Assembly (NCBI GenBank): GCA_024693845.1
Contig: JAILKJ010000081.1
Coordinates: 1-64,000 of the forward strand
Direction of reading: 5' to 3'
Source of the DNA: Lachnospiraceae bacterium
GTDB lineage: Bacteria; Bacillota; Clostridia; Lachnospirales; Lachnospiraceae
Length of the DNA stretch: 64,000 nt
Every line of letters starts with the position of its first letter. The stretch's first letter is position 1. This document shows, in pieces, positions 1 through 64,000 of the stretch. Under the pieces are notes generated by a model. It made no database searches. It saw only the letters and a program-made list of their open reading frames with translations, and was not told the DNA's origin. The position numbers and the translations under genes are program-made.

Positions 1-609
1 TTTGAAGATATCGTTACGGGGATCCTGAACGAAACGATGCGGGATGATTATTCGGATTTTGAAAAAGTACTTGCCCTGTATGAATATTTTTGCAAGGAAT
101 ATACTTACGACTACGACACTTATGAGGAAATGAGTGACAGATACATAGAAGAGCTCTCGGCTTATCGTTTTTTGACCACAGACCACGGGATCTGCTCGGA
201 ATGTGCCCCTGCTTTTTCCTACCTGCTTCTTCAGGCATGTGTCGATGCTACGACGGTGGGAGGAAACTGCCCCCGAAACGGGGAAGGGCATTCCTGGTCC
301 TATGTGACCATCAACGGAAAGAATTATCACATGGATCCGACCTACGGAATGGATTCCGGCGTGTGCTTATCCTATTTCATGATGACAGATGCACAGAGGG
401 AAGAAGAGGATGGTTACAAAAAGGACGATATGTGCGTAGGATGTCATTACAAGGATGAGCATAACGGAGATCAGTATGATGCGGATGATGACTTTTTTGA
501 ACCGTTGTGGGGAGGTTATCTTAACTCCTGGGACCATGACAAAAAGCTGATCTATTATACAGACAGAAACGGTTATGATGCCGTGTTTGATTATTCGTCC
601 TTCGAGTGA
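1..609 (+). CDS. Transglutaminase-like cysteine protease-fold protein (5' end missing)
   Basis: The frame is open from the first base of the window, so the true start lies upstream. The fragment of about 202 residues carries a transglutaminase-like core: a cysteine in GICSEC (residue 65 counted from the window edge), a histidine in GHSWSYV (residue 97) and an aspartate in YHMDPTYG (residue 112), which is the Cys-His-Asp triad order of this superfamily. Bacterial members are usually secreted or surface peptidases or cell-wall-associated enzymes; the missing N-terminus would show whether this one has a signal peptide. The region after residue 120 is acidic and Tyr-rich. The exact substrate cannot be told from the sequence. 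Confidence 0.8.
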   Translation, partial: FEDIVTGILNETMRDDYSDFEKVLALYEYFCKEYTYDYDTYEEMSDRYIEELSAYRFLTTDHGICSECAPAFSYLLLQACVDATTVGGNCPRNGEGHSWSYVTINGKNYHMDPTYGMDSGVCLSYFMMTDAQREEEDGYKKDDMCVGCHYKDEHNGDQYDADDDFFEPLWGGYLNSWDHDKKLIYYTDRNGYDAVFDYSSFE

Positions 610-725
610 GGGATCTGATATGCGATCCCAAAATGGTTGTATAGTTCCTGAATATATTGCATAATATAAGTGTGTTTTGAAACAGAAAACCGGTAGTTCA
701 AAGAAGGTTGATACAGCTGAACCTG

Positions 726-760
726 GATCGTTTTTAAAACGGGAACAGAGGAATGAAAAC
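726..760 (+). repeat. 35-bp exact direct repeat, copy 1
   Basis: Bases 726-760 are identical to 2003-2037. In copy 2 the sequence is the last codons and stop of a lipoprotein gene. Here it supplies the ribosome binding region and first codons (MKT) of the SGNH esterase. The frame that encodes the lipoprotein tail hits a stop at 718-720 just upstream, so only a short remnant of that gene is present. Confidence 0.9.
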
Positions 761-1385
761 AGTACTGTGTTACGGTGATTCAAATACGTACGGTTATGTA
801 CCGGAAACCGGGATGAGATATCCCCGGGATGTGAGATACCCGGGTAGGCTTCAGATGCTCCTGGGGGAGGAATACGCGGTCATAGAAGAAGGATGCAACG
901 GCCGTACCACCATCCATGATGATCCCATTGACGGTTGGAAGAACGGCCTTGACTATCTGAAACCGTGTTTGAACTCCCATAAGCCGGTGGATATCGTAGT
1001 CATGATGCTGGGAAGTAATGATCTGAAGGAAACCTTTCACCTGACTGCGAAGCAGATCGCTGAGGGAGTGGGAGTGCTGACGGATGTCATTCAGGAATTC
1101 ACTAAAGAAAAACAGGGCTTTGTTCCGAAGATCATCCTGATATCCCCGCCCGAGATCGGCAGCGGCATAAAGATATCTCCCTTTTACGGGGCCTTTTATG
1201 AAAGGGCGATAGAGGAATCGAAGCATTTTCCGGAGCATTATAAAGAAGTGGCGGATGAAAAGGGATGTATCTTCTTTAACGCTGCGGAGTTCATTTTTCC
1301 CTCCGAAACGGACTGTCTTCATCTTACGCCGGAAGGCCACGGGATACTGGCCGGCAAACTGGCGGAGATCATAAGGAAACTGTAG
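753..1385 (+). CDS. SGNH/GDSL-type hydrolase (esterase)
   Basis: A 210-residue cytoplasmic enzyme of the SGNH hydrolase superfamily, which hydrolyses esters or acyl groups on lipids and sugars. Block I is CYGDSNTYG with the nucleophile Ser10; block III has the glycine-asparagine pair in MLGSND near residue 90; block V is DCLHLTPEGH near the C-terminus, giving the catalytic Asp and His. The length fits single-domain members such as arylesterases. There is no signal peptide. The start ATG at 753 sits in the 35-bp repeat shared with the end of the lipoprotein gene at 1611-2033, with GGAACAGAGG as a poor ribosome binding site. The physiological substrate is unknown. Confidence 0.88.
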   Translation: MKTVLCYGDSNTYGYVPETGMRYPRDVRYPGRLQMLLGEEYAVIEEGCNGRTTIHDDPIDGWKNGLDYLKPCLNSHKPVDIVVMMLGSNDLKETFHLTAKQIAEGVGVLTDVIQEFTKEKQGFVPKIILISPPEIGSGIKISPFYGAFYERAIEESKHFPEHYKEVADEKGCIFFNAAEFIFPSETDCLHLTPEGHGILAGKLAEIIRKL

Positions 1386-1416
1386 GGTTTACTGGGAATG
1401 AACACGGAGGATGACG

Positions 1417-1593
1417 ATGTTTGAGACGATGTATTATCAGGTTGAAAGTATAGACGGTGACTATGCAAACCTTAAGCGGACAGATGTGGAAACGGATGAG
1501 CCAAAGCTTGTGGCAAGAGCGCTCCTTCCCGCTGAAATACAGGAAGGAACGAAGCTTGTTTATGAGATGATGCAATATAAGATAGTGGAGTAG
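1417..1593 (+). CDS. Small conserved-looking protein, 58 aa
   Basis: A short acidic protein with no membrane segment or signal peptide. The ATG at 1411 touches the GGAGG at 1406-1410, leaving no spacing, so I prefer the in-frame ATG at 1417 with a 6-base gap. Codon use and the ribosome binding site make it a real gene. It resembles small proteins of about 60 residues that I recall from Lachnospiraceae genomes, which are sometimes wrongly labelled chorismate lyase, but I cannot assign a function. It sits between the SGNH esterase and a lipoprotein, and all three genes run in one direction with gaps of 17-31 bases, which suggests co-transcription. Confidence 0.7.
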   Translation: MFETMYYQVESIDGDYANLKRTDVETDEPKLVARALLPAEIQEGTKLVYEMMQYKIVE

Positions 1594-1610
1594 GTCAATG
1601 GGTATATGAA

Positions 1611-2033
1611 ATGAGAAAGATTCTGAGTATATTATTATGCATATTGATCCTGTCCTGCTTTTTATCCGGTTGTGGCAGCGGGAGTGGAACGGTCTATGAT
1701 GAGGATGGAAATGCGTCCATAACTTCCGAGTGGAGACTGGTGGAATTTACGGTGAACGGCAATACCACCGTGATAGCAAAGGATCCCCCGCTTGTCCGGA
1801 TCTTTACGGCACATTTGAATCCGGCATTCAGCTGCCCGGATGGCACGAACTGCACATTAAGAAACGGTAGGAAAAGCCACAGTGGAACAGTGACGAAGGA
1901 AGACGGAAAGTATATGATAACCTTTGACGATACTTCCGTGGCTATGATCGGAGAGATCTCCGGGAATGTTCTGACACTGCAGAAAGCAGGCGGAAAGCTG
2001 GAGATCGTTTTTAAAACGGGAACAGAGGAATGA
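1611..2033 (+). CDS. Small lipoprotein, 140 aa
   Basis: The N-terminus is a clear lipoprotein signal: two basic residues, a hydrophobic stretch and the lipobox LSGC, so cleavage and lipidation would occur at Cys21. The mature part of about 120 residues is rich in short beta-strand-like segments (SEWRLVEFTVNG, KYMITFDD, GKLEIVFKTG), similar to small lipocalin- or DUF5640-like lipoproteins, but I do not recognise the family with certainty. It would be anchored on the outer face of the membrane. The last 12 codons lie in the 35-bp repeat whose other copy lies at 726-760. Confidence 0.75.
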   Translation: MRKILSILLCILILSCFLSGCGSGSGTVYDEDGNASITSEWRLVEFTVNGNTTVIAKDPPLVRIFTAHLNPAFSCPDGTNCTLRNGRKSHSGTVTKEDGKYMITFDDTSVAMIGEISGNVLTLQKAGGKLEIVFKTGTEE

Positions 2034-2037
2034 AAAC
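2003..2037 (+). repeat. 35-bp exact direct repeat, copy 2
   Basis: This copy covers the final codons (ending GTEE) and stop of the lipoprotein gene plus four bases. It is identical to 726-760; similarity stops abruptly on both sides. A short unused ATGAAAACC start follows in this copy, matching the MKT start of the esterase in copy 1. Confidence 0.9.
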
Positions 2038-2049
2038 CATTGGATGCTC

Positions 2050-2898
2050 TTACGATACCAGCTGCGCCATCAGTTCTTTTTGGGATTCCTTGCAGACAAT
2101 GTAGCTGTTGATGATCGGTGTATCAAAATCGATCAAAGGGATCTCGCGAAGCTTCTTGTCTTTGATATATGCATCGGCCATATCCTTGGGAAGGAAGGTA
2201 TAATTATCCTTACCGAGAAGATAGGGCATGATCTTCATACAGTCATCGATCTCCAGTTCAAATTGATGAAAGCGGGGAAAAAGCTTTCGGATGTATTGCC
2301 CCACATCCTGGAGAGCAAAGTTGCACATCAGATAGTTTTCCTCGATGAGCTGATCACGGGTGATCCCCCGTCTGTATTTTTTATTTCCGATATCCGTCAC
2401 CAAAACAAGTTTATCCTGTTTGAAAAGCGTCGAATGATAGGACGCTTTTTTTAATGGGATATAGACAAATACCACATCCAGAAGATCCTCCTGAAGCTGC
2501 TCCAGAAGATGATTGGAAAGACCGATGGAGATCTTGAGAGAAGTTTCAGGATGCTTATCTTTGAAGGCTTTGATCTGGGGAGCCAGATGTCCCTCGTAGA
2601 TGGAATCCGCACTGCCGATCCGGATGTGTTCATCGAACCGTTGCTCAGCGCTCATCTCGGCCAGAGTGCTCTCGGTGAGGCTCAAAACTTTCTCGGCATA
2701 GATCCTGAACCGCTCTCCCTGGGTGGTGAGCTTAACGCTTCTGTTGGTACGAAGAAAAAGCCTGAGCTTCAGCTCTTTTTCCAGCTCATTGATCCGGTTT
2801 GTGACCGTGGACTGGGCCACAAAAAGCTGATTGGCGGTCTTGGTAAAACTCTTTGTGTCCGCCAGCGTGATAAAGGTTTCCAGTGTCTGAACATCCAT
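2050..2898 (-). CDS. LysR-family transcriptional regulator
   Basis: A 282-residue LysR-type regulator. The N-terminal winged helix-turn-helix is typical (MDVQTLETFITLADTKSF, then FVAQSTVTNRINELE), followed by a linker helix and a periplasmic-binding-protein-like effector domain from about residue 90. The longer frame starts at 2940, but the ATG at 2898 has AAGGAG 6 bases upstream and gives the normal LysR N-terminus. It is divergent from the Re-citrate-synthase-like gene with 131 bases between the starts, the classic arrangement for a LysR protein controlling its neighbour. In Bacillus subtilis the LysR protein CitR lies next to a citrate synthase gene in the same way. The effector is unknown; citrate or a 2-oxoacid is a reasonable guess. 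Confidence 0.9.
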   Translation of the reverse strand: MDVQTLETFITLADTKSFTKTANQLFVAQSTVTNRINELEKELKLRLFLRTNRSVKLTTQGERFRIYAEKVLSLTESTLAEMSAEQRFDEHIRIGSADSIYEGHLAPQIKAFKDKHPETSLKISIGLSNHLLEQLQEDLLDVVFVYIPLKKASYHSTLFKQDKLVLVTDIGNKKYRRGITRDQLIEENYLMCNFALQDVGQYIRKLFPRFHQFELEIDDCMKIMPYLLGKDNYTFLPKDMADAYIKDKKLREIPLIDFDTPIINSYIVCKESQKELMAQLVS

Positions 2899-2950
2899 GC
2901 CCGTCTCCTTATTATCGAGAAAATGAATTAATACTATCATTTTTATTCAC

Positions 2951-2980
2951 TTTACACATAATACTATATATGGTTATACT
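2951..2980 (+). promoter_or_regulatory. Promoter for the Re-citrate-synthase-like gene
   Basis: TTTACA at 2951-2956 and TATACT at 2975-2980 with an 18-base spacer, about 50 bases before the start codon at 3030. The spacer is AT-rich and lies in the LysR/target divergent region. Confidence 0.6.
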
Positions 2981-3029
2981 TGTAAATGATTTTCGGGACA
3001 AAGGATCCCGGCAGGAAAGGAGCTTTCAG

Positions 3030-4394
3030 ATGGGCGAGATCATTCTCAGCAACAAAACCTACAAGTTGGAACAGGACCCTTATATGTATCAGCTTCAGGA
3101 CACACCGAATCCCGAACTGTTCCGGGAAATGTTTCCTTACACCGAGACGCCGAAGATCGCGTTTAACTACAGGCGTGTTCCCGAAAATATGCCGGAGGAC
3201 ATTTTTATCACGGATACTTCCTTCCGGGACGGACAGCAGTCCAGAACGCCCTATACGACGGAGCAGATGGTTCATATCTACAAGCTGCTTCATAAACTGG
3301 GCGGCCCTAACGGGATGATCCGTCAGACGGAGTTCTTTGTCTATTCGGAAAAGGACAGACGGGCGCTGGAAAAATGCATGGAGCTGGGTTACAGATTCCC
3401 GGAGATCACCACCTGGATCAGAGCTTCCAAAAAGGATTTTGAACTGGTCAGATCCATCGGGATCAAAGAGACCGGTATCCTGGTCAGCTGCTCGGATTAT
3501 CATATTTTTCATAAGATGGGTCTGACCCGTCAGCAGGCACTGGATAAGTATCTGGGCATCGTTTCGGATTGTATCGAGGCGGGACTTCGTCCCAGATGCC
3601 ACTTTGAGGATATTACCCGCGCCGATTTCTACGGCTTTGTGGTACCTTTTGCCACCAGGCTGATGGAGCTGTCCAAGGACAGCGGTGTGCCGGTGAAGAT
3701 CCGTGCCTGCGATACGATGGGCTACGGTGTTCCCTATCCGGGAGCCGCTCTGCCCCGCAGCGTGTCCGGTATCATCTACGGTCTGCAGCATCATGCGGAT
3801 GTGCCTTCCGAAATGCTGGAATGGCATGGCCACAATGATTTTTACAAAGGAGTGGTCAATGCGACCACGGCCTGGATGTACGGTGCCAGTGCCGTTAACT
3901 GTTCCCTGCTGGGGATCGGCGAGCGGACGGGTAATGTGCCGCTGGAGGCAATGGTCTTTGAATATGCATCTCTTCGCGGAACCCTGAACGGGATGGACAC
4001 CCGGGTGATCACCGAGATCGCCGAATATATCAGCAGAGAGACCAATTATAATATTCCGCCCATGACGCCCTTTGTGGGAAGCAATTTCAACCTGACAAGA
4101 GCGGGGATCCATGCGGACGGCATGATGAAAAATCCTGAGATCTATAACATCTTTGATACGGGAGCACTGCTCAACCGTCCTCCCAGGGTATCCATCACCA
4201 ATACCAGCGGTGTGGCCGGCGTGGCTTTCTGGGTGAACGAATACAGAAAGATGCACGGGGAAGAGGAGCTGCAAAAGAGTGATGAGAGGATCGCCAGGAT
4301 CCATGAGTGGGTGATGTCGGAATATGACGCAGGGCGCGTCACCATGATCACGGATGCGGAGATGGAAGAGCAGTACAAGGCACTTTGCGGCTGA
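3030..4394 (+). CDS. Re-citrate synthase / 2-isopropylmalate synthase family enzyme
   Basis: A 454-residue DRE-TIM (HMGL-like) acyltransferase. It has the family signature ITDTSFRDGQQ near residue 65, the metal-binding HGHND motif (EWHGHNDFY near 270), and NCSLLGIGERTGN. The pattern RQTEFFVYSEKD, GVPYPGAALPRS and GIHADG agrees with what I remember of the Clostridium kluyveri type Re-citrate synthase group, which makes citrate from oxaloacetate and acetyl-CoA with opposite stereochemistry to the normal enzyme. True 2-isopropylmalate synthases are usually longer and carry a C-terminal leucine-binding regulatory domain, which is absent here. AAAGGAG at 3016-3022 fixes the start at 3030. The gene stands alone opposite a LysR regulator. 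I am sure of the superfamily, less so of the substrate. Confidence 0.8.
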   Translation: MGEIILSNKTYKLEQDPYMYQLQDTPNPELFREMFPYTETPKIAFNYRRVPENMPEDIFITDTSFRDGQQSRTPYTTEQMVHIYKLLHKLGGPNGMIRQTEFFVYSEKDRRALEKCMELGYRFPEITTWIRASKKDFELVRSIGIKETGILVSCSDYHIFHKMGLTRQQALDKYLGIVSDCIEAGLRPRCHFEDITRADFYGFVVPFATRLMELSKDSGVPVKIRACDTMGYGVPYPGAALPRSVSGIIYGLQHHADVPSEMLEWHGHNDFYKGVVNATTAWMYGASAVNCSLLGIGERTGNVPLEAMVFEYASLRGTLNGMDTRVITEIAEYISRETNYNIPPMTPFVGSNFNLTRAGIHADGMMKNPEIYNIFDTGALLNRPPRVSITNTSGVAGVAFWVNEYRKMHGEEELQKSDERIARIHEWVMSEYDAGRVTMITDAEMEEQYKALCG

Positions 4395-4446
4395 GAAAAA
4401 CAGCAGGTTGACTCTTTTGAGGTAAGGTGCTAATATGAGGAATGAC

Positions 4447-4472
4447 AGGGGAAGACACCCATAATAAAAAAC
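4447..4472 (+). repeat. Decayed copy of a translation start region
   Basis: Bases 4447-4472 match 4503-4528 at 23 of 26 positions. The downstream copy holds the GGGGGAG ribosome binding site and the ATG of the next gene; here the ATG has become ATA. It looks like a 56-bp tandem duplication of the initiation region that later decayed. Confidence 0.75.
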
Positions 4473-4516
4473 GAAGGTCACTACAATTTTATATTGGTTG
4501 CAAGGGGGAGACACCC

Positions 4517-5497
4517 ATGACAAAAAACATCATTGTAACAGACTTAAACGGTAATATCACAGGTACTACCTACCCGAAACGGGCAAGGGGTCTCATAAAA
4601 AGCGGACGTGCGATCGAAAAAGACGAGCATACTATTCAGCTGGTCTCTTCGGTCTATACGGACGCTTTTTCTTATGACAAGTCTTCGGACAAGGAGGAAA
4701 CAAGAATGGCAAATATCATAGATTTTAAAGCAAGAGGTTTCAAGCTTTCACCGGAGTGCGAAAGCAATCGGGGCACCAGACTGATCGTCACCGAGAATGA
4801 CGAGAATGTGGAATGCTTCGAGATCGGCGAGGACGGCATGACCACGGAGATCACCAGAAAGGTAGATCTTCAGAAGGATCAGGATTATGTATTCCGGTTC
4901 ACCATCAAGAGCCGTTTCGTAAAAGGTGAAAGCGCACAGAGCATGGTCAACATCTACTTCGATGAGAAGGGTGATGGTTATACCTATCCTCTGGATCGGG
5001 CTGACAAGAACCGTTTCAAACCCATCATCTGCAAAAAGACCGATGACGGGCTTCTGAGAGTTTTCGAGCTTCCCTTTAACAGCGGCGATTCCGAAAACTG
5101 CACCATCGATATCAGTGTGAATGACATGACCGCATGGCTCTATCCCGCGAAGGAAGAAGCTGCGTACGATGCCCTTGCGGATATCGATTACGATCAGTGG
5201 AGACAGGATGAGATCCATCGCGTAGCCAAGTATATCAGTGATATCAGCGGCTCCATCGGTGAGACCCTTGGCGAAACGCTGAACGGATTCGGTGAATTCG
5301 TGGGCAAGGCCGGTGACAAGATCTCGAAGGCTGTATCCGATGTGATCAACCGCCCTGCTTCCGCAGGCGGAGCCGAGACAGAAGGTGCGGAAACGGAACA
5401 GGCAGAAACGGCTGCAGCTGATGAGGCCGCTCAGGCACAGGCAGCTCCCGCAGCAGACACAACCCCTGAAGCGCCGGCTGAGGATAAGGCTGAGTAA
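4517..5497 (+). CDS. Unknown protein with N-terminal PKRARGL-type module and amphipathic tail
   Basis: A 326-residue protein with three parts. Residues 1-45 form a small basic module (DLNGNITGTTYPKRARGL, then KSGRA and HTIQL) that resembles the N-terminal RRXRR/PLMP-like strand-helix-strand element known from some nuclease families and seen as a stand-alone N-terminus in Lachnospiraceae proteins. Residues about 64-215 look like a beta-rich domain of unknown type. Residues 230-280 contain glycine-spaced amphipathic helices (GETLGETLNGFGEF), and the tail is Ala/Glu/Pro-rich. GGGGGAG precedes the ATG at 4517. A second strong site, GGAGG at 4693-4697 with ATG at 4706, lies in frame and would yield a 263-residue form starting MANIIDF. 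No signal peptide is present. Function unknown. Confidence 0.75.
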   Translation: MTKNIIVTDLNGNITGTTYPKRARGLIKSGRAIEKDEHTIQLVSSVYTDAFSYDKSSDKEETRMANIIDFKARGFKLSPECESNRGTRLIVTENDENVECFEIGEDGMTTEITRKVDLQKDQDYVFRFTIKSRFVKGESAQSMVNIYFDEKGDGYTYPLDRADKNRFKPIICKKTDDGLLRVFELPFNSGDSENCTIDISVNDMTAWLYPAKEEAAYDALADIDYDQWRQDEIHRVAKYISDISGSIGETLGETLNGFGEFVGKAGDKISKAVSDVINRPASAGGAETEGAETEQAETAAADEAAQAQAAPAADTTPEAPAEDKAE

Positions 5498-5531
5498 ACC
5501 GCTGCAGCTGAAAGTTAGCAATAGGTAACAA

Positions 5532-5563
5532 AAGAGGTACGATCCGGAAGGATCGTACCTCTT
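5532..5563. terminator. Bidirectional hairpin between convergent genes
   Basis: A perfect 14-bp stem (5532-5545 with 5550-5563) closed by a GGAA tetraloop. It lies between two genes that converge, at 5497 on the plus strand and 5590 on the minus strand. T-runs are short on both sides (TTTTG on the minus side). Confidence 0.8.
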
Positions 5564-5589
5564 ATATTATGCGTTTATTTCTTTTCTGT

Positions 5590-6360
5590 TTACTGATATT
5601 TGGCAGCAGCTGCAAAATAGGCGATGGTCTGGATCAGCCACAATGCGGTAACAAGGATCATGGCAAACAATCCGGCGCCCGTAGCCGAGGAAACCACAAA
5701 GGCAAGAAGCCATGCGAAGCAGTACACTGTGCTCATAAGCTTATAGACATCGTAAGAGGATCTGTAAATGGTCATCCGTTCCGCTTCATCGCAGCTCTCG
5801 ATCCATTCCTTCTGGAATTTAAAATCCAGAATATTACCTTTCTTTTCCGGGTTCAGCTTCTTTTCCAGAGCGATCACTTTTCCCTGCAGGAGCATTTCCC
5901 AGACAAAGCTGAGGATGAAGGTCAGAAAGGCGATGCCGATACCGATGTTTTCCATCGTAGGCCCCTTCGTGAATTTAGTATCGATGGCAAAGGCTACGCC
6001 GAAAAAGAGGTAGTTTAAGATCATCATTACGGAAGGGATGATCAAAGGAGTGCTCAGTTTTTCTTCCAGTCGGGCGATCACTTCCTCATCCTCGCCATCC
6101 CAGGAATCTGCGGTTTTCCTGCAGCCGGCATACAGGCTAAAGCCGGTGATACAAAAGATGCAGTTCAGAAGCAGTGCCGCATAAGGCATAACCCGGATCG
6201 CGGCGTCGCAAAGCGTATCGAACCGGTCTGTGATGCTCTGTGATGAGAACAGCCGCATGGCAATGCCTCCCACGAAGAATCCGATGATGATACTGATCAA
6301 TACGACCACGATAAAAATGATCGTAATAGTGCGGTTACTTTTTTCAGTTGTTTTTTTCAT
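5590..6360 (-). CDS. DUF3169-like membrane protein
   Basis: A 256-residue integral membrane protein. Hydrophobic segments are visible near residues 10-35, 55-75, 105-125, 135-155 and two at the C-terminus (FAWLLAFVVSS and FAMILVTALWLIQTIAYF), with a charged loop containing KLNPEKKGNILDFKFQKEW. This agrees with the DUF3169 family, whose genes usually stand next to small XRE regulators, as here. The start at 6360 has GAGGAGG 6 bases upstream. It overlaps the end of the XRE gene by 17 bases, so translation is probably coupled. Role unknown; the family is often suspected of stress or antimicrobial response. Confidence 0.75.
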   Translation of the reverse strand: MKKTTEKSNRTITIIFIVVVLISIIIGFFVGGIAMRLFSSQSITDRFDTLCDAAIRVMPYAALLLNCIFCITGFSLYAGCRKTADSWDGEDEEVIARLEEKLSTPLIIPSVMMILNYLFFGVAFAIDTKFTKGPTMENIGIGIAFLTFILSFVWEMLLQGKVIALEKKLNPEKKGNILDFKFQKEWIESCDEAERMTIYRSSYDVYKLMSTVYCFAWLLAFVVSSATGAGLFAMILVTALWLIQTIAYFAAAAKYQ

Positions 6361-6565
6361 TTTCGTCCTCCTCATAATCAAAGACGTCCTCCACGGTGAC
6401 GCCACAGGTTTTGGCGATCTTAAGGGCCAGTGTGACAGAGGGAGAGTAATCTCCCCGCTCGATCTGACTGATGGTCTGCCGGCTGGTTCCCACCAGTGCT
6501 CCCATTTCCTGCTGGTTAACGCCGAGGCGTGCCCGCATTTCCTTCAAATGATTGTGTAATGGCAT
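6344..6565 (-). CDS. Small XRE-family (Cro/C1-type) regulator
   Basis: A 73-residue protein made almost entirely of one helix-turn-helix domain: HNHLKEMRARLGVNQQEMGALV, then GTSRQTISQIERG as the recognition region. It belongs to the group annotated as helix-turn-helix transcriptional regulators related to YozG/PlcR-like small repressors. AGGAGG, 6 bases before the ATG, lies inside the last codons of the upstream gene, whose TAG ends 3 bases before this start, so the two are translationally coupled. It is the best candidate to bind the TGACAA repeats at 7257-7360 that control its own operon, but the sequence does not prove this. Confidence 0.9.
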   Translation of the reverse strand: MPLHNHLKEMRARLGVNQQEMGALVGTSRQTISQIERGDYSPSVTLALKIAKTCGVTVEDVFDYEEDENEKNN

Positions 6566-6568
6566 ATG

Positions 6569-7216
6569 CTACCTCCTGTCCCTGTCTGTTTTGGCCCGGG
6601 CCGTGGTCATTCCGAAGCAGGAAGAAAAGCACACGCCGAAGCAGATCCCCAGAGCAACGCTTTTGAAGACCGTTCCCCACAGGCAGGCCATACCGACGAA
6701 GATGAGAAGGTTATAGATCACCTGGCTCATGCCCTTAATGCCTTCCTTTACAAAGATCCTTGTGTCCTCGAAATAGGCTTCCTTTGCCTGGCCTGCACCC
6801 ACAAGATCTTCAAGATGGGAGAGCACTATTTCATCGAAAAACTCTTCGTCCTCTTTGTATTCCGGCAGGATGAATTTGTCGGTAAGCTCATAGGTATCGG
6901 GAGAGTTGGCAAAGAGCGCCTCCAGTCCCTTTTTCTGTTCCGGCTCACCTGCAATGCGCCTAAGGATCGCTATGGCGATGAGCTCCTTCTTCTTTGCCAC
7001 CTTTTTGTACATGGCGTATACGATGCCCGCGTCATGATAGGTCTTCTTTCCGTTGCTGTCCACAAAGGGCGTCAGCACTTCCTGCATTTTGGCCATGAGC
7101 TCTTCCTTCGGTAAAAGAGCCTCGAAGCTGTCAAAGTTTTCTCTCTTTAAAACATACTTGGAGATCTGGGTAAAGCTGCATCCTTTTCCTTTTCTATCGG
7201 TCTTGTTATCTGCCAT
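6569..7216 (-). CDS. Unknown protein with two C-terminal hydrophobic segments
   Basis: A 215-residue protein and the first gene of the leftward operon. Residues 1-150 are charged and predicted soluble (KELIAIAILRRIAGEP, LPEYKEDEEFFDEIV). The C-terminus has a hydrophobic stretch (VIYNLLIFVGMACLWGTVF) followed by a glycine/cysteine-rich one (ALGICFGVCFSSCFGM), so it is likely a membrane-anchored protein facing the cytoplasm. The ATG at 7216 with GGAGG 8 bases upstream is chosen over the earlier ATG at 7237, which has no ribosome binding site. It is co-transcribed with the XRE regulator and DUF3169 protein. I do not recognise the family. Confidence 0.7.
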   Translation of the reverse strand: MADNKTDRKGKGCSFTQISKYVLKRENFDSFEALLPKEELMAKMQEVLTPFVDSNGKKTYHDAGIVYAMYKKVAKKKELIAIAILRRIAGEPEQKKGLEALFANSPDTYELTDKFILPEYKEDEEFFDEIVLSHLEDLVGAGQAKEAYFEDTRIFVKEGIKGMSQVIYNLLIFVGMACLWGTVFKSVALGICFGVCFSSCFGMTTARAKTDRDRR

Positions 7217-7256
7217 TTTCTCTTCCTCCTGAATCACTTTCTTATATTGTTATATA

Positions 7257-7360
7257 TGACAAGGTTTCATTTCACTCTGACAACAATCGATTTCATTTTG
7301 ACAAGTATCGTTGTCATTCCTCTGTGATGCCAATATTATCACTGACAAGAATACTTGTCA
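7257..7360. promoter_or_regulatory. Array of four TGACAA-N6-half-site operator-like repeats
   Basis: Four 18-bp sites begin with TGACAA: 7257-7274, 7278-7295, 7299-7316 and 7343-7360. The last two are full dyads, TGACAA-N6-TTGTCA. The first two have the degenerate right half ATTTCA at the same spacing. The first three start exactly 21 bp apart and the fourth 44 bp further on, close to two and four helical turns, so they lie on one face of the DNA. They fill the region between the leftward XRE operon and the rightward methyltransferase and overlap the upstream edge of the latter's promoter. This is what a cooperative repressor or activator site array looks like. Confidence 0.85.
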
Positions 7361-7371
7361 ATACTTTTTTG

Positions 7372-7380
7372 TGATATAAT
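7372..7380 (+). promoter_or_regulatory. Extended -10 promoter of the methyltransferase gene
   Basis: TGATATAAT at 7372-7380 is a consensus extended -10 element, 33 bases before the ATG at 7414. No good -35 is visible; that position is taken by the right half of the fourth TGACAA/TTGTCA dyad, so the bound regulator would touch RNA polymerase. Confidence 0.65.
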
Positions 7381-7413
7381 GAATCTGCAAGATGGAAGAG
7401 AGGAGAGAAGACC

Positions 7414-8172
7414 ATGGAATTTCGAAGAGTATTTGATACGATACCGGAGCAGTTTGACAAGTACAGGGTGCGTTACAGCAGTGAGGTTTTTGATTCTATT
7501 ATCGAATATGCGAAGATAGGACCGGGCAGATCGGTGCTGGAGCTGGGTCCCGGCACGGGGCAGGCCACGGAGCCTGTTCTGAATACCGGCTGTGATTATC
7601 ATGCCATAGAGCTGGGAGAGAATCTGTATGCCAAGATGGTGGAAAAGTACGGTCACCTTGCTAACTTTTCCATTGTGAACGATGATTTCATTACCCACGA
7701 TTTCGGGGATGAGAAGTTTGATATGATCTATTCCGCAGCCACGATCCAATGGATCCCGGAACAGATCGCTTTTTCCAAGACATTTGAGCTCCTAAAGCCC
7801 GGCGGAACGCTGGCCATGATCCTTTGCATCGGGGATTACAAAACACCGAACGAAAAGCTGTATGCGAAGATCCAGAAGGTCTATGACGAGTACTTCAAGC
7901 CGGATACGGTGTATGAGTACGGCGGCTTTCGTTATCAGGCGGCAACGGAATACGGTTATACGGATTTTGAAAAAAGAGAGTTTTACGCCGTAAGAGAGAT
8001 GGAACTGGAAGATTATGTGGCCTTCTGCGGAACCCACTGTGATCACATCGTGCTTTCGGAGCCCTACAGGAGCAGGTTCTATGAGGGGATCCGTGAGGCC
8101 GTGATTCAGGAGGGCGGAAAGGTGGTATTCAACGATACCTATGTATTGTATCTGGCAAAAAAGCCGGAATGA
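7414..8172 (+). CDS. Class I SAM-dependent methyltransferase
   Basis: A 252-residue cytoplasmic methyltransferase. Motif I is VLELGPGTGQATEP near residue 40; the acidic residue after the second strand is in YHAIELGENL; motif IV is FDMIYSAATIQWIP near 100, and LKPGGTLAMI follows near 130. This is the usual Rossmann-type fold with an N-terminal substrate cap (FDTIPEQFDKYRVRY). The acceptor substrate is not shown by the sequence; the relatives are trans-aconitate or small-molecule methyltransferases of the Methyltransf_11/25 groups. GGAGAG precedes the ATG. It is transcribed divergently from the XRE/DUF3169 operon and shares its operator-rich control region. Confidence 0.88.
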   Translation: MEFRRVFDTIPEQFDKYRVRYSSEVFDSIIEYAKIGPGRSVLELGPGTGQATEPVLNTGCDYHAIELGENLYAKMVEKYGHLANFSIVNDDFITHDFGDEKFDMIYSAATIQWIPEQIAFSKTFELLKPGGTLAMILCIGDYKTPNEKLYAKIQKVYDEYFKPDTVYEYGGFRYQAATEYGYTDFEKREFYAVREMELEDYVAFCGTHCDHIVLSEPYRSRFYEGIREAVIQEGGKVVFNDTYVLYLAKKPE

Positions 8173-8181
8173 GAGCGTATG

Positions 8182-8451
8182 TCAATCCTGCTGATCGGAA
8201 AGCTCTATAACGGAATATTCGGTCTTGAAGGGTTTGATGCGGCAGATCAGCTCATATTGTTTGCCACCGCTAACCTGAGCGTGAGCATTGGCAGTCTGCA
8301 ATAGGCCCCAGATGATGGAAATACTGATTTCCTGTTCTGCGGGAAAAGTGGCTGTTACACCGCTCTTTCCCTCCCAGAGAATTTCTCCTGTTTCGTCGTT
8401 TTTGATCGAGACCTTTCCGAAAAGTCCCGGACAGATAACAAGGCTGACCAT
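8182..8451 (-). CDS. Small hypothetical protein, 89-90 aa
   Basis: A small beta-rich protein (FGKVSIKNDETGEILWEG, YELICRIKPFKTEYSVIEL) with no signal or membrane segment. The ATG at 8451 follows AGGAAAGG, and I prefer it to the upstream ATG at 8535. The gene begins 97 bases inside the 3' end of the MATE transporter gene in a different frame. Such a long overlap is unusual. Either the MATE C-terminus has been extended by a mutation or sequencing error, or the two genes really overlap. I do not recognise the family. Confidence 0.6.
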   Translation of the reverse strand: MVSLVICPGLFGKVSIKNDETGEILWEGKSGVTATFPAEQEISISIIWGLLQTANAHAQVSGGKQYELICRIKPFKTEYSVIELSDQQD

Positions 8452-9818
8452 ATGTTTTCCTTTCCTGTTTCGCGAAGCTTCGGCAACAGTGCTGCATAGA
8501 AGGCATAGACGTTGAGCACCAGGGCGCCGGTCCATGCGCTGACCTCCGCGTAGGCCGTTGCTGTGAAACCGAGTCTTTTGATAAGGAATGAGATCGCGAA
8601 GATACGAAGAACCATCTCCAGGATGCCCGATACCATAGGAAGCATAGGCTTACCCATTCCCTGAACGCCGCTTCGGATCACGAAGAGGCAGTTAACAGCT
8701 ATTAACATGATACCGCATTTGGGCAGGAAACTGCAAACCAAAGCGATCTGATCCCGGCCGGATAAGAGGATGGAAGCCAGCTGACCGGGCAGCAGCACCA
8801 TGAGGGAACCCAGCAGAACATAGGAAACAGCCACGATGCTCAGGCATACATGCAGTCCCTCCCGGATACGGTGGTACTTCTTCGCACCGTAGTTCTGGCT
8901 TGTGAAGGCGGACATGGCATGTCCTGCCGTTGCGGCCGGGTTCATGAACAGGTTCAGATATTTGCTGCAGGCTGCGTAAGCAGCGGTATATACAACACCG
9001 AAGCCGTTGACGAAATACTGTACCACCATACAACCGATGGCCGTGATGGAATTCATGAAGGCCATGGGAAGTCCGTTTTTCAAAAGGGTGGTGAAGATGG
9101 AACGGTCATTGTGAAAATGCTCCTTCTTAAGGCGGATCACTTCGATTTTACGCAGTCTGTCGATGCAGATGATGCAGGAGACCACCTGCGAACAGATCGT
9201 TGCTATGGCAGCGCCTTCCACTCCCGTGTGGAGTACGAAGATGAAAAAGCTGTCCAGGCTTAAGTTCAGCACCGAAGAGACGATGATGGCCTTTAAGGGA
9301 GTTCTGCTGTCGCCCAGAGCCCGAAGAACGGAGCCCGCGATATTGTAGCAGATCCCGGCAGCCAGTCCGCCGAAAACAATGTAACCGTACCTAAGGCTGT
9401 CATCGATGATCAGCTCATCGGTCCTAAGCAGTCGCAGGGCGTGAGGCAGGAAAAGCACACTGAAAAGGGAAAGAGCCACTGCCAGCACAACGCCCAGTTC
9501 TATGATCCCGGTCAGTCTGTGCCGGAGCATTTCCGTATCTTTGGCACCGTAGCTCTGTGCCACCAGGATCCCGAAGCCGTTGGCAAGACCGAAGGAAAAA
9601 CCGACGATGAGAAAGAACAGGGATCCCATATTTCCCACAGCGGCCAAGGCATTGTCTCCAAGACCTTTTCCCACGATCCAGGTATCGGCAAAATTATAAA
9701 ACTGCTGCAGCATGCTGGATAAGAGCAGCGGCCAGTAAAATGCAAGAATGAGCCGGATGGGATTTCCGGTGGTAAAATCGATCTCTCTTTTGGGGGATTC
9801 TTTTGTGATCCTCTTCAT
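8355..9818 (-). CDS. MATE-family multidrug efflux transporter
   Basis: A 487-residue membrane protein with about 12 hydrophobic segments and MATE family features: the N-terminal LILAFYWPLLLSSMLQQFYNFADTWIVG, VGNMGSLFFLI, and the repeat of these elements in the second half (LKNGLPMAFMNSITAIG). It would export cationic drugs or metabolites using a sodium or proton gradient. GAGG lies 8 bases before the ATG at 9818. The last 40 residues after LLPKLRETG are basic and polar, longer than usual, and overlap the small gene at 8182-8451 by 97 bases. Confidence 0.9.
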   Translation of the reverse strand: MKRITKESPKREIDFTTGNPIRLILAFYWPLLLSSMLQQFYNFADTWIVGKGLGDNALAAVGNMGSLFFLIVGFSFGLANGFGILVAQSYGAKDTEMLRHRLTGIIELGVVLAVALSLFSVLFLPHALRLLRTDELIIDDSLRYGYIVFGGLAAGICYNIAGSVLRALGDSRTPLKAIIVSSVLNLSLDSFFIFVLHTGVEGAAIATICSQVVSCIICIDRLRKIEVIRLKKEHFHNDRSIFTTLLKNGLPMAFMNSITAIGCMVVQYFVNGFGVVYTAAYAACSKYLNLFMNPAATAGHAMSAFTSQNYGAKKYHRIREGLHVCLSIVAVSYVLLGSLMVLLPGQLASILLSGRDQIALVCSFLPKCGIMLIAVNCLFVIRSGVQGMGKPMLPMVSGILEMVLRIFAISFLIKRLGFTATAYAEVSAWTGALVLNVYAFYAALLPKLRETGKENIWSALLSVRDFSERSRSKTTKQEKFSGRERAV

Positions 9819-9958
9819 GGAAGCAACCTCGTTTTCGCAATGATGCATAATGTCTGTCTTTGAACAGTCATCATTGTAGTATGTTGCTCCGGGAATTGGA
9901 ATTCATTATTTGCTGATTTTTGCCCGTTTTTTGTTGTAAACGATATAGTTAGCTGCTG

Positions 9959-10921
9959 CTACGGCAAAAAGATGGCGATCAGGGGGATGGTCAGGACACT
10001 GGCCAGAGTACTGATGACACTGGCTCTGGTGCAAACCTGCTCGTTCGCGCCACGACCCTGTGCCAGCAGCACAACGATGCTTCCCACAGGCATGGCCAGC
10101 ATGAGTCCGAAGACACCTGCCACCTGTTTATGGAGGGCAAACTGTTCCATGATCAGGGCCATGATGATGGGAACGACCAGCATTCTGATGAGCAGAAAAA
10201 GATAGGTTTTCTTATCGGCAAACAGGGTTTTGAAATTCTGCTGTGCCATGGATGCTCCGATGAGCACCATGGAAAGAGGGACGGCGCAGCCGCCCATGGA
10301 ATTTACAAACCAGGCAATGGGTTCGGGAGTCCGGATCCTGAGAGCAAAGATCAGAATGGCAATGAGACATGCGATTACGCCGGGATTGCAGATCTTCTTT
10401 GCTGCTGCGGCAAAACCGCCCGCCTGCATTTTTCCCTTCCCGTCCGCAGTGGAAGAAACGGCGACGCTTCGGTCCACGAGACTGATCCCGAGGGTGTAGA
10501 GCAGCAGATTGTATCCGAGAATGTAAAAGGCGATGAACAGAACGCAATCATCCCCGTAAAGGCTGGTGATCACGGGGATCCCCATAAAGCCCACATTCGA
10601 AAAGATCATCATCAGACGGTAGAGGTATTCCTCGCTTTTGGAGACCCGAAGTAGCCTTGCAACGGGGATACTGATCAGCAGTAATATGACGTAATACAGG
10701 ATCATCAGAAGGATATTCTGGGTCACAACCGAAGTATCGGCAGGGATCTCCTTGCCCATGACACCGTCCAGGATCAGAAGCGGGTTCATGATGGTGACCA
10801 CCAGGCCCGAGATCCTTTTCAGGGACGGGTTATCCAAAAGTCCTTTCCGATAGGAGAAAAATCCCACCATCATCATGGCAAACAGTATCAGCATTCTTTG
10901 AAAAATGATCCATGCGTTCAT
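9959..10921 (-). CDS. AEC-family (auxin efflux carrier-like) permease
   Basis: A 320-residue membrane protein with about ten transmembrane segments in the inverted-repeat layout of the AEC/BASS-related family. Visible family features are MNPLLILDGVMG in the first half, FSNVGFMGIPVI (the conserved N-x-G-x-x-x-x-P element), and GCAVPLSMVLIGASMA plus LMLAMPVGSIVVLLAQ in the second half. Bacterial members export or import malate and other small organic acids. The gene stands alone; GGAAAGGGG lies before the ATG. The substrate cannot be predicted here. Confidence 0.87.
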   Translation of the reverse strand: MNAWIIFQRMLILFAMMMVGFFSYRKGLLDNPSLKRISGLVVTIMNPLLILDGVMGKEIPADTSVVTQNILLMILYYVILLLISIPVARLLRVSKSEEYLYRLMMIFSNVGFMGIPVITSLYGDDCVLFIAFYILGYNLLLYTLGISLVDRSVAVSSTADGKGKMQAGGFAAAAKKICNPGVIACLIAILIFALRIRTPEPIAWFVNSMGGCAVPLSMVLIGASMAQQNFKTLFADKKTYLFLLIRMLVVPIIMALIMEQFALHKQVAGVFGLMLAMPVGSIVVLLAQGRGANEQVCTRASVISTLASVLTIPLIAIFLP

Positions 10922-10998
10922 ATCATATCCCCTTTCCTAAGGGAACATGATACCACCGGAAAAGGAAAATAAGCAAGTTTTTTGTTTTTTCTGCACGG

Positions 10999-11021
10999 TT
11001 GGCGGGATGTTGTGGTATATT
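10999..11021 (+). promoter_or_regulatory. Promoter element shared with 41103-41125
   Basis: TTGGCGGGATGTTGTGG followed by TATATT matches 41103-41125 at 20 of 23 positions. TATATT at 11016-11021 preceded by TG forms an extended -10, 35 bases before the acetyltransferase start. The TTG at 10999 is too close (11 bases) to act as an ordinary -35, so the conserved block may be a regulator site. Confidence 0.55.
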
Positions 11022-11055
11022 CATTGTAGTTTGTGATTACAGAGCGGGAGGAAAA

Positions 11056-11529
11056 ATGATGCAAACGAGAAGAGCGGTAAAAGATGATATACCGAGGATC
11101 CTGGAGCTTTTATTGCAGGTGGACATGGTCCATCATAAGGGCCGGCCCGATATTTTTAAGGGACCTGCTACCAAGTACAATGCTACGCAGCTGGAGGAGA
11201 TCCTGGAAGATGACAGCCTTCCCGTATTTGTCTGTGTTGACGATGAAGGCAGAGTCATGGGACATGCCTTCTGCATTCATGAGCAGATCAAGGACCATCC
11301 CGTGATGACGGATATCAGGACGTTGTATATAGATGATATCTGCGTGGATGAAGCATGCCGGGGACGGAAGGTGGGAAAGGCACTGTATGAATGTGTGCTG
11401 GAATATGCCAAAGCCGGCGGATTCTATAACGTGACCCTCAACGTATGGAGCTGCAATCCCGGGGCGATGAAGTTCTACGAGACCATGGGACTTGTGCCGC
11501 AGAAGATAGGGATGGAGAAGATCCTGTAA
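11056..11529 (+). CDS. GNAT-family N-acetyltransferase
   Basis: A 157-residue cytoplasmic acetyltransferase that would move an acetyl group from acetyl-CoA to an amine. The acetyl-CoA motif is visible as DDICVDEACRGRKVGKALYE near residue 95 (the R-G-x-x-V/I-G loop), followed by NVTLNVWSCNPGAMKFYETMGL, the typical motif B with the neighbouring tyrosine. GGGAGG precedes two adjacent ATGs at 11056 and 11059; either may be used. The substrate is unknown. The gene has its own promoter element, shared with the gene at 41182. Confidence 0.88.
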   Translation: MMQTRRAVKDDIPRILELLLQVDMVHHKGRPDIFKGPATKYNATQLEEILEDDSLPVFVCVDDEGRVMGHAFCIHEQIKDHPVMTDIRTLYIDDICVDEACRGRKVGKALYECVLEYAKAGGFYNVTLNVWSCNPGAMKFYETMGLVPQKIGMEKIL

Positions 11530-11535
11530 GCAAAA

Positions 11536-11564
11536 AAGACCTCTGCTCTGTGAGCAGAGGTCTT
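11536..11564. terminator. Intrinsic terminator between convergent genes
   Basis: A perfect 13-bp stem (11536-11548 with 11552-11564), loop TGT. On the minus strand it is followed by a run of six T, so it terminates the YtxH-like gene best, and it probably also stops the acetyltransferase transcript. Confidence 0.85.
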
Positions 11565-11583
11565 GTCATATCAGTGACCGATA

Positions 11584-12075
11584 TCAATCTTCGGCTTTAT
11601 CTTCCTCATCGAAGAAATCTTCTACGGTTTCGGAAGTGGCTGCTAACTTTTCGGAAGCGGCATCCGTTGCTTCCTCCGCCTCGTCATCCATATCGTCGAA
11701 GAAGTCATCCTTCTCGGAACGGGCCTCGGAAACCTTGTCCTTGGCTACACCGTACAGATCCTTAACCTTATCCTTGGCTACGCCGTACAGGTCGATGGCC
11801 TTATCCTTGGCGGGGCCTGCCAGATCCTTAACCACGTCAGCCGCATCTGCAGCAAGAGCGGTAGCATCCTTTCTTACCGCATCGAGAGATACATATTTGC
11901 GTCCGCCTTTAGCAACGGGCTCGTCATCAAAAAGATCATCTTCAAAATCAAAGTCATCATCAAAATCGTCATCGTCAAAGAGATCTTCATCTTTCTTCTT
12001 GAAATACATGTATGCGCCGGCGCATGCTCCGATTACCGTTCCCAACAGCATTAACTTACGAAATTTTTTAGCCAT
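11584..12075 (-). CDS. YtxH-like acidic protein with tandem repeats
   Basis: A 163-residue protein with a short hydrophobic N-terminus (MLLGTVIGACAGAYMYF, residues 9-25) right after a basic MAKKFRK start, then a highly acidic segment (about residues 30-52, mostly Asp/Phe), an Ala/Lys/Asp helical part with two near-identical copies of DLYGVAKDKV, and an acidic tail. This is the general layout of YtxH/general-stress-like proteins: a single membrane anchor with a cytoplasmic coiled-coil-like tail. Function of such proteins is poorly known. A ribosome binding site AAGGAG lies before the ATG. The gene ends at the 11536-11564 hairpin. Confidence 0.65.
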   Translation of the reverse strand: MAKKFRKLMLLGTVIGACAGAYMYFKKKDEDLFDDDDFDDDFDFEDDLFDDEPVAKGGRKYVSLDAVRKDATALAADAADVVKDLAGPAKDKAIDLYGVAKDKVKDLYGVAKDKVSEARSEKDDFFDDMDDEAEEATDAASEKLAATSETVEDFFDEEDKAED

Positions 12076-12162
12076 AGCAAACTCCTTTCAGATATTTCAT
12101 ATCAGAAACTGTCTATATTTTAGAATAATTTTGGGTAAAGTACAAGCCATTTGGCAAACTTT

Positions 12163-12225
12163 ATCGAAAGTAAGTAGAAAATCGTGTTGTTATGCGGTTA
12201 GCTATGTATTACAATCGAAAGTAAG
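12163..12225. repeat. Pair of 12-bp direct repeats ahead of the GGDEF gene
   Basis: ATCGAAAGTAAG occurs at 12163-12174 and again at 12214-12225, 51 bp apart, in the region between the YtxH-like gene and the GGDEF gene. It may be a regulator site pair; the spacing is close to five helical turns. Nothing else is seen in this gap of 186 bases. Confidence 0.45.
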
Positions 12226-12261
12226 AAAACAGACCATTATGCAGAGGGATCAGAGGGACTC

Positions 12262-14184
12262 ATGGCAAGGAAAAAAATCGGACTGTTCATGAATGAAATA
12301 TCGCAGTTCTTTCAGGAGGCTTTCGGAAAGGCTCTCGCTTCGGCTGTGGCTGAGCGGGATATGGATCTGATCGCCTATGCTTCCTATGGGGCATATTCCT
12401 GTCCTTACGGAAGAAACCTGCTTTCGGAGATGGGGAAGAAGAACATCATCCATCTGCCAGACTATTCCACTTTGGATGCGATCATAGCTTTGCCGAATTC
12501 TTTCGATATCCCGGGTATGGAGGCGGAGTTTTTTGAGATCGTCAAAGCCAATGCCACCTGCCCCGTGATCTGTCTTCAGAATGATATTTCAGACCGTTAT
12601 CCCGAATTCTATTCCATTACCATCGCGAATAGGGAGACCATGTATGAAATGACAAAGCATGTGATAGATGTCCACGGCTGTACGGATATCCGTTACATGT
12701 CCGGCCCCTTTGACAGCAAGGATTCACCTGACAGACTGAAGGGATTTGAGCTTGCGATGGAAGAGGCCGGTCTTACCATAGGACCCAACACGGTCTTTGA
12801 AGGAAACTACTGGATCAATCGCGGCCCCCAGGCACTTGATTTTTTCATTGAGGGAAGTGATGGTTACCCTCAGGCCGTGATCTGTGCCAATGATTATATG
12901 GCCCTGTCCATCTGCGATGAGCTTAAAAAGCGGGGGAAGAAGGTCCCGGAGGATGTCTGCGTCACGGGCTTTGACGGCATCCGGGAAGGGAAGCATTACG
13001 ATCCGCCGCTGACCACCGTCATGATCAGTCCCCAGGAGTATGCCCGGGCGGCCGTGCAGCTCATAGACAGACTTTTTGCGGGAGAGGATTGTGAGCATGT
13101 GCTTACTTTATCAGGAGGCTTCCGGCAACGTCAAAGCTGTGGCTGCGACGGAAAAGGGAAAAAGCATCCCTATGATGAGACTGTGGATCTTCGAAAGCTC
13201 ATCGATACGGAAGGACTTCTGAGAGAAGTGGGGAAGATGACCGGTGATTTCCAGGGCCGGTTTGATCTGGACAACACCCTTTCCATAGCGGACTTTTATT
13301 TCGGCACCCTGGGATGCTCAAATGGTTATCTTTGCTTATGCGAAGAAGGCGATACACCCATGATGTCCATAGAGCAGAACCGTGTTTTCACGGATGAGAT
13401 GAAGCTGGTACAGAGCATGCGGGCCGGCGAAAGACTGCTGGCCGATATCGTAAATGAGAAGTTTGACAGGAGAGATATCCTGCCGCCGCGATTCTTTGAC
13501 GATGACAGGCCCCAGACCCTTATTTTGTTTCCCATCCATTATAAGAACAAAGAATACGGATATCTGGCCATGAAAGCCCGGCCCGGTGAATGGCCCAACT
13601 CTCTTACGGACACCTATATCAACGAGCTTTCTTCCGCCATGGAAAACCATTATTACCAGAACCGGTTCTCCGAGTTTGAAGAGATCAAGAGGATCGCAGA
13701 GACGGATCCGCTGACAGGCCTGTATAACAGACGGGGGTTTGAAAAATCCCTTTCCTCTGTTCTTGCAAAAAGAGAACGGGAGGGATCTGCCGGGATCGGG
13801 GTCAGCATTGCAAGCGTAGATATGGATAACCTGAAGACCATCAACGATGAACACGGGCATCATGAGGGGGATTTTGCTCTCATCACTCTGGCGAACACCC
13901 TGAAAGCCTGCATCCGTGACGGTGAGGTCTGCGCAAGGTTCGGCGGCGACGAGTTTTCGGTGATCCTTATAAACGGTCAGCCTGACCGCCCGGAGGTTTT
14001 CGCAAAGGAATTTGCCGCCCTGCTTGCCAACGCGTCCGATGCATCCGGGAAGCCCTATCCCATCCATGCCAGTCTGGGCATCAGCGAACTTAAGGGAAGG
14101 CATACGAAGGACATCGTAGAATGTATGCGCAAGGCGGATGCGGACATGTACGCAAATAAGAGAAGCTATAAAGGCTTGCAGTAG
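12262..14184 (+). CDS. Diguanylate cyclase with LacI-type ligand-binding sensor domain
   Basis: A 640-residue soluble protein. Residues 1-285 match the sugar-binding core of LacI/GalR regulators (KKIGLFMNEISQFFQEAF, DSPDRLKGFELAMEEAGL, AVICANDYMALSICDELKKRGKKVPEDVCVTGFDG) but the DNA-binding headpiece is missing. A short Cys-containing linker (SCGCDG) follows, then a GAF-like region to about 470, then a GGDEF domain (TDPLTGLYNRRGF, and RFGGDEFSV with the motif at 561-565). An intact GGDEF means it can make cyclic di-GMP from GTP. The inhibitory site four residues ahead of the motif is RDGE rather than RxxD, so product inhibition may be weak. No membrane segment is seen, so the ligand, perhaps a sugar, is sensed in the cytoplasm. 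Confidence 0.88.
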   Translation: MARKKIGLFMNEISQFFQEAFGKALASAVAERDMDLIAYASYGAYSCPYGRNLLSEMGKKNIIHLPDYSTLDAIIALPNSFDIPGMEAEFFEIVKANATCPVICLQNDISDRYPEFYSITIANRETMYEMTKHVIDVHGCTDIRYMSGPFDSKDSPDRLKGFELAMEEAGLTIGPNTVFEGNYWINRGPQALDFFIEGSDGYPQAVICANDYMALSICDELKKRGKKVPEDVCVTGFDGIREGKHYDPPLTTVMISPQEYARAAVQLIDRLFAGEDCEHVLTLSGGFRQRQSCGCDGKGKKHPYDETVDLRKLIDTEGLLREVGKMTGDFQGRFDLDNTLSIADFYFGTLGCSNGYLCLCEEGDTPMMSIEQNRVFTDEMKLVQSMRAGERLLADIVNEKFDRRDILPPRFFDDDRPQTLILFPIHYKNKEYGYLAMKARPGEWPNSLTDTYINELSSAMENHYYQNRFSEFEEIKRIAETDPLTGLYNRRGFEKSLSSVLAKREREGSAGIGVSIASVDMDNLKTINDEHGHHEGDFALITLANTLKACIRDGEVCARFGGDEFSVILINGQPDRPEVFAKEFAALLANASDASGKPYPIHASLGISELKGRHTKDIVECMRKADADMYANKRSYKGLQ

Positions 14185-14203
14185 ATCATTCAAGGAGGAA
14201 AAA

Positions 14204-14965
14204 GTGAAAGAGACATTATATACGATACCGTTAACGGATGCTTTTATGGCAGCGGATGAGTGCCCGCTGTGCTTTGTGGAAAGGAACGTGGAGCAGGATC
14301 TTCTGGATCTGGTGCTGGGTTCCTCCGCCTCTTACATGGAAAGTGATATGCGGGAAGAGACGGACAAGGCAGGTTTTTGCCGGGCCCATTTCAAGAAAAT
14401 GTTCGACTACGGCAACACCCTGGGCAATGCCTGGATCCTGAAGACCCATTATATCGCCATGGAAAAGGAATTCGAAAAGCAGGTGAAGATGTACTCCCCC
14501 GGTAAGAGCTCTTTTCTGAACAAGCTTAAGAAAGCGGAGGAGGGCAGCGATCCCATGGCTGCCTGGATCAAAGAAAAAGAAAAATCCTGCTATATATGCG
14601 ATCATTACGCTACTACCTACGAACGGTATCTGGACACTTTTTTCTTCATGTATAAAAAAGACGACGGCATGAAGAAGATGATCGAAAACAGCAAGGGATT
14701 CTGTCTGCATCATTTCGGAGATATCTGTGACAGGATGGAGAGGGAACTGAGTGATGCCCAAAGGGCAGAGCTGACGGAGCTTTTGTTTACCAAGACACAG
14801 GAGAATCTGAAGCGGGTGGGCGAAGATGTGGCATGGCTCATCGAAAAGTTTGATTATCGTAACAAGGATGCCGACTGGAAGGATTCCAAGGATGCGGTTC
14901 AAAGGGGCATGCAGAAACTCTGGGGAGGGTATCCTGCGGATCCCGTCTACCAGCAGTCAAAGTGA
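14204..14965 (+). CDS. DUF6062 family protein
   Basis: A 253-residue cytoplasmic protein. It starts with GTG at 14204: AGGAGG lies 5 bases upstream, and the longer ATG frame begins inside the GGDEF gene. Cysteine/histidine pairs occur at regular places (CPLCFVER near residue 20, FCRAHF near 60, CYICDHY near 127, FCLHHF near 165), forming a twofold repeat of C-x-x-C then C-x-x-H that could bind a metal such as zinc. This agrees with the DUF6062 family of clostridia; its function is not known. The gene follows the GGDEF gene by 19 bases and is probably co-transcribed. Its stop codon touches the stop of the TetR gene on the other strand. Confidence 0.75.
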   Translation: MKETLYTIPLTDAFMAADECPLCFVERNVEQDLLDLVLGSSASYMESDMREETDKAGFCRAHFKKMFDYGNTLGNAWILKTHYIAMEKEFEKQVKMYSPGKSSFLNKLKKAEEGSDPMAAWIKEKEKSCYICDHYATTYERYLDTFFFMYKKDDGMKKMIENSKGFCLHHFGDICDRMERELSDAQRAELTELLFTKTQENLKRVGEDVAWLIEKFDYRNKDADWKDSKDAVQRGMQKLWGGYPADPVYQQSK

Positions 14966-15571
14966 TCATTCCCGATACAGGTTCTTTTCTAAAAGGGAGA
15001 TGTATTTCAGACTTTCCTCAAGGAAGGCATCGGGATCGATGTGTCCCGACAGAAACTGGTCATTAAGCAGACCGTCCGAGGTGAACAGACAGAGCTTCAG
15101 CACGGAAGAAGGATCTACCGAGGACTTGAATCCGGTCACCGATGCGCGGGAATAAACCTCTGCGATCAAAGCGGAATACCGGTCCATGTTGTCGGCCAGA
15201 AGGGAGATGAGTTCCTTGTCCGTTTCCCGGAATGCTCTCTGGATAAAAAGTGTCATATAGGGGTAATGGCGGATGATGTTGCGCTTGGAGATCTCAAGGT
15301 GACGCTGGAGCTCGAAAAAGTCCATTCCCTCTTTGGGGATGCAGCGGTCATACTCCATCCGAACATAACGGGTACTGTACTCGTAAACATACAGATACAG
15401 GCCCTGCTTACTTCCGAAGTAGTGGAAGAGCAGACCCTTGGAGATACCGGCTTCCTTGACGATGTCGTCGGTGCTGGCCTTTTTGTAACCGTTCTCGGCA
15501 AACAGCTTGCAGGCTGCGTTGATGAAACGGTCCTGTTTTTCTCTCGTCAGATCATAAAAGCGTTCATTCAT
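14966..15571 (-). CDS. TetR-family transcriptional regulator
   Basis: A 201-residue TetR repressor. The N-terminal DNA-binding region is typical: KQDRFINAACKLFAENGYKKASTDDIVKEAGISKGLLFHYFGSKQGLY. The C-terminal part (residues 60-200) is helical and would bind an inducer and dimerise. It is divergent from the uracil-type permease with 151 bases between the starts, so the permease is the likely target. It converges with the DUF6062 gene with no bases between the two stop codons, and no terminator is visible there. Confidence 0.92.
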   Translation of the reverse strand: MNERFYDLTREKQDRFINAACKLFAENGYKKASTDDIVKEAGISKGLLFHYFGSKQGLYLYVYEYSTRYVRMEYDRCIPKEGMDFFELQRHLEISKRNIIRHYPYMTLFIQRAFRETDKELISLLADNMDRYSALIAEVYSRASVTGFKSSVDPSSVLKLCLFTSDGLLNDQFLSGHIDPDAFLEESLKYISLLEKNLYRE

Positions 15572-15602
15572 AACGTGCTACCTCTTTGTTCAATTTATTT
15601 TA

Positions 15603-15623
15603 GCATCCCCACATCGGGGGTGC
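15603..15623. other. Short hairpin in the TetR/permease divergent region
   Basis: GCATCCCC at 15603-15610 pairs with GGGGGTGC at 15616-15623 (8 bp with one G-T wobble) and is followed by AATTATTTTTTC on the plus strand. It resembles a small terminator but lies upstream of the permease promoter, so it may instead be an operator dyad for the TetR protein. Confidence 0.4.
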
Positions 15624-15655
15624 AATTATTTTTTCACGGATTCTGCTCTCTGTGA

Positions 15656-15685
15656 TTGCAAAAGAAGCGGGGGGTGTGATAGAAT
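15656..15685 (+). promoter_or_regulatory. Promoter for the permease gene
   Basis: TTGCAA at 15656-15661 and TAGAAT at 15680-15685, spacer 18 bases, with TGA directly before the -10 making it an extended promoter. The start codon follows at 15723. No PyrR-type attenuator is seen in the short leader. Confidence 0.6.
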
Positions 15686-15722
15686 TGTCGTGGATGTTTT
15701 TAACACAAAAAAGGAGGGTATC

Positions 15723-17108
15723 ATGAAGGAAAAAGAAGGGATTTATGATGCGAGAGAATTAGGCATTCCGAAGATGCTGCTGCTGGGATTGCAGCACATG
15801 TTCGCCATGTTCGGAGCAACCATTCTTGTACCGATCCTGGTGGATTCGTACTTTGAAGGAGAAGGACTAAATATTCAGGTCACGTTGATCTGTGCGGGAC
15901 TGGGAACCCTGTTCTTCCATCTTTGCTCCAAGTTTAAGGTGCCGGCGTTTTTGGGTTCGTCCTTTGCATTCCTGGGTGGTTTTGCAACGGTCGCTAATCT
16001 GGACACCGGTATTTTTGCGGATATGACCATGGGAGAAAAACTCCCCTACGCCTGCGGCGGTATCGTTGTGGCAGGTCTTCTCTATCTGGTGCTTGCACTG
16101 GTGATCAAGATGGTGGGCGTAAACAAGGTTATGCGGTTCCTGCCGCCTGCCGTTACCAGTCCCATCATCATCTGTATCGGACTTTCACTGGCGCCTTCGG
16201 CTGTATCCAATGCTTCCACCAACTGGCTTCTGGCTATCATTGCACTGGTGGTGATCATCATCTTCAATATCTGGGGTAAGGGAATGTTCAAGATCATCCC
16301 CATCCTGATGGGTGTTGTGATCTCCTACTGCGTGGCACTGATCATGCACTTCTGCGGTATGACCAATCCGGACGGATCGGCGATCCTGAATTTTGCCTCC
16401 GTGACATCTTCTTCGGTGATCGGTCTTCCGCCTTTTATGATCTGCAAGTTTGACCTGACGGCGATCCTTGTTATGGCACCTATTGCCATCGCAACGATGA
16501 TGGAGCATATCGGTGATATTTCAGCCATCTCCGCTACAGTGGGTTCCAACTTCATCCAGGATCCGGGTCTTCACAGAACTCTGGTGGGTGACGGTCTGGC
16601 AACCTCCTTCTCGGCTATGTTCGGCGGTCCTGCGAATACGACCTACGGTGAGAACACAGGTGTTCTGGAGCTTTCCAAGGTATATGATCCCAGAGTGATC
16701 CGTCTGGCAGCGATCTTTGCGGTGATCTTAAGCTTCTTCCCCAAGGTGGCGGCTGTGATAGGCTCCCTGCCTTCCGCTATCATCGGTGGCGTAAGCTTCA
16801 TGCTTTACGGAATGATCTCCGCTATCGGTGTACGTAATGTTGTGGAGAACAAGGTGGATTTCACCAAGTCCAGAAACCTGATCATCGCAGCAGTGATCCT
16901 GGTAAGCGGCCTTGGCTTTTCAGACGGTCTTACTTTCCAGGTAGGCTCAGCTTCCATTACCCTGACGGCTCTTTCCATCGCAGCCATCCTGGGTATCCTG
17001 CTGAATGCGATCCTGCCCGGTAATGATTATGAATTCGGTAAGGATCTCCAGGGCGATCGCAATCGCGGACTGGATATGAATCCTCTGGAGAAGAGAGAGG
17101 AGAAGTAA
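15723..17108 (+). CDS. uraA: Uracil/xanthine permease (NCS2 family)
   Basis: A 461-residue membrane transporter of the nucleobase/ascorbate (NCS2) family with about 14 hydrophobic segments. The N-terminus LLLGLQHMFAMFGATILVPILV is the family hallmark; FLGSSFAFLGGFATV follows. The substrate and proton-coupling glutamates expected in UraA-like proteins are in ATMMEHIGDISA and NTTYGENTGVLELSKVYD. AGGAGGG sits 4 bases before the ATG at 15723, which gives the normal N-terminus. It would import uracil (or xanthine) with protons. It is divergent from a TetR regulator rather than placed in a pyr operon. Confidence 0.88.
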   Translation: MKEKEGIYDARELGIPKMLLLGLQHMFAMFGATILVPILVDSYFEGEGLNIQVTLICAGLGTLFFHLCSKFKVPAFLGSSFAFLGGFATVANLDTGIFADMTMGEKLPYACGGIVVAGLLYLVLALVIKMVGVNKVMRFLPPAVTSPIIICIGLSLAPSAVSNASTNWLLAIIALVVIIIFNIWGKGMFKIIPILMGVVISYCVALIMHFCGMTNPDGSAILNFASVTSSSVIGLPPFMICKFDLTAILVMAPIAIATMMEHIGDISAISATVGSNFIQDPGLHRTLVGDGLATSFSAMFGGPANTTYGENTGVLELSKVYDPRVIRLAAIFAVILSFFPKVAAVIGSLPSAIIGGVSFMLYGMISAIGVRNVVENKVDFTKSRNLIIAAVILVSGLGFSDGLTFQVGSASITLTALSIAAILGILLNAILPGNDYEFGKDLQGDRNRGLDMNPLEKREEK

Positions 17109-17131
17109 GCGTAAGCTAACTATTTTACCAT

Positions 17132-17647
17132 ATGGAATATTGGGATATTTATGATGTGAACAAACAGAAGACCGGGCGGACCATGGTCAGAAATGACTGG
17201 AACATGAAGCCGGGAGATTATCATCTGACGGTGCTCGGTGTTCTGAAAAGAAAAAGTGACGGAAGATATCTGATCACCCAGAGAGTAGAGACCAAGAGCT
17301 GGGCCGCAGGCTGGTGGGAGGTCACCGGTGGCGGTGTGATGGCAGGAGAGTCCTCCAAGGAGGCCGTTCTTCGCGAGATCCGTGAGGAGACCGGAATCGA
17401 TGCATCCGGATGGGACGGCGGCTATCGTTTTTCCTATCGCAGGGACAACCCGGAAGAGAAGGATAACTATTTCGTAGACATCTACTGCTTTGAGGGCGAG
17501 TTTGACGAAAGCGACGTACATCTTCAGGAGGCGGAGGCACAGGCCTTTCAGATCGCCGATGCGGATACCATCGCCGGTTTCGGCGCGGAAGGCATCTTTC
17601 TTCACTATGACAGTATCAGACAGGTGTTTGACGGCGCGGATGCCTGA
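17132..17647 (+). CDS. Nudix hydrolase
   Basis: A 171-residue hydrolase with an intact Nudix box, GGGVMAGESSKEAVLREIREETG, split here as GGGVMAGESS and KEAVLREIREETGI near residues 67-90, with all metal-binding glutamates. The N-terminus EYWDIYDVNKQKTGRTMVR and the QRV..K.WAAGWWEVTGGG region match the group related to isopentenyl-diphosphate isomerase-like or 8-oxo-dGTP-type Nudix proteins that clean up nucleotide derivatives. It lies 23 bases behind the permease gene and probably shares its transcript, ending at the hairpin at 17680. Confidence 0.87.
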   Translation: MEYWDIYDVNKQKTGRTMVRNDWNMKPGDYHLTVLGVLKRKSDGRYLITQRVETKSWAAGWWEVTGGGVMAGESSKEAVLREIREETGIDASGWDGGYRFSYRRDNPEEKDNYFVDIYCFEGEFDESDVHLQEAEAQAFQIADADTIAGFGAEGIFLHYDSIRQVFDGADA

Positions 17648-17679
17648 GAGAGCAACTGGCTGCGAATGAGAGAAAACGT

Positions 17680-17720
17680 AAAGGATTCCATTTTTTTGAA
17701 AAAGGGAATCCTTTATCCGT
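17680..17720 (+). terminator. Intrinsic terminator
   Basis: AAAGGATTCC at 17680-17689 pairs with GGAATCCTTT at 17705-17714; the T7 and A5 runs inside lengthen the stem. It ends the permease-Nudix transcript ahead of addB. Confidence 0.75.
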
Positions 17721-17792
17721 TTTATTGGACATGTATCGGAGTATCATCGGGTTATCGCAGCAGACCTATACCATGAGACGGGAGAGAACAAT

Positions 17793-20700
17793 ATGAGTCT
17801 TTGGGTGGTGGCCGGACCTTCCGGCAGCGGAAAGAGCACATATGTATATGAGGAGATGATCCGGGAAGCCATAGCCCATCCGGATCGTCAGTTCATTCTG
17901 GTGGTACCGGATCAGTATTCCATGAGCGCCACCCGGAGGATCTGCAGCCTGCATCCCCGGCAGGGGATCCTGAACATTGATGTGCTCAGTTTTTCCAGGC
18001 TGATCCACAGGATCGGCGATGAGGTGGGAAGGAAGATGCACGCGGTGCTGGATGATACGGGGAAGAATCTGATCCTTCGACGGGTGGCTATGGAACATGA
18101 GGAGGAGCTTGGTTTTCTGAAGGGCAGGATGAAGCGGCCGGGCTATATCCATGAGGTGAAATCCCAGATCTCCGAATTCTACCAGTATGATATTGCACCG
18201 GGTGATCTGGATGAAATGATCGAAGAGAGCAGCATGCAGGGATATCTTTCAGGTAAACTGAAGGATCTGAAGGTCCTTTATGAGGCTTTTCAGGGTTACA
18301 TCAGGGATAAATATATCACCACGGAGGAGGCTTTGAGCGAGCTTGCGGGGCTGATCCCCCGGTCGGATATCCTGGCAGGCAGCGTGGTGTTATTTGACCA
18401 TTTCACGGGTTTTACGCCGGTTCAGGAGAAGGTCATCAGTGCGCTTCTTAAGACAGCCGATAAGGTGGTGGTCACACTGGCACTGGAGCAGGATGAAGAC
18501 GGGAAGACGGACAGGCTGTTTGAGCTGACCGGCAAAACCTGTACAAGGCTCTTGGCCCTTGCTAAGGAGGCGGGCTGCGTTACGGAGCCCACACTTTTCA
18601 TGTCCGATCCTTCCCGTCGAAGGTATAACGGCAATCCGCCTATGGACTTTCTGGAAAAGCATCTGCTGCGGCCCGATGAGAGTGTATTTGCCGGGGAGCA
18701 GGATGCCATCAGGATCCTGGAGGCCACAAGCAGAAGAAGCGAGGTGCAGAACTGCTGTCTTCGGATCCGGGAACTGATCCGCCGGGGATACGAATACAGG
18801 CAGATCGCCATCGAGACCCAGGAACTGGAGGGCTATGCCGACCTTCTTGAGGCGGAGCTTAACCGCTACGGCATTCCCTTTTACACGGACAGACCCCGCA
18901 GTGTTATGCAGAACCGGGCGGTAATATTTCTTCGATATGCCCTTAAGATCCTCGCCGGTGATTTTTCCCGCGACAGTGTGATGGGCTTCCTTCGTTCCTC
19001 CATGACCGATCTGACAGAGGATGAGATCGACCGTTTCGAGCTGTATCTGGCAGCCATGGGGATCCGGGGGAAGAGCAGATATCTGTCCTGCTTTGAGAAA
19101 GGGAAGAACTGTGAAGAGGCGGAAGAGATCCGTCTCAGACTGGCAGAGCTTCTTTCGCCCCTCCTGCAGCCCATGAAGACGGCAAGGGAGTTTTGCCGGG
19201 GGCTTTATGAACTGTGCACGGAAAGCCGTTTGCAGGATAAGTGCCTTAAGAGAAGTGATGAGTATGGTAAGAGTGGTGACGTTTCCGCGGCCAAGGAGTA
19301 CGAGAAGATCTATGAAAGCCTGATGGGTCTTTTGGATCAGATCTATGAGCTGATCGGCGACGATGAGATGGACTGCGCCCAGTTCCTGGCTATCTTTGAA
19401 GCCGGTGTGGCGGAGCTTCGGATCGGAACGATCCCCCAGGCCGTGGATCAGGTTATGGTGGGTGATATGACCAGAACCCGTCTGGAGTCTGTAAAGGCCC
19501 TGTTTTTCCTGGGGGTGAATGACGGCATCATTCCGGCCAGGAACAACGGGGGAGGATTGTTATCGGATATGGAGCGGGAGTTTTTGCTCAGCCGCGGGGT
19601 CAATATGGCTCCCGGACCCAGGCAGAAGCTCTATGAACAGAGGCTGTATCTGTATCAAAACATGACCAAGCCCTCGGAGAGGCTGTATCTGTCCTATTCC
19701 CTTTTGGACAGCGGCGGCGGCAGCATGCAGCCCTCTTACCTGATACGGCATCTGCTGAGTCTTTATCCGGCTCTTAAGGTGGAAAGTGATGCGGGCAGTA
19801 TCGGAGAGCTTTCGGCCGTGGCCTCCGGAGAGGACGGGTTGGACGATCTGGCCTTTGCGCTGCGCAGCTTTATGGATGCGGAAGAGGCAGGAGAGCAGGA
19901 AAGGATCTACCGGGATCTTCGCTCTCTCAGCGCGGCTTACGGCGGTGATGAAAGGGCGCAGCAGATCAGACGGGCTGCTCTTTGGAAATATGTGCCCATG
20001 CCTTTATCAAGGGAGGCTGTGGCAGCCATACACGACGACAGGGCTACCATCTCGAGACTGGAACTGATGGCGGCCTGCCCCTATGCCCACTTCCTTCGCT
20101 ACGAGCTGGCCATAAGGGAAAAGGAGGAGTACCTCTTCGAACAGAGTGATATGGGAACGGTGTATCATCGCATTCTCGAACAGGTCCTTGCGCAGCTTCG
20201 CGAGGACGGAAGAAAACTTTGGGAACTGGAAGATGAGGAGATCACCGCCGTTGTCAGAGAGTATATGGCATCGGTGGCGGATCAGTACGGAAATGATGTC
20301 ATGCATGCCACGAAACGGAATACCTATCGCGGCGTGCAGATGGAAAGGGTCCTTGGCCGCTGCCTTCGCAATATCGGCTATCACCTGAAGAAGGGTGAGT
20401 TTACACCGGCTCTTTTTGAGCATCGGTTTGAAAGAAGCGGTGAATATCCCATCCGGGGCATCATCGACAGGATCGATGTGGCTGACAGGGACGGGAAGCT
20501 CTATGTCAAAGTAGTGGATTACAAGTCAGGTGAGACGCAGCTTGATGAGAGCAAGTTGTATTACGGCGTATCCCTTCAGCTGCCCATCTATCTGGCAAGA
20601 GCGGCTGAACTGATGGAACGAAAGAATCCCGGCAGGGAGGTTATTCCGGCCGCCATGTTCTACTATCTGCTCAAGGATCCGCTGATCAAGGATAAGGCTG

Positions 20701-21101
20701 ACAGGATCGAAGAAGAGATCCGTAAAGAGATGCGTGTGAACGGACTGTTTCTGGAGGAGGATCAGGTCCTGCGTCTGCTGGACAGTGACCTTGCGGGAGG
20801 CGGGAGCTCCGATGTGATCCGTGCCTCCGTGAATAAGGACGGAAATCTGTCCTCCAACAGTCAGAGCGTCAGCCGTGAAGAGATGAAGGAGTATCTGGAC
20901 TTTGCGGAGCAGAAGGTAGGGCAGTTGATGGAAAGGATCGGACAGGGAGACATTTCCATCCGTCCCATCAGTATCGGAGGAGATTCCTTTGACAGTTGTA
21001 CATATTGCAGTTATCGGGGGATCTGCCGGTTTGATGAGAGGATAGACGGCTTTTGCAAAACAGCCCATGACAAGAGGAAGCTGAAGGAGGATCCGTCATG
21101 A
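17793..21101 (+). CDS. addB: AddB, iron-sulfur subunit of the AddAB helicase-nuclease
   Basis: An 1102-residue subunit of the AddAB complex, which resects double-strand breaks for RecA-dependent repair. The N-terminus has a Walker A (GPSGSGKST, residues 8-16). The C-terminal nuclease has VVDYKSG near residue 907. The four cysteines that hold the 4Fe-4S cluster around the nuclease are visible: one in AACPYAHF at residue 762, and three in CTYCSYRGIC at 1069, 1072 and 1078. The length is normal for a clostridial AddB. It overlaps addA by 4 bases (ATGA), so translation is coupled. Confidence 0.95.
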   Translation: MSLWVVAGPSGSGKSTYVYEEMIREAIAHPDRQFILVVPDQYSMSATRRICSLHPRQGILNIDVLSFSRLIHRIGDEVGRKMHAVLDDTGKNLILRRVAMEHEEELGFLKGRMKRPGYIHEVKSQISEFYQYDIAPGDLDEMIEESSMQGYLSGKLKDLKVLYEAFQGYIRDKYITTEEALSELAGLIPRSDILAGSVVLFDHFTGFTPVQEKVISALLKTADKVVVTLALEQDEDGKTDRLFELTGKTCTRLLALAKEAGCVTEPTLFMSDPSRRRYNGNPPMDFLEKHLLRPDESVFAGEQDAIRILEATSRRSEVQNCCLRIRELIRRGYEYRQIAIETQELEGYADLLEAELNRYGIPFYTDRPRSVMQNRAVIFLRYALKILAGDFSRDSVMGFLRSSMTDLTEDEIDRFELYLAAMGIRGKSRYLSCFEKGKNCEEAEEIRLRLAELLSPLLQPMKTAREFCRGLYELCTESRLQDKCLKRSDEYGKSGDVSAAKEYEKIYESLMGLLDQIYELIGDDEMDCAQFLAIFEAGVAELRIGTIPQAVDQVMVGDMTRTRLESVKALFFLGVNDGIIPARNNGGGLLSDMEREFLLSRGVNMAPGPRQKLYEQRLYLYQNMTKPSERLYLSYSLLDSGGGSMQPSYLIRHLLSLYPALKVESDAGSIGELSAVASGEDGLDDLAFALRSFMDAEEAGEQERIYRDLRSLSAAYGGDERAQQIRRAALWKYVPMPLSREAVAAIHDDRATISRLELMAACPYAHFLRYELAIREKEEYLFEQSDMGTVYHRILEQVLAQLREDGRKLWELEDEEITAVVREYMASVADQYGNDVMHATKRNTYRGVQMERVLGRCLRNIGYHLKKGEFTPALFEHRFERSGEYPIRGIIDRIDVADRDGKLYVKVVDYKSGETQLDESKLYYGVSLQLPIYLARAAELMERKNPGREVIPAAMFYYLLKDPLIKDKADRIEEEIRKEMRVNGLFLEEDQVLRLLDSDLAGGGSSDVIRASVNKDGNLSSNSQSVSREEMKEYLDFAEQKVGQLMERIGQGDISIRPISIGGDSFDSCTYCSYRGICRFDERIDGFCKTAHDKRKLKEDPS

Positions 21102-24100
21102 ATTATACCGAAAGTCAGAGGGAAGTGATAGAGTCCAGAAATTGCGATATCCTGGTTTCCGCCGGCGCGGGAAGCGGGAAAACCTCTGTGCTTACCGAGC
21201 GCATCCTGCAGAGGCTTCTGGACAAGGATAACCCCATAGATGTGGACAGACTCCTGGTGCTCACTTTTACCAGAGCGGCAGCTTCCCAGATGCGGACCCG
21301 CCTCTCCGAAAAGATCTCCGAACATCTGTCAAAAAATATCACAGATGAGAGAATGCAAAGACAACAGGATCTTCTGTACAATGCGCAGATCACCACCATT
21401 GACAGCTTCTGCCTCTATCTTCTGAGGAATCATTTTCATGAAGTAGGGATAGATCCGGGCTTTCGTATCGCGGATCCCGGCGAGGAAAAGCTGCTCAAGC
21501 AGGAGGTTTTGGAGGAGGTACTGGAGAAGGCTTTCGAGGAGGGAGAGGAGGACTTCCTTTATCTGGCGGATTGTCTGAATCCCGCCGTCAAGGAAAAAGA
21601 GCTGGAGGAGACCATCCTGTCCCTGGCCGGTTATGCTGCTTCCCATCCCTGGCCGGAGAAGTGGCTTTCTGCGCAGATCGGGGAGGATGTTTCGGCTCTC
21701 TGGGAGGAGCTGACCGGGGAGCTTTTTGCACTGACGGGCAGGAAGCTTTCGGTCTGGCATGACAGGATCGGTCTGCTGCTTACCCAGGTGAATCAGCCGG
21801 GAGCTCCTGCTGTCTATGAGAAGACATTTACGGAGGATAAGGAGATCTTGGAAAGACTGCTTTCCGCTCTTGAGCGAGGGGAGGGGGAATCTTCGGAGGA
21901 GGTTTTTGACAGGATGCAATCCATGCTTTCGGCCCTCACTTTTCCCAGGATCGCTACTGTTAGGAAGAACGATGAAAGCGTGGCTCAGCAGATCGCAGAG
22001 CAGATGAAGAAGGTGAGGGAGGTATACAAGAAGCAGATCGGTGAGCTTCGCGGGCTCTACGGATCCGGAGCGAAGGGGGCTTTGGAGGAGACCATCCGAA
22101 GTAAGCGCCTTACGGACGCCCTCTGCCGCATTACCATGGAATTCTCCCGAAAACTGCTGGCGTGCAAGACGGAGAAGAACGTACTGGGGTTCTCCGATAT
22201 CGAGCATTACGCCCTGGATATCCTTTACGATGAAAAGGAGCAGCTGACCGGAACGGCGAAGTTTTACCGGGATTATTTTGAAGAGATCATGGTGGATGAG
22301 TACCAGGATTCCAATGAGGTCCAGGAGTATCTTCTGGCTGCACTGGCAAAGGATGAAAAGGGCACAAGGAACCGCTTTATGGTGGGGGATAAGAAGCAGA
22401 GCATCTACCGCTTTCGTATGGCAAGACCGGAGATCTTTACGGGTAAGTTTGAGTTTTTCCGCCTTCGGGATGAGGAGAAAAGGCTGATCCTGCTGCCGGA
22501 CAATTTCCGGAGCAGAAGCGGTGTGATCGACAGTGTGAACCGGATCTTTGCGGGGATCATGACCAAAGAAGTAGGCGGCATCAACTATGATGAGGGGGAA
22601 GCCCTGGTCTGCGGCGGAGATTTTCCCGAGGGGGAGAGGGACGCGTATGAGACGGAGCTTCTGGTCTGCGATTATCCGGCTACGGGACGGCAAAAGAGGG
22701 CGGCTGAGATCAGCTGCATCGCCGGGAAGATAAGGGAGCTTAAGGCGTCGCTGAAGGTATCTGATGAAAAGGAAAAAGGAAAGCTTCGTCCCCTGCGCAA
22801 TTCCGATATCTGTATTCTGTTCCGTTCCATGGATGACATGACGGCGGATCTGAAGGATGTCCTGATGATGCAGGGGATCCCGGTGCACGTTGCGTCCCGG
22901 AAGGGATACTATGATGAGCCCGAGGTGCGGGAGCTGACGGATCTTTTGCGATGTCTGGAGAATCCGTATCATGATCTGTCCTTTGCCGCAAGCGTCAGAT
23001 CGGTATTCTTCGGACTGTCGGATGAAGATCTGGCACTGATCCGGGGACAGGTCAAGGATGTGGCATTGTATGAATCTTTCCGTCAAAGAGCGGGAGAGGA
23101 CTCTGAGACGGGCAGAAGGGCATTGCAGGTTCTGGAAGGACTTGAGGAGCTTAGAAAGCTTGCCAGGGATCTGCCGCTGCATAAGCTTCTGACAGAGGTG
23201 CTGTTGCGTTTCAGATATCGGGAATATCTTCTGGCTCTGCCCGGGGGCGAGCAAAGGGTTGCCAACGTGGATATGCTCCTTAAGAAAGCTGCTGATTTCG
23301 AGAAAACGGGCTTCGGCGGGATCTATGATTTCGTCCGCTATGTTGACAAGTTGGATGAGTACAGCGTGGAAGAGGGTGAAGCGGGTACTCTTTCGGAGAG
23401 CGCGGATGTAGTCCGCTTCATGACGATCCACGGCTCCAAGGGACTGGAATTTCCGGTTGTCTTTGTTGCCTGTTGTGACAAAGGTTACAATGACAAGGAT
23501 CTGAAGAGGACGGTGCTCATGGATCTGAAGAGAGGACTGGCAGCTGACTGCATCGATCTGGGAAAGAGGACCAGAACACAGCCGCTCCGCAAAGCCATGA
23601 TGGTGGATGCTTTGCGCCGGGATATGTTGGGAGAGGAGCTGCGTCTTTTATATGTGGCATCCACCCGTGCCAGAGAGAAGCTGATCTTCACCGCTACGGA
23701 GGCATTTGCCGATACATCCGCGGACAGGTATTCCTATCTTGCCCGGATCAGATCGGGAGCCGATACGTGTGCGGATCCGGAGACCATCGCCGGAGGCCGG
23801 AGCTATCTGGACTTTTTGATGATGGCCCGGAGCCTGGATGATAAGTGTTTCCGTTATACCGTTGTAACTCCGGATGAGCTGGATCTGTCGGTTCTGCTTC
23901 GGGAGCGAAAGGAATCACACAAGCATGAACGGATCGAAAGGCTTATGTCCTGGCAGGAGGAAAGAGAGGCCCTGGAGAAGGATAATACGGAAGCGGGAGA
24001 GCAGTACCAAAGGATCCGGGACCTCTTTGCCTATGTCTATCCCCATGAGAATCTGAAACGTCTCTATGCCAAGACCAGTGTTTCCGAGCTGAAGCATGCG

Positions 24101-24739
24101 GCAATGGAGGAAGAGGGAATAGATGTAGTATTTGAGACAGAGGACAAGACGAAGCCCTGTATTCCGGCCTTTGCAGGGCAGCAGCAGGGACCGGGAGGGG
24201 CTCTGCGGGGAACGGCGTATCACAGGGTTTTGGAGTTGTTGGATATAGCCGGATATAGGAAACTTCTTTTGAAAGAAAAGGGAAATGAGTTAGCACATGC
24301 TAATTTACTTAAGGAAATGGACCGGATGGCGGATGAGGATAAGATGCCCCGGGAATACTGCGGGCTCATAGATCCTTCCAGGCTCATCGCCTTTCTTGCT
24401 TCGGATGCCGCCGGTCGTATGGCAGAGGCAGCTGAAAAAGGCCGCCTGAAAAAAGAACAGCCCTTTGTGATCATGATCCCGGCTAATTGCCTGCATTCGG
24501 AAATACCGGAAGAAGAAAAGATCATGATCCAGGGCGTGATAGATGTTTATTGGGAGGAGGATGACGGTCTGGTGATCCTGGATTACAAGACAGACCGCAT
24601 ATCGGATCCTGCGGAGTTGAAAGAGCGCTACCTGACCCAGTTGGAGCATTACAGCAGGGCCCTTGAGCAGATCACCCAGAAGAAGGTAAAGGAGAGGATC
24701 CTATATTCCCTCTCCCTTTCTTCCCAGATCAGTGTGTGA
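21098..24739 (+). CDS. addA: AddA, helicase-nuclease subunit
   Basis: A 1213-residue UvrD-like superfamily 1 helicase with a C-terminal RecB-type nuclease. Helicase motifs in order: Walker A SAGAGSGKTS near residue 22, LTFTRAAASQMR, the DEYQDSN motif II near 403, MVGDKKQSIYRFR, and FMTIHGSKGLEFPVVFV (motif V); the nuclease motif DYKTDR lies near 1165. Together with AddB it unwinds and trims broken DNA ends until a Chi site is met. Length and order fit Firmicutes AddA. It converges with the glycosyltransferase gene; no terminator is seen in the 18-base gap. Confidence 0.96.
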   Translation: MNYTESQREVIESRNCDILVSAGAGSGKTSVLTERILQRLLDKDNPIDVDRLLVLTFTRAAASQMRTRLSEKISEHLSKNITDERMQRQQDLLYNAQITTIDSFCLYLLRNHFHEVGIDPGFRIADPGEEKLLKQEVLEEVLEKAFEEGEEDFLYLADCLNPAVKEKELEETILSLAGYAASHPWPEKWLSAQIGEDVSALWEELTGELFALTGRKLSVWHDRIGLLLTQVNQPGAPAVYEKTFTEDKEILERLLSALERGEGESSEEVFDRMQSMLSALTFPRIATVRKNDESVAQQIAEQMKKVREVYKKQIGELRGLYGSGAKGALEETIRSKRLTDALCRITMEFSRKLLACKTEKNVLGFSDIEHYALDILYDEKEQLTGTAKFYRDYFEEIMVDEYQDSNEVQEYLLAALAKDEKGTRNRFMVGDKKQSIYRFRMARPEIFTGKFEFFRLRDEEKRLILLPDNFRSRSGVIDSVNRIFAGIMTKEVGGINYDEGEALVCGGDFPEGERDAYETELLVCDYPATGRQKRAAEISCIAGKIRELKASLKVSDEKEKGKLRPLRNSDICILFRSMDDMTADLKDVLMMQGIPVHVASRKGYYDEPEVRELTDLLRCLENPYHDLSFAASVRSVFFGLSDEDLALIRGQVKDVALYESFRQRAGEDSETGRRALQVLEGLEELRKLARDLPLHKLLTEVLLRFRYREYLLALPGGEQRVANVDMLLKKAADFEKTGFGGIYDFVRYVDKLDEYSVEEGEAGTLSESADVVRFMTIHGSKGLEFPVVFVACCDKGYNDKDLKRTVLMDLKRGLAADCIDLGKRTRTQPLRKAMMVDALRRDMLGEELRLLYVASTRAREKLIFTATEAFADTSADRYSYLARIRSGADTCADPETIAGGRSYLDFLMMARSLDDKCFRYTVVTPDELDLSVLLRERKESHKHERIERLMSWQEEREALEKDNTEAGEQYQRIRDLFAYVYPHENLKRLYAKTSVSELKHAAMEEEGIDVVFETEDKTKPCIPAFAGQQQGPGGALRGTAYHRVLELLDIAGYRKLLLKEKGNELAHANLLKEMDRMADEDKMPREYCGLIDPSRLIAFLASDAAGRMAEAAEKGRLKKEQPFVIMIPANCLHSEIPEEEKIMIQGVIDVYWEEDDGLVILDYKTDRISDPAELKERYLTQLEHYSRALEQITQKKVKERILYSLSLSSQISV

Positions 24740-24757
24740 TGTTTCTAAGCGGCAGGA

Positions 24758-25717
24758 TCAGCCCTGTCTGTCCAGCTCGGCCAGCATTTTTTCAGCGGAA
24801 GTCTTGGTTTCCAGATTGAGGATGCAGGGAGCGGACAGGGCGGCAATCAGCCAGATGCGCTCCTCGTTGCGATCCGGGAGGGTATGATAGTAGGAAGCCA
24901 GCTCCAGACAGATCTCGGCACAGCCGTCGCCCTCCATGGTCACTGCCTTCATTGCATACTTGAAGAAGGAGGGGATATCACCCTTGAAACGGTAAGCCCT
25001 TGCTAACAGGCAGAAGGCCTCCAGCAGGGAATCGTTGGAGCGGGTCTCATCCTTGATGGATCCCTCGAAAAAGGGAATGGACTTCAGAAGATTGCTCTTC
25101 TCACCGCACATGATGAGCTCTTTGGCGTAGAGGGTGTGAAGACGTTCGTCCATATACAGTCCGTCGGCGTGCATTTCTTCAAAGGCCTTCAGATCCCTTG
25201 AAGCATGGAAACCGGTGGGCTTGTGGATGATCTCAATATCGCTGTCGTAGATGATGGGCTGCAGCGAAACGGTCTCGTGGATCGGATTGCGCCAGGTGAA
25301 GGTGCGGACCCTCTTGTACAGCTTCGGGCGCAGCTCCTTATCGTAATTATATATGGTGTTGTATTCCATCTGGTTGCAGTAATACATCTGTACGATGTCG
25401 ATCTCCGGCAGCAGTCCTTTCTTCAGCAGGGCGAACTTTTCCCGGTTCTCGTCGTCGATGATCTCGTCGGCATCGGCACAGTAGATATATTGGGCAGAGG
25501 CCTTGGAAAACGAGTAGTTGCGGGCATCCGCAAAGCTGCCGTTCCATTCGAAGTCATAGACCTTACTTGTGTAACGTCTGGCGATCTCCTTCGTGGCATC
25601 GGTGGAACCGGTATCCACGATGATGATCTCATCCATCAGATCTTTGATGGAATCCAGACATCTGGCGAGTACTTTTTCCTCGTTTTTGACTATCATACAT
25701 AAGCTGATGGTGATCAT
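24758..25717 (-). CDS. Family 2 glycosyltransferase
   Basis: A 319-residue GT2 enzyme of the SunS/LPS-biosynthesis-like subgroup. The start SLCMIVKNEEKVLARCLDS is typical, DEIIIVDTGSTDATKEIA follows, and YIYCADADEIID near residue 85 carries the D-x-D-like metal and UDP-sugar-binding acids. After residue 180 a helical region with possible TPR-like repeats is seen (LLARAYRFKGDIPSFFKYAMKAV). It would transfer a sugar to an unknown acceptor in the cytoplasm. An AGGAGG site precedes the ATG. The gene is alone, divergent from the TPP riboswitch leader. Confidence 0.88.
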   Translation of the reverse strand: MITISLCMIVKNEEKVLARCLDSIKDLMDEIIIVDTGSTDATKEIARRYTSKVYDFEWNGSFADARNYSFSKASAQYIYCADADEIIDDENREKFALLKKGLLPEIDIVQMYYCNQMEYNTIYNYDKELRPKLYKRVRTFTWRNPIHETVSLQPIIYDSDIEIIHKPTGFHASRDLKAFEEMHADGLYMDERLHTLYAKELIMCGEKSNLLKSIPFFEGSIKDETRSNDSLLEAFCLLARAYRFKGDIPSFFKYAMKAVTMEGDGCAEICLELASYYHTLPDRNEERIWLIAALSAPCILNLETKTSAEKMLAELDRQG

Positions 25718-25804
25718 GGCGGACCTCCTTTTATGCAGTATTTCTTATGTTTAAGTATAACTTTTTTGTTAGCCGGGCGCAACAATCAAATGTGCAAAGA
25801 CAGC

Positions 25805-25833
25805 TTGACTGGGAGAATTGTTTGGTGTATAGT
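25805..25833 (+). promoter_or_regulatory. Promoter of the TPP riboswitch transcript
   Basis: TTGACT at 25805-25810 and TATAGT at 25828-25833 with a 17-base spacer. Transcription would begin near 25840, right at the 5' side of the riboswitch P1 helix. Confidence 0.75.
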
Positions 25834-25838
25834 AGGCA

Positions 25839-25934
25839 TTGCGCTAGGGGAGCCGGAGGCGGTGGACTACGGCTGAGAGAGGATGACCGATACCCTTATA
25901 CCTGATCAGGATAATGCCTGCGAAGGAAAGCGAA
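25839..25934 (+). ncRNA. TPP riboswitch (THI element)
   Basis: All conserved blocks of the thiamine pyrophosphate aptamer are present in order: AGGGG at 25846, GGCTGAGA at 25871, ACCCTTATACCTGAT at 25892-25906, AATGCCTGCGAAGG from 25913. P1 is formed by CGCT 25842-25845 and AGCG 25929-25932. It precedes a ThiT-like thiamine transporter, so thiamine abundance should shut off uptake. Confidence 0.97.
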
Positions 25935-25956
25935 GGATGATTTTGTCATGCAGGAT

Positions 25957-25994
25957 CTTCCCCCGGCGCTAATACCCGGAGGGAGGTTTTTTTT
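25957..25994 (+). terminator. Riboswitch expression platform: terminator that also hides the ribosome binding site
   Basis: Bases 25957-25966 pair with 25976-25986 (10 bp with one bulged A), followed by eight T and directly by the ATG of thiT at 25995. The ribosome binding site GGAGGGAGG is the 3' arm of the hairpin. The loop holds CGCT (25967-25970), which can pair with AGCG of P1, offering an antiterminator when TPP is absent. Confidence 0.8.
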
Positions 25995-26693
25995 ATGTCT
26001 TTATTCTTTTCTTTTAATGCCGAGGACGGTTATTATGCCATGACGAAGGCCGGATATGTCGGTCTGGTAGCCGTGGTTGTGATCGCGGTTCTGCTGACGG
26101 CCATTGTGGCTGACAAGAAGCAGAAAGAGGCGGGGAGGAGCAGGATCAGCGCGAAGCAGCTGGCATTCTGCGGCGTTTCTCTTGCACTTGCCTTTGTGCT
26201 GTCATCGGTCCCCTTTTTGAAGTTTCATATGCCCTGGGGTGGTTCAGTTACCCTCTTTACCATGTTCATGATCTGTTTCGTGGGCTATCTGTATGGTGTG
26301 CGGGTGGGACTTCTCACTGCCTTTGCCTATTCCCTGCTGCAGTTCTGGGATGGCGCAACCTATGTGCTTTCTCCGTTCCAGGCCTGCTGTGATTACATTC
26401 TGGCCTTTACGGTGCTGGGTATCGCAGGACTTTGGATGGGCAAGAAATACGGCATGGTCATCGGCTACATCGTAGCCTGCCTGCTCAGAGGCTTGTTCCA
26501 TACCATCGGCGGTTATCTGTACTGGATGGATTACATGCCGGAGGAGTTTCCCCAGGCCCTTGCCAAGATCTATCCCATCGCCTACAACTATTCTTACATC
26601 CTGGTGGAGATGGTGCTGACGCTGATCGTCATCAACCTGCCGCCTGTTAAGAGTATGCTTATCAGAATCAAAAAGATCGCTGTCGGTGAGTAA
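25995..26693 (+). CDS. thiT: ThiT, thiamine-specific S-component of an ECF transporter
   Basis: A 232-residue membrane protein with six or seven hydrophobic segments. KQLAFCGVSLALAFVLSSVPFLKFHMPWGGSVTLFTM is the typical ThiT region (the conserved P-x-G-G-S-x-T loop), and YSLLQFWDGATYVLSPFQACCDYILAF matches the thiamine-binding part. With the shared ECF module (EcfAA'T, not in this window) it imports thiamine. The assignment is supported by the TPP riboswitch just upstream. An extra N-terminal segment of about 45 residues with one more membrane helix (VGLVAVVVIAVLLTAIV) precedes the core. Confidence 0.93.
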   Translation: MSLFFSFNAEDGYYAMTKAGYVGLVAVVVIAVLLTAIVADKKQKEAGRSRISAKQLAFCGVSLALAFVLSSVPFLKFHMPWGGSVTLFTMFMICFVGYLYGVRVGLLTAFAYSLLQFWDGATYVLSPFQACCDYILAFTVLGIAGLWMGKKYGMVIGYIVACLLRGLFHTIGGYLYWMDYMPEEFPQALAKIYPIAYNYSYILVEMVLTLIVINLPPVKSMLIRIKKIAVGE

Positions 26694-26704
26694 CCGGCAG
26701 CGAT
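26676..26704. terminator. Hairpin at the 3' end of thiT
   Basis: ATCGCTGTCGGT (26676-26687) pairs with ACCGGCAGCGAT (26693-26704), 12 bp with one wobble, overlapping the last thiT codons. No T-run follows, so it may be an RNA end-protecting stem more than a true terminator. It lies between convergent genes. Confidence 0.5.
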
Positions 26705-26708
26705 GCGT

Positions 26709-28097
26709 TCATTGCAATGTATGGATCAGGAATAACCAGGCCAGGCTGTAGTAGGTGACCACCGCCACCAGATCGTTCACAGTGGTGATCAAAGGCCCGG
26801 AGGCGACGGCGGGGTCGATCTTGATCTTGTGGAAGAACAGGGGTACCACCGTACCCACGATGCTCGATACCACCATGGCTGCCAGTAGCGAGATCGCTAC
26901 GCAGCCCGAGATCTGAAAGGCCGTCCCGAGAGGATTGTGCTTGAAGTAGTAGACATATCCGCCTATGAAGAGGAAGGCCATGCTTCCCAGCAGCAGTCCG
27001 TTGCAAAAACCGACCCGGATCTCCTTGAAGACCAGTGAGACCTTCTGAAGGCCCGTCAGGTTCTCATCCATCAGTACCCGGATGGTCACAGCCAGGGACT
27101 GGGTTCCTACATTTCCTGCCATATCCAGGATCAGAGACTGGAAGCAGATCACCAAAGGGATCACCGCTACAACGGCTTCGAAAGCGCCCACCACTGTGGA
27201 AACGAGCATTCCCAGAAAGAGGAGAGCCACAAGCCAAGGGATCCTTTTTTTGATGCTTTCAAACAGCTTCTCGTTCAGGTCTTCCTCTGCGGTCAGACCT
27301 GCCAGTCGTGCATAGTCCTCACCCATCTCATCATCCACAACCTCTACGATGTCCTGGGCTGTGATGATTCCGATGATCTTCTTATCTTCGTTCAGTACCG
27401 GAAGGGAATCCTCGGCGTAATCCTTGATCTGCTCGATACAGTCGCCGATGAGCTCTTTATCCTTCACGTAAGGGTAGGAGGTACTGATCAGATCCTCCAG
27501 AGGGGTGTATTCCCGTGCTATGATCAGATCCTTCAGATCGATGGCGCCGTAATAACAGCCTTCTGTATCCTCTACGTAGATCGTCGAGATGTTGTCATTA
27601 TCTCCGGCCTGCTTCACCAGCTCGTGCATGGCCTGGCGGATGCTGAGATTGTTCTTGATCCGGATGAAGTTGGTGGTCATGTAACTACCGATCTCATCCT
27701 CATCGTAGGAAAGGATCAGCTGTACGTCACGACTCGACTCGTCATCCATGAGGCTGACGATACGTTCCTGGGTCTCCTCATCCATTTCGCCCAGGACATC
27801 CACCGCATCGTCGGAGTCCATCTCGGAAAGGACCCGGGCAGCCCGGTCCTCGTCCAATTCCTTCAGATATTCATCGGGATCTTCGATATAGGTAAAGATC
27901 TCAGCCACGCGTTCCGCGCCGAGGACGGGATAGAGCTTGGTACGTTCCTCGGGGGTCATCTGCTCCAGGGCGTCGGCGATATCATTCTCATGATAATCAT
28001 CCAGGCGCTCTAACAGTTCGTCATTGCTGATGTCGCTTCTGAGTATTTCCAGAAGCTCCTCCACATAGCTGGGCTTTTCTAAGATTTCTTTTTCCAT
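26709..28097 (-). CDS. mgtE: MgtE magnesium transporter
   Basis: A 462-residue magnesium channel/transporter. The N-terminal superhelical magnesium sensor domain shows the repeated pattern DIADALEQM, EIFTYI and ARVLSEMDSDDAVDVLGEMD; two CBS domains follow (about residues 130-250); and five transmembrane helices end the protein, with the pore motif (QSLILDMAGNVGTQSLAVTIR) near residue 325. AGGAGG sits 5 bases before the ATG at 28097, preferred to the longer frame from 28163. No M-box magnesium riboswitch fits in the short upstream region. Confidence 0.95.
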   Translation of the reverse strand: MEKEILEKPSYVEELLEILRSDISNDELLERLDDYHENDIADALEQMTPEERTKLYPVLGAERVAEIFTYIEDPDEYLKELDEDRAARVLSEMDSDDAVDVLGEMDEETQERIVSLMDDESSRDVQLILSYDEDEIGSYMTTNFIRIKNNLSIRQAMHELVKQAGDNDNISTIYVEDTEGCYYGAIDLKDLIIAREYTPLEDLISTSYPYVKDKELIGDCIEQIKDYAEDSLPVLNEDKKIIGIITAQDIVEVVDDEMGEDYARLAGLTAEEDLNEKLFESIKKRIPWLVALLFLGMLVSTVVGAFEAVVAVIPLVICFQSLILDMAGNVGTQSLAVTIRVLMDENLTGLQKVSLVFKEIRVGFCNGLLLGSMAFLFIGGYVYYFKHNPLGTAFQISGCVAISLLAAMVVSSIVGTVVPLFFHKIKIDPAVASGPLITTVNDLVAVVTYYSLAWLFLIHTLQ

Positions 28098-28228
28098 GGG
28101 AGCCTCCTTCGGGCCTGAATCAATGAAGAAGGTCATTTTGCCCGTGCACATCAAGTATAGCATAAATATCTATTCGGGAAAAGTGAAAACTTTGCTTTGC
28201 GGATGTGGTTTTTTACGGCAAAATCATT

Positions 28229-28234
28229 TATAAT
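28229..28234 (+). promoter_or_regulatory. -10 element placed for a leaderless transcript
   Basis: A consensus TATAAT ends 6 bases before the ATG at 28241. Transcription would start on or next to the A of the ATG. No ribosome binding site is visible before this ATG, which fits a leaderless mRNA. No convincing -35 is seen. Confidence 0.5.
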
Positions 28235-28240
28235 GTGCTT

Positions 28241-29731
28241 ATGTATCATTGTGTGATCTTTGATCTTGACGGAACGCTTTCAGACCCTTTTGAGGGGATA
28301 TCACATTGCGTCTGTCATGCGTTATCCGAACTGAATATTGATAAACCGTCCGAGAAGATCCTGCGGGACTTTATCGGTCCGCCTCTTCAGGACAGCTTCC
28401 GAAACTGGTTCGGACTGGATGACGAGGGGCTTGGCAAGGCTGTGGATGCCTATCGCGACCTGTATGAAAAGGAGGGGATCTGGGAGAATACACTGTATCC
28501 GGGTATAGCCCAAATGCTGGCTGATCTTAAGGAGGCCGGGGTTGTCCTGGCGGTGGCATCTTCCAAGCCGGAGGTCTATGTCAGGCAGCTCCTTGAGAAG
28601 TTTGAGATCGAAGGATACTTTACCGTAGTGGCCGGTTCGTCCATGGATAAAGGGAAGGACAACACCAAGGTGGAGGTGCTTTCCCGTGCGGTGGAAGAGC
28701 TTAGAGGACATCTCGGACGCAAGGCCGATAATATACAGATGCTCATGGTGGGCGACAGGAAGTTCGATATTGAAGCGGCCCATGAGCTTTCTCTCAAGGC
28801 CTGTGCGGTAAGCTTCGGATACGGAGAAGAGGCAGAGCTTACGGCCTGCGATCCTGAATATATCGTGGATGATCCGGAGGAGCTGGTTTGTCTGGTGACA
28901 GGTGTGAAGCCCTATCAGACGATGCCCCCCAAGCCCGCATTTTTGAAAACCTTTGATGTGCTTTTGCCCCTGCTTTTATTCTGGGCCATAGAGCTTGGGA
29001 TCTATAATCTCTGCTATGCCATTGTCCTATATTCGGGAAAAGTGCCTGCGGAGAGTCTTGAGCGGGTGAAGGTATATCTGAATGTGGTGGCGGCTGTTGC
29101 CACCTGGCCTTATCTGGCAAGATGCTACCGGCATGATTCCAAGGCGCCTGTTTCGGACCTGGCCGCTGAGCGGCTGAGGGGGAAGCTTTTTAAGGAGTGG
29201 CCGCTGATCCTGGGTTACAGCCTGGCCTTTTCCCTGGGATTGAACATCGTACTTACTGTTTTGGGAATGACCCGGCGCAGTGTGAGCTTTCAGAGTGTTG
29301 CTACAAGCCAGTACTCCGTCAGCCTTTCCGTCGGACTTGTGATCTACGGTATCCTGATCCCCTTTACGGAGGAACTGCTTTTCAGAGGGATCGTCCAAAG
29401 GAGGATCGCAAGATACTTTCCGGAGCCTATGGTCATACCGCTTTCGGCGTTGATCTTCGGCTGCTATCACGGCAATCCCGTTCAGATCCTGTATGCCTTT
29501 CTGATGGGATTGGCGCTGGCACTGGTCTATCAGTACTATGATCATATCGCAGCGCCCGTGATCATGCATTGCGGTGCCAACCTGCTGATCTACTTCATCA
29601 CCAAGAAGGTGGGCTTCGGGATCTCCCCCAAGGCTGCAGTACCGGGTGCGATTCTGGTGTGCCTGGCCATTGCCGTCAGCTACGTTTATGTGAAACGGCT
29701 TATAAGTAAGAGAAAAAGAAGAGGATTTTAA
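28241..29731 (+). CDS. HAD phosphatase fused to a CPBP intramembrane protease
   Basis: A 496-residue two-domain protein. Residues 1-215 are a phosphoglycolate-phosphatase-like HAD domain: motif I FDLDGTLSD (Asp8, Asp10), motif II in AVASSKPEVYV, motif III/IV MLMVGDRKFDIEAA. Residues 235-490 are membrane-embedded and carry the CPBP (CAAX/bacteriocin-processing) protease motifs: EELLFRG with the paired glutamates 377-378, FGCYHGN with His410, and IMHCGANLL with His443. Each domain has its full active site. CPBP proteins process or protect against peptides; HAD phosphatases act on small phosphates. I do not know this fusion from described systems. The frame also runs from an ATG at 28205, but neither start has a ribosome binding site. 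Confidence 0.85.
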   Translation: MYHCVIFDLDGTLSDPFEGISHCVCHALSELNIDKPSEKILRDFIGPPLQDSFRNWFGLDDEGLGKAVDAYRDLYEKEGIWENTLYPGIAQMLADLKEAGVVLAVASSKPEVYVRQLLEKFEIEGYFTVVAGSSMDKGKDNTKVEVLSRAVEELRGHLGRKADNIQMLMVGDRKFDIEAAHELSLKACAVSFGYGEEAELTACDPEYIVDDPEELVCLVTGVKPYQTMPPKPAFLKTFDVLLPLLLFWAIELGIYNLCYAIVLYSGKVPAESLERVKVYLNVVAAVATWPYLARCYRHDSKAPVSDLAAERLRGKLFKEWPLILGYSLAFSLGLNIVLTVLGMTRRSVSFQSVATSQYSVSLSVGLVIYGILIPFTEELLFRGIVQRRIARYFPEPMVIPLSALIFGCYHGNPVQILYAFLMGLALALVYQYYDHIAAPVIMHCGANLLIYFITKKVGFGISPKAAVPGAILVCLAIAVSYVYVKRLISKRKRRGF

Positions 29732-29758
29732 CATACAATCACAAAGGAGGGTTTTGAT

Positions 29759-30286
29759 ATGAGCAGTTTACAGGAGCAGCTTCGCAGCAGAAGAAGTTGT
29801 CGCAAGTTCAAACCGGTGATGCCTTCAAGAGAGGATATCGATCAGGTGATCGGTGCAGGTCTGTATGCCCCCAGTGGAATGGGAAAGCAGTCCACCCGTA
29901 TCGTGGCCGTTACCAACAGGAAGCTTCGGGATCTGATCGCAGATGAGAATGCCAGGATCGGCGGATGGAAGGAAGGTTTTGATCCCTTCTACGGAGCACC
30001 TGTCATCATGATCGTGCTTGCTGACAAGTCGGTTGCCACGGCGGTTTACGACGGAAGCTCCGCTCTGATGCAGATGATGATCTCCGCACAGGATCTGGGT
30101 CTTTCCACCTGCTGGATCCACAGAGCCAAAGAGGAGTTTGAGGAAGAATTCGGTGAGAAGATCTTAAAGGAGCTGGGTCTGGAGGGGGAATACATCGGTA
30201 TCGGCCATCTGGCCCTGGGATATGCGGATGAGCCGGCGGGAGAAGCGGCTCCAAGACTTGCGGACAGGGCTTTTTATCTGGAGTGA
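29759..30286 (+). CDS. Nitroreductase-family FMN oxidoreductase
   Basis: A 175-residue flavoprotein of the nitroreductase fold. RSRRSCRKFKPVMPSREDIDQVI at the N-terminus binds FMN, APSGMGKQSTRIVAV follows, and GLSTCWIHRAKEEFEEEFG near residue 115 and IGIGHLALGYADE near 150 complete the usual layout. It would reduce nitro compounds, quinones or flavins with NAD(P)H in the cytoplasm. AAAGGAGG lies before the ATG. It follows the HAD-CPBP gene by 27 bases and ends at the hairpin at 30318, so the two may share a transcript. Confidence 0.9.
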   Translation: MSSLQEQLRSRRSCRKFKPVMPSREDIDQVIGAGLYAPSGMGKQSTRIVAVTNRKLRDLIADENARIGGWKEGFDPFYGAPVIMIVLADKSVATAVYDGSSALMQMMISAQDLGLSTCWIHRAKEEFEEEFGEKILKELGLEGEYIGIGHLALGYADEPAGEAAPRLADRAFYLE

Positions 30287-30317
30287 GCATTTTTCACTGA
30301 AAACAGGAACATGACCG

Positions 30318-30349
30318 GCGGCCGTACCAGCAGGGTGTGGCCGCTTTTT
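30318..30349 (+). terminator. Intrinsic terminator
   Basis: An 11-bp stem with two wobble pairs (30318-30328 with 30334-30344), loop AGCAG, followed by TTTTT. It ends the nitroreductase transcript. Confidence 0.88.
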
Positions 30350-30401
30350 GTTGGTATTTTTCCTAAAAAAGAACACTTTGCAGGGTGCAGCATTGTGAAA
30401 G

Positions 30402-30432
30402 TTGCACATAAATACCATTGGCAGATGTGCAA
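30402..30432. repeat. Inverted repeat in the region before the VanW gene
   Basis: TTGCACAT at 30402-30409 is mirrored by ATGTGCAA at 30425-30432 with 15 bases between. The ten-base string AAGTTGCACA, which includes part of the left arm, occurs again at 32220-32229 on the far side of the VanW gene. It may be an operator. Nothing else is seen between 30350 and 30566. Confidence 0.5.
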
Positions 30433-30566
30433 TATGACAATATAACAAAAGTTTGGGACAGCAAATTTTGGAAGTACTTTTTCCTTATTTTTATTGCGAA
30501 AGAGAGAAGGGTCTGATAATCTTTTATTTGCGAATATAGTAGATTAGGATATCAGTGAGGATAGAT

Positions 30567-32183
30567 ATGACTGACAGGAGAAGAACCGGAGGCACCAGGA
30601 AACCGGCTGCCTCGGCATCGGGAAGGCGTCCCCAGGGCACCAGGTCTCAGGCCGGCAGGGCCAAGAGCACAAGGCAGCAGCCGGTGCGTTCACAAAGCAC
30701 CAGGAGCCAGGGACAGGGGAGACCGCAGCAGCACCCGGGCAGGAAACGAAATAAAGCAAAGAGAAGGATCCGTCTTGCAGTGATCTTTTTTGCCATCATT
30801 CTGGCCTTTGTACTGGCCGGAGTCGGGATGGTATATTACCGCTATCAGCAGGATCTGAAGGTTGACAGAAGCCCTATCGTTGTAGTTGACGGAACGGATA
30901 TCAGTGGCATGACCGAAGAGGAAGCCTTCAATGCCATCATGGCCAAGTATCCCTGGAGTATTAAGGTGGTATACGACGGAGGCGAGCATCCCATAGATGA
31001 TCTTCTTTCCCCCATCGTAATGGATGCGGTAAGGGAAGCGCAGGCAGAGGAGCAGGCGCTGATCGCCAAAGAGGAAGCGGTAGAGTTTTGGGACAGGATC
31101 CATCGTCTCTCCGAGGAAGTGGATAAGCCCAGGATCGACAAGGATCTTAAGGAGCTGGAGAATACGGACTTTTTGGCAGCCGAGGTTGCAGGTGAGATCG
31201 GCGATAAGCTGAATGAGGAATCCGAGAACGGCGTAATGACCGGTTACGATGCTACCACGGGAACCTTTGAGTATGCCGAGAGCAAGTCCGGAAGAGAAGT
31301 GGATACCTTCAAGCTTTCCTCCGACATCCGCGAGGCACTTTCCAGCGGCAATTATACAGCGACCATCGATGTTAGCATTAAGACCATAGAGCCTACGGTC
31401 TCCAAGGATCAGTACAAGAAGATCGGAAGCTATACGACACATACCACCAACAATGCAGACCGGAACACAAACGTGAGTCTGGCAGCCAAGGCCATCAACG
31501 GAACGGTGCTGCAGCCCGGCGAACGTTTCAGCTATAACGATAAGGTCGGCAAGAGAACACCTGAGAAGGGTTACAAGGAAGCCGGCGCTTACGCAGAGGG
31601 AACAGTGGTCATGGAGTACGGCGGCGGTGTCTGCCAGGTTTCCAGTACGCTGTACAATGCGGTGGTGGCAGCCGGTATGGATGCATCGGAAAGAACGGCC
31701 CACACTTTTGAACCTACTTACGTGACACCGGGTCAGGATGCAACCGTAAGCTACACCCAGCCGGATTTCGCTTTTGTCAATACCAGCCCCTATCCCATCG
31801 GTATCCTGGCAAGCTACGCCAACAGGACCGTTGTGGTGGATATCTACGGAATCTCTCTTCTCGGAGAAGGAGAGAAGAGGTATCTGACCAGCGAGAAGGT
31901 GGGAGATGCACCCGGCGGCGGATATGAGTATGTGGAAGATCCCACGATGCCTTTCGGCTCCGAAGAGATCGTGACACCCGAGAGTCCCGGCAGCGTCTGG
32001 AAGACTTACATCGTCACCGAGAAGAACGGTGAGGTGGTTGATAAGGTGTATCTGCATTCGAGCCGTTATAAGGGCCATTCGGGAACCATGCGTCACAATA
32101 CGACGAACCCGGCCGTTCCGCCGGTGCCCGGTATGCCTGTGGCCCAGCCTGCCGCTCCCGCAGCAGAGACACCGGCCGAGTGA
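30567..32183 (+). CDS. VanW-family cell-envelope protein
   Basis: A 538-residue type II membrane protein. The cytoplasmic head (residues 1-65) is very basic and Gly/Ser/Gln/Arg-rich with repeats of the RSQSTRSQ kind; one membrane helix follows (LAVIFFAIILAFVLAGVGMVYY, about 70-92). Outside are a peptidoglycan-binding-4-like region (VVDGTDISGMTEEEAFNAI) and a C-terminal VanW domain (GKRTPEKGYKEAGAY, YGGGVCQVSSTLYNA, ERTAHTFEPTYV). VanW proteins occur in vancomycin-resistance clusters and widely in clostridia; their biochemical role is unsettled, though they act at the cell wall. The GTGAGG at 30555 serves as ribosome binding site for ATG 30567. Confidence 0.9.
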   Translation: MTDRRRTGGTRKPAASASGRRPQGTRSQAGRAKSTRQQPVRSQSTRSQGQGRPQQHPGRKRNKAKRRIRLAVIFFAIILAFVLAGVGMVYYRYQQDLKVDRSPIVVVDGTDISGMTEEEAFNAIMAKYPWSIKVVYDGGEHPIDDLLSPIVMDAVREAQAEEQALIAKEEAVEFWDRIHRLSEEVDKPRIDKDLKELENTDFLAAEVAGEIGDKLNEESENGVMTGYDATTGTFEYAESKSGREVDTFKLSSDIREALSSGNYTATIDVSIKTIEPTVSKDQYKKIGSYTTHTTNNADRNTNVSLAAKAINGTVLQPGERFSYNDKVGKRTPEKGYKEAGAYAEGTVVMEYGGGVCQVSSTLYNAVVAAGMDASERTAHTFEPTYVTPGQDATVSYTQPDFAFVNTSPYPIGILASYANRTVVVDIYGISLLGEGEKRYLTSEKVGDAPGGGYEYVEDPTMPFGSEEIVTPESPGSVWKTYIVTEKNGEVVDKVYLHSSRYKGHSGTMRHNTTNPAVPPVPGMPVAQPAAPAAETPAE

Positions 32184-32308
32184 TCAAGGCAGTAAATTGC
32201 AGATATAGTGGCAACTGTCAAGTTGCACAACAAGATATGGCTTTCTTTGGCGAAAATGGACAAGGTGACGAAAATGAAAATTGTACGTCAATAAGTACAG
32301 CGGCCCCC

Positions 32309-32336
32309 TTTACAATGCCCCTAAATAGCATATAAT
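32309..32336 (+). promoter_or_regulatory. Promoter for the HPr-like gene
   Basis: TTTACA at 32309-32314 and a consensus TATAAT at 32331-32336, spacer 16 bases. A short hairpin (GCAACT 32211-32216 with AGTTGC 32221-32226) lies upstream. Confidence 0.75.
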
Positions 32337-32391
32337 GCTAAAGAACAAGGAACTGTTTCCTGACGCTTGTTCGCAAAAGGAGGTAATGATT

Positions 32392-32619
32392 ATGTCAGTT
32401 TATAAGATTATGCTTCGTAACGAAGAGGTAAAGGATTTTGTGACCAAGGCAAGCGAATGCGATTTTGATATCGATGTATCTTACAACCATCTGACAGTGG
32501 ACGCGAAGTCGATCCTGGGAGTTTTCTCCATGGACCTTCGACAGATCCTGACGGTAACATGCAACGGTTTCAGTGCTGAGTTTGACCGGTACCTTGACAG
32601 GTACGCAGTTGCCTGCTGA
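32392..32619 (+). CDS. HPr-like protein without the phospho-accepting histidine
   Basis: A 75-residue protein that aligns with HPr phosphocarriers in its second half: LTVDAKSILGVFSMDL corresponds to the HPr region around regulatory Ser46, here near residue 40. The first half lacks the G-x-H-A-R-P active loop entirely, so it cannot relay phosphate from enzyme I through His15. This recalls Crh of Bacillus, which keeps the Ser46 site but not His15 and acts in carbon catabolite control. GGAGG is 8 bases from ATG 32392, preferred over ATG 32386. It has its own promoter and terminator, so it is monocistronic and perhaps strongly expressed. Confidence 0.82.
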   Translation: MSVYKIMLRNEEVKDFVTKASECDFDIDVSYNHLTVDAKSILGVFSMDLRQILTVTCNGFSAEFDRYLDRYAVAC

Positions 32620-32640
32620 GAATAAGCAGTAAGATTATCG

Positions 32641-32671
32641 GGCCGCCCCGTTTATCGGGGGCGGCCTTTTT
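32641..32671 (+). terminator. Strong intrinsic terminator
   Basis: A 9-bp GC-only stem GGCCGCCCC/GGGGCGGCC (32641-32649 with 32658-32666) followed by TTTTT, directly behind the HPr-like gene. Confidence 0.92.
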
Positions 32672-32701
32672 CGCCTATAAATATAGTTCAGGGGGAAGAT
32701 C

Positions 32702-35050
32702 ATGGAGATCGTGATCTCCGTAAGGGAGCTGGTAGAATTTATACAGAGGAGCGGTGATATCGATAACACCCAGGCGGCGGGCAGTGAAGATGCCATGCTG
32801 GAGGGGGCCAGACTGCACCGCTGGATCCAGAAAAGCATGGGGGCATCGTATAAAGCGGAGGTCCCTCTTTTTACCGTGGAGGAATACGGGGATTACAGTA
32901 TTCTGATCCAGGGAAGGGCCGACGGAGTGATCCGGGAAGAGGGCCGGGTGACAGTGGATGAGATCAAGTGCACCTACCGGGATCTGAAGAGGATCGGTGA
33001 GCCTCAGGGAGTGCATCTTTCCCAGGCGCGCTGCTATGCTTATATGATCCTTAAACAGGAACAGCTGGATGAGATCAGCGTGCGGCTTACCTATTGCCAT
33101 ATCAAGTCAAAGGAGCTTCGTTTTTTCCACGAGACGCTGACGAGAGCAGAGCTTGTGAGCTGGTTTGAGGAGCTGATGACCCAGTATCGCAAGTGGGCGG
33201 ATTTTGAGGTGGAATGGAAAAAGATCCGAAAGGAGAGCCTGCAACAACTTGCCTTTCCTTATCCCTTCAGAGAGGGGCAAAAAGAGCTTTCCGGTCATGT
33301 CTACCAGACTATCTGCCATGAGAAAAAGCTGTTCATCCAGGCGCCTACCGGCGTCGGTAAGACCCTGTCCACCCTGTTTCCATCCCTTAAGGCGGTGGGA
33401 CTGGATAAGGCGGATAAGATCTTCTATCTGACAGCCAAGACCGTTACGGGAGCTGTGGCTGAGGAGACGGCAAGGCTTCTGGCAAGCCGTGGCATGAAGG
33501 CCAAAACGCTGATGATCACCGCCAAGGAAAAGATCTGTCCCCTGGAGAAATGTGAATGTAATCCCCAGGCCTGTCCCTACGCCAAGGGGCACTATGACAG
33601 GATCAACGACTGTGTTTATGCCCTCCTTACCGAAAAGGATATGTTTGACCGCAGGCAGATCCTTGAGGCGGCTAAGGAGCATATGGTCTGTCCCTTTGAG
33701 CTGTCCCTTGATATGAGCCTTTTCGCGGATATCGTGGTCTGCGATTACAATTATCTCTTTGATCCCTATGTCCGCCTGAAGCGTTTCTTTGCCCAGGGAT
33801 CTTCGGGCCAGTACCTGTTTTTGATCGATGAAGCCCATAATCTTCTGGATCGGGGAAGGAGCATGTACAGTGCCGATCTGGTCAAGGAGGATATCCTTGC
33901 CCTTAAGCGGGAAGTAAAGGGGAAGGGAACCGGCCTGGATAAGCATCTGGAACGGGCGAACAAGAGCTTTCTGGAACTGAAAAAGCAGGAGCTGGGCAGA
34001 AAGACGGCTGCGGATCTGAGCAGTCTGAACATCCAACTGTCAAGGCTGCATGCGGAGATCGGGACTTATCTTGAGGAGAGAGAGGATCAAAGAGGCCTTC
34101 CCGTCAGGGAAAAGGTGCTGGAGTACTATTTCCTTCTGGGAAGATACCTTGATACCTGGGACCGCATTGATGAAAGCTATCTGATCTATACGGAAATGAC
34201 GGAGGAAGAGGATTTTGCACTGCATCTTTACTGCGTGGATCCTGCCTCCCAGCTGGAAGATTGTATGGAACTGGGAGTATCCTCGATCCTGTTTTCGGCT
34301 ACCCTTCTTCCTATCCAGTATTATAAGGGTCTGTTGGGGGGCACAAAGGAAGATTTTGAGGTATACGCCAGAACCTCCTTTTCAGCGGACCAGTTCTGTC
34401 TTCTGATCTCCGGAGATGTGACCACGAAGTATACGGAGCGGGGACCGGAGCAGTATCACAGGATCGCCCGGGAGATTATGGATATCATCTCCGTGAAAAA
34501 AGGAAACTATATGGTATTTTTTCCTTCCTATCAGTTTTTGGCAGCTGTTTTGGAGGAATACGGTGCCTTGGAGACTGCTTCAGGCCCACAGGAGGTAATT
34601 TTCCAGAGCGCCAATATGACGGAAGAGGAAAGAGGGGCTTTCCTGGCCCGTTTTCAGGAGGAGAACCCCGCTACTTTGCTGGGCTTTTGCGTGATGGGAG
34701 GGATCTTTTCGGAGGGGATCGACCTGAAGGGAGAGCGGCTCATAGGCGCTATCGTAGTGGGGAACGGACTCCCTCAGATCTCCAGAGAAGGGGAACTTTT
34801 GAAGGAATACTTCGATGAAAGAGGAGAGAAGGGGTTTGATTTTGCCTATCGGTATCCGGGTATGAATAAGGTGCTCCAGGCCGCCGGAAGAGTCATCAGG
34901 ACGTCGGAGGATAAGGGGGTTATAGCACTCCTGGATTACCGTTTTTGTCAGAAAGAATATCAGAAGTTATTTCCACGTGAATGGTCAGATCACAGGGTGG
35001 TGAGCGCCGGACAGTGGGAAAAGACCCTGGCGGAGTTTTGGAATAAATAA
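32702..35050 (+). CDS. XPD/DinG-type iron-sulfur helicase with N-terminal PD-(D/E)xK nuclease domain
   Basis: A 782-residue protein. Residues 1-165 look like a Cas4/RecB-type nuclease: Asp74 in QGRADGV and Glu87-x-Lys89 in VDEIKCT match the PD-(D/E)xK pattern. The superfamily 2 helicase follows: Walker A APTGVGKT (214-221), DEAH box 376-379, CDYNYLFDP before it, and late motifs FSEGIDLKGERLIGAIVVGNGLP and QAAGRVIRT. Cysteines 279, 284, 286 and 291 (ICPLEKCECNPQAC) match the 4Fe-4S cluster of XPD, DinG and FANCJ. It should unwind DNA 5' to 3' and possibly cut it, serving repair. The combination is known from clostridial genomes but little studied. Confidence 0.88.
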   Translation: MEIVISVRELVEFIQRSGDIDNTQAAGSEDAMLEGARLHRWIQKSMGASYKAEVPLFTVEEYGDYSILIQGRADGVIREEGRVTVDEIKCTYRDLKRIGEPQGVHLSQARCYAYMILKQEQLDEISVRLTYCHIKSKELRFFHETLTRAELVSWFEELMTQYRKWADFEVEWKKIRKESLQQLAFPYPFREGQKELSGHVYQTICHEKKLFIQAPTGVGKTLSTLFPSLKAVGLDKADKIFYLTAKTVTGAVAEETARLLASRGMKAKTLMITAKEKICPLEKCECNPQACPYAKGHYDRINDCVYALLTEKDMFDRRQILEAAKEHMVCPFELSLDMSLFADIVVCDYNYLFDPYVRLKRFFAQGSSGQYLFLIDEAHNLLDRGRSMYSADLVKEDILALKREVKGKGTGLDKHLERANKSFLELKKQELGRKTAADLSSLNIQLSRLHAEIGTYLEEREDQRGLPVREKVLEYYFLLGRYLDTWDRIDESYLIYTEMTEEEDFALHLYCVDPASQLEDCMELGVSSILFSATLLPIQYYKGLLGGTKEDFEVYARTSFSADQFCLLISGDVTTKYTERGPEQYHRIAREIMDIISVKKGNYMVFFPSYQFLAAVLEEYGALETASGPQEVIFQSANMTEEERGAFLARFQEENPATLLGFCVMGGIFSEGIDLKGERLIGAIVVGNGLPQISREGELLKEYFDERGEKGFDFAYRYPGMNKVLQAAGRVIRTSEDKGVIALLDYRFCQKEYQKLFPREWSDHRVVSAGQWEKTLAEFWNK

Positions 35051-35069
35051 CAGCTTGAGTTGAAAGAGT

Positions 35070-35094
35070 AGGGCAGCCGATGGCTGCCCTTTTT
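35070..35094 (+). terminator. Intrinsic terminator of the helicase gene
   Basis: AGGGCAGCC at 35070-35078 pairs with GGCTGCCCT at 35082-35090, loop GAT, followed by TTTT. Confidence 0.9.
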
Positions 35095-35589
35095 GTGCAA
35101 ATGGGTTACATAATGCCATAAAATGACGCGAAGTATTAAAACAAGACTAAATCCGGTATTTGAGCTCGGAAGAGAAACGTAAATTTTATCAGTGGGACTA
35201 TTTTTGCATGGTATGCCGTCAGATTACGAAACGTTATCGGATCAGTCAATATCTGGCTTCGATATTAATTTGTAAATCTGATGGAAGGGCTGTGGATAAG
35301 GTTACGAAACTCACATCTCTGATAACGTGACGGAAATCTTGCATGGATTTTCGAGGAAAAATGGAGATGATTTAGATATTATGTGAACCAAAAGAACCGG
35401 AGGTCGCTGTTTGGAGGGCGGAAGGGAAAAGGGAGGCTTCGAAACGGGTGATATTGCAAAAGAACACAAAATATAATTAAATATCAGCCGATGCGAAACA
35501 AAGCCATGCTATGAGAGGGATGAGGGCGGCAGGGAGGCAAAAATGTTTTGGTAACATGTGGTATAGAAAGTAGCGTGACAGCATTCGAT
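35095..35589. other. Gene-free AT-rich region with several stem-loops; no known RNA recognised
   Basis: About 495 bases without a credible gene on either strand. Visible pairings: TCAGATTAC near 35219-35227 with GTAAATCTGA near 35272-35281 enclosing AATATC/GATATT; CGGAAATC 35331-35338 with GATTTTCG 35346-35353; ACGTTATC 35231-35238 with GATAACGT 35321-35328; and a 10-bp arm pair 35446-35455 with 35480-35489 (one mismatch). TTACGAAAC and TTGCATGG each occur twice. It may encode a structured RNA, but it does not match 6S RNA, tmRNA, RNase P or a riboswitch I can recognise. Confidence 0.5.
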
Positions 35590-35617
35590 TTGACTTTTCG
35601 CCTCTTTATGATATATT
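35590..35617 (+). promoter_or_regulatory. Promoter of the amylase/ABC exporter operon
   Basis: TTGACT at 35590-35595 and TATATT at 35612-35617, spacer 16 bases, about 43 bases before the amylase start. Confidence 0.65.
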
Positions 35618-35659
35618 GTTAGTTGGCTTATAATAAATAAGAAGAAAAGAGGTTAGTCT

Positions 35660-36973
35660 ATGTGGGCTTATGAAAGCGTGTTTTATCAGATCTACCCCCT
35701 GGGTTTTTGCGGTGCTCCCTTTGAAAACGACGGAGTGCTGACAAGCAGGATCTTAAAGGTTAAGGAGTGGATCCCTCATATCAAAAAACTGGGATGCAAT
35801 GCCATCTATTTTTCCCCGCTCTTTGATTCCGATACGCATGGATACAATACAAGAGACTATACGAAGTTGGATCCCCGCCTTGGAACCAACGAAGATTTTG
35901 CCGATGTCTGCAAGGCGCTGCATAAGGAAGGGATCAAGGTAGTGCTTGATGGTGTGTTCAATCACGTGGGACGCGGCTTTTGGGCATTTCAGGATGTTTT
36001 GAAGAATCGCGAAGGTTCTGCATACAAGGATTGGTTTGCCGGGATCGATTTCGGCGGCAACAGTGCCTATAATGACGGCCTCTGGTATGAGGGCTGGGAA
36101 GGCAACTATGATCTTGTGAAGCTCAATCAGTGGAATCCTCAGGTAAGAGAGCATATCTTTCAGGCGGTAAAGGGATGGATCGAGGAATTTGATATCGACG
36201 GGCTGCGCCTTGATGTGGCATATTGCCTGGATCCTGATTTTATCGGAGCCCTTCGCAGATTCTGCGATGAGCAGAAGGAGGACTTTTATCTCCTGGGTGA
36301 AATGCTTCACGGAGATTATAACCGGTTGATGGGTGACGGTCTTCTGCATTCTGCTACAAATTATGAATGCTACAAAGGATTGTTCTCCAGCTTTAACAGC
36401 ATGAACATGTTTGAGATCATCCACTCCCTGCACAGACAGTTTTCCTCCGAGCCCTGGAGTCTTTACAAGGGCAAACACCTTCTGTCCTTCGTGGATAACC
36501 ACGATGTCACCAGGGTGGCCAGCATTCTGGGTAATGAGAAGCATCTGCCCCTGATCTACGGTATGATGTTCGGCATGCCCGGTATCCCCTGCGTGTATTA
36601 CGGATCCGAATGGGGCGAGAAGGCGGATAAGAGCCAGGGAGACCCTGCTCTCCGCCCAAGCTTTGATGAGCCGCAGTGGAATGCGCTTACAGATCTCATT
36701 GCAGCTCTTGCCGAGGCGAAGAAAAACAGTAAGGCGTTAAACTACGGCGGATTCCGTTATATCGTTCTTACAAACAGACAGTGCATCTTTGCCAGAGAAA
36801 CGGATGGCGAGAGAGTGCTTGTTGCCATCAATGCAGATGAGAATTCCTACACCGCACATTTCGATGCGGGATGCGGACAGGCCACGGATCTGTTGACCGG
36901 GCAGGTTCACGATTTCGGAGGGGGAAGTGAACTGCCTCCCTATTCTGTTAGCTTTTGGAAGATGGAGAGATAA
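35660..36973 (+). CDS. GH13 alpha-amylase-family glycoside hydrolase, intracellular
   Basis: A 437-residue alpha-glucan-active enzyme. The barrel begins at once (YESVFYQIYPLGF) with no signal peptide and no N-terminal extension. The four GH13 regions are present: DGVFNHVG, DGLRLDVA with nucleophile Asp185, LLGEML with acid/base Glu214, and FVDNHDVTR with Asp282; PGIPCVYYGSEWG is also typical. Domain B (FGGNSAYNDGLWYEGWEGNYDLVKLN) is like that of cyclomaltodextrinase/neopullulanase enzymes, so it probably cuts imported maltodextrins. GAAAAGAGG precedes the start. Its stop TAA overlaps the ATG of the ABC ATPase (TAATG), an unexpected coupling between a sugar enzyme and an exporter. Confidence 0.92.
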   Translation: MWAYESVFYQIYPLGFCGAPFENDGVLTSRILKVKEWIPHIKKLGCNAIYFSPLFDSDTHGYNTRDYTKLDPRLGTNEDFADVCKALHKEGIKVVLDGVFNHVGRGFWAFQDVLKNREGSAYKDWFAGIDFGGNSAYNDGLWYEGWEGNYDLVKLNQWNPQVREHIFQAVKGWIEEFDIDGLRLDVAYCLDPDFIGALRRFCDEQKEDFYLLGEMLHGDYNRLMGDGLLHSATNYECYKGLFSSFNSMNMFEIIHSLHRQFSSEPWSLYKGKHLLSFVDNHDVTRVASILGNEKHLPLIYGMMFGMPGIPCVYYGSEWGEKADKSQGDPALRPSFDEPQWNALTDLIAALAEAKKNSKALNYGGFRYIVLTNRQCIFARETDGERVLVAINADENSYTAHFDAGCGQATDLLTGQVHDFGGGSELPPYSVSFWKMER

Positions 36974-37668
36974 TGGGTAAGGTAATCACGGTAAATGATC
37001 TTTATAAGCTTTACCGGGTAGGCGACAGCCGTGTCAGGGCTCTCGACGGAGTGAGCTTTACTGTGGAAAGGGGCGAGTTCTGTTCCATCGTCGGCACCTC
37101 GGGTTCGGGAAAGTCCACTCTTCTGAATATGCTGGCGGGGCTGGAAAAGCCCACAAAGGGCGAGATCATCATAGCCGGTGAGCATATGGAGAATAAGAAT
37201 GAGAACCAGCTGGTGGCCTTTCGCCGCAGGCATATCGGGTTCATTTTTCAGTCCTTTAATCTGCTTCCTACGCTGAGCGCCCTAGAGAATGTAGCTCTTC
37301 CGCTGACATTTCAGGGGATCAGCAAAAAGAAACGCCTGGAAGCTGCGGCGGAGGTTCTGGATCTGGTGGGACTCTCCAGTCATAAGAACCACAAACCGAC
37401 ACAGATGTCAGGCGGACAGCAGCAGCGTGTAGGTATTGCCAGAGCGCTGGTTGTACAGCCGGAGATCATTTTTGCCGACGAGCCAACCGGTAACCTGGAT
37501 TCCCATACCAGCAGCGAGGTTATGGAGCTGATGCGGGAAGTTATCGAAAAGAAGAATCAGACCCTTGTCATGGTAACCCATGACGATCATCTGGCGGGGT
37601 TTGCCAACCGGATCTTCCGGATCATGGACGGCAAGATCACCAGTATCGAAGAGGGAAGAACAAGATAA
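36973..37668 (+). CDS. ABC transporter ATPase, MacB/LolD type
   Basis: A 231-residue ATP-binding subunit. Walker A is GTSGSGKST near residue 42; Q-loop FIFQSFNLLPTLSALENV; signature MSGGQQQRVGIARAL near 140; Walker B IIFADEPTGNLD near 161; H-loop VMVTHD near 195. This pattern is that of the ATPases that serve FtsX-like mechanotransmission transporters (MacB, LolD, FtsE, bacitracin exporters). The ATG at 36973 shares a base with the amylase stop. With the surface protein at 37718 and permease at 39678 it forms one exporter operon. Confidence 0.94.
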   Translation: MGKVITVNDLYKLYRVGDSRVRALDGVSFTVERGEFCSIVGTSGSGKSTLLNMLAGLEKPTKGEIIIAGEHMENKNENQLVAFRRRHIGFIFQSFNLLPTLSALENVALPLTFQGISKKKRLEAAAEVLDLVGLSSHKNHKPTQMSGGQQQRVGIARALVVQPEIIFADEPTGNLDSHTSSEVMELMREVIEKKNQTLVMVTHDDHLAGFANRIFRIMDGKITSIEEGRTR

Positions 37669-37717
37669 AGATAGGTCAATAGGTCAAAAGACAAGTTAAG
37701 CTGAAAGGATAAATACA

Positions 37718-39691
37718 ATGAATCGAGTAACATCCAAACTTGGCGCAGGTAGAAAAGAGGCGCTTCGAAAGACAGGAAAGGCGGGAACTGCGGGCATGTT
37801 GTTTGTCCTGACTCTTCTTCTGGCGGCAGCATTTCCCTCTGCTACGGCATATGCGTCGGCGGGAGCGGGGAGTCTGATCAGCGGTTCGGGATCGGGATCC
37901 TCATCGTCCTCCTCATCCTCATCTTCGTCGTCTTCTTCTTCGTCTTCGAGCAGCAGCTCTTCGACTAAATCGGATGATGATGATGATTCCGATACGGCAA
38001 CAACCTCCTCCCAGACTACCACCAGCACCCTGGAGGAAGCCAAGGATGAGGCAAAAAAAGAGATTCAGGGCTATGGCGCGGTTAAGAAGCTCAAGGCCGA
38101 TGACGAAACGGATAAAAAGATCGACAAGATCGTCAAGAAATATAAAAAGACCATCGGAACTGCCAAGAAGGATAAGAATGTTGAAGGCCTCGGCACCATC
38201 AATACCGTTAAGGAGTGCGTGACGGAGGCCAAGGAAGCCATCGATGATCTTTTCCCCGATGCCGACAGTGATGATGGGAACAGCTCAGACAGCGATTCCA
38301 CCCAGCCCACCTCCACCAGTGAGTTCATCATGGTAGGCGGAGAATGGGTGACACCGGTTGTCAGCTACGGGCAGACAGTCAACATCGTCCTTCCCGTCGT
38401 TAACATGAGTACTACAAATCTGACAAACGTGACGGTAAGCCCGGTCATTTCCAATTCGGTTCAGGAGTGGCCCTTTGAGCTTCAGACCAGCAACTATACC
38501 CAGACGATCCCGGATCTGCCGGGTGTGGGCAACGGTCAGAATGATATGGACCGCCGCAGGGAGCTGACCTGGACCTTCCAGACCAGATCCGATGCTTTGG
38601 ACGGCTATTATAAGCTTCAGTTCAACGTGCTGTATGCAGCCGGAAGCGAGGTAGAGACCGTAACGTTGACCACCTATTGCAAGGTCATCGGTGCTCCGGG
38701 TGTGGGCAGCATCGAGACGGACGGCGGCGGACTTTCAAATCCCAGAGTCATTGTGACGGGCTTTGATACCGTTCCGGAAAAGGTTCATGCAGGTGATACC
38801 TTTACACTTACCCTGCATTTGAAGAACACCTCCAGAAGAACGGCAGTATCGAACATGCTGGTCAATTTGACGGCACCCAACGAAGGGACGGATGCGGACA
38901 ACAGCTATGCAGCATTTTTGCCCACTTCGGGATCAAATTCCAACTACATTTCTTCCATAGGAAAAGGCCAGACAGCGGACCTGGTGGTGGAGATGACAGC
39001 CAAGTCGGATCTGTCCCAGAAGCCTTATCAGCTGGATGTGAGTATGGATTATGAGGATGAGGACTATGCATCCTTCACCGCATCTGCGGATGTTTCCATC
39101 CCGGTTTATCAGGATGCGAGATTTGAGCTGAGCAAGCCGGAGATCATGCCGGCCGAGATCCAGGTCGGCAGTGAGGCGGACGTCATGTTCAGTATCTACA
39201 ACCTGGGAAAAGTGACGCTCTACAATGTGAAGGTTTCTTTTGAGGGAGACAGCCTGACAGGCGGTGACACGTATGTCGGAAAAGTGGAAGCCGGCGGAAC
39301 TGGAAACGTGGATGTCATGGTGGGCGGAAAGCAGGCCACGACGGATGGCGAGAAGGATTATATCGTAGTGACCTATGAGGATGATGCGGGAAATACCCAG
39401 GAATACAAGGAAGAGATTGAAATGAAGGTGGTGGACGGAGGCGGCTCCGGTCAGGACGGTTTTGAGTTCATGAATGATGTGGACTACAGCGAAGAGGACA
39501 TGGAGGAAATTGATACCGGCTCCGGCGCAAAGAAGATCGCCATCATCCTGGCATCCATCTTCGGCGCGATCATTATCATTGTGGTCATTGTGCTTCTTGT
39601 TAAGAAGGGCCGCAGCAAAAAGATGGAACGTGAAGATCTGAGCCTGCTGGATGAGCTGAACGGAAAGGACGAAGAGGATGAAATTCCGTGA
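37718..39691 (+). CDS. Surface-exposed anchored protein with poly-Ser tract and CARDB-like beta domains
   Basis: A 657-residue exported protein. A basic start and hydrophobic segment (GMLFVLTLLLAAAFPSATAYA, about residues 27-47) act as signal peptide. A Gly/Ser segment ends in 22 consecutive serines, then an Asp run. A Lys/Glu helical stretch follows (about 110-175), then several beta-sandwich CARDB/NEW3-like repeats (VTPVVSYGQTVNIVLPVVNMSTTNLTNV; VPEKVHAGDTFTLTLHLKN; EIQVGSEADVMFSIYNLGKVTLYNV). A C-terminal membrane helix (IAIILASIFGAIIIIVVIVLLV, about 607-628) and basic tail anchor it. The placement between ATPase and permease suggests it is the extracellular adaptor of the exporter. The serines use five different codons, so the tract is kept by selection on the protein. 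Confidence 0.8.
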   Translation: MNRVTSKLGAGRKEALRKTGKAGTAGMLFVLTLLLAAAFPSATAYASAGAGSLISGSGSGSSSSSSSSSSSSSSSSSSSSSSTKSDDDDDSDTATTSSQTTTSTLEEAKDEAKKEIQGYGAVKKLKADDETDKKIDKIVKKYKKTIGTAKKDKNVEGLGTINTVKECVTEAKEAIDDLFPDADSDDGNSSDSDSTQPTSTSEFIMVGGEWVTPVVSYGQTVNIVLPVVNMSTTNLTNVTVSPVISNSVQEWPFELQTSNYTQTIPDLPGVGNGQNDMDRRRELTWTFQTRSDALDGYYKLQFNVLYAAGSEVETVTLTTYCKVIGAPGVGSIETDGGGLSNPRVIVTGFDTVPEKVHAGDTFTLTLHLKNTSRRTAVSNMLVNLTAPNEGTDADNSYAAFLPTSGSNSNYISSIGKGQTADLVVEMTAKSDLSQKPYQLDVSMDYEDEDYASFTASADVSIPVYQDARFELSKPEIMPAEIQVGSEADVMFSIYNLGKVTLYNVKVSFEGDSLTGGDTYVGKVEAGGTGNVDVMVGGKQATTDGEKDYIVVTYEDDAGNTQEYKEEIEMKVVDGGGSGQDGFEFMNDVDYSEEDMEEIDTGSGAKKIAIILASIFGAIIIIVVIVLLVKKGRSKKMEREDLSLLDELNGKDEEDEIP

Positions 39692-41069
39692 TATGCTCCG
39701 TATGAGCGTTGCCAGCCTCTGGAAGCGCAAGGTCAGGACCATTCTGACGATCCTGGGCGTGATCATCGGAACGGCCAGTATCGTGGTGATGATCTCTCTC
39801 GGACTGGGACTTAAGCGGTCATCCATGGAGGAGATCGAACAGTACGGTGGTCTGACCACCATCTCCGTCATGGAAAAGGATTCCTACGAGATGGACGAGG
39901 GTGGCGGCAACGGCAGCGGAAAGAATAAGACGGTACAGCATCTGGATGACAGTGTTGTCAGCATGCTTTCCCAGTTGGAGCATGTGGAATATGTGTGTCC
40001 GGTGATGGACGGTGAGATGTTGGCGCTGTATGGTGGATATACATGTTATGTAAACCTTCGGGGCGTTCCATCGGAGATGATGGAGCAGCTTGGTCTGAAG
40101 CTTAAGGAGGGCACTTTTCCGGAACCGGGTTCCACGGAGCTGAGCTTTATCTACGGTAATTCCGTTATTGCGGATTTCAACAATGATAAGACCATGAGCG
40201 GTTACTGGTATAACGGAGAGCTTCCCGACATCGATCTGATGACCGACCCCGTGATGTATGTATTTGATACGGAGAAATATTACAATTTCATCTGGGGCGT
40301 AGCAGAGGAAGATGGGCAGGCGGTTGCGATGCCTAAAAAGTACATGCTTAAGACCAGCGGCATTCTCGAGGGCGAGATTGACGATTATGACAGTAATTCC
40401 AATCTGGTTTACTGCGACCTTGATAACCTTAAGAAGATCCTGAAAAAGGAGTTCCGTAATAAGCCGATCCCGGGTCAGCCTACGACGGCTTCCGGAAAGC
40501 CCATGAAGGAGATGTATTACACCTCGATCCTTGTGGGTGTGGATGATATGGATGAGGTGAAAAATGTCCAGACCCAGATCAGTCAACTGGGTTTTGCCGG
40601 TGAGAGCAACGCGGAATGGGTGGAATCCATGCAGGGACAGTACCGCTATATCCAGCTGGCACTGGGCGGCATCGGTGCCGTCTCGCTGCTGGTGGCAGCC
40701 ATCGGTATTGCCAATACCATGATGATGTCCATCTATGAAAGGACCAAGGAGATCGGTATCATGAAGGTTCTGGGCTGCGATATGCGGAACATTCAGGCTA
40801 TGTTCCTGATGGAAGCCGGCTATATCGGGCTGATCGGCGGAGTGATCGGAACCGGGCTTTCCTGTGCTCTTTCCATGGTGATCAATGCGGTCATGAAGAA
40901 TATGGATATGGTGGCTGATCTTAGGGCAACCTCCGGGATCTCCTATGTTCCCGTATGGCTGATGCTGATGGCTATCGGATTCGCTGTGGTGGTGGGCATG
41001 GCAGCCGGATTTTTCCCGTCTCTGAGGGCTATGAGACTCAGTCCTTTGGCGGCGATCCGCAACGAATGA
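39678..41069 (+). CDS. ABC transporter permease, MacB/FtsX type
   Basis: A 463-residue permease. The first membrane helix follows LWKRKVRTILTILGVIIGTASIVVMISLGLG near residues 15-40, the usual MacB start. A large extracellular MacB-PCD-like domain spans about residues 50-320. Three more membrane helices make the FtsX region (IGAVSLLVAAIGIANTMMMSIYERTKEIGIMKVLGC near 335-370, ending LSPLAAIRNE). In Gram-positives such permeases work as mechanotransmitters or exporters of peptides and lipids. It overlaps the surface protein gene by 14 bases, so they are made together. Confidence 0.93.
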   Translation: MKFRDMLRMSVASLWKRKVRTILTILGVIIGTASIVVMISLGLGLKRSSMEEIEQYGGLTTISVMEKDSYEMDEGGGNGSGKNKTVQHLDDSVVSMLSQLEHVEYVCPVMDGEMLALYGGYTCYVNLRGVPSEMMEQLGLKLKEGTFPEPGSTELSFIYGNSVIADFNNDKTMSGYWYNGELPDIDLMTDPVMYVFDTEKYYNFIWGVAEEDGQAVAMPKKYMLKTSGILEGEIDDYDSNSNLVYCDLDNLKKILKKEFRNKPIPGQPTTASGKPMKEMYYTSILVGVDDMDEVKNVQTQISQLGFAGESNAEWVESMQGQYRYIQLALGGIGAVSLLVAAIGIANTMMMSIYERTKEIGIMKVLGCDMRNIQAMFLMEAGYIGLIGGVIGTGLSCALSMVINAVMKNMDMVADLRATSGISYVPVWLMLMAIGFAVVVGMAAGFFPSLRAMRLSPLAAIRNE

Positions 41070-41102
41070 TCTTGTGAAAAAAATTTTCCCGTGTGGTAGA
41101 TT

Positions 41103-41125
41103 TTGACGGGATGTTGTGCTATACT
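41103..41125 (+). promoter_or_regulatory. Promoter element shared with 10999-11021
   Basis: TTGACGGGATGTTGTGC followed by TATACT, 20 of 23 bases equal to the element before the acetyltransferase gene. TGCTATACT is an extended -10, about 57 bases before the start at 41182. It separates the coiled-coil gene from the exporter operon as its own transcript. Confidence 0.6.
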
Positions 41126-41181
41126 TTACTTGTGTTGTGTGGGGACACAGATAAAATCTTAAGAAACAGGGGCAAGAGACT

Positions 41182-42567
41182 ATGGCAGACAATGGAATGG
41201 AAGCTGCTAGAAAGGCAGCAGAGGAAGCGGCAAGAAAGGCAGCGGCAGCCACGATGAAGGGCGCCAAGGACGACGGCAAGAAGCAGGAAGGGGCTCAGAG
41301 TGCTGAGGAAGCCATCCGTGCAAATGCCGGCGTGAACGCCAAGAAAGCAGCTATCGAATCGGCACTGAGGATCGCAGATGAGGCAGCCTCGAAGGCAGCT
41401 CACGAAGTAACGGAGAGTACCTCCTCCGAGACGGATCCTACCAGAAGAGCACTTGAAGAAGAGAATATCCGCAAGGCCACCAGCGAGCAGACCCGCAAGG
41501 CGGCCGAGGAGTTGGCAAGAAAGCTGGCTGAGGACAATATCAAGAAGTCCCAGGAGCTGATGCGCCAGTCCGATGAGCGTGTTAAGAAGTATAAGGAAGA
41601 AGCTAAGACCAAGGCAGAAGCACAGGCCAAGAAGTCCGTTGATGAAGCTGTGAAGGCAGCAGCCGAGAAGGCACAGAAGGAACGTGACGAGAAGATCAAG
41701 AAGGCGGAGGAAGAGTCCAAGAAGGCACTCGACGAGCTGATCAAGAAGGCAGAGCAGGAAGCCGAGGAGAAGCTTGAGAAGATCCGCACGGCAGCCCAGG
41801 AAGAGGCCAAGAAGCAGGTTGACGAGGTTCGTCAGAATGCGCAGAAGGAAGCCGATGAGAAGGTTGAACAGGCAGTGCTCACCGCCGGCGCCGATGCCAA
41901 GATCAAAGAGGCTGACATCATCAAGGCCGAGGAGGAGAAGAATGTTAAGGCTGTGGAAGCAGCCGTTGAGAAGGAAGCAACTGCGGTAGCTACCAAGTAT
42001 GCTAAGGAAGCCATCGTGAAGATGGAAGAGGAGAAGATCCGCAGGGCTGAAGAAGAGAAAGCAAGACAGGCAGCGGAAGAGAAAGCCCGCAAGGAAGCCG
42101 AAGAGAGAGCCAGGAAGGAAGCCGAAGAGGCAGAGGCTCGCAGGATAGAAGAAGAGAAGAAGCGCAAGGAAGAGGAGGCTAAGGCCAAGGCAGAGGCAGC
42201 CGAGAAGGCGAGAAAGGCAGCAGAGGCCCTGGAGTTCCGCAAGTATCAGGCAGAGGCGGAGAAGGCACTTGCTTCACAAGGAGGAGATGCCAAGGCAGTG
42301 GCACCTGCGGCAGCAGCGGCAGCACAGGCAGCAGCGGCAGCAGCAGTAGAGGCGGCTCCCACGGAGGCACAGCCCCTTCCCGAGGAAGCATCGGCAGCAT
42401 CACCTGCCAAGGCTGTTACTGCAGCAGCTTCCGAAGGCGGCGCAATGAGTCTGGAGGAGTTCCAGAAGGCGGCTATGAAGCTGAAGATCTTGCTGGACAA
42501 CGGCATCATCTCCCAGGAGGATTTCGACGAGGAGAAGAAGCGTCTGGTACAGAACATGGCCCTTTGA
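41182..42567 (+). CDS. Long Ala/Lys/Glu-rich coiled-coil protein with C-terminal SHOCT domain
   Basis: A 461-residue soluble protein. Residues 1-350 are almost wholly Ala, Lys, Glu and Arg with heptad-like spacing (ARKAAEEAARKAAAA, EEKARKEAEERARKEAEEAEARR), like the TolA/IF-2 type helical rods. An Ala/Pro linker (about 365-415) leads to a short C-terminal SHOCT-like domain (MSLEEFQKAAMKLKILLDNGIISQEDFDEEKKRLV), a module found at the ends of membrane- or protein-bound factors. There is no signal peptide, so it should be a cytoplasmic rod. Low complexity makes distant homology unsafe. It lies behind the exporter operon but has its own promoter and terminator. Confidence 0.75.
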   Translation: MADNGMEAARKAAEEAARKAAAATMKGAKDDGKKQEGAQSAEEAIRANAGVNAKKAAIESALRIADEAASKAAHEVTESTSSETDPTRRALEEENIRKATSEQTRKAAEELARKLAEDNIKKSQELMRQSDERVKKYKEEAKTKAEAQAKKSVDEAVKAAAEKAQKERDEKIKKAEEESKKALDELIKKAEQEAEEKLEKIRTAAQEEAKKQVDEVRQNAQKEADEKVEQAVLTAGADAKIKEADIIKAEEEKNVKAVEAAVEKEATAVATKYAKEAIVKMEEEKIRRAEEEKARQAAEEKARKEAEERARKEAEEAEARRIEEEKKRKEEEAKAKAEAAEKARKAAEALEFRKYQAEAEKALASQGGDAKAVAPAAAAAAQAAAAAAVEAAPTEAQPLPEEASAASPAKAVTAAASEGGAMSLEEFQKAAMKLKILLDNGIISQEDFDEEKKRLVQNMAL

Positions 42568-42591
42568 TAAGCATAGCGACACAAACGTCAG

Positions 42592-42620
42592 AAAGACCGG
42601 CTGAGCCGGCCTTTCTTTTT
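42592..42620 (+). terminator. Intrinsic terminator
   Basis: CCGGC at 42597-42601 pairs with GCCGG at 42605-42609; GAAA/CTTT... pairs extend the stem past one mismatch, and TTTCTTTTT follows. Confidence 0.75.
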
Positions 42621-42653
42621 GCTGTTTTCCGCAGGTTCCTTGCGCTTGATTCC

Positions 42654-42682
42654 TTGACAAAAGAAGCGAAAAACTATATTAT
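42654..42682 (+). promoter_or_regulatory. Promoter for valS
   Basis: Consensus TTGACA at 42654-42659 and TATTAT at 42677-42682, spacer 17 bases. The leader of about 60 bases is too short for a T-box, so valS is not T-box controlled here. Confidence 0.8.
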
Positions 42683-42748
42683 TATTGTGATTGTGCGGGC
42701 ATATGCATTAACCGATACGGTCAAAGAAATAAAGGAGATAACAGAGAA

Positions 42749-45409
42749 ATGGGTAAGGAAATGGCAAAGAATTATGATCCCCGGGAGATGGAGGATCGGA
42801 TCTATCAGAAATGGCTGGATAAGAAGTACTTTCACGCAGAGGTGGATCCTGATAAAAAGCCCTTTACCATCGTGATCCCGCCCCCGAATATCACGGGACA
42901 GCTTCATATGGGACATGCTCTTGACAATACGATGCAGGACATTCTGATCCGTTTTAAGAGGATGCAGGGCTATAATGCGCTCTGGCAGCCCGGAACGGAC
43001 CATGCTTCCATCGCAACCGAGGTAAGGATCATCAACAAACTCAAAGAGGAAGGCATTTCCAAGGAGGATCTGGGCCGCGAGGGCTTTCTGGAGAGAGCCT
43101 GGGACTGGAGAAGGGAATACGGCGGAAGGATCATCCAGCAGCTTAAGAAGCTGGGTTCCTCCTGCGATTGGGACAGAGAACGTTTTACCATGGATGAGGG
43201 CTGTAATAAGGCCGTTACCAAGGTATTCTGCAAGATGCATGAGAAGGGCTGGATCTATAAGGGAAGCCGTATCATCAACTGGTGCCCCGTTTGCAACACC
43301 TCCATCAGCGATGCGGAGGTGGAGTATGAGGAGCAGGCAGGCCATCTGTGGCATATTTCCTATCCTCTTGTGGAAGAGGACGGCACTCCCAGCAAGACGG
43401 ATTTCCTGACCTTTGCCACCACCCGCCCCGAGACGATGCTGGGCGATACTGCCGTAGCCGTTAACCCGGCAGATGAAAGATATACATATCTTCACGGCAG
43501 ATCCGTATGGCTTCCTATTGTGAATAAAGCTATCCCTGTTGTTGAAGATGAATACGTAGATATGGAATTCGGTACAGGTGTAGTTAAGATCACGCCTGCC
43601 CATGACCCTAACGACTTTGAGGTCGGCAAAAGACATAACCTTCCCGAAGTCAATATCATGAATGACGATGCCACCATCAATGAAAACGGCGGAAAATATG
43701 CCGGTATGGACCGTTATGAAGCCCGTAAGGCCATCGTGGAAGAGCTTAAGAGTCAGGGTCTTCTGGTCAAGATCGAGGATTACAGCCATAACGTAGGTAC
43801 CCATGACCGTTGTCATACCACGGTAGAGCCCATGATCAAAAAGCAGTGGTTCGTGAAGATGGACGAGCTGATCAAACCTGCTGTTAAGGCAGTTAAAGAG
43901 GGCGATATCAGGCTGGTTCCTCCCAGAATGGAGAAGACTTACTTCAACTGGACCGATAATATCCGTGATTGGTGTATCTCCAGACAGCTCTGGTGGGGAC
44001 ACAGGATCCCGGCTTACTATTGTCAGGATTGCGGAGAGATCGTTGTAGCGGACAAGGCGCCTTCGGTATGTCCGAAATGCGGAAAGGATCATTTTGTTCA
44101 GGATGAAGATACCCTGGATACCTGGTTCTCCTCGGCGCTCTGGCCTTTCTCTACACTGGGCTGGCCGGAAGAGACGGAGGATCTGAAGTATTTTTATCCC
44201 ACGGATGTGCTGGTGACCGGTTACGATATCATCTTTTTCTGGGTAATCCGCATGATCTTCTCGGGCTACGAGCAGATGGGAGACAAGCCGTTCCACACGG
44301 TTCTGTTCCACGGACTTGTGCGTGATGAGCAGGGCCGCAAGATGAGTAAATCCCTGGGCAACGGTGTCGATCCCCTGGAAATCATCGAGAAATACGGCGC
44401 AGACGCCCTGCGTCTGATGCTGATCACCGGTAATGCACCCGGAAACGATATGCGTTTCTCCATCGCCAGGATCGAGAACAGCAGGAATTTTGCCAACAAG
44501 GTATGGAACGCATCCCGTTTCATCCAGATGAATATGAAGGACGACGAGATACCCGACTCCGCGAAGGAACATCTTGAGAGCGCGGACCGCTGGATCCTTT
44601 CGAAGCTGAACCGTCTGATCGGCGATGTGACCGAGAATATGGAGAAGTATGAGATGGGTATCGCGGTACAGAAGGTCTATGACTTTATCTGGGAAGAGTT
44701 CTGTGACTGGTATATCGAGATGGTTAAACCCCGTCTTTACAACAACGATAACGCAGACAGCCGTATGGCAGCCCTTTGGACCCTGAGATATGTGCTCTGC
44801 GAAGCGTTAAGGCTTCTGCATCCCTTCATGCCGTTTATCACCGAGGAGATCTTTACCACGATCCAGAACAGGGAAGAGTCCATTATGATCAGTGCATGGC
44901 CTACGGTGAAGAAGGAGTTTGACTTTGCGCAGGAGGAACGTGCCATCGAGCTGATGAAGGAAGCCATCCGCGGCATCCGTAACGTCAGAACGGGTATGAA
45001 CGTACCGCCTTCCCGCAAGGCTCTCGTGTATGTGGTATCCGATAAGGCGGACATCAGGGATATTTTTGACAAGGGAAAACTGTTCTTCGCGCCCCTGGCC
45101 TACGCTTCGGAAGTGAAGGTGCAGGATACGAAGGACGGCATTGAAGATAATGCGGTATCGGTTGTGATAAGTGATGCAACCCTCTATCTCCCCTTTGCGG
45201 ACCTTGTGGATCTGGCAGCGGAGAAGGAAAGACTTGAGGGCGAGAAAAAGAAGCTGACCGCAGAGATCGAAAGGGCCAGGGGTATGCTGGCCAATGAAAG
45301 GTTTGTAAGCAAGGCACCGGCAGACAAGGTGCAGGCTGAGAAGGATAAACTGGCCAAATACACCCAGATGTTGGCTCAGGTGGAAGGACAGATCAAGGCA
45401 CTGGGCTGA
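42749..45409 (+). CDS. valS: Valyl-tRNA synthetase
   Basis: An 886-residue class I synthetase that charges tRNA-Val with valine in the cytoplasm. The HIGH signature is LHMGHAL near residue 53, in [16 protein letters not shown]; the KMSKS signature is [13 protein letters not shown] near 530; the editing domain has [17 protein letters not shown] near 230; a zinc-finger-like CQDC/CPKC pair occurs near 425-445. The C-terminal ValS coiled coil ([21 protein letters not shown]) is present. AAGGAG precedes the ATG with a rather long spacing of 11 bases. Length and domain order are normal. Confidence 0.98.
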
Positions 45410-45488
45410 TTTTTAGGCGCCGGAGGGCGCAGGTTGAGGGGTAGTGTGAAACAGAAACGGTTGTCAGACCGATACAGGAGAAGTAAAA

Positions 45489-46898
45489 ATGGTATCTTCC
45501 GGTATTTTGGGCAATGCAGGTTATTTCACAAACGATAATAACAGGGGAACCTACGTCAGAGTCACGGATGACAAGATGCAGGCATGGCTTCATTTGGCTG
45601 AAAAGCCGGAGGATGAGGCTTATACCGAGGACGAGCTCCTCAGACTCCTGGTGGAACAGGGCGTGGTCTTCGGCGTAAACCAGTCCAGTCTTGTTGCCAT
45701 GGCCAAAAAACGGGTATACCACAGAGAGATTCTGGTGGCGGAGGCCATGGTTCCCGAAAAGGGCACTGACGGATACTACGAATATACCTTTGATATCAAG
45801 GCGGGAAAGAGCAAACCTGTTATCCGCGAGGACGGCAGCGTGGATTATCAGAGCATGCGTGCGGTCAACAGTGTTAAAACGGGAACGCTTCTGGCAACCT
45901 ATCATCATGCGGTACCGGGCAAGAACGGCAAAGACGTCTGCGGGAATGACATCATCGTTCCCATGGTTCAGGAAAAGCGGTCTGTTGCAGGTCGCGGCAT
46001 TGTACAGGGCAGGGATGATCCCGATAAGTATTATGCGGAAAAAGACGGCAAGGTGGAGATGCAGTCCGGTAAACTGAACATTGTCGATGTCCTGGAGTTT
46101 TCCGGGGATGTGGACCAGCACACCGGCAAGCTGGAATTCTATGGCGATGTTCATATTTTCGGCAATGTAGAGGCAGGTACCACGATCCGTGCCGGCAAGA
46201 GCCTGACCATCGACGGGGTTGTGGAAGCGGCGGACCTGTATGCCGGCGGTGATATCATCTTAAAACGCGGTGTTCAGGGATCGCAGAAGGCACATATTGG
46301 CGGCAAGGGAAATCTGTTTGCCGATTTCATAGAGCATAGTTTTGTTAAGGTGGAAGGGGATATTGAGGCCAATTATGTACTCAGCTCCTACATCAGTACT
46401 TCCGGCAAGCTGAAGCTGACAGGCAAGAAGGCCTCCCTCATCGGCGGTAACGTCTACGCTATGAAGGGGATCGAGTGCAATACCCTGGGGAACGCTTCGG
46501 AGATCAAAACCCATGTGTCCTCGGGCGTATCCGATGAAATGCGTGCCGACAATGAGAAGATCCAAAACCAGCTTCGGGATGTCCGGGCCGAGATCCAGAA
46601 GATCCGTCAGGCGGTGGCGTCCATGGGCTCACGTATTACACCGGAGCAGCAGGAGAATTACAAGGCTCTCCTTCAGCAGCAGCTGACCCAGCAAAAGCTG
46701 ATCCTGGATGACCAGAAACAGCTTTTCGATCTGATGGAAAAAGCCAGGGATTCCACCATAGTGATCCGGGATGAGATCAATGTGGGCTCCGAGATCTGCA
46801 TCGACGGCAACATACTTAAGATCGATAAGAGCAACCACAGCATGGAATACAGGAACATATCCGGCATGATCACCGGTAAGGTGGTTGTCTACAGGTGA
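45489..46898 (+). CDS. FapA / DUF342 family polymer-scaffold-like protein
   Basis: A 469-residue cytoplasmic protein of the FapA (DUF342, formerly 'flagellar assembly protein A') family. The N-terminal region (AKKRVYHREILVAEAMVPEKGTDG) is typical; the centre is a right-handed beta-helix with short repeats (IFGNVEAGTTIRAGKSLTIDGVVEAADLYAGGDIILKRGVQG); a coiled coil follows at about residues 345-420. FapA-like proteins are known from Vibrio and Bacillus relatives but their role is unsettled. No flagellar or chemotaxis gene lies in this window. AGGAG lies 8 bases before the ATG. It is likely the first gene of the folC-to-trpF operon. Confidence 0.87.
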   Translation: MVSSGILGNAGYFTNDNNRGTYVRVTDDKMQAWLHLAEKPEDEAYTEDELLRLLVEQGVVFGVNQSSLVAMAKKRVYHREILVAEAMVPEKGTDGYYEYTFDIKAGKSKPVIREDGSVDYQSMRAVNSVKTGTLLATYHHAVPGKNGKDVCGNDIIVPMVQEKRSVAGRGIVQGRDDPDKYYAEKDGKVEMQSGKLNIVDVLEFSGDVDQHTGKLEFYGDVHIFGNVEAGTTIRAGKSLTIDGVVEAADLYAGGDIILKRGVQGSQKAHIGGKGNLFADFIEHSFVKVEGDIEANYVLSSYISTSGKLKLTGKKASLIGGNVYAMKGIECNTLGNASEIKTHVSSGVSDEMRADNEKIQNQLRDVRAEIQKIRQAVASMGSRITPEQQENYKALLQQQLTQQKLILDDQKQLFDLMEKARDSTIVIRDEINVGSEICIDGNILKIDKSNHSMEYRNISGMITGKVVVYR

Positions 46899-46918
46899 CA
46901 GGACGCGGGAAGTGTCAA

Positions 46919-48244
46919 ATGGAAACGGAAGTGTCAAACATGCGGGAATACCTTTTCGGGATCCCCGCTTATACAGATAAACATACTCTCGGACATACGA
47001 AGGAATATTATCGTCTGCTGGGGATAAGCTTTCCGCAGGAGAGGATCATCCATGTGGCGGGGACCAACGGTAAAGGTTCGGTATGCAATTATCTGAGGGA
47101 ACTTTTGAGAGCGCACGGAAAGCATGTGGTCATGTTCACCTCGCCTCACCTGATCAGGATCAACGAAAGATTTGTGATCGATGACAGGCAGGCAACGGAC
47201 CGGGAGCTTACGGAGGCCTTTGACAGGGTACTTTCCCTGACGCAAAGCCTGAAAGAGAGGGAGGATCTGTACCATCCCACTTATTTTGAATTCCTTTTCC
47301 TGATGCTGATGTGCCTTTGTGAAAAAGTAAACCCCGACTACCTGATCCTGGAGACGGGGCTGGGTGGTATGCTGGATGCCACGAACATCTTTGAGAAGCC
47401 GGCGCTGACGGTCATTACAAGGATCGGCATGGACCACTGCAGTTATCTGGGAGACACCCTTCCTGCTATCGCAGGCCAGAAGGCGGGGATCATCAAGGAA
47501 AAAGTGCCCCTTGTGCTGCAGTCGACGGGGCCTGAAACGGATGAGGTGATCCTTAAGGCGGCTGCGGCAAGATCGGCCCCTGCTTTGGTGGTTGATGAGC
47601 AAAACTTCCGGATTGAAAATGTGGGTAAGAAAAGCATTGATTTTTCGTATCAATCCCATTATTATAGTATTGATTTACAACTGCGGGGCAAGGCTCTGTA
47701 TCAGTTGAAAAATGCCGCAACGGCGCTATCGGCCCTTCAAAAACTGGCCGATCTTAAGGGGTTGCGGCTGTCGGATCAAAGAATACAGGAAGCCTTCCGG
47801 AGAGCTAAGTGGCCGGGGAGGATGCAGCAGATCCGGGAAAACATCATTTTGGACGGTGCCCATAATCCTGACGGGATGGAAGGATTCCTTTTTTCCGTTG
47901 CCGCAGATGGATGTGAGGGTACAAGGATCCTGATCCTGGCGCTTTCTTCCGATAAGGATGCGGCCTCTATGACGGATCTGATCGCCTCAGGCGGTCTCTT
48001 TTCCAAGGTGATCGTAACCGGATACAGCCAGATGAGGGCATTTGAGCCCGAGAGACTGGCAGCTTTTTTTGATAAAGATACAATGGATGTCTGCGTGGCA
48101 AAAAGCCCGAAAGAAGCACTTTTGAAAGCGCAAAAGCAGGCGGGAAAAGGCGATCTTATCTACATTGCCGGATCTCTTTACCTGGTGGGCGAGATAAAGG
48201 AGCTTTTGGACGCGCAGAAGGATGACGGAGAAGACCATGATTAA
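46919..48244 (+). CDS. folC: Folylpolyglutamate / dihydrofolate synthase
   Basis: A 441-residue Mur-ligase-like enzyme that adds glutamate to folates (and perhaps to dihydropteroate). The ATP P-loop is VAGTNGKGSV (GTNGKGS at 48-54); YLILETGLGGMLDATNIF and ITRIGMDHCSYLGDTLPAIAGQKAGIIK are signature regions; ILDGAHNPDGMEGF begins the C-terminal domain. There are two possible starts, ATG 46919 and ATG 46940, each preceded by the same 12 bases GGAAGTGTCAAA (46908-46919 and 46927-46938). I chose the first. It follows FapA by 20 bases and overlaps the next small gene by 8 bases. Confidence 0.95.
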   Translation: METEVSNMREYLFGIPAYTDKHTLGHTKEYYRLLGISFPQERIIHVAGTNGKGSVCNYLRELLRAHGKHVVMFTSPHLIRINERFVIDDRQATDRELTEAFDRVLSLTQSLKEREDLYHPTYFEFLFLMLMCLCEKVNPDYLILETGLGGMLDATNIFEKPALTVITRIGMDHCSYLGDTLPAIAGQKAGIIKEKVPLVLQSTGPETDEVILKAAAARSAPALVVDEQNFRIENVGKKSIDFSYQSHYYSIDLQLRGKALYQLKNAATALSALQKLADLKGLRLSDQRIQEAFRRAKWPGRMQQIRENIILDGAHNPDGMEGFLFSVAADGCEGTRILILALSSDKDAASMTDLIASGGLFSKVIVTGYSQMRAFEPERLAAFFDKDTMDVCVAKSPKEALLKAQKQAGKGDLIYIAGSLYLVGEIKELLDAQKDDGEDHD

Positions 48245-48389
48245 TTTCGAGGAAGAATTGAAGAAGTTTTATCCCTCACTGGAGGTGGAGGATGCTGCGG
48301 ATGCCATCCGTCAGCAGGATCTTTCGGATATGGCTGAGGTTATCGTCAGCATGCTGAAGGATGAGAAACATCGTTCGGATGAGGGTTGA
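48237..48389 (+). CDS. Small acidic protein, 50 aa, coupled to folC
   Basis: A short gene that starts at the ATG in the last codons of folC (overlap 8 bases) with CGGAGA as ribosome binding site and ends with TGA at 48387. The product begins MINFEEELKKFYPSLEVEDA and is charged and helical. It has no membrane segment. Codon choice, the start signal and the tight coupling argue it is real. I recall similar 45-50-residue proteins directly behind folC in related genomes, but no function is known. Confidence 0.7.
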   Translation: MINFEEELKKFYPSLEVEDAADAIRQQDLSDMAEVIVSMLKDEKHRSDEG

Positions 48390-48402
48390 GGATAAGAGCT
48401 GA

Positions 48403-49980
48403 ATGAAGTGCTATAATTGTGATGCCGAGCTGTCCGAGAAGGATTATTGTACAGCCTGCGGCGCTGACGTGTCAAAATATAAAAAGATCATATACATGTC
48501 CCATCGTTTCTATAACGATGGCCTGGAAAAGGCAAATGTCAGAGATCTGTCAGGTGCTATCGTATCTCTTCGCCAGAGTCTGAAATTTGATAAGACAAAT
48601 GTTGAGGCCAGAAACCTTTTGGGACTGGTCTATTTTGAGGTGGGAGACGTAGTCGGAGCCCTTACCGAATGGGTCATCAGCAAGAACTTCAGAGCCAAGA
48701 AGAACCTTGCGGACGATTATATCGAAGCCGTTCAGAGCAATCCTGCCCGTCTGGATACCATCAATCAGGGTATCAAGAAATACAATCTCGCGCTGCATTA
48801 CTGTTATCAGGACAGTAAGGATCTGGCAGTGATCCAGCTTAAGAAGGTCGTGGCGCAGAATCCCAGGTTTTTACAGGCAAGGCTGTTGCTGTCCCTTTTA
48901 TATCTGGAGGGAGAGCAGTTTTCCCGTGCCAAAAGAGAGCTGAATAAAGTACTTGAAGTGGATGTGGGCAATACCATGGCCCTGTCTTATATGAAGTATG
49001 CCGATCAGATGCTCGGTATCGACGATGAGGAGACCGGCGCAGCTACCGGTAAGAAGAAAAAGTCGGATCATATCCGGGCAGCCGAGAGCTCCGTTACCTA
49101 TACCAGCGGCAACGAGATCATCATACAGCCGGCTGATATGAGGGAGCCCCGGGGAGCATCCTCACTGCTAAATATTCTGATCGGACTGATCATCGGCGTG
49201 GCTGTCAGCTACTTTTTGCTGCTGCCGGCCAAGATCCAGTCGGCCAGAAGCACCATGAATGAGGAGCTGAAGGCCATCAGCGACAATTCCGATACCAAAT
49301 CCTCGCGGATCACGGAGCTGGAACAGAACGTACAGGCTCTGCAGCAGGAAAGAGACCAGTTGCAGGCGGCCATCGACGGATATACCGGAGCCAACGGAGA
49401 AAATCAGAAATCCGATGCCCTTCTGCAGGCTGCCAAGGATTATCTGAACAATCCTGAGGATCATGATACACCTGCCGAGACGATCTATGCCAATATCGAC
49501 AGGGATTTCGTGGACACCCTGGCTACGGAGGCTTACAGACAGCTGTACTACAAGCTGATGAGCCTGGTGGGCCCCTCAACGGCCCAGAAACTCTATGAGA
49601 GCGGAAAGAGCTCCATTACCCAGAGCGACTATACGGCTGCGGTGGCATCACTGGAGAAGGCCTGGTATTTTTCCATGGCACAGGAAGAACCCGATGCATC
49701 CATCCTGCTGGCCCTGGGCAATGCGTATGAGCTTGCGGGACAGAGCGATCAGGCCAGATCCACTTATCAGAATATCATAAGTACCTTCCCTGAGTCGGAA
49801 GCGGCTTCCAAGGCATCGGCTGCTTTGGACGGAGAGGCTCCGACGACGACGGAGGAGACCACAACGCAGGAGGAACAGCCCGCGCAGCAGACGGAAGAAC
49901 AGACTGCGGCAGAGGGAGATGTCCGTAATATGGAAGATGCGGCGGCAGAGACCACCCAGGTTACGCCGGCGGCAGAATAA
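48403..49980 (+). CDS. Zinc-ribbon and TPR membrane protein
   Basis: A 525-residue protein. The N-terminus is a zinc ribbon (MKCYNCDAELSEKDYCTACG; cysteines 3, 6, 16, 19). Several TPR repeats follow to about residue 205 (GAIVSLRQSLKFDKTNVEARNLLGLVYFEVG; AVIQLKKVVAQNPRFLQARLLLSLLYL). One membrane helix (LLNILIGLIIGVAVSYFLLLPA, about 253-273) leads to an outside part with a coiled coil (SRITELEQNVQALQQERDQLQAAI), further TPR-like repeats (ALGNAYELAGQSDQARSTYQNI) and a Thr/Glu-rich tail. It likely scaffolds a protein complex across the membrane. It lies 13 bases after the 50-aa gene. Confidence 0.82.
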   Translation: MKCYNCDAELSEKDYCTACGADVSKYKKIIYMSHRFYNDGLEKANVRDLSGAIVSLRQSLKFDKTNVEARNLLGLVYFEVGDVVGALTEWVISKNFRAKKNLADDYIEAVQSNPARLDTINQGIKKYNLALHYCYQDSKDLAVIQLKKVVAQNPRFLQARLLLSLLYLEGEQFSRAKRELNKVLEVDVGNTMALSYMKYADQMLGIDDEETGAATGKKKKSDHIRAAESSVTYTSGNEIIIQPADMREPRGASSLLNILIGLIIGVAVSYFLLLPAKIQSARSTMNEELKAISDNSDTKSSRITELEQNVQALQQERDQLQAAIDGYTGANGENQKSDALLQAAKDYLNNPEDHDTPAETIYANIDRDFVDTLATEAYRQLYYKLMSLVGPSTAQKLYESGKSSITQSDYTAAVASLEKAWYFSMAQEEPDASILLALGNAYELAGQSDQARSTYQNIISTFPESEAASKASAALDGEAPTTTEETTTQEEQPAQQTEEQTAAEGDVRNMEDAAAETTQVTPAAE

Positions 49981-50004
49981 ATCAGACAGAAAAGAGGTTT
50001 TATC

Positions 50005-51411
50005 ATGGGAGGCTTTTTCGGTGTTGCTTCAAAGCAGGATTGCGTATTTGATCTGTTTTTCGGGATCGATTACCATTCGCACCTCGGTACCAGACGCGGC
50101 GGTATGACGGTGTTCGGGGAGGCCGGCTTCGAAAGGGCCATCCATAATATCGAGAATTCCCCCTTCAGGACCAAATTTGATAAAGACGTTAACGAAATGA
50201 AAGGCTGGATGGGAATCGGATGTATCTCCGATTATGAACCCCAGCCCCTTTTGATACGTTCCCATCACGGAACCTATGCCCTGACCACGGTCAGCAAGAT
50301 CAATAATGTGGAGGAGCTGACAAAGCAGCTGTTCCAGATCGGACATGCCCATTTCATGGAAATGAGCAGCGGTGAGATCAATGCCACGGAGCTGGTGGCG
50401 GCTCTGATCAACCAGAAGGACAATCTGGTGGACGGTATCCGCTATGCCCTTGAGGCGGTGGACGGATCCCTTTCCCTGCTGCTTTTGAATGAAAAGGGCA
50501 TTTACTGTGCCCGGGACAGATACGGAAGAACCCCTGTGGTGGTCGGCAAGAAGGACGATGCCTTCTGTGCATCTTTCGAAAGCTTTGCCTACCGGAACCT
50601 GGGCTATTCCGATTACAAGGAGCTGGGCCCCGGCGAGATCGCAGTCATGACACCGGAGAACTGCGTCACCCTGGTCAAGCCCGGCAACGAGATGAAGATC
50701 TGTACCTTCCTGTGGATCTATTACGGTTATCCCTCCAGCAGCTACGAAGGGATCAACGTGGAAGAGATGCGTTACCGCTGCGGCGCCAAAATGGCTGAGA
50801 GAGATAACGTGAAGCCCGATATCGTAGCGGGAGTTCCGGATTCCGGAACCGCCCACGCCGTGGGGTATGCCAATGCATCCGGCATTCCCTTTTCCAGACC
50901 TTTTATCAAGTATACGCCCACCTGGCCCAGGTCCTTTATGCCTACCATGCAGGAGAAGCGTAATCTTATTGCCAAGATGAAGCTTTTGGCGGTTCAGGAG
51001 CTGATCAAGGGTAAGAAGCTTCTGCTGATAGACGATTCCATCGTCCGGGGCACCCAGCTTCGTGAAACCACGGAATATCTGTTTGAGAGCGGCGCCGAGG
51101 AAGTGCATATCAGACCGGCCTGCCCGCCGCTGCTGTTTGGTTGCAAGTACCTGAATTTCTCCCGTTCTTCCTCAGAGATGGATCTGATCACCAGACGTGT
51201 GATCGAGCGTCTTGAGAACGGAAACGTTACCAGGGAGGTTCTGGCCGAGTATGCGGATCCCGAATCCGAGAAGTACGAGCAGATGATCGAGGAGATCCGT
51301 AAGGAACTGAAGTTTACCAGCCTGCGTTTCAACAGACTGGATGATATGATCGAGGCCACCGGCCTTGAAAAATGCAAGCTCTGCACCTATTGCTGGGACG
51401 GGGCCGAATAA
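50005..51411 (+). CDS. PurF-like phosphoribosyltransferase with glycine in place of the catalytic cysteine
   Basis: A 468-residue homologue of glutamine PRPP amidotransferase. The glutaminase half has the normal layout (SHLGTRRGGM, the RD..GRTPVVVG region), but the N-terminus is MGGFFGV where the active enzyme has M-C-G; residue 2 is Gly, so glutamine hydrolysis by the N-terminal nucleophile is impossible. The phosphoribosyltransferase half is intact: IVAGVPDSGTAHAVGYA and the PRPP loop KLLLIDDSIVRGTQ. Cysteines near 232, 373-378 and in CKLCTYC at the C-terminus could hold the 4Fe-4S cluster of this family. It could make phosphoribosylamine from free ammonia or use another amine. It starts the trio PurF*-DUF1846-TrpF. 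Confidence 0.88.
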   Translation: MGGFFGVASKQDCVFDLFFGIDYHSHLGTRRGGMTVFGEAGFERAIHNIENSPFRTKFDKDVNEMKGWMGIGCISDYEPQPLLIRSHHGTYALTTVSKINNVEELTKQLFQIGHAHFMEMSSGEINATELVAALINQKDNLVDGIRYALEAVDGSLSLLLLNEKGIYCARDRYGRTPVVVGKKDDAFCASFESFAYRNLGYSDYKELGPGEIAVMTPENCVTLVKPGNEMKICTFLWIYYGYPSSSYEGINVEEMRYRCGAKMAERDNVKPDIVAGVPDSGTAHAVGYANASGIPFSRPFIKYTPTWPRSFMPTMQEKRNLIAKMKLLAVQELIKGKKLLLIDDSIVRGTQLRETTEYLFESGAEEVHIRPACPPLLFGCKYLNFSRSSSEMDLITRRVIERLENGNVTREVLAEYADPESEKYEQMIEEIRKELKFTSLRFNRLDDMIEATGLEKCKLCTYCWDGAE

Positions 51412-51422
51412 AGGGGTAAGAT

Positions 51423-52907
51423 ATGACTAAGATCGGATTTGATAATGAGAAATACCTTGAGATACAGTCCAAGCACATCCTTGAGAGGATCGGACAATTC
51501 GGCGACAAGCTGTATCTTGAGTTCGGGGGCAAGCTTTTTGACGACTACCATGCCTCCAGAGTCCTGCCCGGCTTTCATCCCGATTCCAAGATCCAGATGC
51601 TCAAGCAGCTCAAAGACAGGACCGAGATCATCATCGTCATCAGTGCGGGTGATATTGAGAAAAATAAAGTCCGCGGGGATATCGGCATCACCTACGATAT
51701 GGATGTTCTGCGTCTGGTGGATGCCTTTACCAACAACGGTCTGTATGTGGGAAGTGTAGTACTGACCCGCTTTGCCGGTCAGCCCTCCGCCGTGGCCTAC
51801 GAGAAGAAGCTGAAAGCCCTCGGCATGAAAGTGTATCGTCATTATCCCATCGAGGGATATCCTTCCAATATTTCTCTGATCGTCAGCGACGAGGGATACG
51901 GAAAGAACGATTATATCGAGACCACGAGACCGCTTGTGGTCGTAACGGCACCGGGTCCGGGCAGCGGCAAGATGGCCACCTGCCTTTCCCAGCTATATCA
52001 CGAGCAGAAGAGAGGTGTGAAGGCAGGATATGCCAAGTTCGAGACCTTCCCCATCTGGAACATCCCCCTCAATCATCCCGTGAACCTGGCCTATGAGGCG
52101 GCCACGGCTGATCTGAACGATATCAACATGATCGACCCCTTCCATCTGGAAGCATACGGCGAGACGGTTGTCAACTATAACAGAGATGTAGAGGTCTTCC
52201 CTGTTCTGAAGACCATGTTTGAAAAGATCTCCTCCACCTGTCCCTACCAGTCCCCCACCGATATGGGCGTGAATATGGCAGGCTACTGTATCGTGGATGA
52301 CGAGATCACCTCCGCTGCGGCCCGCCAGGAGATCATCCGGCGCTTCTATGAAGCCCAGTGTGACAAGAGAAAAGGCAACGCCGGCGACAGCCCCATCCAT
52401 AAGATCGAGCTCCTTATGGAAAAAGCCGGTATTTCGGTAGGAGACAGACCGGTGGTCAAGGCTGCCAATATCAGGAGTGAAGAGACCGGCGGACCCGCTG
52501 CGGCCATTGAAATGCCGGACGGATCCATCATCACCGGTAAGACCTCTACGCTTCTGGGAGCTTCCTCGGCCATGCTGCTGAACGCTCTGAAAGCGCTGGC
52601 AGGCATTGCGGACGACGTTAAGCTCATCTCCCCTACGGTGATCGAGCCTATCATGGATATGAAGGTCAGATACCTTCGTAACCACAATCCGCTTCTGCAT
52701 TTGGATGAGATCCTCATTGCCCTTTCCATTGAGGCAGTGACCAATGAGGAAGCCAAGAAAGCCTTTGACCAGCTCCCCATGCTTGAGGGGCTTGAGGCCC
52801 ATTCCTCCGTGATCCTGTCGCAGGTGGATGTGAGCGTGTTCAAAAAGCTGGGTATCAGGCTGACCTGCGAACCCCAGTACCAGAATAAAAAGCTTTATCA
52901 TAACTGA
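51423..52907 (+). CDS. DUF1846 family protein
   Basis: A 494-residue cytoplasmic protein of the DUF1846 family: KIGFDNEKYLEIQSKHILERI, YLEFGGKLFDDYHASRVLPGF and TAPGPGSGKMATCLSQLYHE (a P-loop-like glycine-rich segment near residue 180) are characteristic. The family is common in Firmicutes and Actinobacteria. It is usually described as conserved hypothetical, possibly nucleotide-binding. It starts 11 bases after the PurF-like gene and ends one base before trpF, so the three are surely translated together, which hints at a role with phosphoribosyl compounds or anthranilate. That link is inference only. Confidence 0.88.
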   Translation: MTKIGFDNEKYLEIQSKHILERIGQFGDKLYLEFGGKLFDDYHASRVLPGFHPDSKIQMLKQLKDRTEIIIVISAGDIEKNKVRGDIGITYDMDVLRLVDAFTNNGLYVGSVVLTRFAGQPSAVAYEKKLKALGMKVYRHYPIEGYPSNISLIVSDEGYGKNDYIETTRPLVVVTAPGPGSGKMATCLSQLYHEQKRGVKAGYAKFETFPIWNIPLNHPVNLAYEAATADLNDINMIDPFHLEAYGETVVNYNRDVEVFPVLKTMFEKISSTCPYQSPTDMGVNMAGYCIVDDEITSAAARQEIIRRFYEAQCDKRKGNAGDSPIHKIELLMEKAGISVGDRPVVKAANIRSEETGGPAAAIEMPDGSIITGKTSTLLGASSAMLLNALKALAGIADDVKLISPTVIEPIMDMKVRYLRNHNPLLHLDEILIALSIEAVTNEEAKKAFDQLPMLEGLEAHSSVILSQVDVSVFKKLGIRLTCEPQYQNKKLYHN

Positions 52908-52908
52908 T

Positions 52909-53541
52909 ATGACGAAGATCAAGATCTGCGGATTGACCGATCCGAAAGAAGCGGAATACATTAACCGAAACGGTGTGGAATTTGTGGGAAACGTGCTCTT
53001 TTTTGAAAAGAGCAAGAGGAACATCACTGTTGAGCGCGCCGTGAGCATCCACAGGGAACTGGAAAAGGGGATCCTGAAGGTGGCTGTTGTGGTATCGCCC
53101 ACTCCGGATCAGGTCCTTGCCATCGAGGATGCGGGGTTTGATCTGATCCAGATCCACGGAACGCTTCCGGGAGAGGATTTTTTACAAAGGAACGGGATCG
53201 GTGTGATCCGTGCCTTTAACGGAGAGGACAGATCCGAGCTTGCGATCTGCAGGGAAAGTGACAGGATACGGGGCGTTTTATGGGACGCACCCCTGCCGGG
53301 CAGTGGGAAGCTTTCCGACTGGTCCGGTTTTGAGACCTTCCGCAGAAACCTGGGAGAGGAAAAGACGGTATTCCTTGCCGGCGGTCTGAATCCCGGTAAC
53401 GTGGGTGAGGCTGTCAGGATCCTGCAGCCCGATGTGGTGGATGTTTCCTCGGGAGTGGAGTATCCGGACAGACCGGGGAAGGACCCGGCCAGAGTAGACG
53501 CCTTCGTCGCGGCGGTGAAAAATGCCGTTGCACTTTTATGA
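52909..53541 (+). CDS. trpF: Phosphoribosylanthranilate isomerase
   Basis: A 210-residue (beta-alpha)8 enzyme that isomerises N-(5-phosphoribosyl)-anthranilate in tryptophan synthesis. The catalytic residues are in their standard places: Cys7 in KICGL and Asp126 in LWDAP; GSGK near 131, VFLAGGLNPGNV near 155 and DVSSGVEYPDRPGKD near 178 form the phosphate site. So it should be active. No other trp gene lies in the window. It begins one base after the DUF1846 stop and has no ribosome binding site of its own, so it depends on coupled translation. The operon ends at the hairpin at 53559. Confidence 0.93.
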   Translation: MTKIKICGLTDPKEAEYINRNGVEFVGNVLFFEKSKRNITVERAVSIHRELEKGILKVAVVVSPTPDQVLAIEDAGFDLIQIHGTLPGEDFLQRNGIGVIRAFNGEDRSELAICRESDRIRGVLWDAPLPGSGKLSDWSGFETFRRNLGEEKTVFLAGGLNPGNVGEAVRILQPDVVDVSSGVEYPDRPGKDPARVDAFVAAVKNAVALL

Positions 53542-53558
53542 TATTCATGTTACACTCT

Positions 53559-53598
53559 ACCTGAGCGTGATTCCGCGGAACATGCATCAGGTTTTTTT
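53559..53598 (+). terminator. Strong terminator ending the fapA-trpF operon
   Basis: ACCTGA 53559-53564 with TCAGGT 53587-53592, then GCGTG with CATGC and TTC with GAA toward the loop (two bulged A), followed by seven T. Confidence 0.88.
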
Positions 53599-53791
53599 CT
53601 TCAAGTACAGACGGATTTTCGTACGGACAGGACTGATAAAGCCTGTATCGGAAAGGAAAGCCGGAAGGTCCCGTATGGGAAGAGAGAAGATGATGCAGGC
53701 GGATTGCCTGTTTTTTTTGCGGGTATACTCCGGCGGAGCGCCAACTGACGGACAGGTCCGAAGGACCATCTAACAGAAGGAGGAAAACATT
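53599..53791 (+). promoter_or_regulatory. Leader of the ECF S-component gene with attenuator-like hairpin; class unknown
   Basis: The leader holds ACAGG...CCTGT, TCCC...GGGA, then CAGGC/GCCTG with eight T (about 53696-53718), which looks like a terminator, and after it CTCC/GGAG and GGTCC GAA GGACC before the AGGAGG site. A vitamin S-component with such a leader would suit a riboswitch, but I do not recognise the FMN, TPP, THF, cobalamin, preQ1 or lysine aptamers in it. Confidence 0.5.
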
Positions 53792-54454
53792 ATGAAAAAC
53801 AATCAAAACAAGACACTCTACATGGTTCAGCTTGCGCTGATGGCAGCCATCACCCTGCTGATGGCTCTTACGCCCCTGGGCTACATCAAGACCCCCGTGC
53901 TTTCCGTAACGCTTTTGACGGTTCCCGTGGCAGTGGCTGCGATCCTGCTGGGTCCCGTAGGCGGCGTTGTCTGCGGCTTTGCTTTCGGTATGACAAGCTT
54001 TGTCAATGCTCTGATGGGTACCGGTTCGGTGCTTCTGATGGGTCTTCTGCAGATCAACCCCTTCCTGACCTTCGTGGTAGCGGTAGTTGCCAGGGTTCTG
54101 GTAGGTCTGTTTACCGGACTGATCTTCAAGGGGCTGTACAAAGGTGAGAAGACAAGGCCCATCTCCTATTTTGTGGCGTCTCTCTGCTGCCCCCTTTTGA
54201 ACACCATCCTGTTCATGGGATTTTTGATGCTGTTCTTCTTCAACTCCCCGGCTATCCAGGCCAGCGCCGAGAAGTTCGGAACCCATAATCCGCTGCTTCT
54301 GGTGATCCTCATGGTGGGTGTCCAGGGTGCCATCGAGGCAGGGGTCTGCTTTGTGATCGCAAGTGCGGTATCCAAGGTACTTCATGTGGTCCTGCTGAAA
54401 AACGGCTCCATCAAAAATGATGCGGTCAAGGACGCTTCGCAGCAGGAGGCGTAA
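53792..54454 (+). CDS. ECF transporter S-component (pantothenate/PanT-like group)
   Basis: A 220-residue membrane protein with about six hydrophobic segments and the ECF S-component layout: MAAITLLMALTPLGYIKTP at the first helix, LLTVPVAVAAILLGPVGGVVCGFAFGMTSFVNAL in the middle, and MVGVQGAIEAGVCFVIASAV at the end. It binds a vitamin outside the cell and works with a shared energising module encoded elsewhere. The sequence resembles COG4684/PanT-like members, so pantothenate is a guess; another vitamin or a nucleobase cannot be excluded. AGGAGG lies 8 bases before the ATG. It has its own attenuator-like leader and a terminator at 54477. Confidence 0.83.
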   Translation: MKNNQNKTLYMVQLALMAAITLLMALTPLGYIKTPVLSVTLLTVPVAVAAILLGPVGGVVCGFAFGMTSFVNALMGTGSVLLMGLLQINPFLTFVVAVVARVLVGLFTGLIFKGLYKGEKTRPISYFVASLCCPLLNTILFMGFLMLFFFNSPAIQASAEKFGTHNPLLLVILMVGVQGAIEAGVCFVIASAVSKVLHVVLLKNGSIKNDAVKDASQQEA

Positions 54455-54476
54455 GACGTTCAAACCTCAGAAAAAC

Positions 54477-54505
54477 AAAGGGCTTCGGGAATCCGGAGCC
54501 CTTTT
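54477..54505 (+). terminator. Intrinsic terminator
   Basis: AAAGGGCTTCGG (54477-54488) pairs with CCGGAGCCCTTT (54493-54504), loop GAAT, followed by T residues. It ends the ECF gene. Confidence 0.9.
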
Positions 54506-54524
54506 CCTTTTCCGAGTAAAACCC

Positions 54525-54553
54525 TTGCAAGCACATGGCTGAAATGGTACAAT
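54525..54553 (+). promoter_or_regulatory. Promoter of the pyrFE-purEMD operon
   Basis: TTGCAA at 54525-54530 and TACAAT at 54548-54553, spacer exactly 17 bases, 25 bases before the first start codon. The leader is too short for a PyrR-type attenuator. Confidence 0.7.
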
Positions 54554-54577
54554 AAAAAGCGTGATTGGAGGGCAAAT

Positions 54578-54976
54578 ATGAATTCTCTTTTTGTCAATAT
54601 CAAGGCGATCGTGGAGCAGAAAGGACAGTATCTCGTTCTGAAGCACTGGGTGGATGACCGGATCGTGGAACCCTATTCCTGGGAGTTTATCGATACGGAG
54701 CTGGAGAAGGGGGAAAGCCCCGAACAGGCAGCCATCAGAGCCGTGACGGACAATACCGGCATTCAGGGAGAGGTTGTCAAGATCCTGTATGCTTGGAGTA
54801 ATATGCTCGGAGACAGACAGCTGGTGGGCATCGCCTATCTTTTGCATCTCTCGGAGGAGAACCCGACTATCAGTATCGGCGAGGAGTACTGCGGATATGA
54901 GTGGATCAGCGCCGATGATTTTGAAGACTACATCGATAACCGGAACGTGATCCGGGATATCAGGAAAAATCTATAG
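54578..54976 (+). CDS. Nudix-fold protein with degenerate catalytic box
   Basis: A 132-residue protein of the Nudix fold (AIVEQKGQYLVLKHWVDD, SWEFIDTELEKGESPEQAAIRAVTDNTGI, WSNMLGDRQLVGIAYLLHL). In the Nudix box the R-E-x-x-E-E element reads RAVTDN, so the metal-binding glutamates are Ala, Asp and Asn. It is therefore unlikely to hydrolyse nucleoside diphosphates in the ordinary way and may bind a nucleotide as a sensor, like other degenerate Nudix domains. GGAGGG precedes the start. It opens the operon with pyrF 14 bases downstream, which points to a link with pyrimidine nucleotides. Confidence 0.8.
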   Translation: MNSLFVNIKAIVEQKGQYLVLKHWVDDRIVEPYSWEFIDTELEKGESPEQAAIRAVTDNTGIQGEVVKILYAWSNMLGDRQLVGIAYLLHLSEENPTISIGEEYCGYEWISADDFEDYIDNRNVIRDIRKNL

Positions 54977-54990
54977 ATACGGAGAATGAC

Positions 54991-55914
54991 ATGATCAACA
55001 AACTGGTTAGCAAGATCAAGAAGACCGAGGCTCCCATCGTTGTGGGCCTGGATCCCATGCCCGGATTCATCCCGGAATATATCCTGAAGGAATCCTTTGA
55101 TAAATACGGACAGACGCCCGAAGGCATGGCGGATGCTTTTTTTGAGTTTAACAAGGGCATCATCGATGCTGTCTGTGACCTTGTTCCCGCAGTTAAACCC
55201 CAGATCGCCATGTACGAGCAGCTGGGGCTGGCCGGACTTGCGGCTTTCGATATGACGGTTCGTTACTGCAAGCAAAAGGATCTTGTGGTGATCGGGGACG
55301 TTAAGCGGGGAGATATCGGTTCCACATCGGCGGCTTATGCTACGGGGCATCTTGGCAAAGTGAAGATCGGTTCGGGATTTTTTGCCGGTTTTGATGAGGA
55401 CTTTGCGACGGTCAATCCTTACCTGGGATCCGACGGCATCAAGCCTTTTGTGGATGTTTGCAGAGAATATAAGAAGGGCATTTTTGTCCTGGTAAAAACC
55501 TCAAACCCCTCCAGCGGCGAGTTCCAGGATCGCGAGATCGACGGAAAGCCTCTGTATGAGCATGTGGGAGAGGCAGTGGATAAATGGGGAAGTGAGCTCA
55601 TGGGCGATGACTACAGCTACGTGGGTGCCGTTGTGGGAGCAACCTACCCCGAGATGGGCAAAAAGCTCAGAGGGATCATGCCCAAGGCCTATATCCTGGT
55701 ACCGGGCTACGGTGCACAGGGCGGAACGGGCAAGGACCTGGCGGGCTTTTTTGACAAGGACGGGCTGGGAGCCATCGTCAATTCTTCCCGGGGGATCATC
55801 GCAGCATGGCAGAAGGATCCCTACAAGGAGAAGTTTTCCGAGAGAGAATACGCAGATGCGGCCAGAGCAGCCGTACTCGATATGAAGGAGGATATCAACA
55901 GTGCAATCCTATAA
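54991..55914 (+). CDS. pyrF: Orotidine 5'-phosphate decarboxylase (type 2)
   Basis: A 307-residue enzyme that makes UMP from OMP, the last step of pyrimidine synthesis. The catalytic Asp-Lys-Asp array is in VVIGDVKRGDIGSTSAAYA near residue 95; VGLDPMPGFIP opens the barrel, and GAVVGATYPEMGKKLRG and VPGYGAQGGTGKDLAGFF bind phosphate. The size and motifs are those of the long, type 2 form. It overlaps pyrE by 14 bases. Confidence 0.96.
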   Translation: MINKLVSKIKKTEAPIVVGLDPMPGFIPEYILKESFDKYGQTPEGMADAFFEFNKGIIDAVCDLVPAVKPQIAMYEQLGLAGLAAFDMTVRYCKQKDLVVIGDVKRGDIGSTSAAYATGHLGKVKIGSGFFAGFDEDFATVNPYLGSDGIKPFVDVCREYKKGIFVLVKTSNPSSGEFQDREIDGKPLYEHVGEAVDKWGSELMGDDYSYVGAVVGATYPEMGKKLRGIMPKAYILVPGYGAQGGTGKDLAGFFDKDGLGAIVNSSRGIIAAWQKDPYKEKFSEREYADAARAAVLDMKEDINSAIL

Positions 55915-56584
55915 GCAGGAATTCATTGAATTCATGGTGGAAAGCGAGGTCCTCAAATTCGGGGATTTCACGTTGAAAAGCGGCAGGAAGTCTCCGTTTT
56001 TCATGAATGCGGGAGGCTATGTGACCGGCAGTCAGCTCAGAAGGCTGGGCCGCTACTATGCGCAGGCCATCCACGAGACCTTCGGAGACGATTTTGATGT
56101 ACTTTTCGGACCTGCCTACAAGGGCATTCCCCTGAGTGTGGCCTGTGTCATTGCTTACGATGAGCTTTACGGCAAACAGATCCGTTACTGCTCCAACCGT
56201 AAGGAGGTCAAGGATCACGGCGATGTGGGGATCCTTCTCGGAAGCAAGCTTCAAAGCGGCGATAAGGTTGTGATCATCGAGGATGTGACCACCTCCGGCA
56301 AGTCCATCGAGGAGACTTATCCCATCCTGAAGGCTCAGGGGGATGTGGATATCAAAGGCCTTGTGGTATCCTTAAACCGCATGGAGGTCGGACCTTCCGG
56401 AACCATGTCGGCTCTGGATGAGATCCATGAGAAATACGGCTTTGATACTACGGCCATCGTAACCATGGAGGAAGTGGTGGAATACCTTTACAACAGACCC
56501 TGCGGCGGCAAGGTGATTGTGGACGATGAGATCAAGGCAGCCATCGATGCATATTATGCCCAGTACGGTGTGAAAAAGGCCTGA
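55901..56584 (+). CDS. pyrE: Orotate phosphoribosyltransferase
   Basis: A 227-residue transferase that joins orotate to PRPP to form OMP. TLKSGRKSPFFMNAGGYVTG binds orotate, VLFGPAYKGIPLSVACVIAY is the second conserved region, and the PRPP loop is VVIIEDVTTSGKSIEETYPIL near residue 120. The start is GTG at 55901: AAGGAGG lies 9 bases upstream, inside pyrF, and there is no better ATG. It is directly followed by two small membrane-protein genes. Confidence 0.96.
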   Translation: MQSYKQEFIEFMVESEVLKFGDFTLKSGRKSPFFMNAGGYVTGSQLRRLGRYYAQAIHETFGDDFDVLFGPAYKGIPLSVACVIAYDELYGKQIRYCSNRKEVKDHGDVGILLGSKLQSGDKVVIIEDVTTSGKSIEETYPILKAQGDVDIKGLVVSLNRMEVGPSGTMSALDEIHEKYGFDTTAIVTMEEVVEYLYNRPCGGKVIVDDEIKAAIDAYYAQYGVKKA

Positions 56585-56598
56585 CGAAAGGAGCCAAA

Positions 56599-56751
56599 AT
56601 GGAAGAGAAAACTTACAAGATCATGTCGGGAAGCGGTGCAGCCAATATTTCCATCGGCGTTGTACTTCTCGTAGTGGGGATCTGCAGCGGAGTTCTTTTG
56701 ATCATATCGGGAGCCAAGCTGCTGTCCGGTAAGAGCAAGATCATTTTCTGA
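56599..56751 (+). CDS. Small single-pass membrane protein, 50 aa
   Basis: A gene too short for most callers. AAAGGAG precedes the ATG at 56599, and TGA lies at 56749. The product begins MEEKTYKIMSGSGAANISIG and continues as one or two tight hydrophobic segments (VVLLVVGICSGVLLIISGAKLL) with a basic end (SGKSKIIF). It is 14 bases behind pyrE and 17 before the DUF6142 gene. The strong start signal and the operon placement support it. Similar proteins of 50 residues occur, as I recall, next to DUF6142 genes in related bacteria. Function unknown. Confidence 0.75.
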   Translation: MEEKTYKIMSGSGAANISIGVVLLVVGICSGVLLIISGAKLLSGKSKIIF

Positions 56752-56768
56752 TAACGGCGGGCAGAGAA

Positions 56769-57080
56769 ATGGGTCGTAAAAGATACCTTTTCACGAATAA
56801 AAAGAATCCTCCCAGGGGCATTTTTTCCACTGCTCTGGGGGTGTTGAACCTGGTGGCGATCATCGGAGTGCTGATCGCTTCCTACAGGAGTGCGGGTGCG
56901 GCGCAGCCAAGACTTGGTGCGACCGTGCTTCTTTCCGCTATCCTGGGTGTGGTGGGCATAGTCTTCGGGATCCTGTCCCATATGGAACCGGATATGTTTA
57001 CCTTTTTCCCGAAGCTGGGTATCGTCCTGAATTCCCTGGCGATCCTGCTGGCGGGTATCATTTTGTATATGGGAGTATAA
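56769..57080 (+). CDS. DUF6142 family small membrane protein
   Basis: A 103-residue membrane protein with three hydrophobic segments (ALGVLNLVAIIGVLIAS, VLLSAILGVVGIVFGILS, LGIVLNSLAILLAGIILYM) after a basic N-terminus (MGRKRYLFTNKKNPPRG). It agrees with the DUF6142 family of clostridia, whose role is not known. It lies in the operon between the 50-residue protein and the M29 aminopeptidase, 4 bases ahead of the latter. Confidence 0.78.
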   Translation: MGRKRYLFTNKKNPPRGIFSTALGVLNLVAIIGVLIASYRSAGAAQPRLGATVLLSAILGVVGIVFGILSHMEPDMFTFFPKLGIVLNSLAILLAGIILYMGV

Positions 57081-57084
57081 AACC

Positions 57085-59154
57085 ATGAACAAGGAACTTT
57101 TTGATCTGGCAAAAGAAAGACTTGCCGGGGTTCATCGGGAAGATCAAGTCAAAGAGCCCTACCGATTCTATTTTCAGCGAGTGGCTTTTTTTCTTTTGGA
57201 CTGGTGCCGGATCTATGAACAGATAGAAGCAGGAGAGCATGAAGGCTGGGACCTGGCTGAGTGGGAGAGGATCAACACGCTGCTGTATGCGGATATCGCA
57301 GGTGATGCTTACAGGGAGAGCCTTTCAAACCCCACCTGCGCAACAAAGCTTCTGGGTGAGACCTTCGGCAGCTTTCTTGCCTATGTTTATGCACAGCTTC
57401 GAAGCTGCATACCGGATCTGTTTGAGCAAAACGGCGACAGATTCCTGATGCATATCCAGTATTTTCTTGAACTCTATACGTCCTTTGCCACGGCGGCCGA
57501 GGAGGGACGCAATGCTCCCGACTATGAGAGTGTAAGGGACGGCCTGTATGATTTCATTTTCTACGCTTATGAGCAGGAAGCAGATAAAAATATCAGCGCC
57601 AAGGTAGACCCTTCTTCGGATTTTGCCCTGAGGATCATCGAAGCTTCGGATCCGTCCGATCTCCGTTACCTCTACCGCTTCGGCGAGTATGTATCGGCCA
57701 ATGAGATCGAAACCGCAAAGTATCTTGCAAGCCTTCCGAAGGAAACGCTGCAGCTGATGGCCGACACCTATACCGAAGGCTACCGTATCGGTTTTGAGAA
57801 GACCGGCAAGGATCTTTCCATCAAAGGAACCGTACATATCATCTATCCCCTTGGTTATGAGGTGATCATTAAGTTAGCGATTGCTAATTTTGAGAAGATG
57901 GGGTTAAAGCCCACCATCCCCAGGGATGCGGTCAGCGTACTAGACAGAAGATACGGCAACGAGTCGGGGTACTATTCCACCCGGGCCAGCAGGCAGTATG
58001 ATTTCGACCACAGAGAGGATAATGCACTTTTCCTGGATAAGAAGATGCTCCAGCGGCGTCTGGATTGTATGAAGAATGCCTATGAGGAAAGAAAGGCCAT
58101 GGCCCGCCTGATGGCAGGCCCTGCGGTGATCGAGGTCTTCGGACAGAATCCCTTCGATCCCGAAGTAAGGAAGGAAGCACCTTCCCTTTCCGAAACCCAG
58201 CGCAAACTCAAGCTCTGGTTCGACAATATGCGTTCCGAGCTGGTTGACGGATACATTCCCGAAAAGGAGAGAAGCTTTACCATCATCGCCTTTCCCCTTC
58301 CGGAGATCGGTGATCAGTATACAGAGATCATGCAGGAGACGATCCGTCTCAATACCCTGGACTGGCGCAAATTTGAGAAGATCCAGCAGGGGATCATCGA
58401 TGCCCTGGATCAGTGCAGAAGCGTTCATATCCTGGGCAGGGGAGAGAATCAGACAGATCTTATGGTGCAGCTTTACGAGCTTACCGATCCGGCAAAGCAG
58501 ACCATCTTTGAAAACTGCGTAGCGGATGTCAATATCCCCGTGGGGGAGGTGTTCACCTCTCCGGTGCTTAAAGGGACGCAGGGACTATTGCATGTGACAA
58601 GGGTATTTTTGAACGGCCTGGAATACAGGCAGCTGAGGCTGCGGTTTGAGGACGGCCGGGTGAAGGAATACAGCTGTGACAACTTTGAGGATCCCGAGGA
58701 AGGTAAAAAGCTCATGGATTCACAGATCCTGTTCCATCATAAGGATCTGGCCATCGGTGAGTTTGCGGTGGGTACCAATACCACGGCTTACCGGATGGGG
58801 AAGAAGTACGGCATCGAAGGCAGACTTCCGATCCTGATCGCCGAGAAGACGGGACCGCATCTGGCGGTGGGAGATACCTGCTACTCCTATTCGGAGGATA
58901 TCAGGGTTTACAACCCCGACGGTAAGGAGATCGTTGCAAAAGACAATGAAGTATCCTTAAACCGCAGATCGGATGACGAAGAGGTTAAACTGTCGGCATA
59001 TTTCAACTGCCATACGGATATCACGATCCCCTATCATGAGCTGGGGCTTTTGGCAGGCATAAAGCAAAACGGTGAGCAGATCCCCATCATTAAGGACGGA
59101 CGTTTTGTCCTGCCGGGGACGGAAGCTCTGAATGAAGCATTGGATCAAATATAA
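57085..59154 (+). CDS. M29-family aminopeptidase
   Basis: A 689-residue metallopeptidase. The C-terminal 370 residues match the M29 (aminopeptidase T/PepS) family: [16 protein letters not shown], the first metal-binding region [53 protein letters not shown] and [11 protein letters not shown] at the end, with Glu, His and Asp ligands for two metal ions. The N-terminal 300 residues are a helical extension larger than in typical M29 enzymes (about 410 residues), so this is a long clostridial form. It would release N-terminal amino acids from peptides in the cytoplasm. It is in the pyr-pur operon, 4 bases after the DUF6142 gene. Confidence 0.9.
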
Positions 59155-59165
59155 GGAGGAACAAC

Positions 59166-59672
59166 ATGGCACAGGTAGGTATTGTAATGGGATCGGATTC
59201 GGATATGCCGGTCATGAAAAAAGCAGCGGATGTACTCAGTGAGCTGGGGATCAGTTTTGATATGCATATCATCTCGGCCCACAGAGAGCCGGATGACTTT
59301 TTCGAATATGCAAAGGGAGCGGAAGCGGCAGGTTACAAGGTGATCATTGCCGGAGCAGGCATGGCGGCCCATCTGCCGGGCATGTGCGCGGCGATCTTCC
59401 CCATGCCCGTTATCGGTATCCCCATGCATACTACTTCCCTCGGCGGAAGAGATTCCCTGTATTCCATCGTACAGATGCCCAGCGGTATCCCCGTGGCTAC
59501 CGTGGCCATCGGCGGCGGACAGAATGCGGGACTTCTGGCAGCCAGGATTCTGGCAACGTCGGATGCGGCTTTGCTCGAAAAGCTCAAAGCCTACAGTGAG
59601 AAGATGAAGGTAGCTGTACAGCAGAAGGATGCAAAGCTTCAGGAAGTCGGATACGAAGCCTACGGAAAGTAA
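59166..59672 (+). CDS. purE: 5-(carboxyamino)imidazole ribonucleotide mutase
   Basis: A 168-residue class I PurE, which converts N5-CAIR to CAIR in purine synthesis. [20 protein letters not shown] and the [14 protein letters not shown] region with the catalytic His are present, as is [15 protein letters not shown] and [38 protein letters not shown] is 7 bases before the ATG. PurK, which makes its substrate in bacteria, is not in the window. Confidence 0.97.
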
Positions 59673-59720
59673 GCAGACCCTTACGGGAACCCATATAACC
59701 CAAACAAAAAGGAGGAGAAC

Positions 59721-60746
59721 ATGGATTACAAGAAAGCCGGAGTGGACATTGAGGCAGGATACCGCAGTGTGGAGCTGATGAAGGAGCATATCAAAAAGAC
59801 CATGCGGCCGGAGGTGCTGGGAGGCATCGGCGGTTTTGCGGGGGCTTTTGACCTGTCGGCGATCAAGGGCATGGAGGAGCCTGTACTGCTCAGCGGTACG
59901 GATGGCTGCGGCACCAAGGTTAAGCTGGCATTTTTGATGGATAAGCATGATACCATCGGTATCGACTGCGTGGCTATGTGCGTGAATGATATCGCATGTT
60001 CCGGCGGTGAGCCCTTGTTCTTCCTGGATTATATCGCCTGTGGAAAAAATATCCCCGAGAAGATCGCTGCTATCGTAAGCGGTGTGGCTGAAGGGTGCCG
60101 GCAGTCAGGTGCAGCTCTGGTGGGCGGTGAGACTGCAGAGCATCCGGGGCTGATGCCGGAGGAGGAATATGACCTGGCCGGTTTTGCGGTAGGACTCGCG
60201 GATCGCAAGGACATGATCACCGGTGAGACCATTGCGGATGGCGATGTGCTGATCGGTCTGGCGTCTTCGGGCGTGCATTCCAACGGCTTTTCACTGGTGC
60301 GCAAGGTATTCGAGATGACCAGGGAGAGCCTGGACACCTATTATGACAGTCTGGGAACCACCCTCGGGGAAGCGCTCATCGCTCCCACAAGGATCTATGT
60401 GAAGGCTCTTAAGAGCGTAAAGGAAGCGGGCGTTAAGATCAAGGGTTGCAGCCATATCACCGGCGGCGGTTTCTATGAGAACATTCCCCGCATGCTGCCG
60501 GAGGGCGTAAAAGCGGTGGTTGAGAAAAACAGCTATCCCATCCCTCAGATCTTCACTCTTATGGCAGATAAGGGTCAGATCGAGGAAAAGATGATGTACA
60601 ACACCTTTAACATGGGGCTCGGCATGGTGATCTGTGTATCTCCCGAGGATGCCGAGGCGACCCTGGAGGCCCTTGAGAAGGCCGGTGAGAAGGCATACAG
60701 AGTCGGCAAGATCGCAAGCGGAAGCAAGTGCGCTGAGCTGGTTTAA
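59721..60746 (+). CDS. purM: Phosphoribosylaminoimidazole synthetase (AIR synthetase)
   Basis: A 341-residue ATP-dependent cyclase that makes AIR from FGAM. The N-terminus DYKKAGVDIEAGYRSVELMK, SGTDGCGTKVKLAFLMDKHDTIGIDCVAMCVNDI with ATP-binding acids, and the C-terminal CSHITGGGFYENIPRMLP are all typical. AAGGAGG lies before the ATG, 48 bases after purE. Length is normal. Confidence 0.97.
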   Translation: MDYKKAGVDIEAGYRSVELMKEHIKKTMRPEVLGGIGGFAGAFDLSAIKGMEEPVLLSGTDGCGTKVKLAFLMDKHDTIGIDCVAMCVNDIACSGGEPLFFLDYIACGKNIPEKIAAIVSGVAEGCRQSGAALVGGETAEHPGLMPEEEYDLAGFAVGLADRKDMITGETIADGDVLIGLASSGVHSNGFSLVRKVFEMTRESLDTYYDSLGTTLGEALIAPTRIYVKALKSVKEAGVKIKGCSHITGGGFYENIPRMLPEGVKAVVEKNSYPIPQIFTLMADKGQIEEKMMYNTFNMGLGMVICVSPEDAEATLEALEKAGEKAYRVGKIASGSKCAELV

Positions 60747-60759
60747 GGAGGAGAATGAA

Positions 60760-62031
60760 ATGAAGGTTCTGATCGTAGGCGGAGGCGGCAGAGAGCATGC
60801 CATCGCAATGTGTGTTAAAAAAAGCCCCAAAGTAGACAAGCTCTATTGTGCACCCGGCAACGCCGGTATCGCAAAGATCGCCGAATGTGTTCCCATCAAG
60901 GTGATGGAGTTTGAGAAAATGGCGGATTTTGCACAGGAGCAGCAGATCGATCTTACGATCATCGGTCCCGACGATCCGCTGGCAGGGGGTATTGTGGATG
61001 TGTTTGAGAAGAGAGATCTTCGTGTATTCGGTCCCAGGGGGAATGCGGCCATCCTGGAAGGAAGCAAGGCTTTTTCCAAGGATCTGATGAAAAAATACGG
61101 CATCCCTACTGCGGCGTACGAGAACTTTGATGATCCCGAAGAGGCCCTTAAGTATCTGGAGAGTGCATCTTACCCTATCGTGCTGAAGGCAGACGGTCTG
61201 GCACTGGGCAAGGGCGTTCTGATCTGTCAGGATAAGGCAGAGGCTGTTGAGGGCGTGCGCAGCATCATGCAGGATAAGAAGTTCGGCAGTGCCGGAAACC
61301 GCATGGTCATCGAAGAGTTCATGACCGGACGTGAGGTATCCGTTCTTTCTTTTGTAGACGGCAACACCATCAAGATCATGTCCTCCGCTCAGGATCACAA
61401 GAGGGCAGGAGACGGCGATACCGGACTGAATACCGGCGGCATGGGTACTTTTTCTCCCAGTCCCTTCTATACTCCCGAAGTGGATGCATACTGCCGGGAG
61501 CATATCTTTCAGAAGACCGTAGATGCCATGAAGGCGGAAGGCAGAGAGTTTAAGGGCATCATCTTCTTCGGCCTGATGCTGACAAAGGACGGTCCGAAGG
61601 TATTGGAGTACAACGCCAGGTTCGGTGATCCCGAAGCGCAGGTGGTACTTCCCAGACTGAAGGGGGATATCATCGATATCGTAGAAGCCTGCATTGACGG
61701 AACCCTTGCAGATACCCCCGTGGAGTTTGAGGACAACGCTGCAGTCTGCGTGGTCCTTGCATCCGACGGATATCCCGTATCCTATGAAAAGGGATTTGAG
61801 ATCACCGGTCTGGAAGCCTTTGAGGGTAAGGATGATTACTTCTGCTTCCATGCGGGAACAGCCTTTGACGGTGATAAGATCGTTACCGCAGGCGGCAGGG
61901 TACTGGGCGTAACGGCCAAGGGCGATACCCTTACCGGGGCAAGAGCCAAAGCTTACGAGGCTACCGAGTGGGTGAAGTTTGATAACAAGTACATGCGCCA
62001 CGACATCGGAAAAGCCATCGACGAAGCATAA
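60760..62031 (+). CDS. purD: Phosphoribosylamine-glycine ligase (GAR synthetase)
   Basis: A 423-residue ATP-grasp enzyme that joins glycine to phosphoribosylamine. The start MKVLIVGGGGREHAIAM is canonical, so ATG 60760 with AAGGAGG upstream is chosen over the longer frame beginning inside purM. LKADGLALGKGVLIC, NTGGMGTFSPSPFYT and YNARFGDPEAQVVLPRL are the ATP-grasp and metal-binding signatures. It ends the operon; the substrate, phosphoribosylamine, is what a PurF-type enzyme such as that at 50005 would make. Confidence 0.97.
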   Translation: MKVLIVGGGGREHAIAMCVKKSPKVDKLYCAPGNAGIAKIAECVPIKVMEFEKMADFAQEQQIDLTIIGPDDPLAGGIVDVFEKRDLRVFGPRGNAAILEGSKAFSKDLMKKYGIPTAAYENFDDPEEALKYLESASYPIVLKADGLALGKGVLICQDKAEAVEGVRSIMQDKKFGSAGNRMVIEEFMTGREVSVLSFVDGNTIKIMSSAQDHKRAGDGDTGLNTGGMGTFSPSPFYTPEVDAYCREHIFQKTVDAMKAEGREFKGIIFFGLMLTKDGPKVLEYNARFGDPEAQVVLPRLKGDIIDIVEACIDGTLADTPVEFEDNAAVCVVLASDGYPVSYEKGFEITGLEAFEGKDDYFCFHAGTAFDGDKIVTAGGRVLGVTAKGDTLTGARAKAYEATEWVKFDNKYMRHDIGKAIDEA

Positions 62032-62061
62032 GAGATCCGGCGCAACGTTTACATAAGAGAA

Positions 62062-62087
62062 ACCTGCAAGATATCTTTCATGCAGGT
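62062..62087 (+). other. Hairpin behind purD
   Basis: ACCTGCA 62062-62068 pairs with TGCAGGT 62081-62087 around a loop that contains the palindrome AGATATCT. No T-run follows directly, so termination is uncertain. The remaining 200-base gap shows only this and the promoter below. Confidence 0.5.
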
Positions 62088-62143
62088 GACTTATAACAAG
62101 GCCCTAAAATAAAGGATTTGAACTGAAAAACGACAGAATTTGG

Positions 62144-62172
62144 TTGACGTAATATTATTATCATAGTATGAT
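62144..62172 (+). promoter_or_regulatory. Promoter of the SH3/glucosaminidase gene
   Basis: TTGACG at 62144-62149 and TATGAT at 62167-62172, spacer 17 bases, about 60 bases before the ATG at 62232. Confidence 0.65.
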
Positions 62173-62231
62173 ATCCATGGATTGTTGTGTGATTTTGAAT
62201 GAAATCTTGCAGAAAAGCATGGGAGAATTCT

Positions 62232-64000
62232 ATGATACCGACCAAAAAAAGTGATAGCTATCGTTTTTTAAAGAGAGCCGCAGGCGCCGCAACCATAGGG
62301 CTTGTGTGCCTGGCACTTTCACCCCTGAGCGCTTTTGCATCCCTGGGGACAGGGGTACTTACGGCGGATAAGGTGAATGTGAGAGCGGATGCCTCCTCAA
62401 CCGCCGCCAAGGTGACACAGCTTCCCGTCGGCGCAGAGATGACCGTTGAGGGTGTTAAGGCAGATGCGGCCGGCAAGTATTGGTATCAGGTCACTTTTGT
62501 AAAAGATAACAACAGCTATTCGGGATATATCCTGGGTGATTATGTGAAATACACAGCCGCCGAGGAAAAGAAGAGTTCCAAGAAAAAGAAGAAGAAAAAA
62601 GCCGAGAGCGACGAAAATGTGACGGAGATCAAAGTCCCCGAAGAGATCGCCATGGCACCGGAGGCTGATAAGATCCCTACGGATGATGATACGGAGAATG
62701 CGGCGGAGACCGAGACGGAAACCAAGAAAAAGGTGAAACGTCAGGGCGAAGTCCTGGGGGACGATGTAAGAGTACGCAAGAGTCCCGTTACGGGAGCTGA
62801 GGTGACCAGGCTGACCCGGGGAACGGTGGTGACCGTAACCTCCGATAAGAAGGGTAGCGATAACAAAACCTGGTACAAGATCAAGGTGAAGCAGGACGGT
62901 AAGACCAAAAAAGGCTATATCCGCGAGGATCTGCTGAAGGTGACCGAGACTGTGACAGAGGAGAAGGCAGCCGATACGGCGGTGGTCCTTTCGGACGAGG
63001 AGTTTGAGAAGGCTATGTCGGATCAGGGCTTTCCCGAGGATTACAAGCCTGCCCTACGCGTACTGCATGAGAAGCATCCCACCTGGACCTTCAAGGCCAA
63101 GGCTACGGGGATCAAATGGGGCGATGTGTTAAAAGCTGAGAGTGCGGTAGGCAAGAACCTTGTGGCCAAATCCGCCATCTCTTCCTGGAAATCCACGGAG
63201 AGTACGGCGTTTAACTGGAAGAAGAACACCTGGTACGGATTTGACGGCGGCAGCTGGGTAGCGGCTTCCGAAGGCCTTGTAGCCTACTATCTGGATCCGA
63301 GAAACTTTTTGAATGAGACCCAGATCTTCCAGTTCGAATCGCTGGAATATCAGGATTATCAGAACGAAGACGGTGTAAAGACGCTTCTGGCCGGCACTTT
63401 TATGAAGGGCAAATATAAGGATACCGACGGCAAGAAGAAAGCCTATTCCAAAACCTTCATGGAGGTGGGCAAGGAAGTGGGAGCCAATCCCTATCATCTG
63501 GCGGCAAGATGCTATCAGGAGCAGGGGGTCGGCAAGAGCGACAGTATATCCGGCAAAGTAGCCGGTTATGAAGGGATCTACAACTACTTTAACGTAGGCG
63601 CCTATGCCAGCGGCGGCAATTCGCCGACAAAGCAGGGCCTTGTGTATGCATCCTCTACCGGAAATGACAATACGAATTACGGACGCCCCTGGGACAGCAT
63701 TCACCAGTCAATCCTCGGCGGCGCCATGTACCTGTCCCAGAAGTATATTCTGACGGGGCAGAACACGCTGTACTTCCAGAAGTTCAACGTGGTAAATAAG
63801 AAAAACGGACTGTACAGACATCAGTATATGACTAACATCCAGGCCGCTTACAGCGAGGCCGTGAAGATGAAGAAGGCATATGAGAAGCAGGACGCACCGC
63901 TGGTATTTTTCATCCCCGTATATAAGGAGATGCCTGCGGAAGTATGTGCACTGCCCTCCTCCAAGGCCAATCCCAATGATTATCTGAGCGAGCTTACCGT
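62232..64000 (+). CDS. Secreted SH3 and glucosaminidase-type cell-wall hydrolase (3' end missing)
   Basis: The frame is open from ATG 62232 (GGGAG 6 bases upstream) to the window end, 589 codons without stop. A signal peptide is clear: basic RFLKRAAGAA, hydrophobic TIGLVCLALSPLSAFA, cleavage near residue 36. Two bacterial SH3 domains follow (ADKVNVRADASSTAAKVTQLP and GDDVRVRKSPVTGAEVTRLTRG), separated by a Lys-rich then acidic linker. From about residue 270 comes a glucosaminidase-like (GH73/LytB-type) region with DPRNFLNETQIFQFESL, LAARCYQEQGVGKSD (a candidate catalytic glutamate), and GGAMYLSQKYI. Such enzymes cut peptidoglycan between N-acetylglucosamine and N-acetylmuramic acid outside the cell. 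Confidence 0.87.
   Translation, partial: MIPTKKSDSYRFLKRAAGAATIGLVCLALSPLSAFASLGTGVLTADKVNVRADASSTAAKVTQLPVGAEMTVEGVKADAAGKYWYQVTFVKDNNSYSGYILGDYVKYTAAEEKKSSKKKKKKKAESDENVTEIKVPEEIAMAPEADKIPTDDDTENAAETETETKKKVKRQGEVLGDDVRVRKSPVTGAEVTRLTRGTVVTVTSDKKGSDNKTWYKIKVKQDGKTKKGYIREDLLKVTETVTEEKAADTAVVLSDEEFEKAMSDQGFPEDYKPALRVLHEKHPTWTFKAKATGIKWGDVLKAESAVGKNLVAKSAISSWKSTESTAFNWKKNTWYGFDGGSWVAASEGLVAYYLDPRNFLNETQIFQFESLEYQDYQNEDGVKTLLAGTFMKGKYKDTDGKKKAYSKTFMEVGKEVGANPYHLAARCYQEQGVGKSDSISGKVAGYEGIYNYFNVGAYASGGNSPTKQGLVYASSTGNDNTNYGRPWDSIHQSILGGAMYLSQKYILTGQNTLYFQKFNVVNKKNGLYRHQYMTNIQAAYSEAVKMKKAYEKQDAPLVFFIPVYKEMPAEVCALPSSKANPNDYLSELT

Follow-up and report, generated by a model that had tools for sequence, protein, structure and literature searches.

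The window, the whole 64-kb stretch of DNA analysed here, carries a membrane-protein operon and a divergent neighbour:

6569..7216, minus strand: first operon gene, encoding a 215-aa protein with two predicted C-terminal transmembrane helices
6344..6565, minus strand: gene for a 73-aa XRE repressor, AyrR-like (HTH_3, 3.4e-16)
5590..6360, minus strand: gene for a 256-aa DUF3169 membrane protein, AyrA-like (DUF3169, 1.1e-55)
7414..8172, plus strand: gene for a 252-aa class I SAM methyltransferase, divergent neighbour of the operon

The 215-aa protein has no match to any Pfam or NCBIfam family, and among 60 related genomes searched only two, both of the same genus, encode homologs (74-79% identity). 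The closest solved structure to the 73-aa XRE protein is CylR2 (1utx, E 1.5e-11), and 1per was also matched. Within the genome, the next best match to this protein is 45% identical, and no TGACAA-N6-TTGTCA site accompanies its nearest XRE paralogs. The end of the XRE gene overlaps the DUF3169 gene by 17 bp, and the operon ends with the latter. Hydropathy peaks predict six transmembrane helices in the DUF3169 protein, with a DEAE motif at residues 191-194, between helices 4 (135-153) and 5 (205-223), in which D191 and E192 are invariant across 74 sequences. The AlphaFold model of this protein is all-helical (pLDDT 86), and a search of it against PDB structures returned no significant fold match.

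Four 18-bp sites, named O1 to O4, lie between the operon and the methyltransferase gene, together with two predicted promoter elements:

7372..7380, plus strand: predicted extended -10 of the methyltransferase, TGATATAAT, read from the sequence and not returned by a promoter consensus scan
7333..7361, minus strand: predicted sigma-70 promoter of the XRE operon (TTGACA at 7361-7356, 17-nt spacer, TAATAT at 7338-7333), from the promoter consensus scan
7343..7360: O1, minus strand TGACAAGTATTCTTGTCA, forward TGACAAGAATACTTGTCA; perfect dyad
7299..7316: O2, minus strand TGACAACGATACTTGTCA, forward TGACAAGTATCGTTGTCA; perfect dyad, 44 bp operon-downstream of O1
7278..7295: O3, minus strand TGAAATCGATTGTTGTCA, forward TGACAACAATCGATTTCA; promoter-proximal half degenerate, 21 bp from O2
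7257..7274: O4, minus strand TGAAATGAAACCTTGTCA, forward TGACAAGGTTTCATTTCA; promoter-proximal half degenerate, 21 bp from O3

The consensus common to all four is TGACAA-N6-TTGTCA, perfect in O1 and O2 and with one degenerate half in each of O3 and O4. The earlier note on this DNA had described four TGACAA sites at these positions, two perfect and two altered, with starts 21, 21 and 44 bp apart, and this description is accurate. Its further claim that all four face one side of the helix is only approximately true: O2-O4 follow one another at 21-bp steps, whereas O1, the fourth site, stands about 70 degrees off the other three because, with 10.5 bp to a turn, 44 bp corresponds to 4.19 turns. 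The exact dyad is seen twice in the window, against 0.01 expected, and none of 100 shuffles contained at least two. With the altered half written as WTKTCA, the pattern returns exactly O1-O4 and no other match in the window (0.02 expected), and no further exact TGACAA-N6-TTGTCA is present elsewhere in the 2.53-Mb assembly.

In operon direction, along the minus strand, O1 comes first and is followed by the -10, a predicted transcription start near 7326, O2, O3, O4 and the genes, with O2 placed just past the predicted start. The T at 7361 and the start of O1 together form the -35 hexamer TTGACA of the XRE operon. The methyltransferase promoter has no good -35 and appears as an extended -10; because this element likely lies at 7372-7380, O1 also covers the methyltransferase -35 region. 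The last site had earlier been assigned to the -35 position of the methyltransferase. It does span that region, but the best explanation of its position is an overlap with the XRE operon -35.

Whether the array belongs to the operon or to its neighbour can be judged from related genomes. Two of the same genus (G003 and G004) have the same three genes, perfect O1 and O2 sites 44 bp apart, and also two half-degenerate sites at 21-bp steps. Beside the operon, G003 has a divergent TtcA-like gene and G004 a PnuC-like gene that is co-directional. In G006, a CAAX-protease gene, XRE and DUF3169 stand behind two dyads 34 bp apart. G006 and G001 encode homologs of the methyltransferase (66-73% identity), and the DNA fetched around these contains no site. 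Since the neighbours differ and the methyltransferase homologs are without sites, the array goes with the operon and not with the methyltransferase.

The proposal of the earlier note, a switch linking the methyltransferase to the membrane operon, is therefore not conserved. A single regulator deliberately controlling both promoters would fit the coverage of the methyltransferase -35 region by O1 and the position of all sites between the two divergent genes. However, the same-genus operons keep the array beside a TtcA-like or PnuC-like gene instead, and homologs of the methyltransferase from two same-genus genomes have no site in the DNA fetched, which makes such a two-way switch unlikely. Any effect on the methyltransferase is probably incidental, arising from the coverage of its -35 region by O1. 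Meaningful control of this gene by the array is accordingly doubtful, and it is unlikely to be a conserved member of the regulon.

Scanning GTDB genomes with four aligned XRE proteins, with the XRE sequence as the sole criterion, gave 80 loci that span Lachnospiraceae, Oscillospiraceae, Ruminococcus, Faecalibacterium and others. A perfect TGACAA-N6-TTGTCA lies upstream of the XRE gene in 80/80, a count that, like the others drawn from this set, does not represent independent trials because the loci share ancestry. When all 6-mer dyads with spacers of 0-12 were compared, TGACAA-N6-TTGTCA ranked first (80 loci), followed by its own shifted versions, and unrelated dyads reached at most 13. Missing sites upstream of orthologous operons had been named beforehand as grounds for giving up the idea; this check was run, and the sites were kept at all 80 loci. 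A DUF3169 match was found in 74/74 scanned proteins encoded after XRE, comprising that of the window and 73 from related loci.

The arrangement of the sites is also conserved. O1 overlaps a TTGACA -35 in 77 of the 80 loci, with a 17-bp promoter spacer in 66 of these 77. Among 73 loci with both O1 and O2, the spacing between them is 31-35 bp in 57 and 39-44 bp in 15, with none at 36-38 bp, and the two clusters differ by about one helical turn. A TTGTCA half-site occurs at O2+21 in 48/73 loci (55/73 if one mismatch is allowed), and its partner, the left half of O3, is frequently degenerate, as it is in the window. An equivalent of O4 is present in the same-genus orthologs and rare elsewhere (6/73 loci).

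Two further features of these promoters were observed. The six-base spacers of O1 and O2 have the mirrored consensus sequences CTWTCC and GGAWAG (L017-L096, 73 loci with O1 and O2), which makes the whole promoter an imperfect palindrome of roughly 51 bp with its centre near the -10. Covariation of the two spacers within a locus was considered and failed, with 133 of 2000 shuffles reaching the observed value. Separately, in nine loci (L054, L055, L063, L069, L074, L081, L095, L147 and L149) O1 is preceded, at a distance of 25-26 bp, by an extra dyad whose phase differs from that of O1 by about half a helical turn.

A reciprocal test used the paired-site pattern, as DNA only, in 391 Clostridia genomes, with the reversed pattern as control. 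Besides the window's own, the paired site was found in 8/391 genomes and the reversed control in none. All paired sites adjoin XRE-DUF3169 except one in G604, located at an ABC exporter promoter. In this exception (L145:1501-1549), the pair is 31 bp apart and overlaps the promoter of an ABC ATPase and PF16962 exporter. G604 also carries XRE-DUF3169 behind its own site pair (L152), and the L145 exporter is likely a distant regulon member. Among 200 genomes of the family, XRE was present at 5/5 pair loci read versus 2/25 single-site loci read. Isolated single dyads were thus set aside as operators, being mostly chance occurrences; for instance, a single dyad in same-genus G005 falls inside an unrelated DtxR-like gene.

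These searches bear on which protein recognises the sites. The 73-residue XRE protein had been put forward as the likely binder, and both directions of search support this: every locus fetched by its XRE protein has the dyad (80/80), and paired-site searches lead back to XRE-DUF3169. In one genome a site pair occurs at the promoter of an ABC exporter, apart from the XRE gene, as might be expected if a different regulator, encoded elsewhere, bound the sites and the XRE gene were merely one target. Yet the site accompanies XRE at all 80 loci although first genes and neighbours vary, searches for pairs that took no account of XRE lead to XRE, and the genome with the distant exporter site also has XRE (L152). 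A different regulator is therefore very improbable.

Even less probable is that the repeats act as hairpins in a leader RNA and not as DNA operators. O2-O4 do lie in the predicted leader, and the dyad could form a six-pair stem. However, O1 has the same dyad and precedes the predicted start, compensatory changes would be tolerated in a stem where the arms are invariant, and the left arm of O3 is degenerate in many loci. Across the loci, O1 and O2 have at most one deviating locus per arm column while the spacer varies, and invariant arms around a variable spacer fit recognition by a protein. A reading of the array as nothing more than clustered -35-like TTGACA motifs with no regulatory meaning can be practically dismissed: the -35 consensus includes TGACA, and one -35 is indeed overlapped by O1, but the dyads are perfect, O2 and O3 stand at preferred spacings past the start and are conserved across families, the conserved O2 is not a -35, and the two exact dyads far exceed chance expectation in the window.

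Together, the conserved placement of the sites and their association with XRE point to the array being the operator of the 73-residue XRE protein of the adjacent operon, an AyrR-type repressor, a reading to which we assign a probability of roughly 0.85. On the same sequence evidence, autorepression by the XRE protein through the array is very likely. In the proposed mechanism, XRE dimers would bind TGACAA-N6-TTGTCA, and one dimer at O1 over the -35 box and one at O2 past the start would keep RNA polymerase off, with O3 and O4 serving as additional, weaker sites in the leader. The operon would in this way be self-repressing. On the analogy of AyrA, the DUF3169 protein with its six helices, which is co-transcribed, may sense a problem at the membrane or in secretion, for instance uncleaved preproteins, and sensing would lead it to relieve repression. 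That the DUF3169 partner relieves repression under membrane or secretion stress is favoured somewhat over the contrary by this analogy.

The protein pair has a characterised counterpart. Its members in Staphylococcus aureus are AyrA, the DUF3169 protein, and AyrR, a Cro/CI-like repressor of ayrRABC, and AyrA is required for derepression of ayrRABC when uncleaved preproteins accumulate (PMC5727409). AyrA has six membrane helices, of which the fourth and fifth flank a D-E(a/g)E motif (PMC5727409). The window shares with this system a small Cro/CI-like repressor gene directly upstream of a DUF3169 gene, the six predicted helices and the D-E(a/g)E motif between helices 4 and 5 of the DUF3169 protein, and an operator upstream of its own operon, predicted in the window from O1 and O2 at the promoter. 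Likewise, staphylococcus-like relatives carry a TGAC[AT]A-N6-TTGTCA dyad. The two systems differ in that the window operon is without an AyrBC-type ABC transporter (some related operons carry ABC-2 exporters), begins with the extra 215-aa membrane protein, and has four sites versus one main site. Because ayrRA without ayrBC has been noted in other species (PMC5727409), the presence of AyrBC defines the full ayrRABC operon and not the AyrR-AyrA pair.

Other repressors offer partial parallels. In Enterococcus faecalis, CylR2 is likewise a small XRE repressor working with a membrane protein, CylR1 (PMC3709268). However, CylR1 is described with three predicted transmembrane helices and not as DUF3169, and the system controls a lantibiotic toxin operon, whereas the partner in the window belongs to DUF3169 and has six predicted helices. 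Among the genes next to the window operon, none was recognised as a lantibiotic gene. The window XRE protein also shares its HTH class with the phage 434 repressor (1per matched), which differs in being a phage immunity repressor with a separate C-terminal dimerisation domain. The core of phage 434 operators, ACAA-N6-TTGT, is contained as the inner part in every perfect TGACAA-N6-TTGTCA site. The two recognition-helix glutamines of the 434 repressor presumably correspond to Q30 and Q34 of the XRE protein.

The site is also found beyond Clostridia. XRE-DUF3169 loci of the Bacillus family have the same dyad with a more divergent XRE, and staphylococcus-like loci, again with a more divergent XRE, have TTTTGAC[AT]A-N6-TTGTCAAAATGAC about 63 bp upstream of the gene (staphylococcus-like, Paenibacillus-like and Streptococcus-like are group names inferred from protein and genome features). 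No near dyad was found at 10 Paenibacillus-like and 5 Streptococcus-like DUF3169-linked XRE genes; these 15 cases indicate that the code is not universal for DUF3169 partners and that other codes exist. Ten Paenibacillus-like loci (L188-L191, L198, L199, L202, L204, L205 and L208) share the conserved upstream stretch TTTTGTATATTATAGTTTACATTTAG, which is perhaps a different operator.

Published genetics in S. aureus may bear on the staphylococcus-like site. A G-to-A change 62 bp upstream of cro/cI, one among several routes to signal peptidase inhibitor resistance in this species, gave a resistance that was not complemented by the wild-type repressor, and was interpreted by its authors as an operator mutation (PMC5013292). 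The G of TGAC (dyad base 2) is at -62 in 11 of the 22 staphylococcus-like loci with a site, and at -61, -63 or -64 in the others. Judged on these loci of close relatives, there is a strong hint that the published -62 mutation maps to the dyad. A natural S. aureus variant at -67/-68 falls just outside the dyad as placed in the staphylococcus-like relatives.

At most loci only XRE and DUF3169 are clearly in one operon. Other operons behind the dyad include Rce1-like CAAX proteases (L013, L020, L021, L028, L056 and L077), M50 or DUF3267 peptidase-like proteins (L024, L063 and L081), and ABC-2 exporters or their ATPases (L021, L036 and L052). The recurrence of membrane proteases and ABC exporters suggests a membrane or secretion stress regulon. 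It is about an even chance that AyrR-AyrA serves Clostridia and Bacilli as a general membrane-stress switch that has a single operator code in common and interchangeable membrane quality-control modules as its outputs. The modules proposed in this reading, on equally balanced odds, are CAAX-type proteases, M50/DUF3267 proteases, ABC exporters and, in this genus, the 215-aa membrane protein.

The earlier note knew of no described regulon with this site. The protein pair itself is known from S. aureus as AyrR-AyrA (PMC5727409), although no description of a TGACAA-N6-TTGTCA operator consensus was found in the literature searched, mostly without subscription journals. With the protein pair already known, the main value of the present analysis is a searchable operator code. 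The S. aureus authors suggested that ayrRA may be a pair of general use, by which membrane signals are coupled to transcription (PMC5727409). This idea becomes directly testable with a shared operator for which any genome can be searched, and the same operator offers a way to find the targets of a little-studied membrane-stress switch. In gut and rumen Clostridia, whose secretion stress is to our knowledge little understood, the operator code already points to membrane proteases and exporters as outputs.
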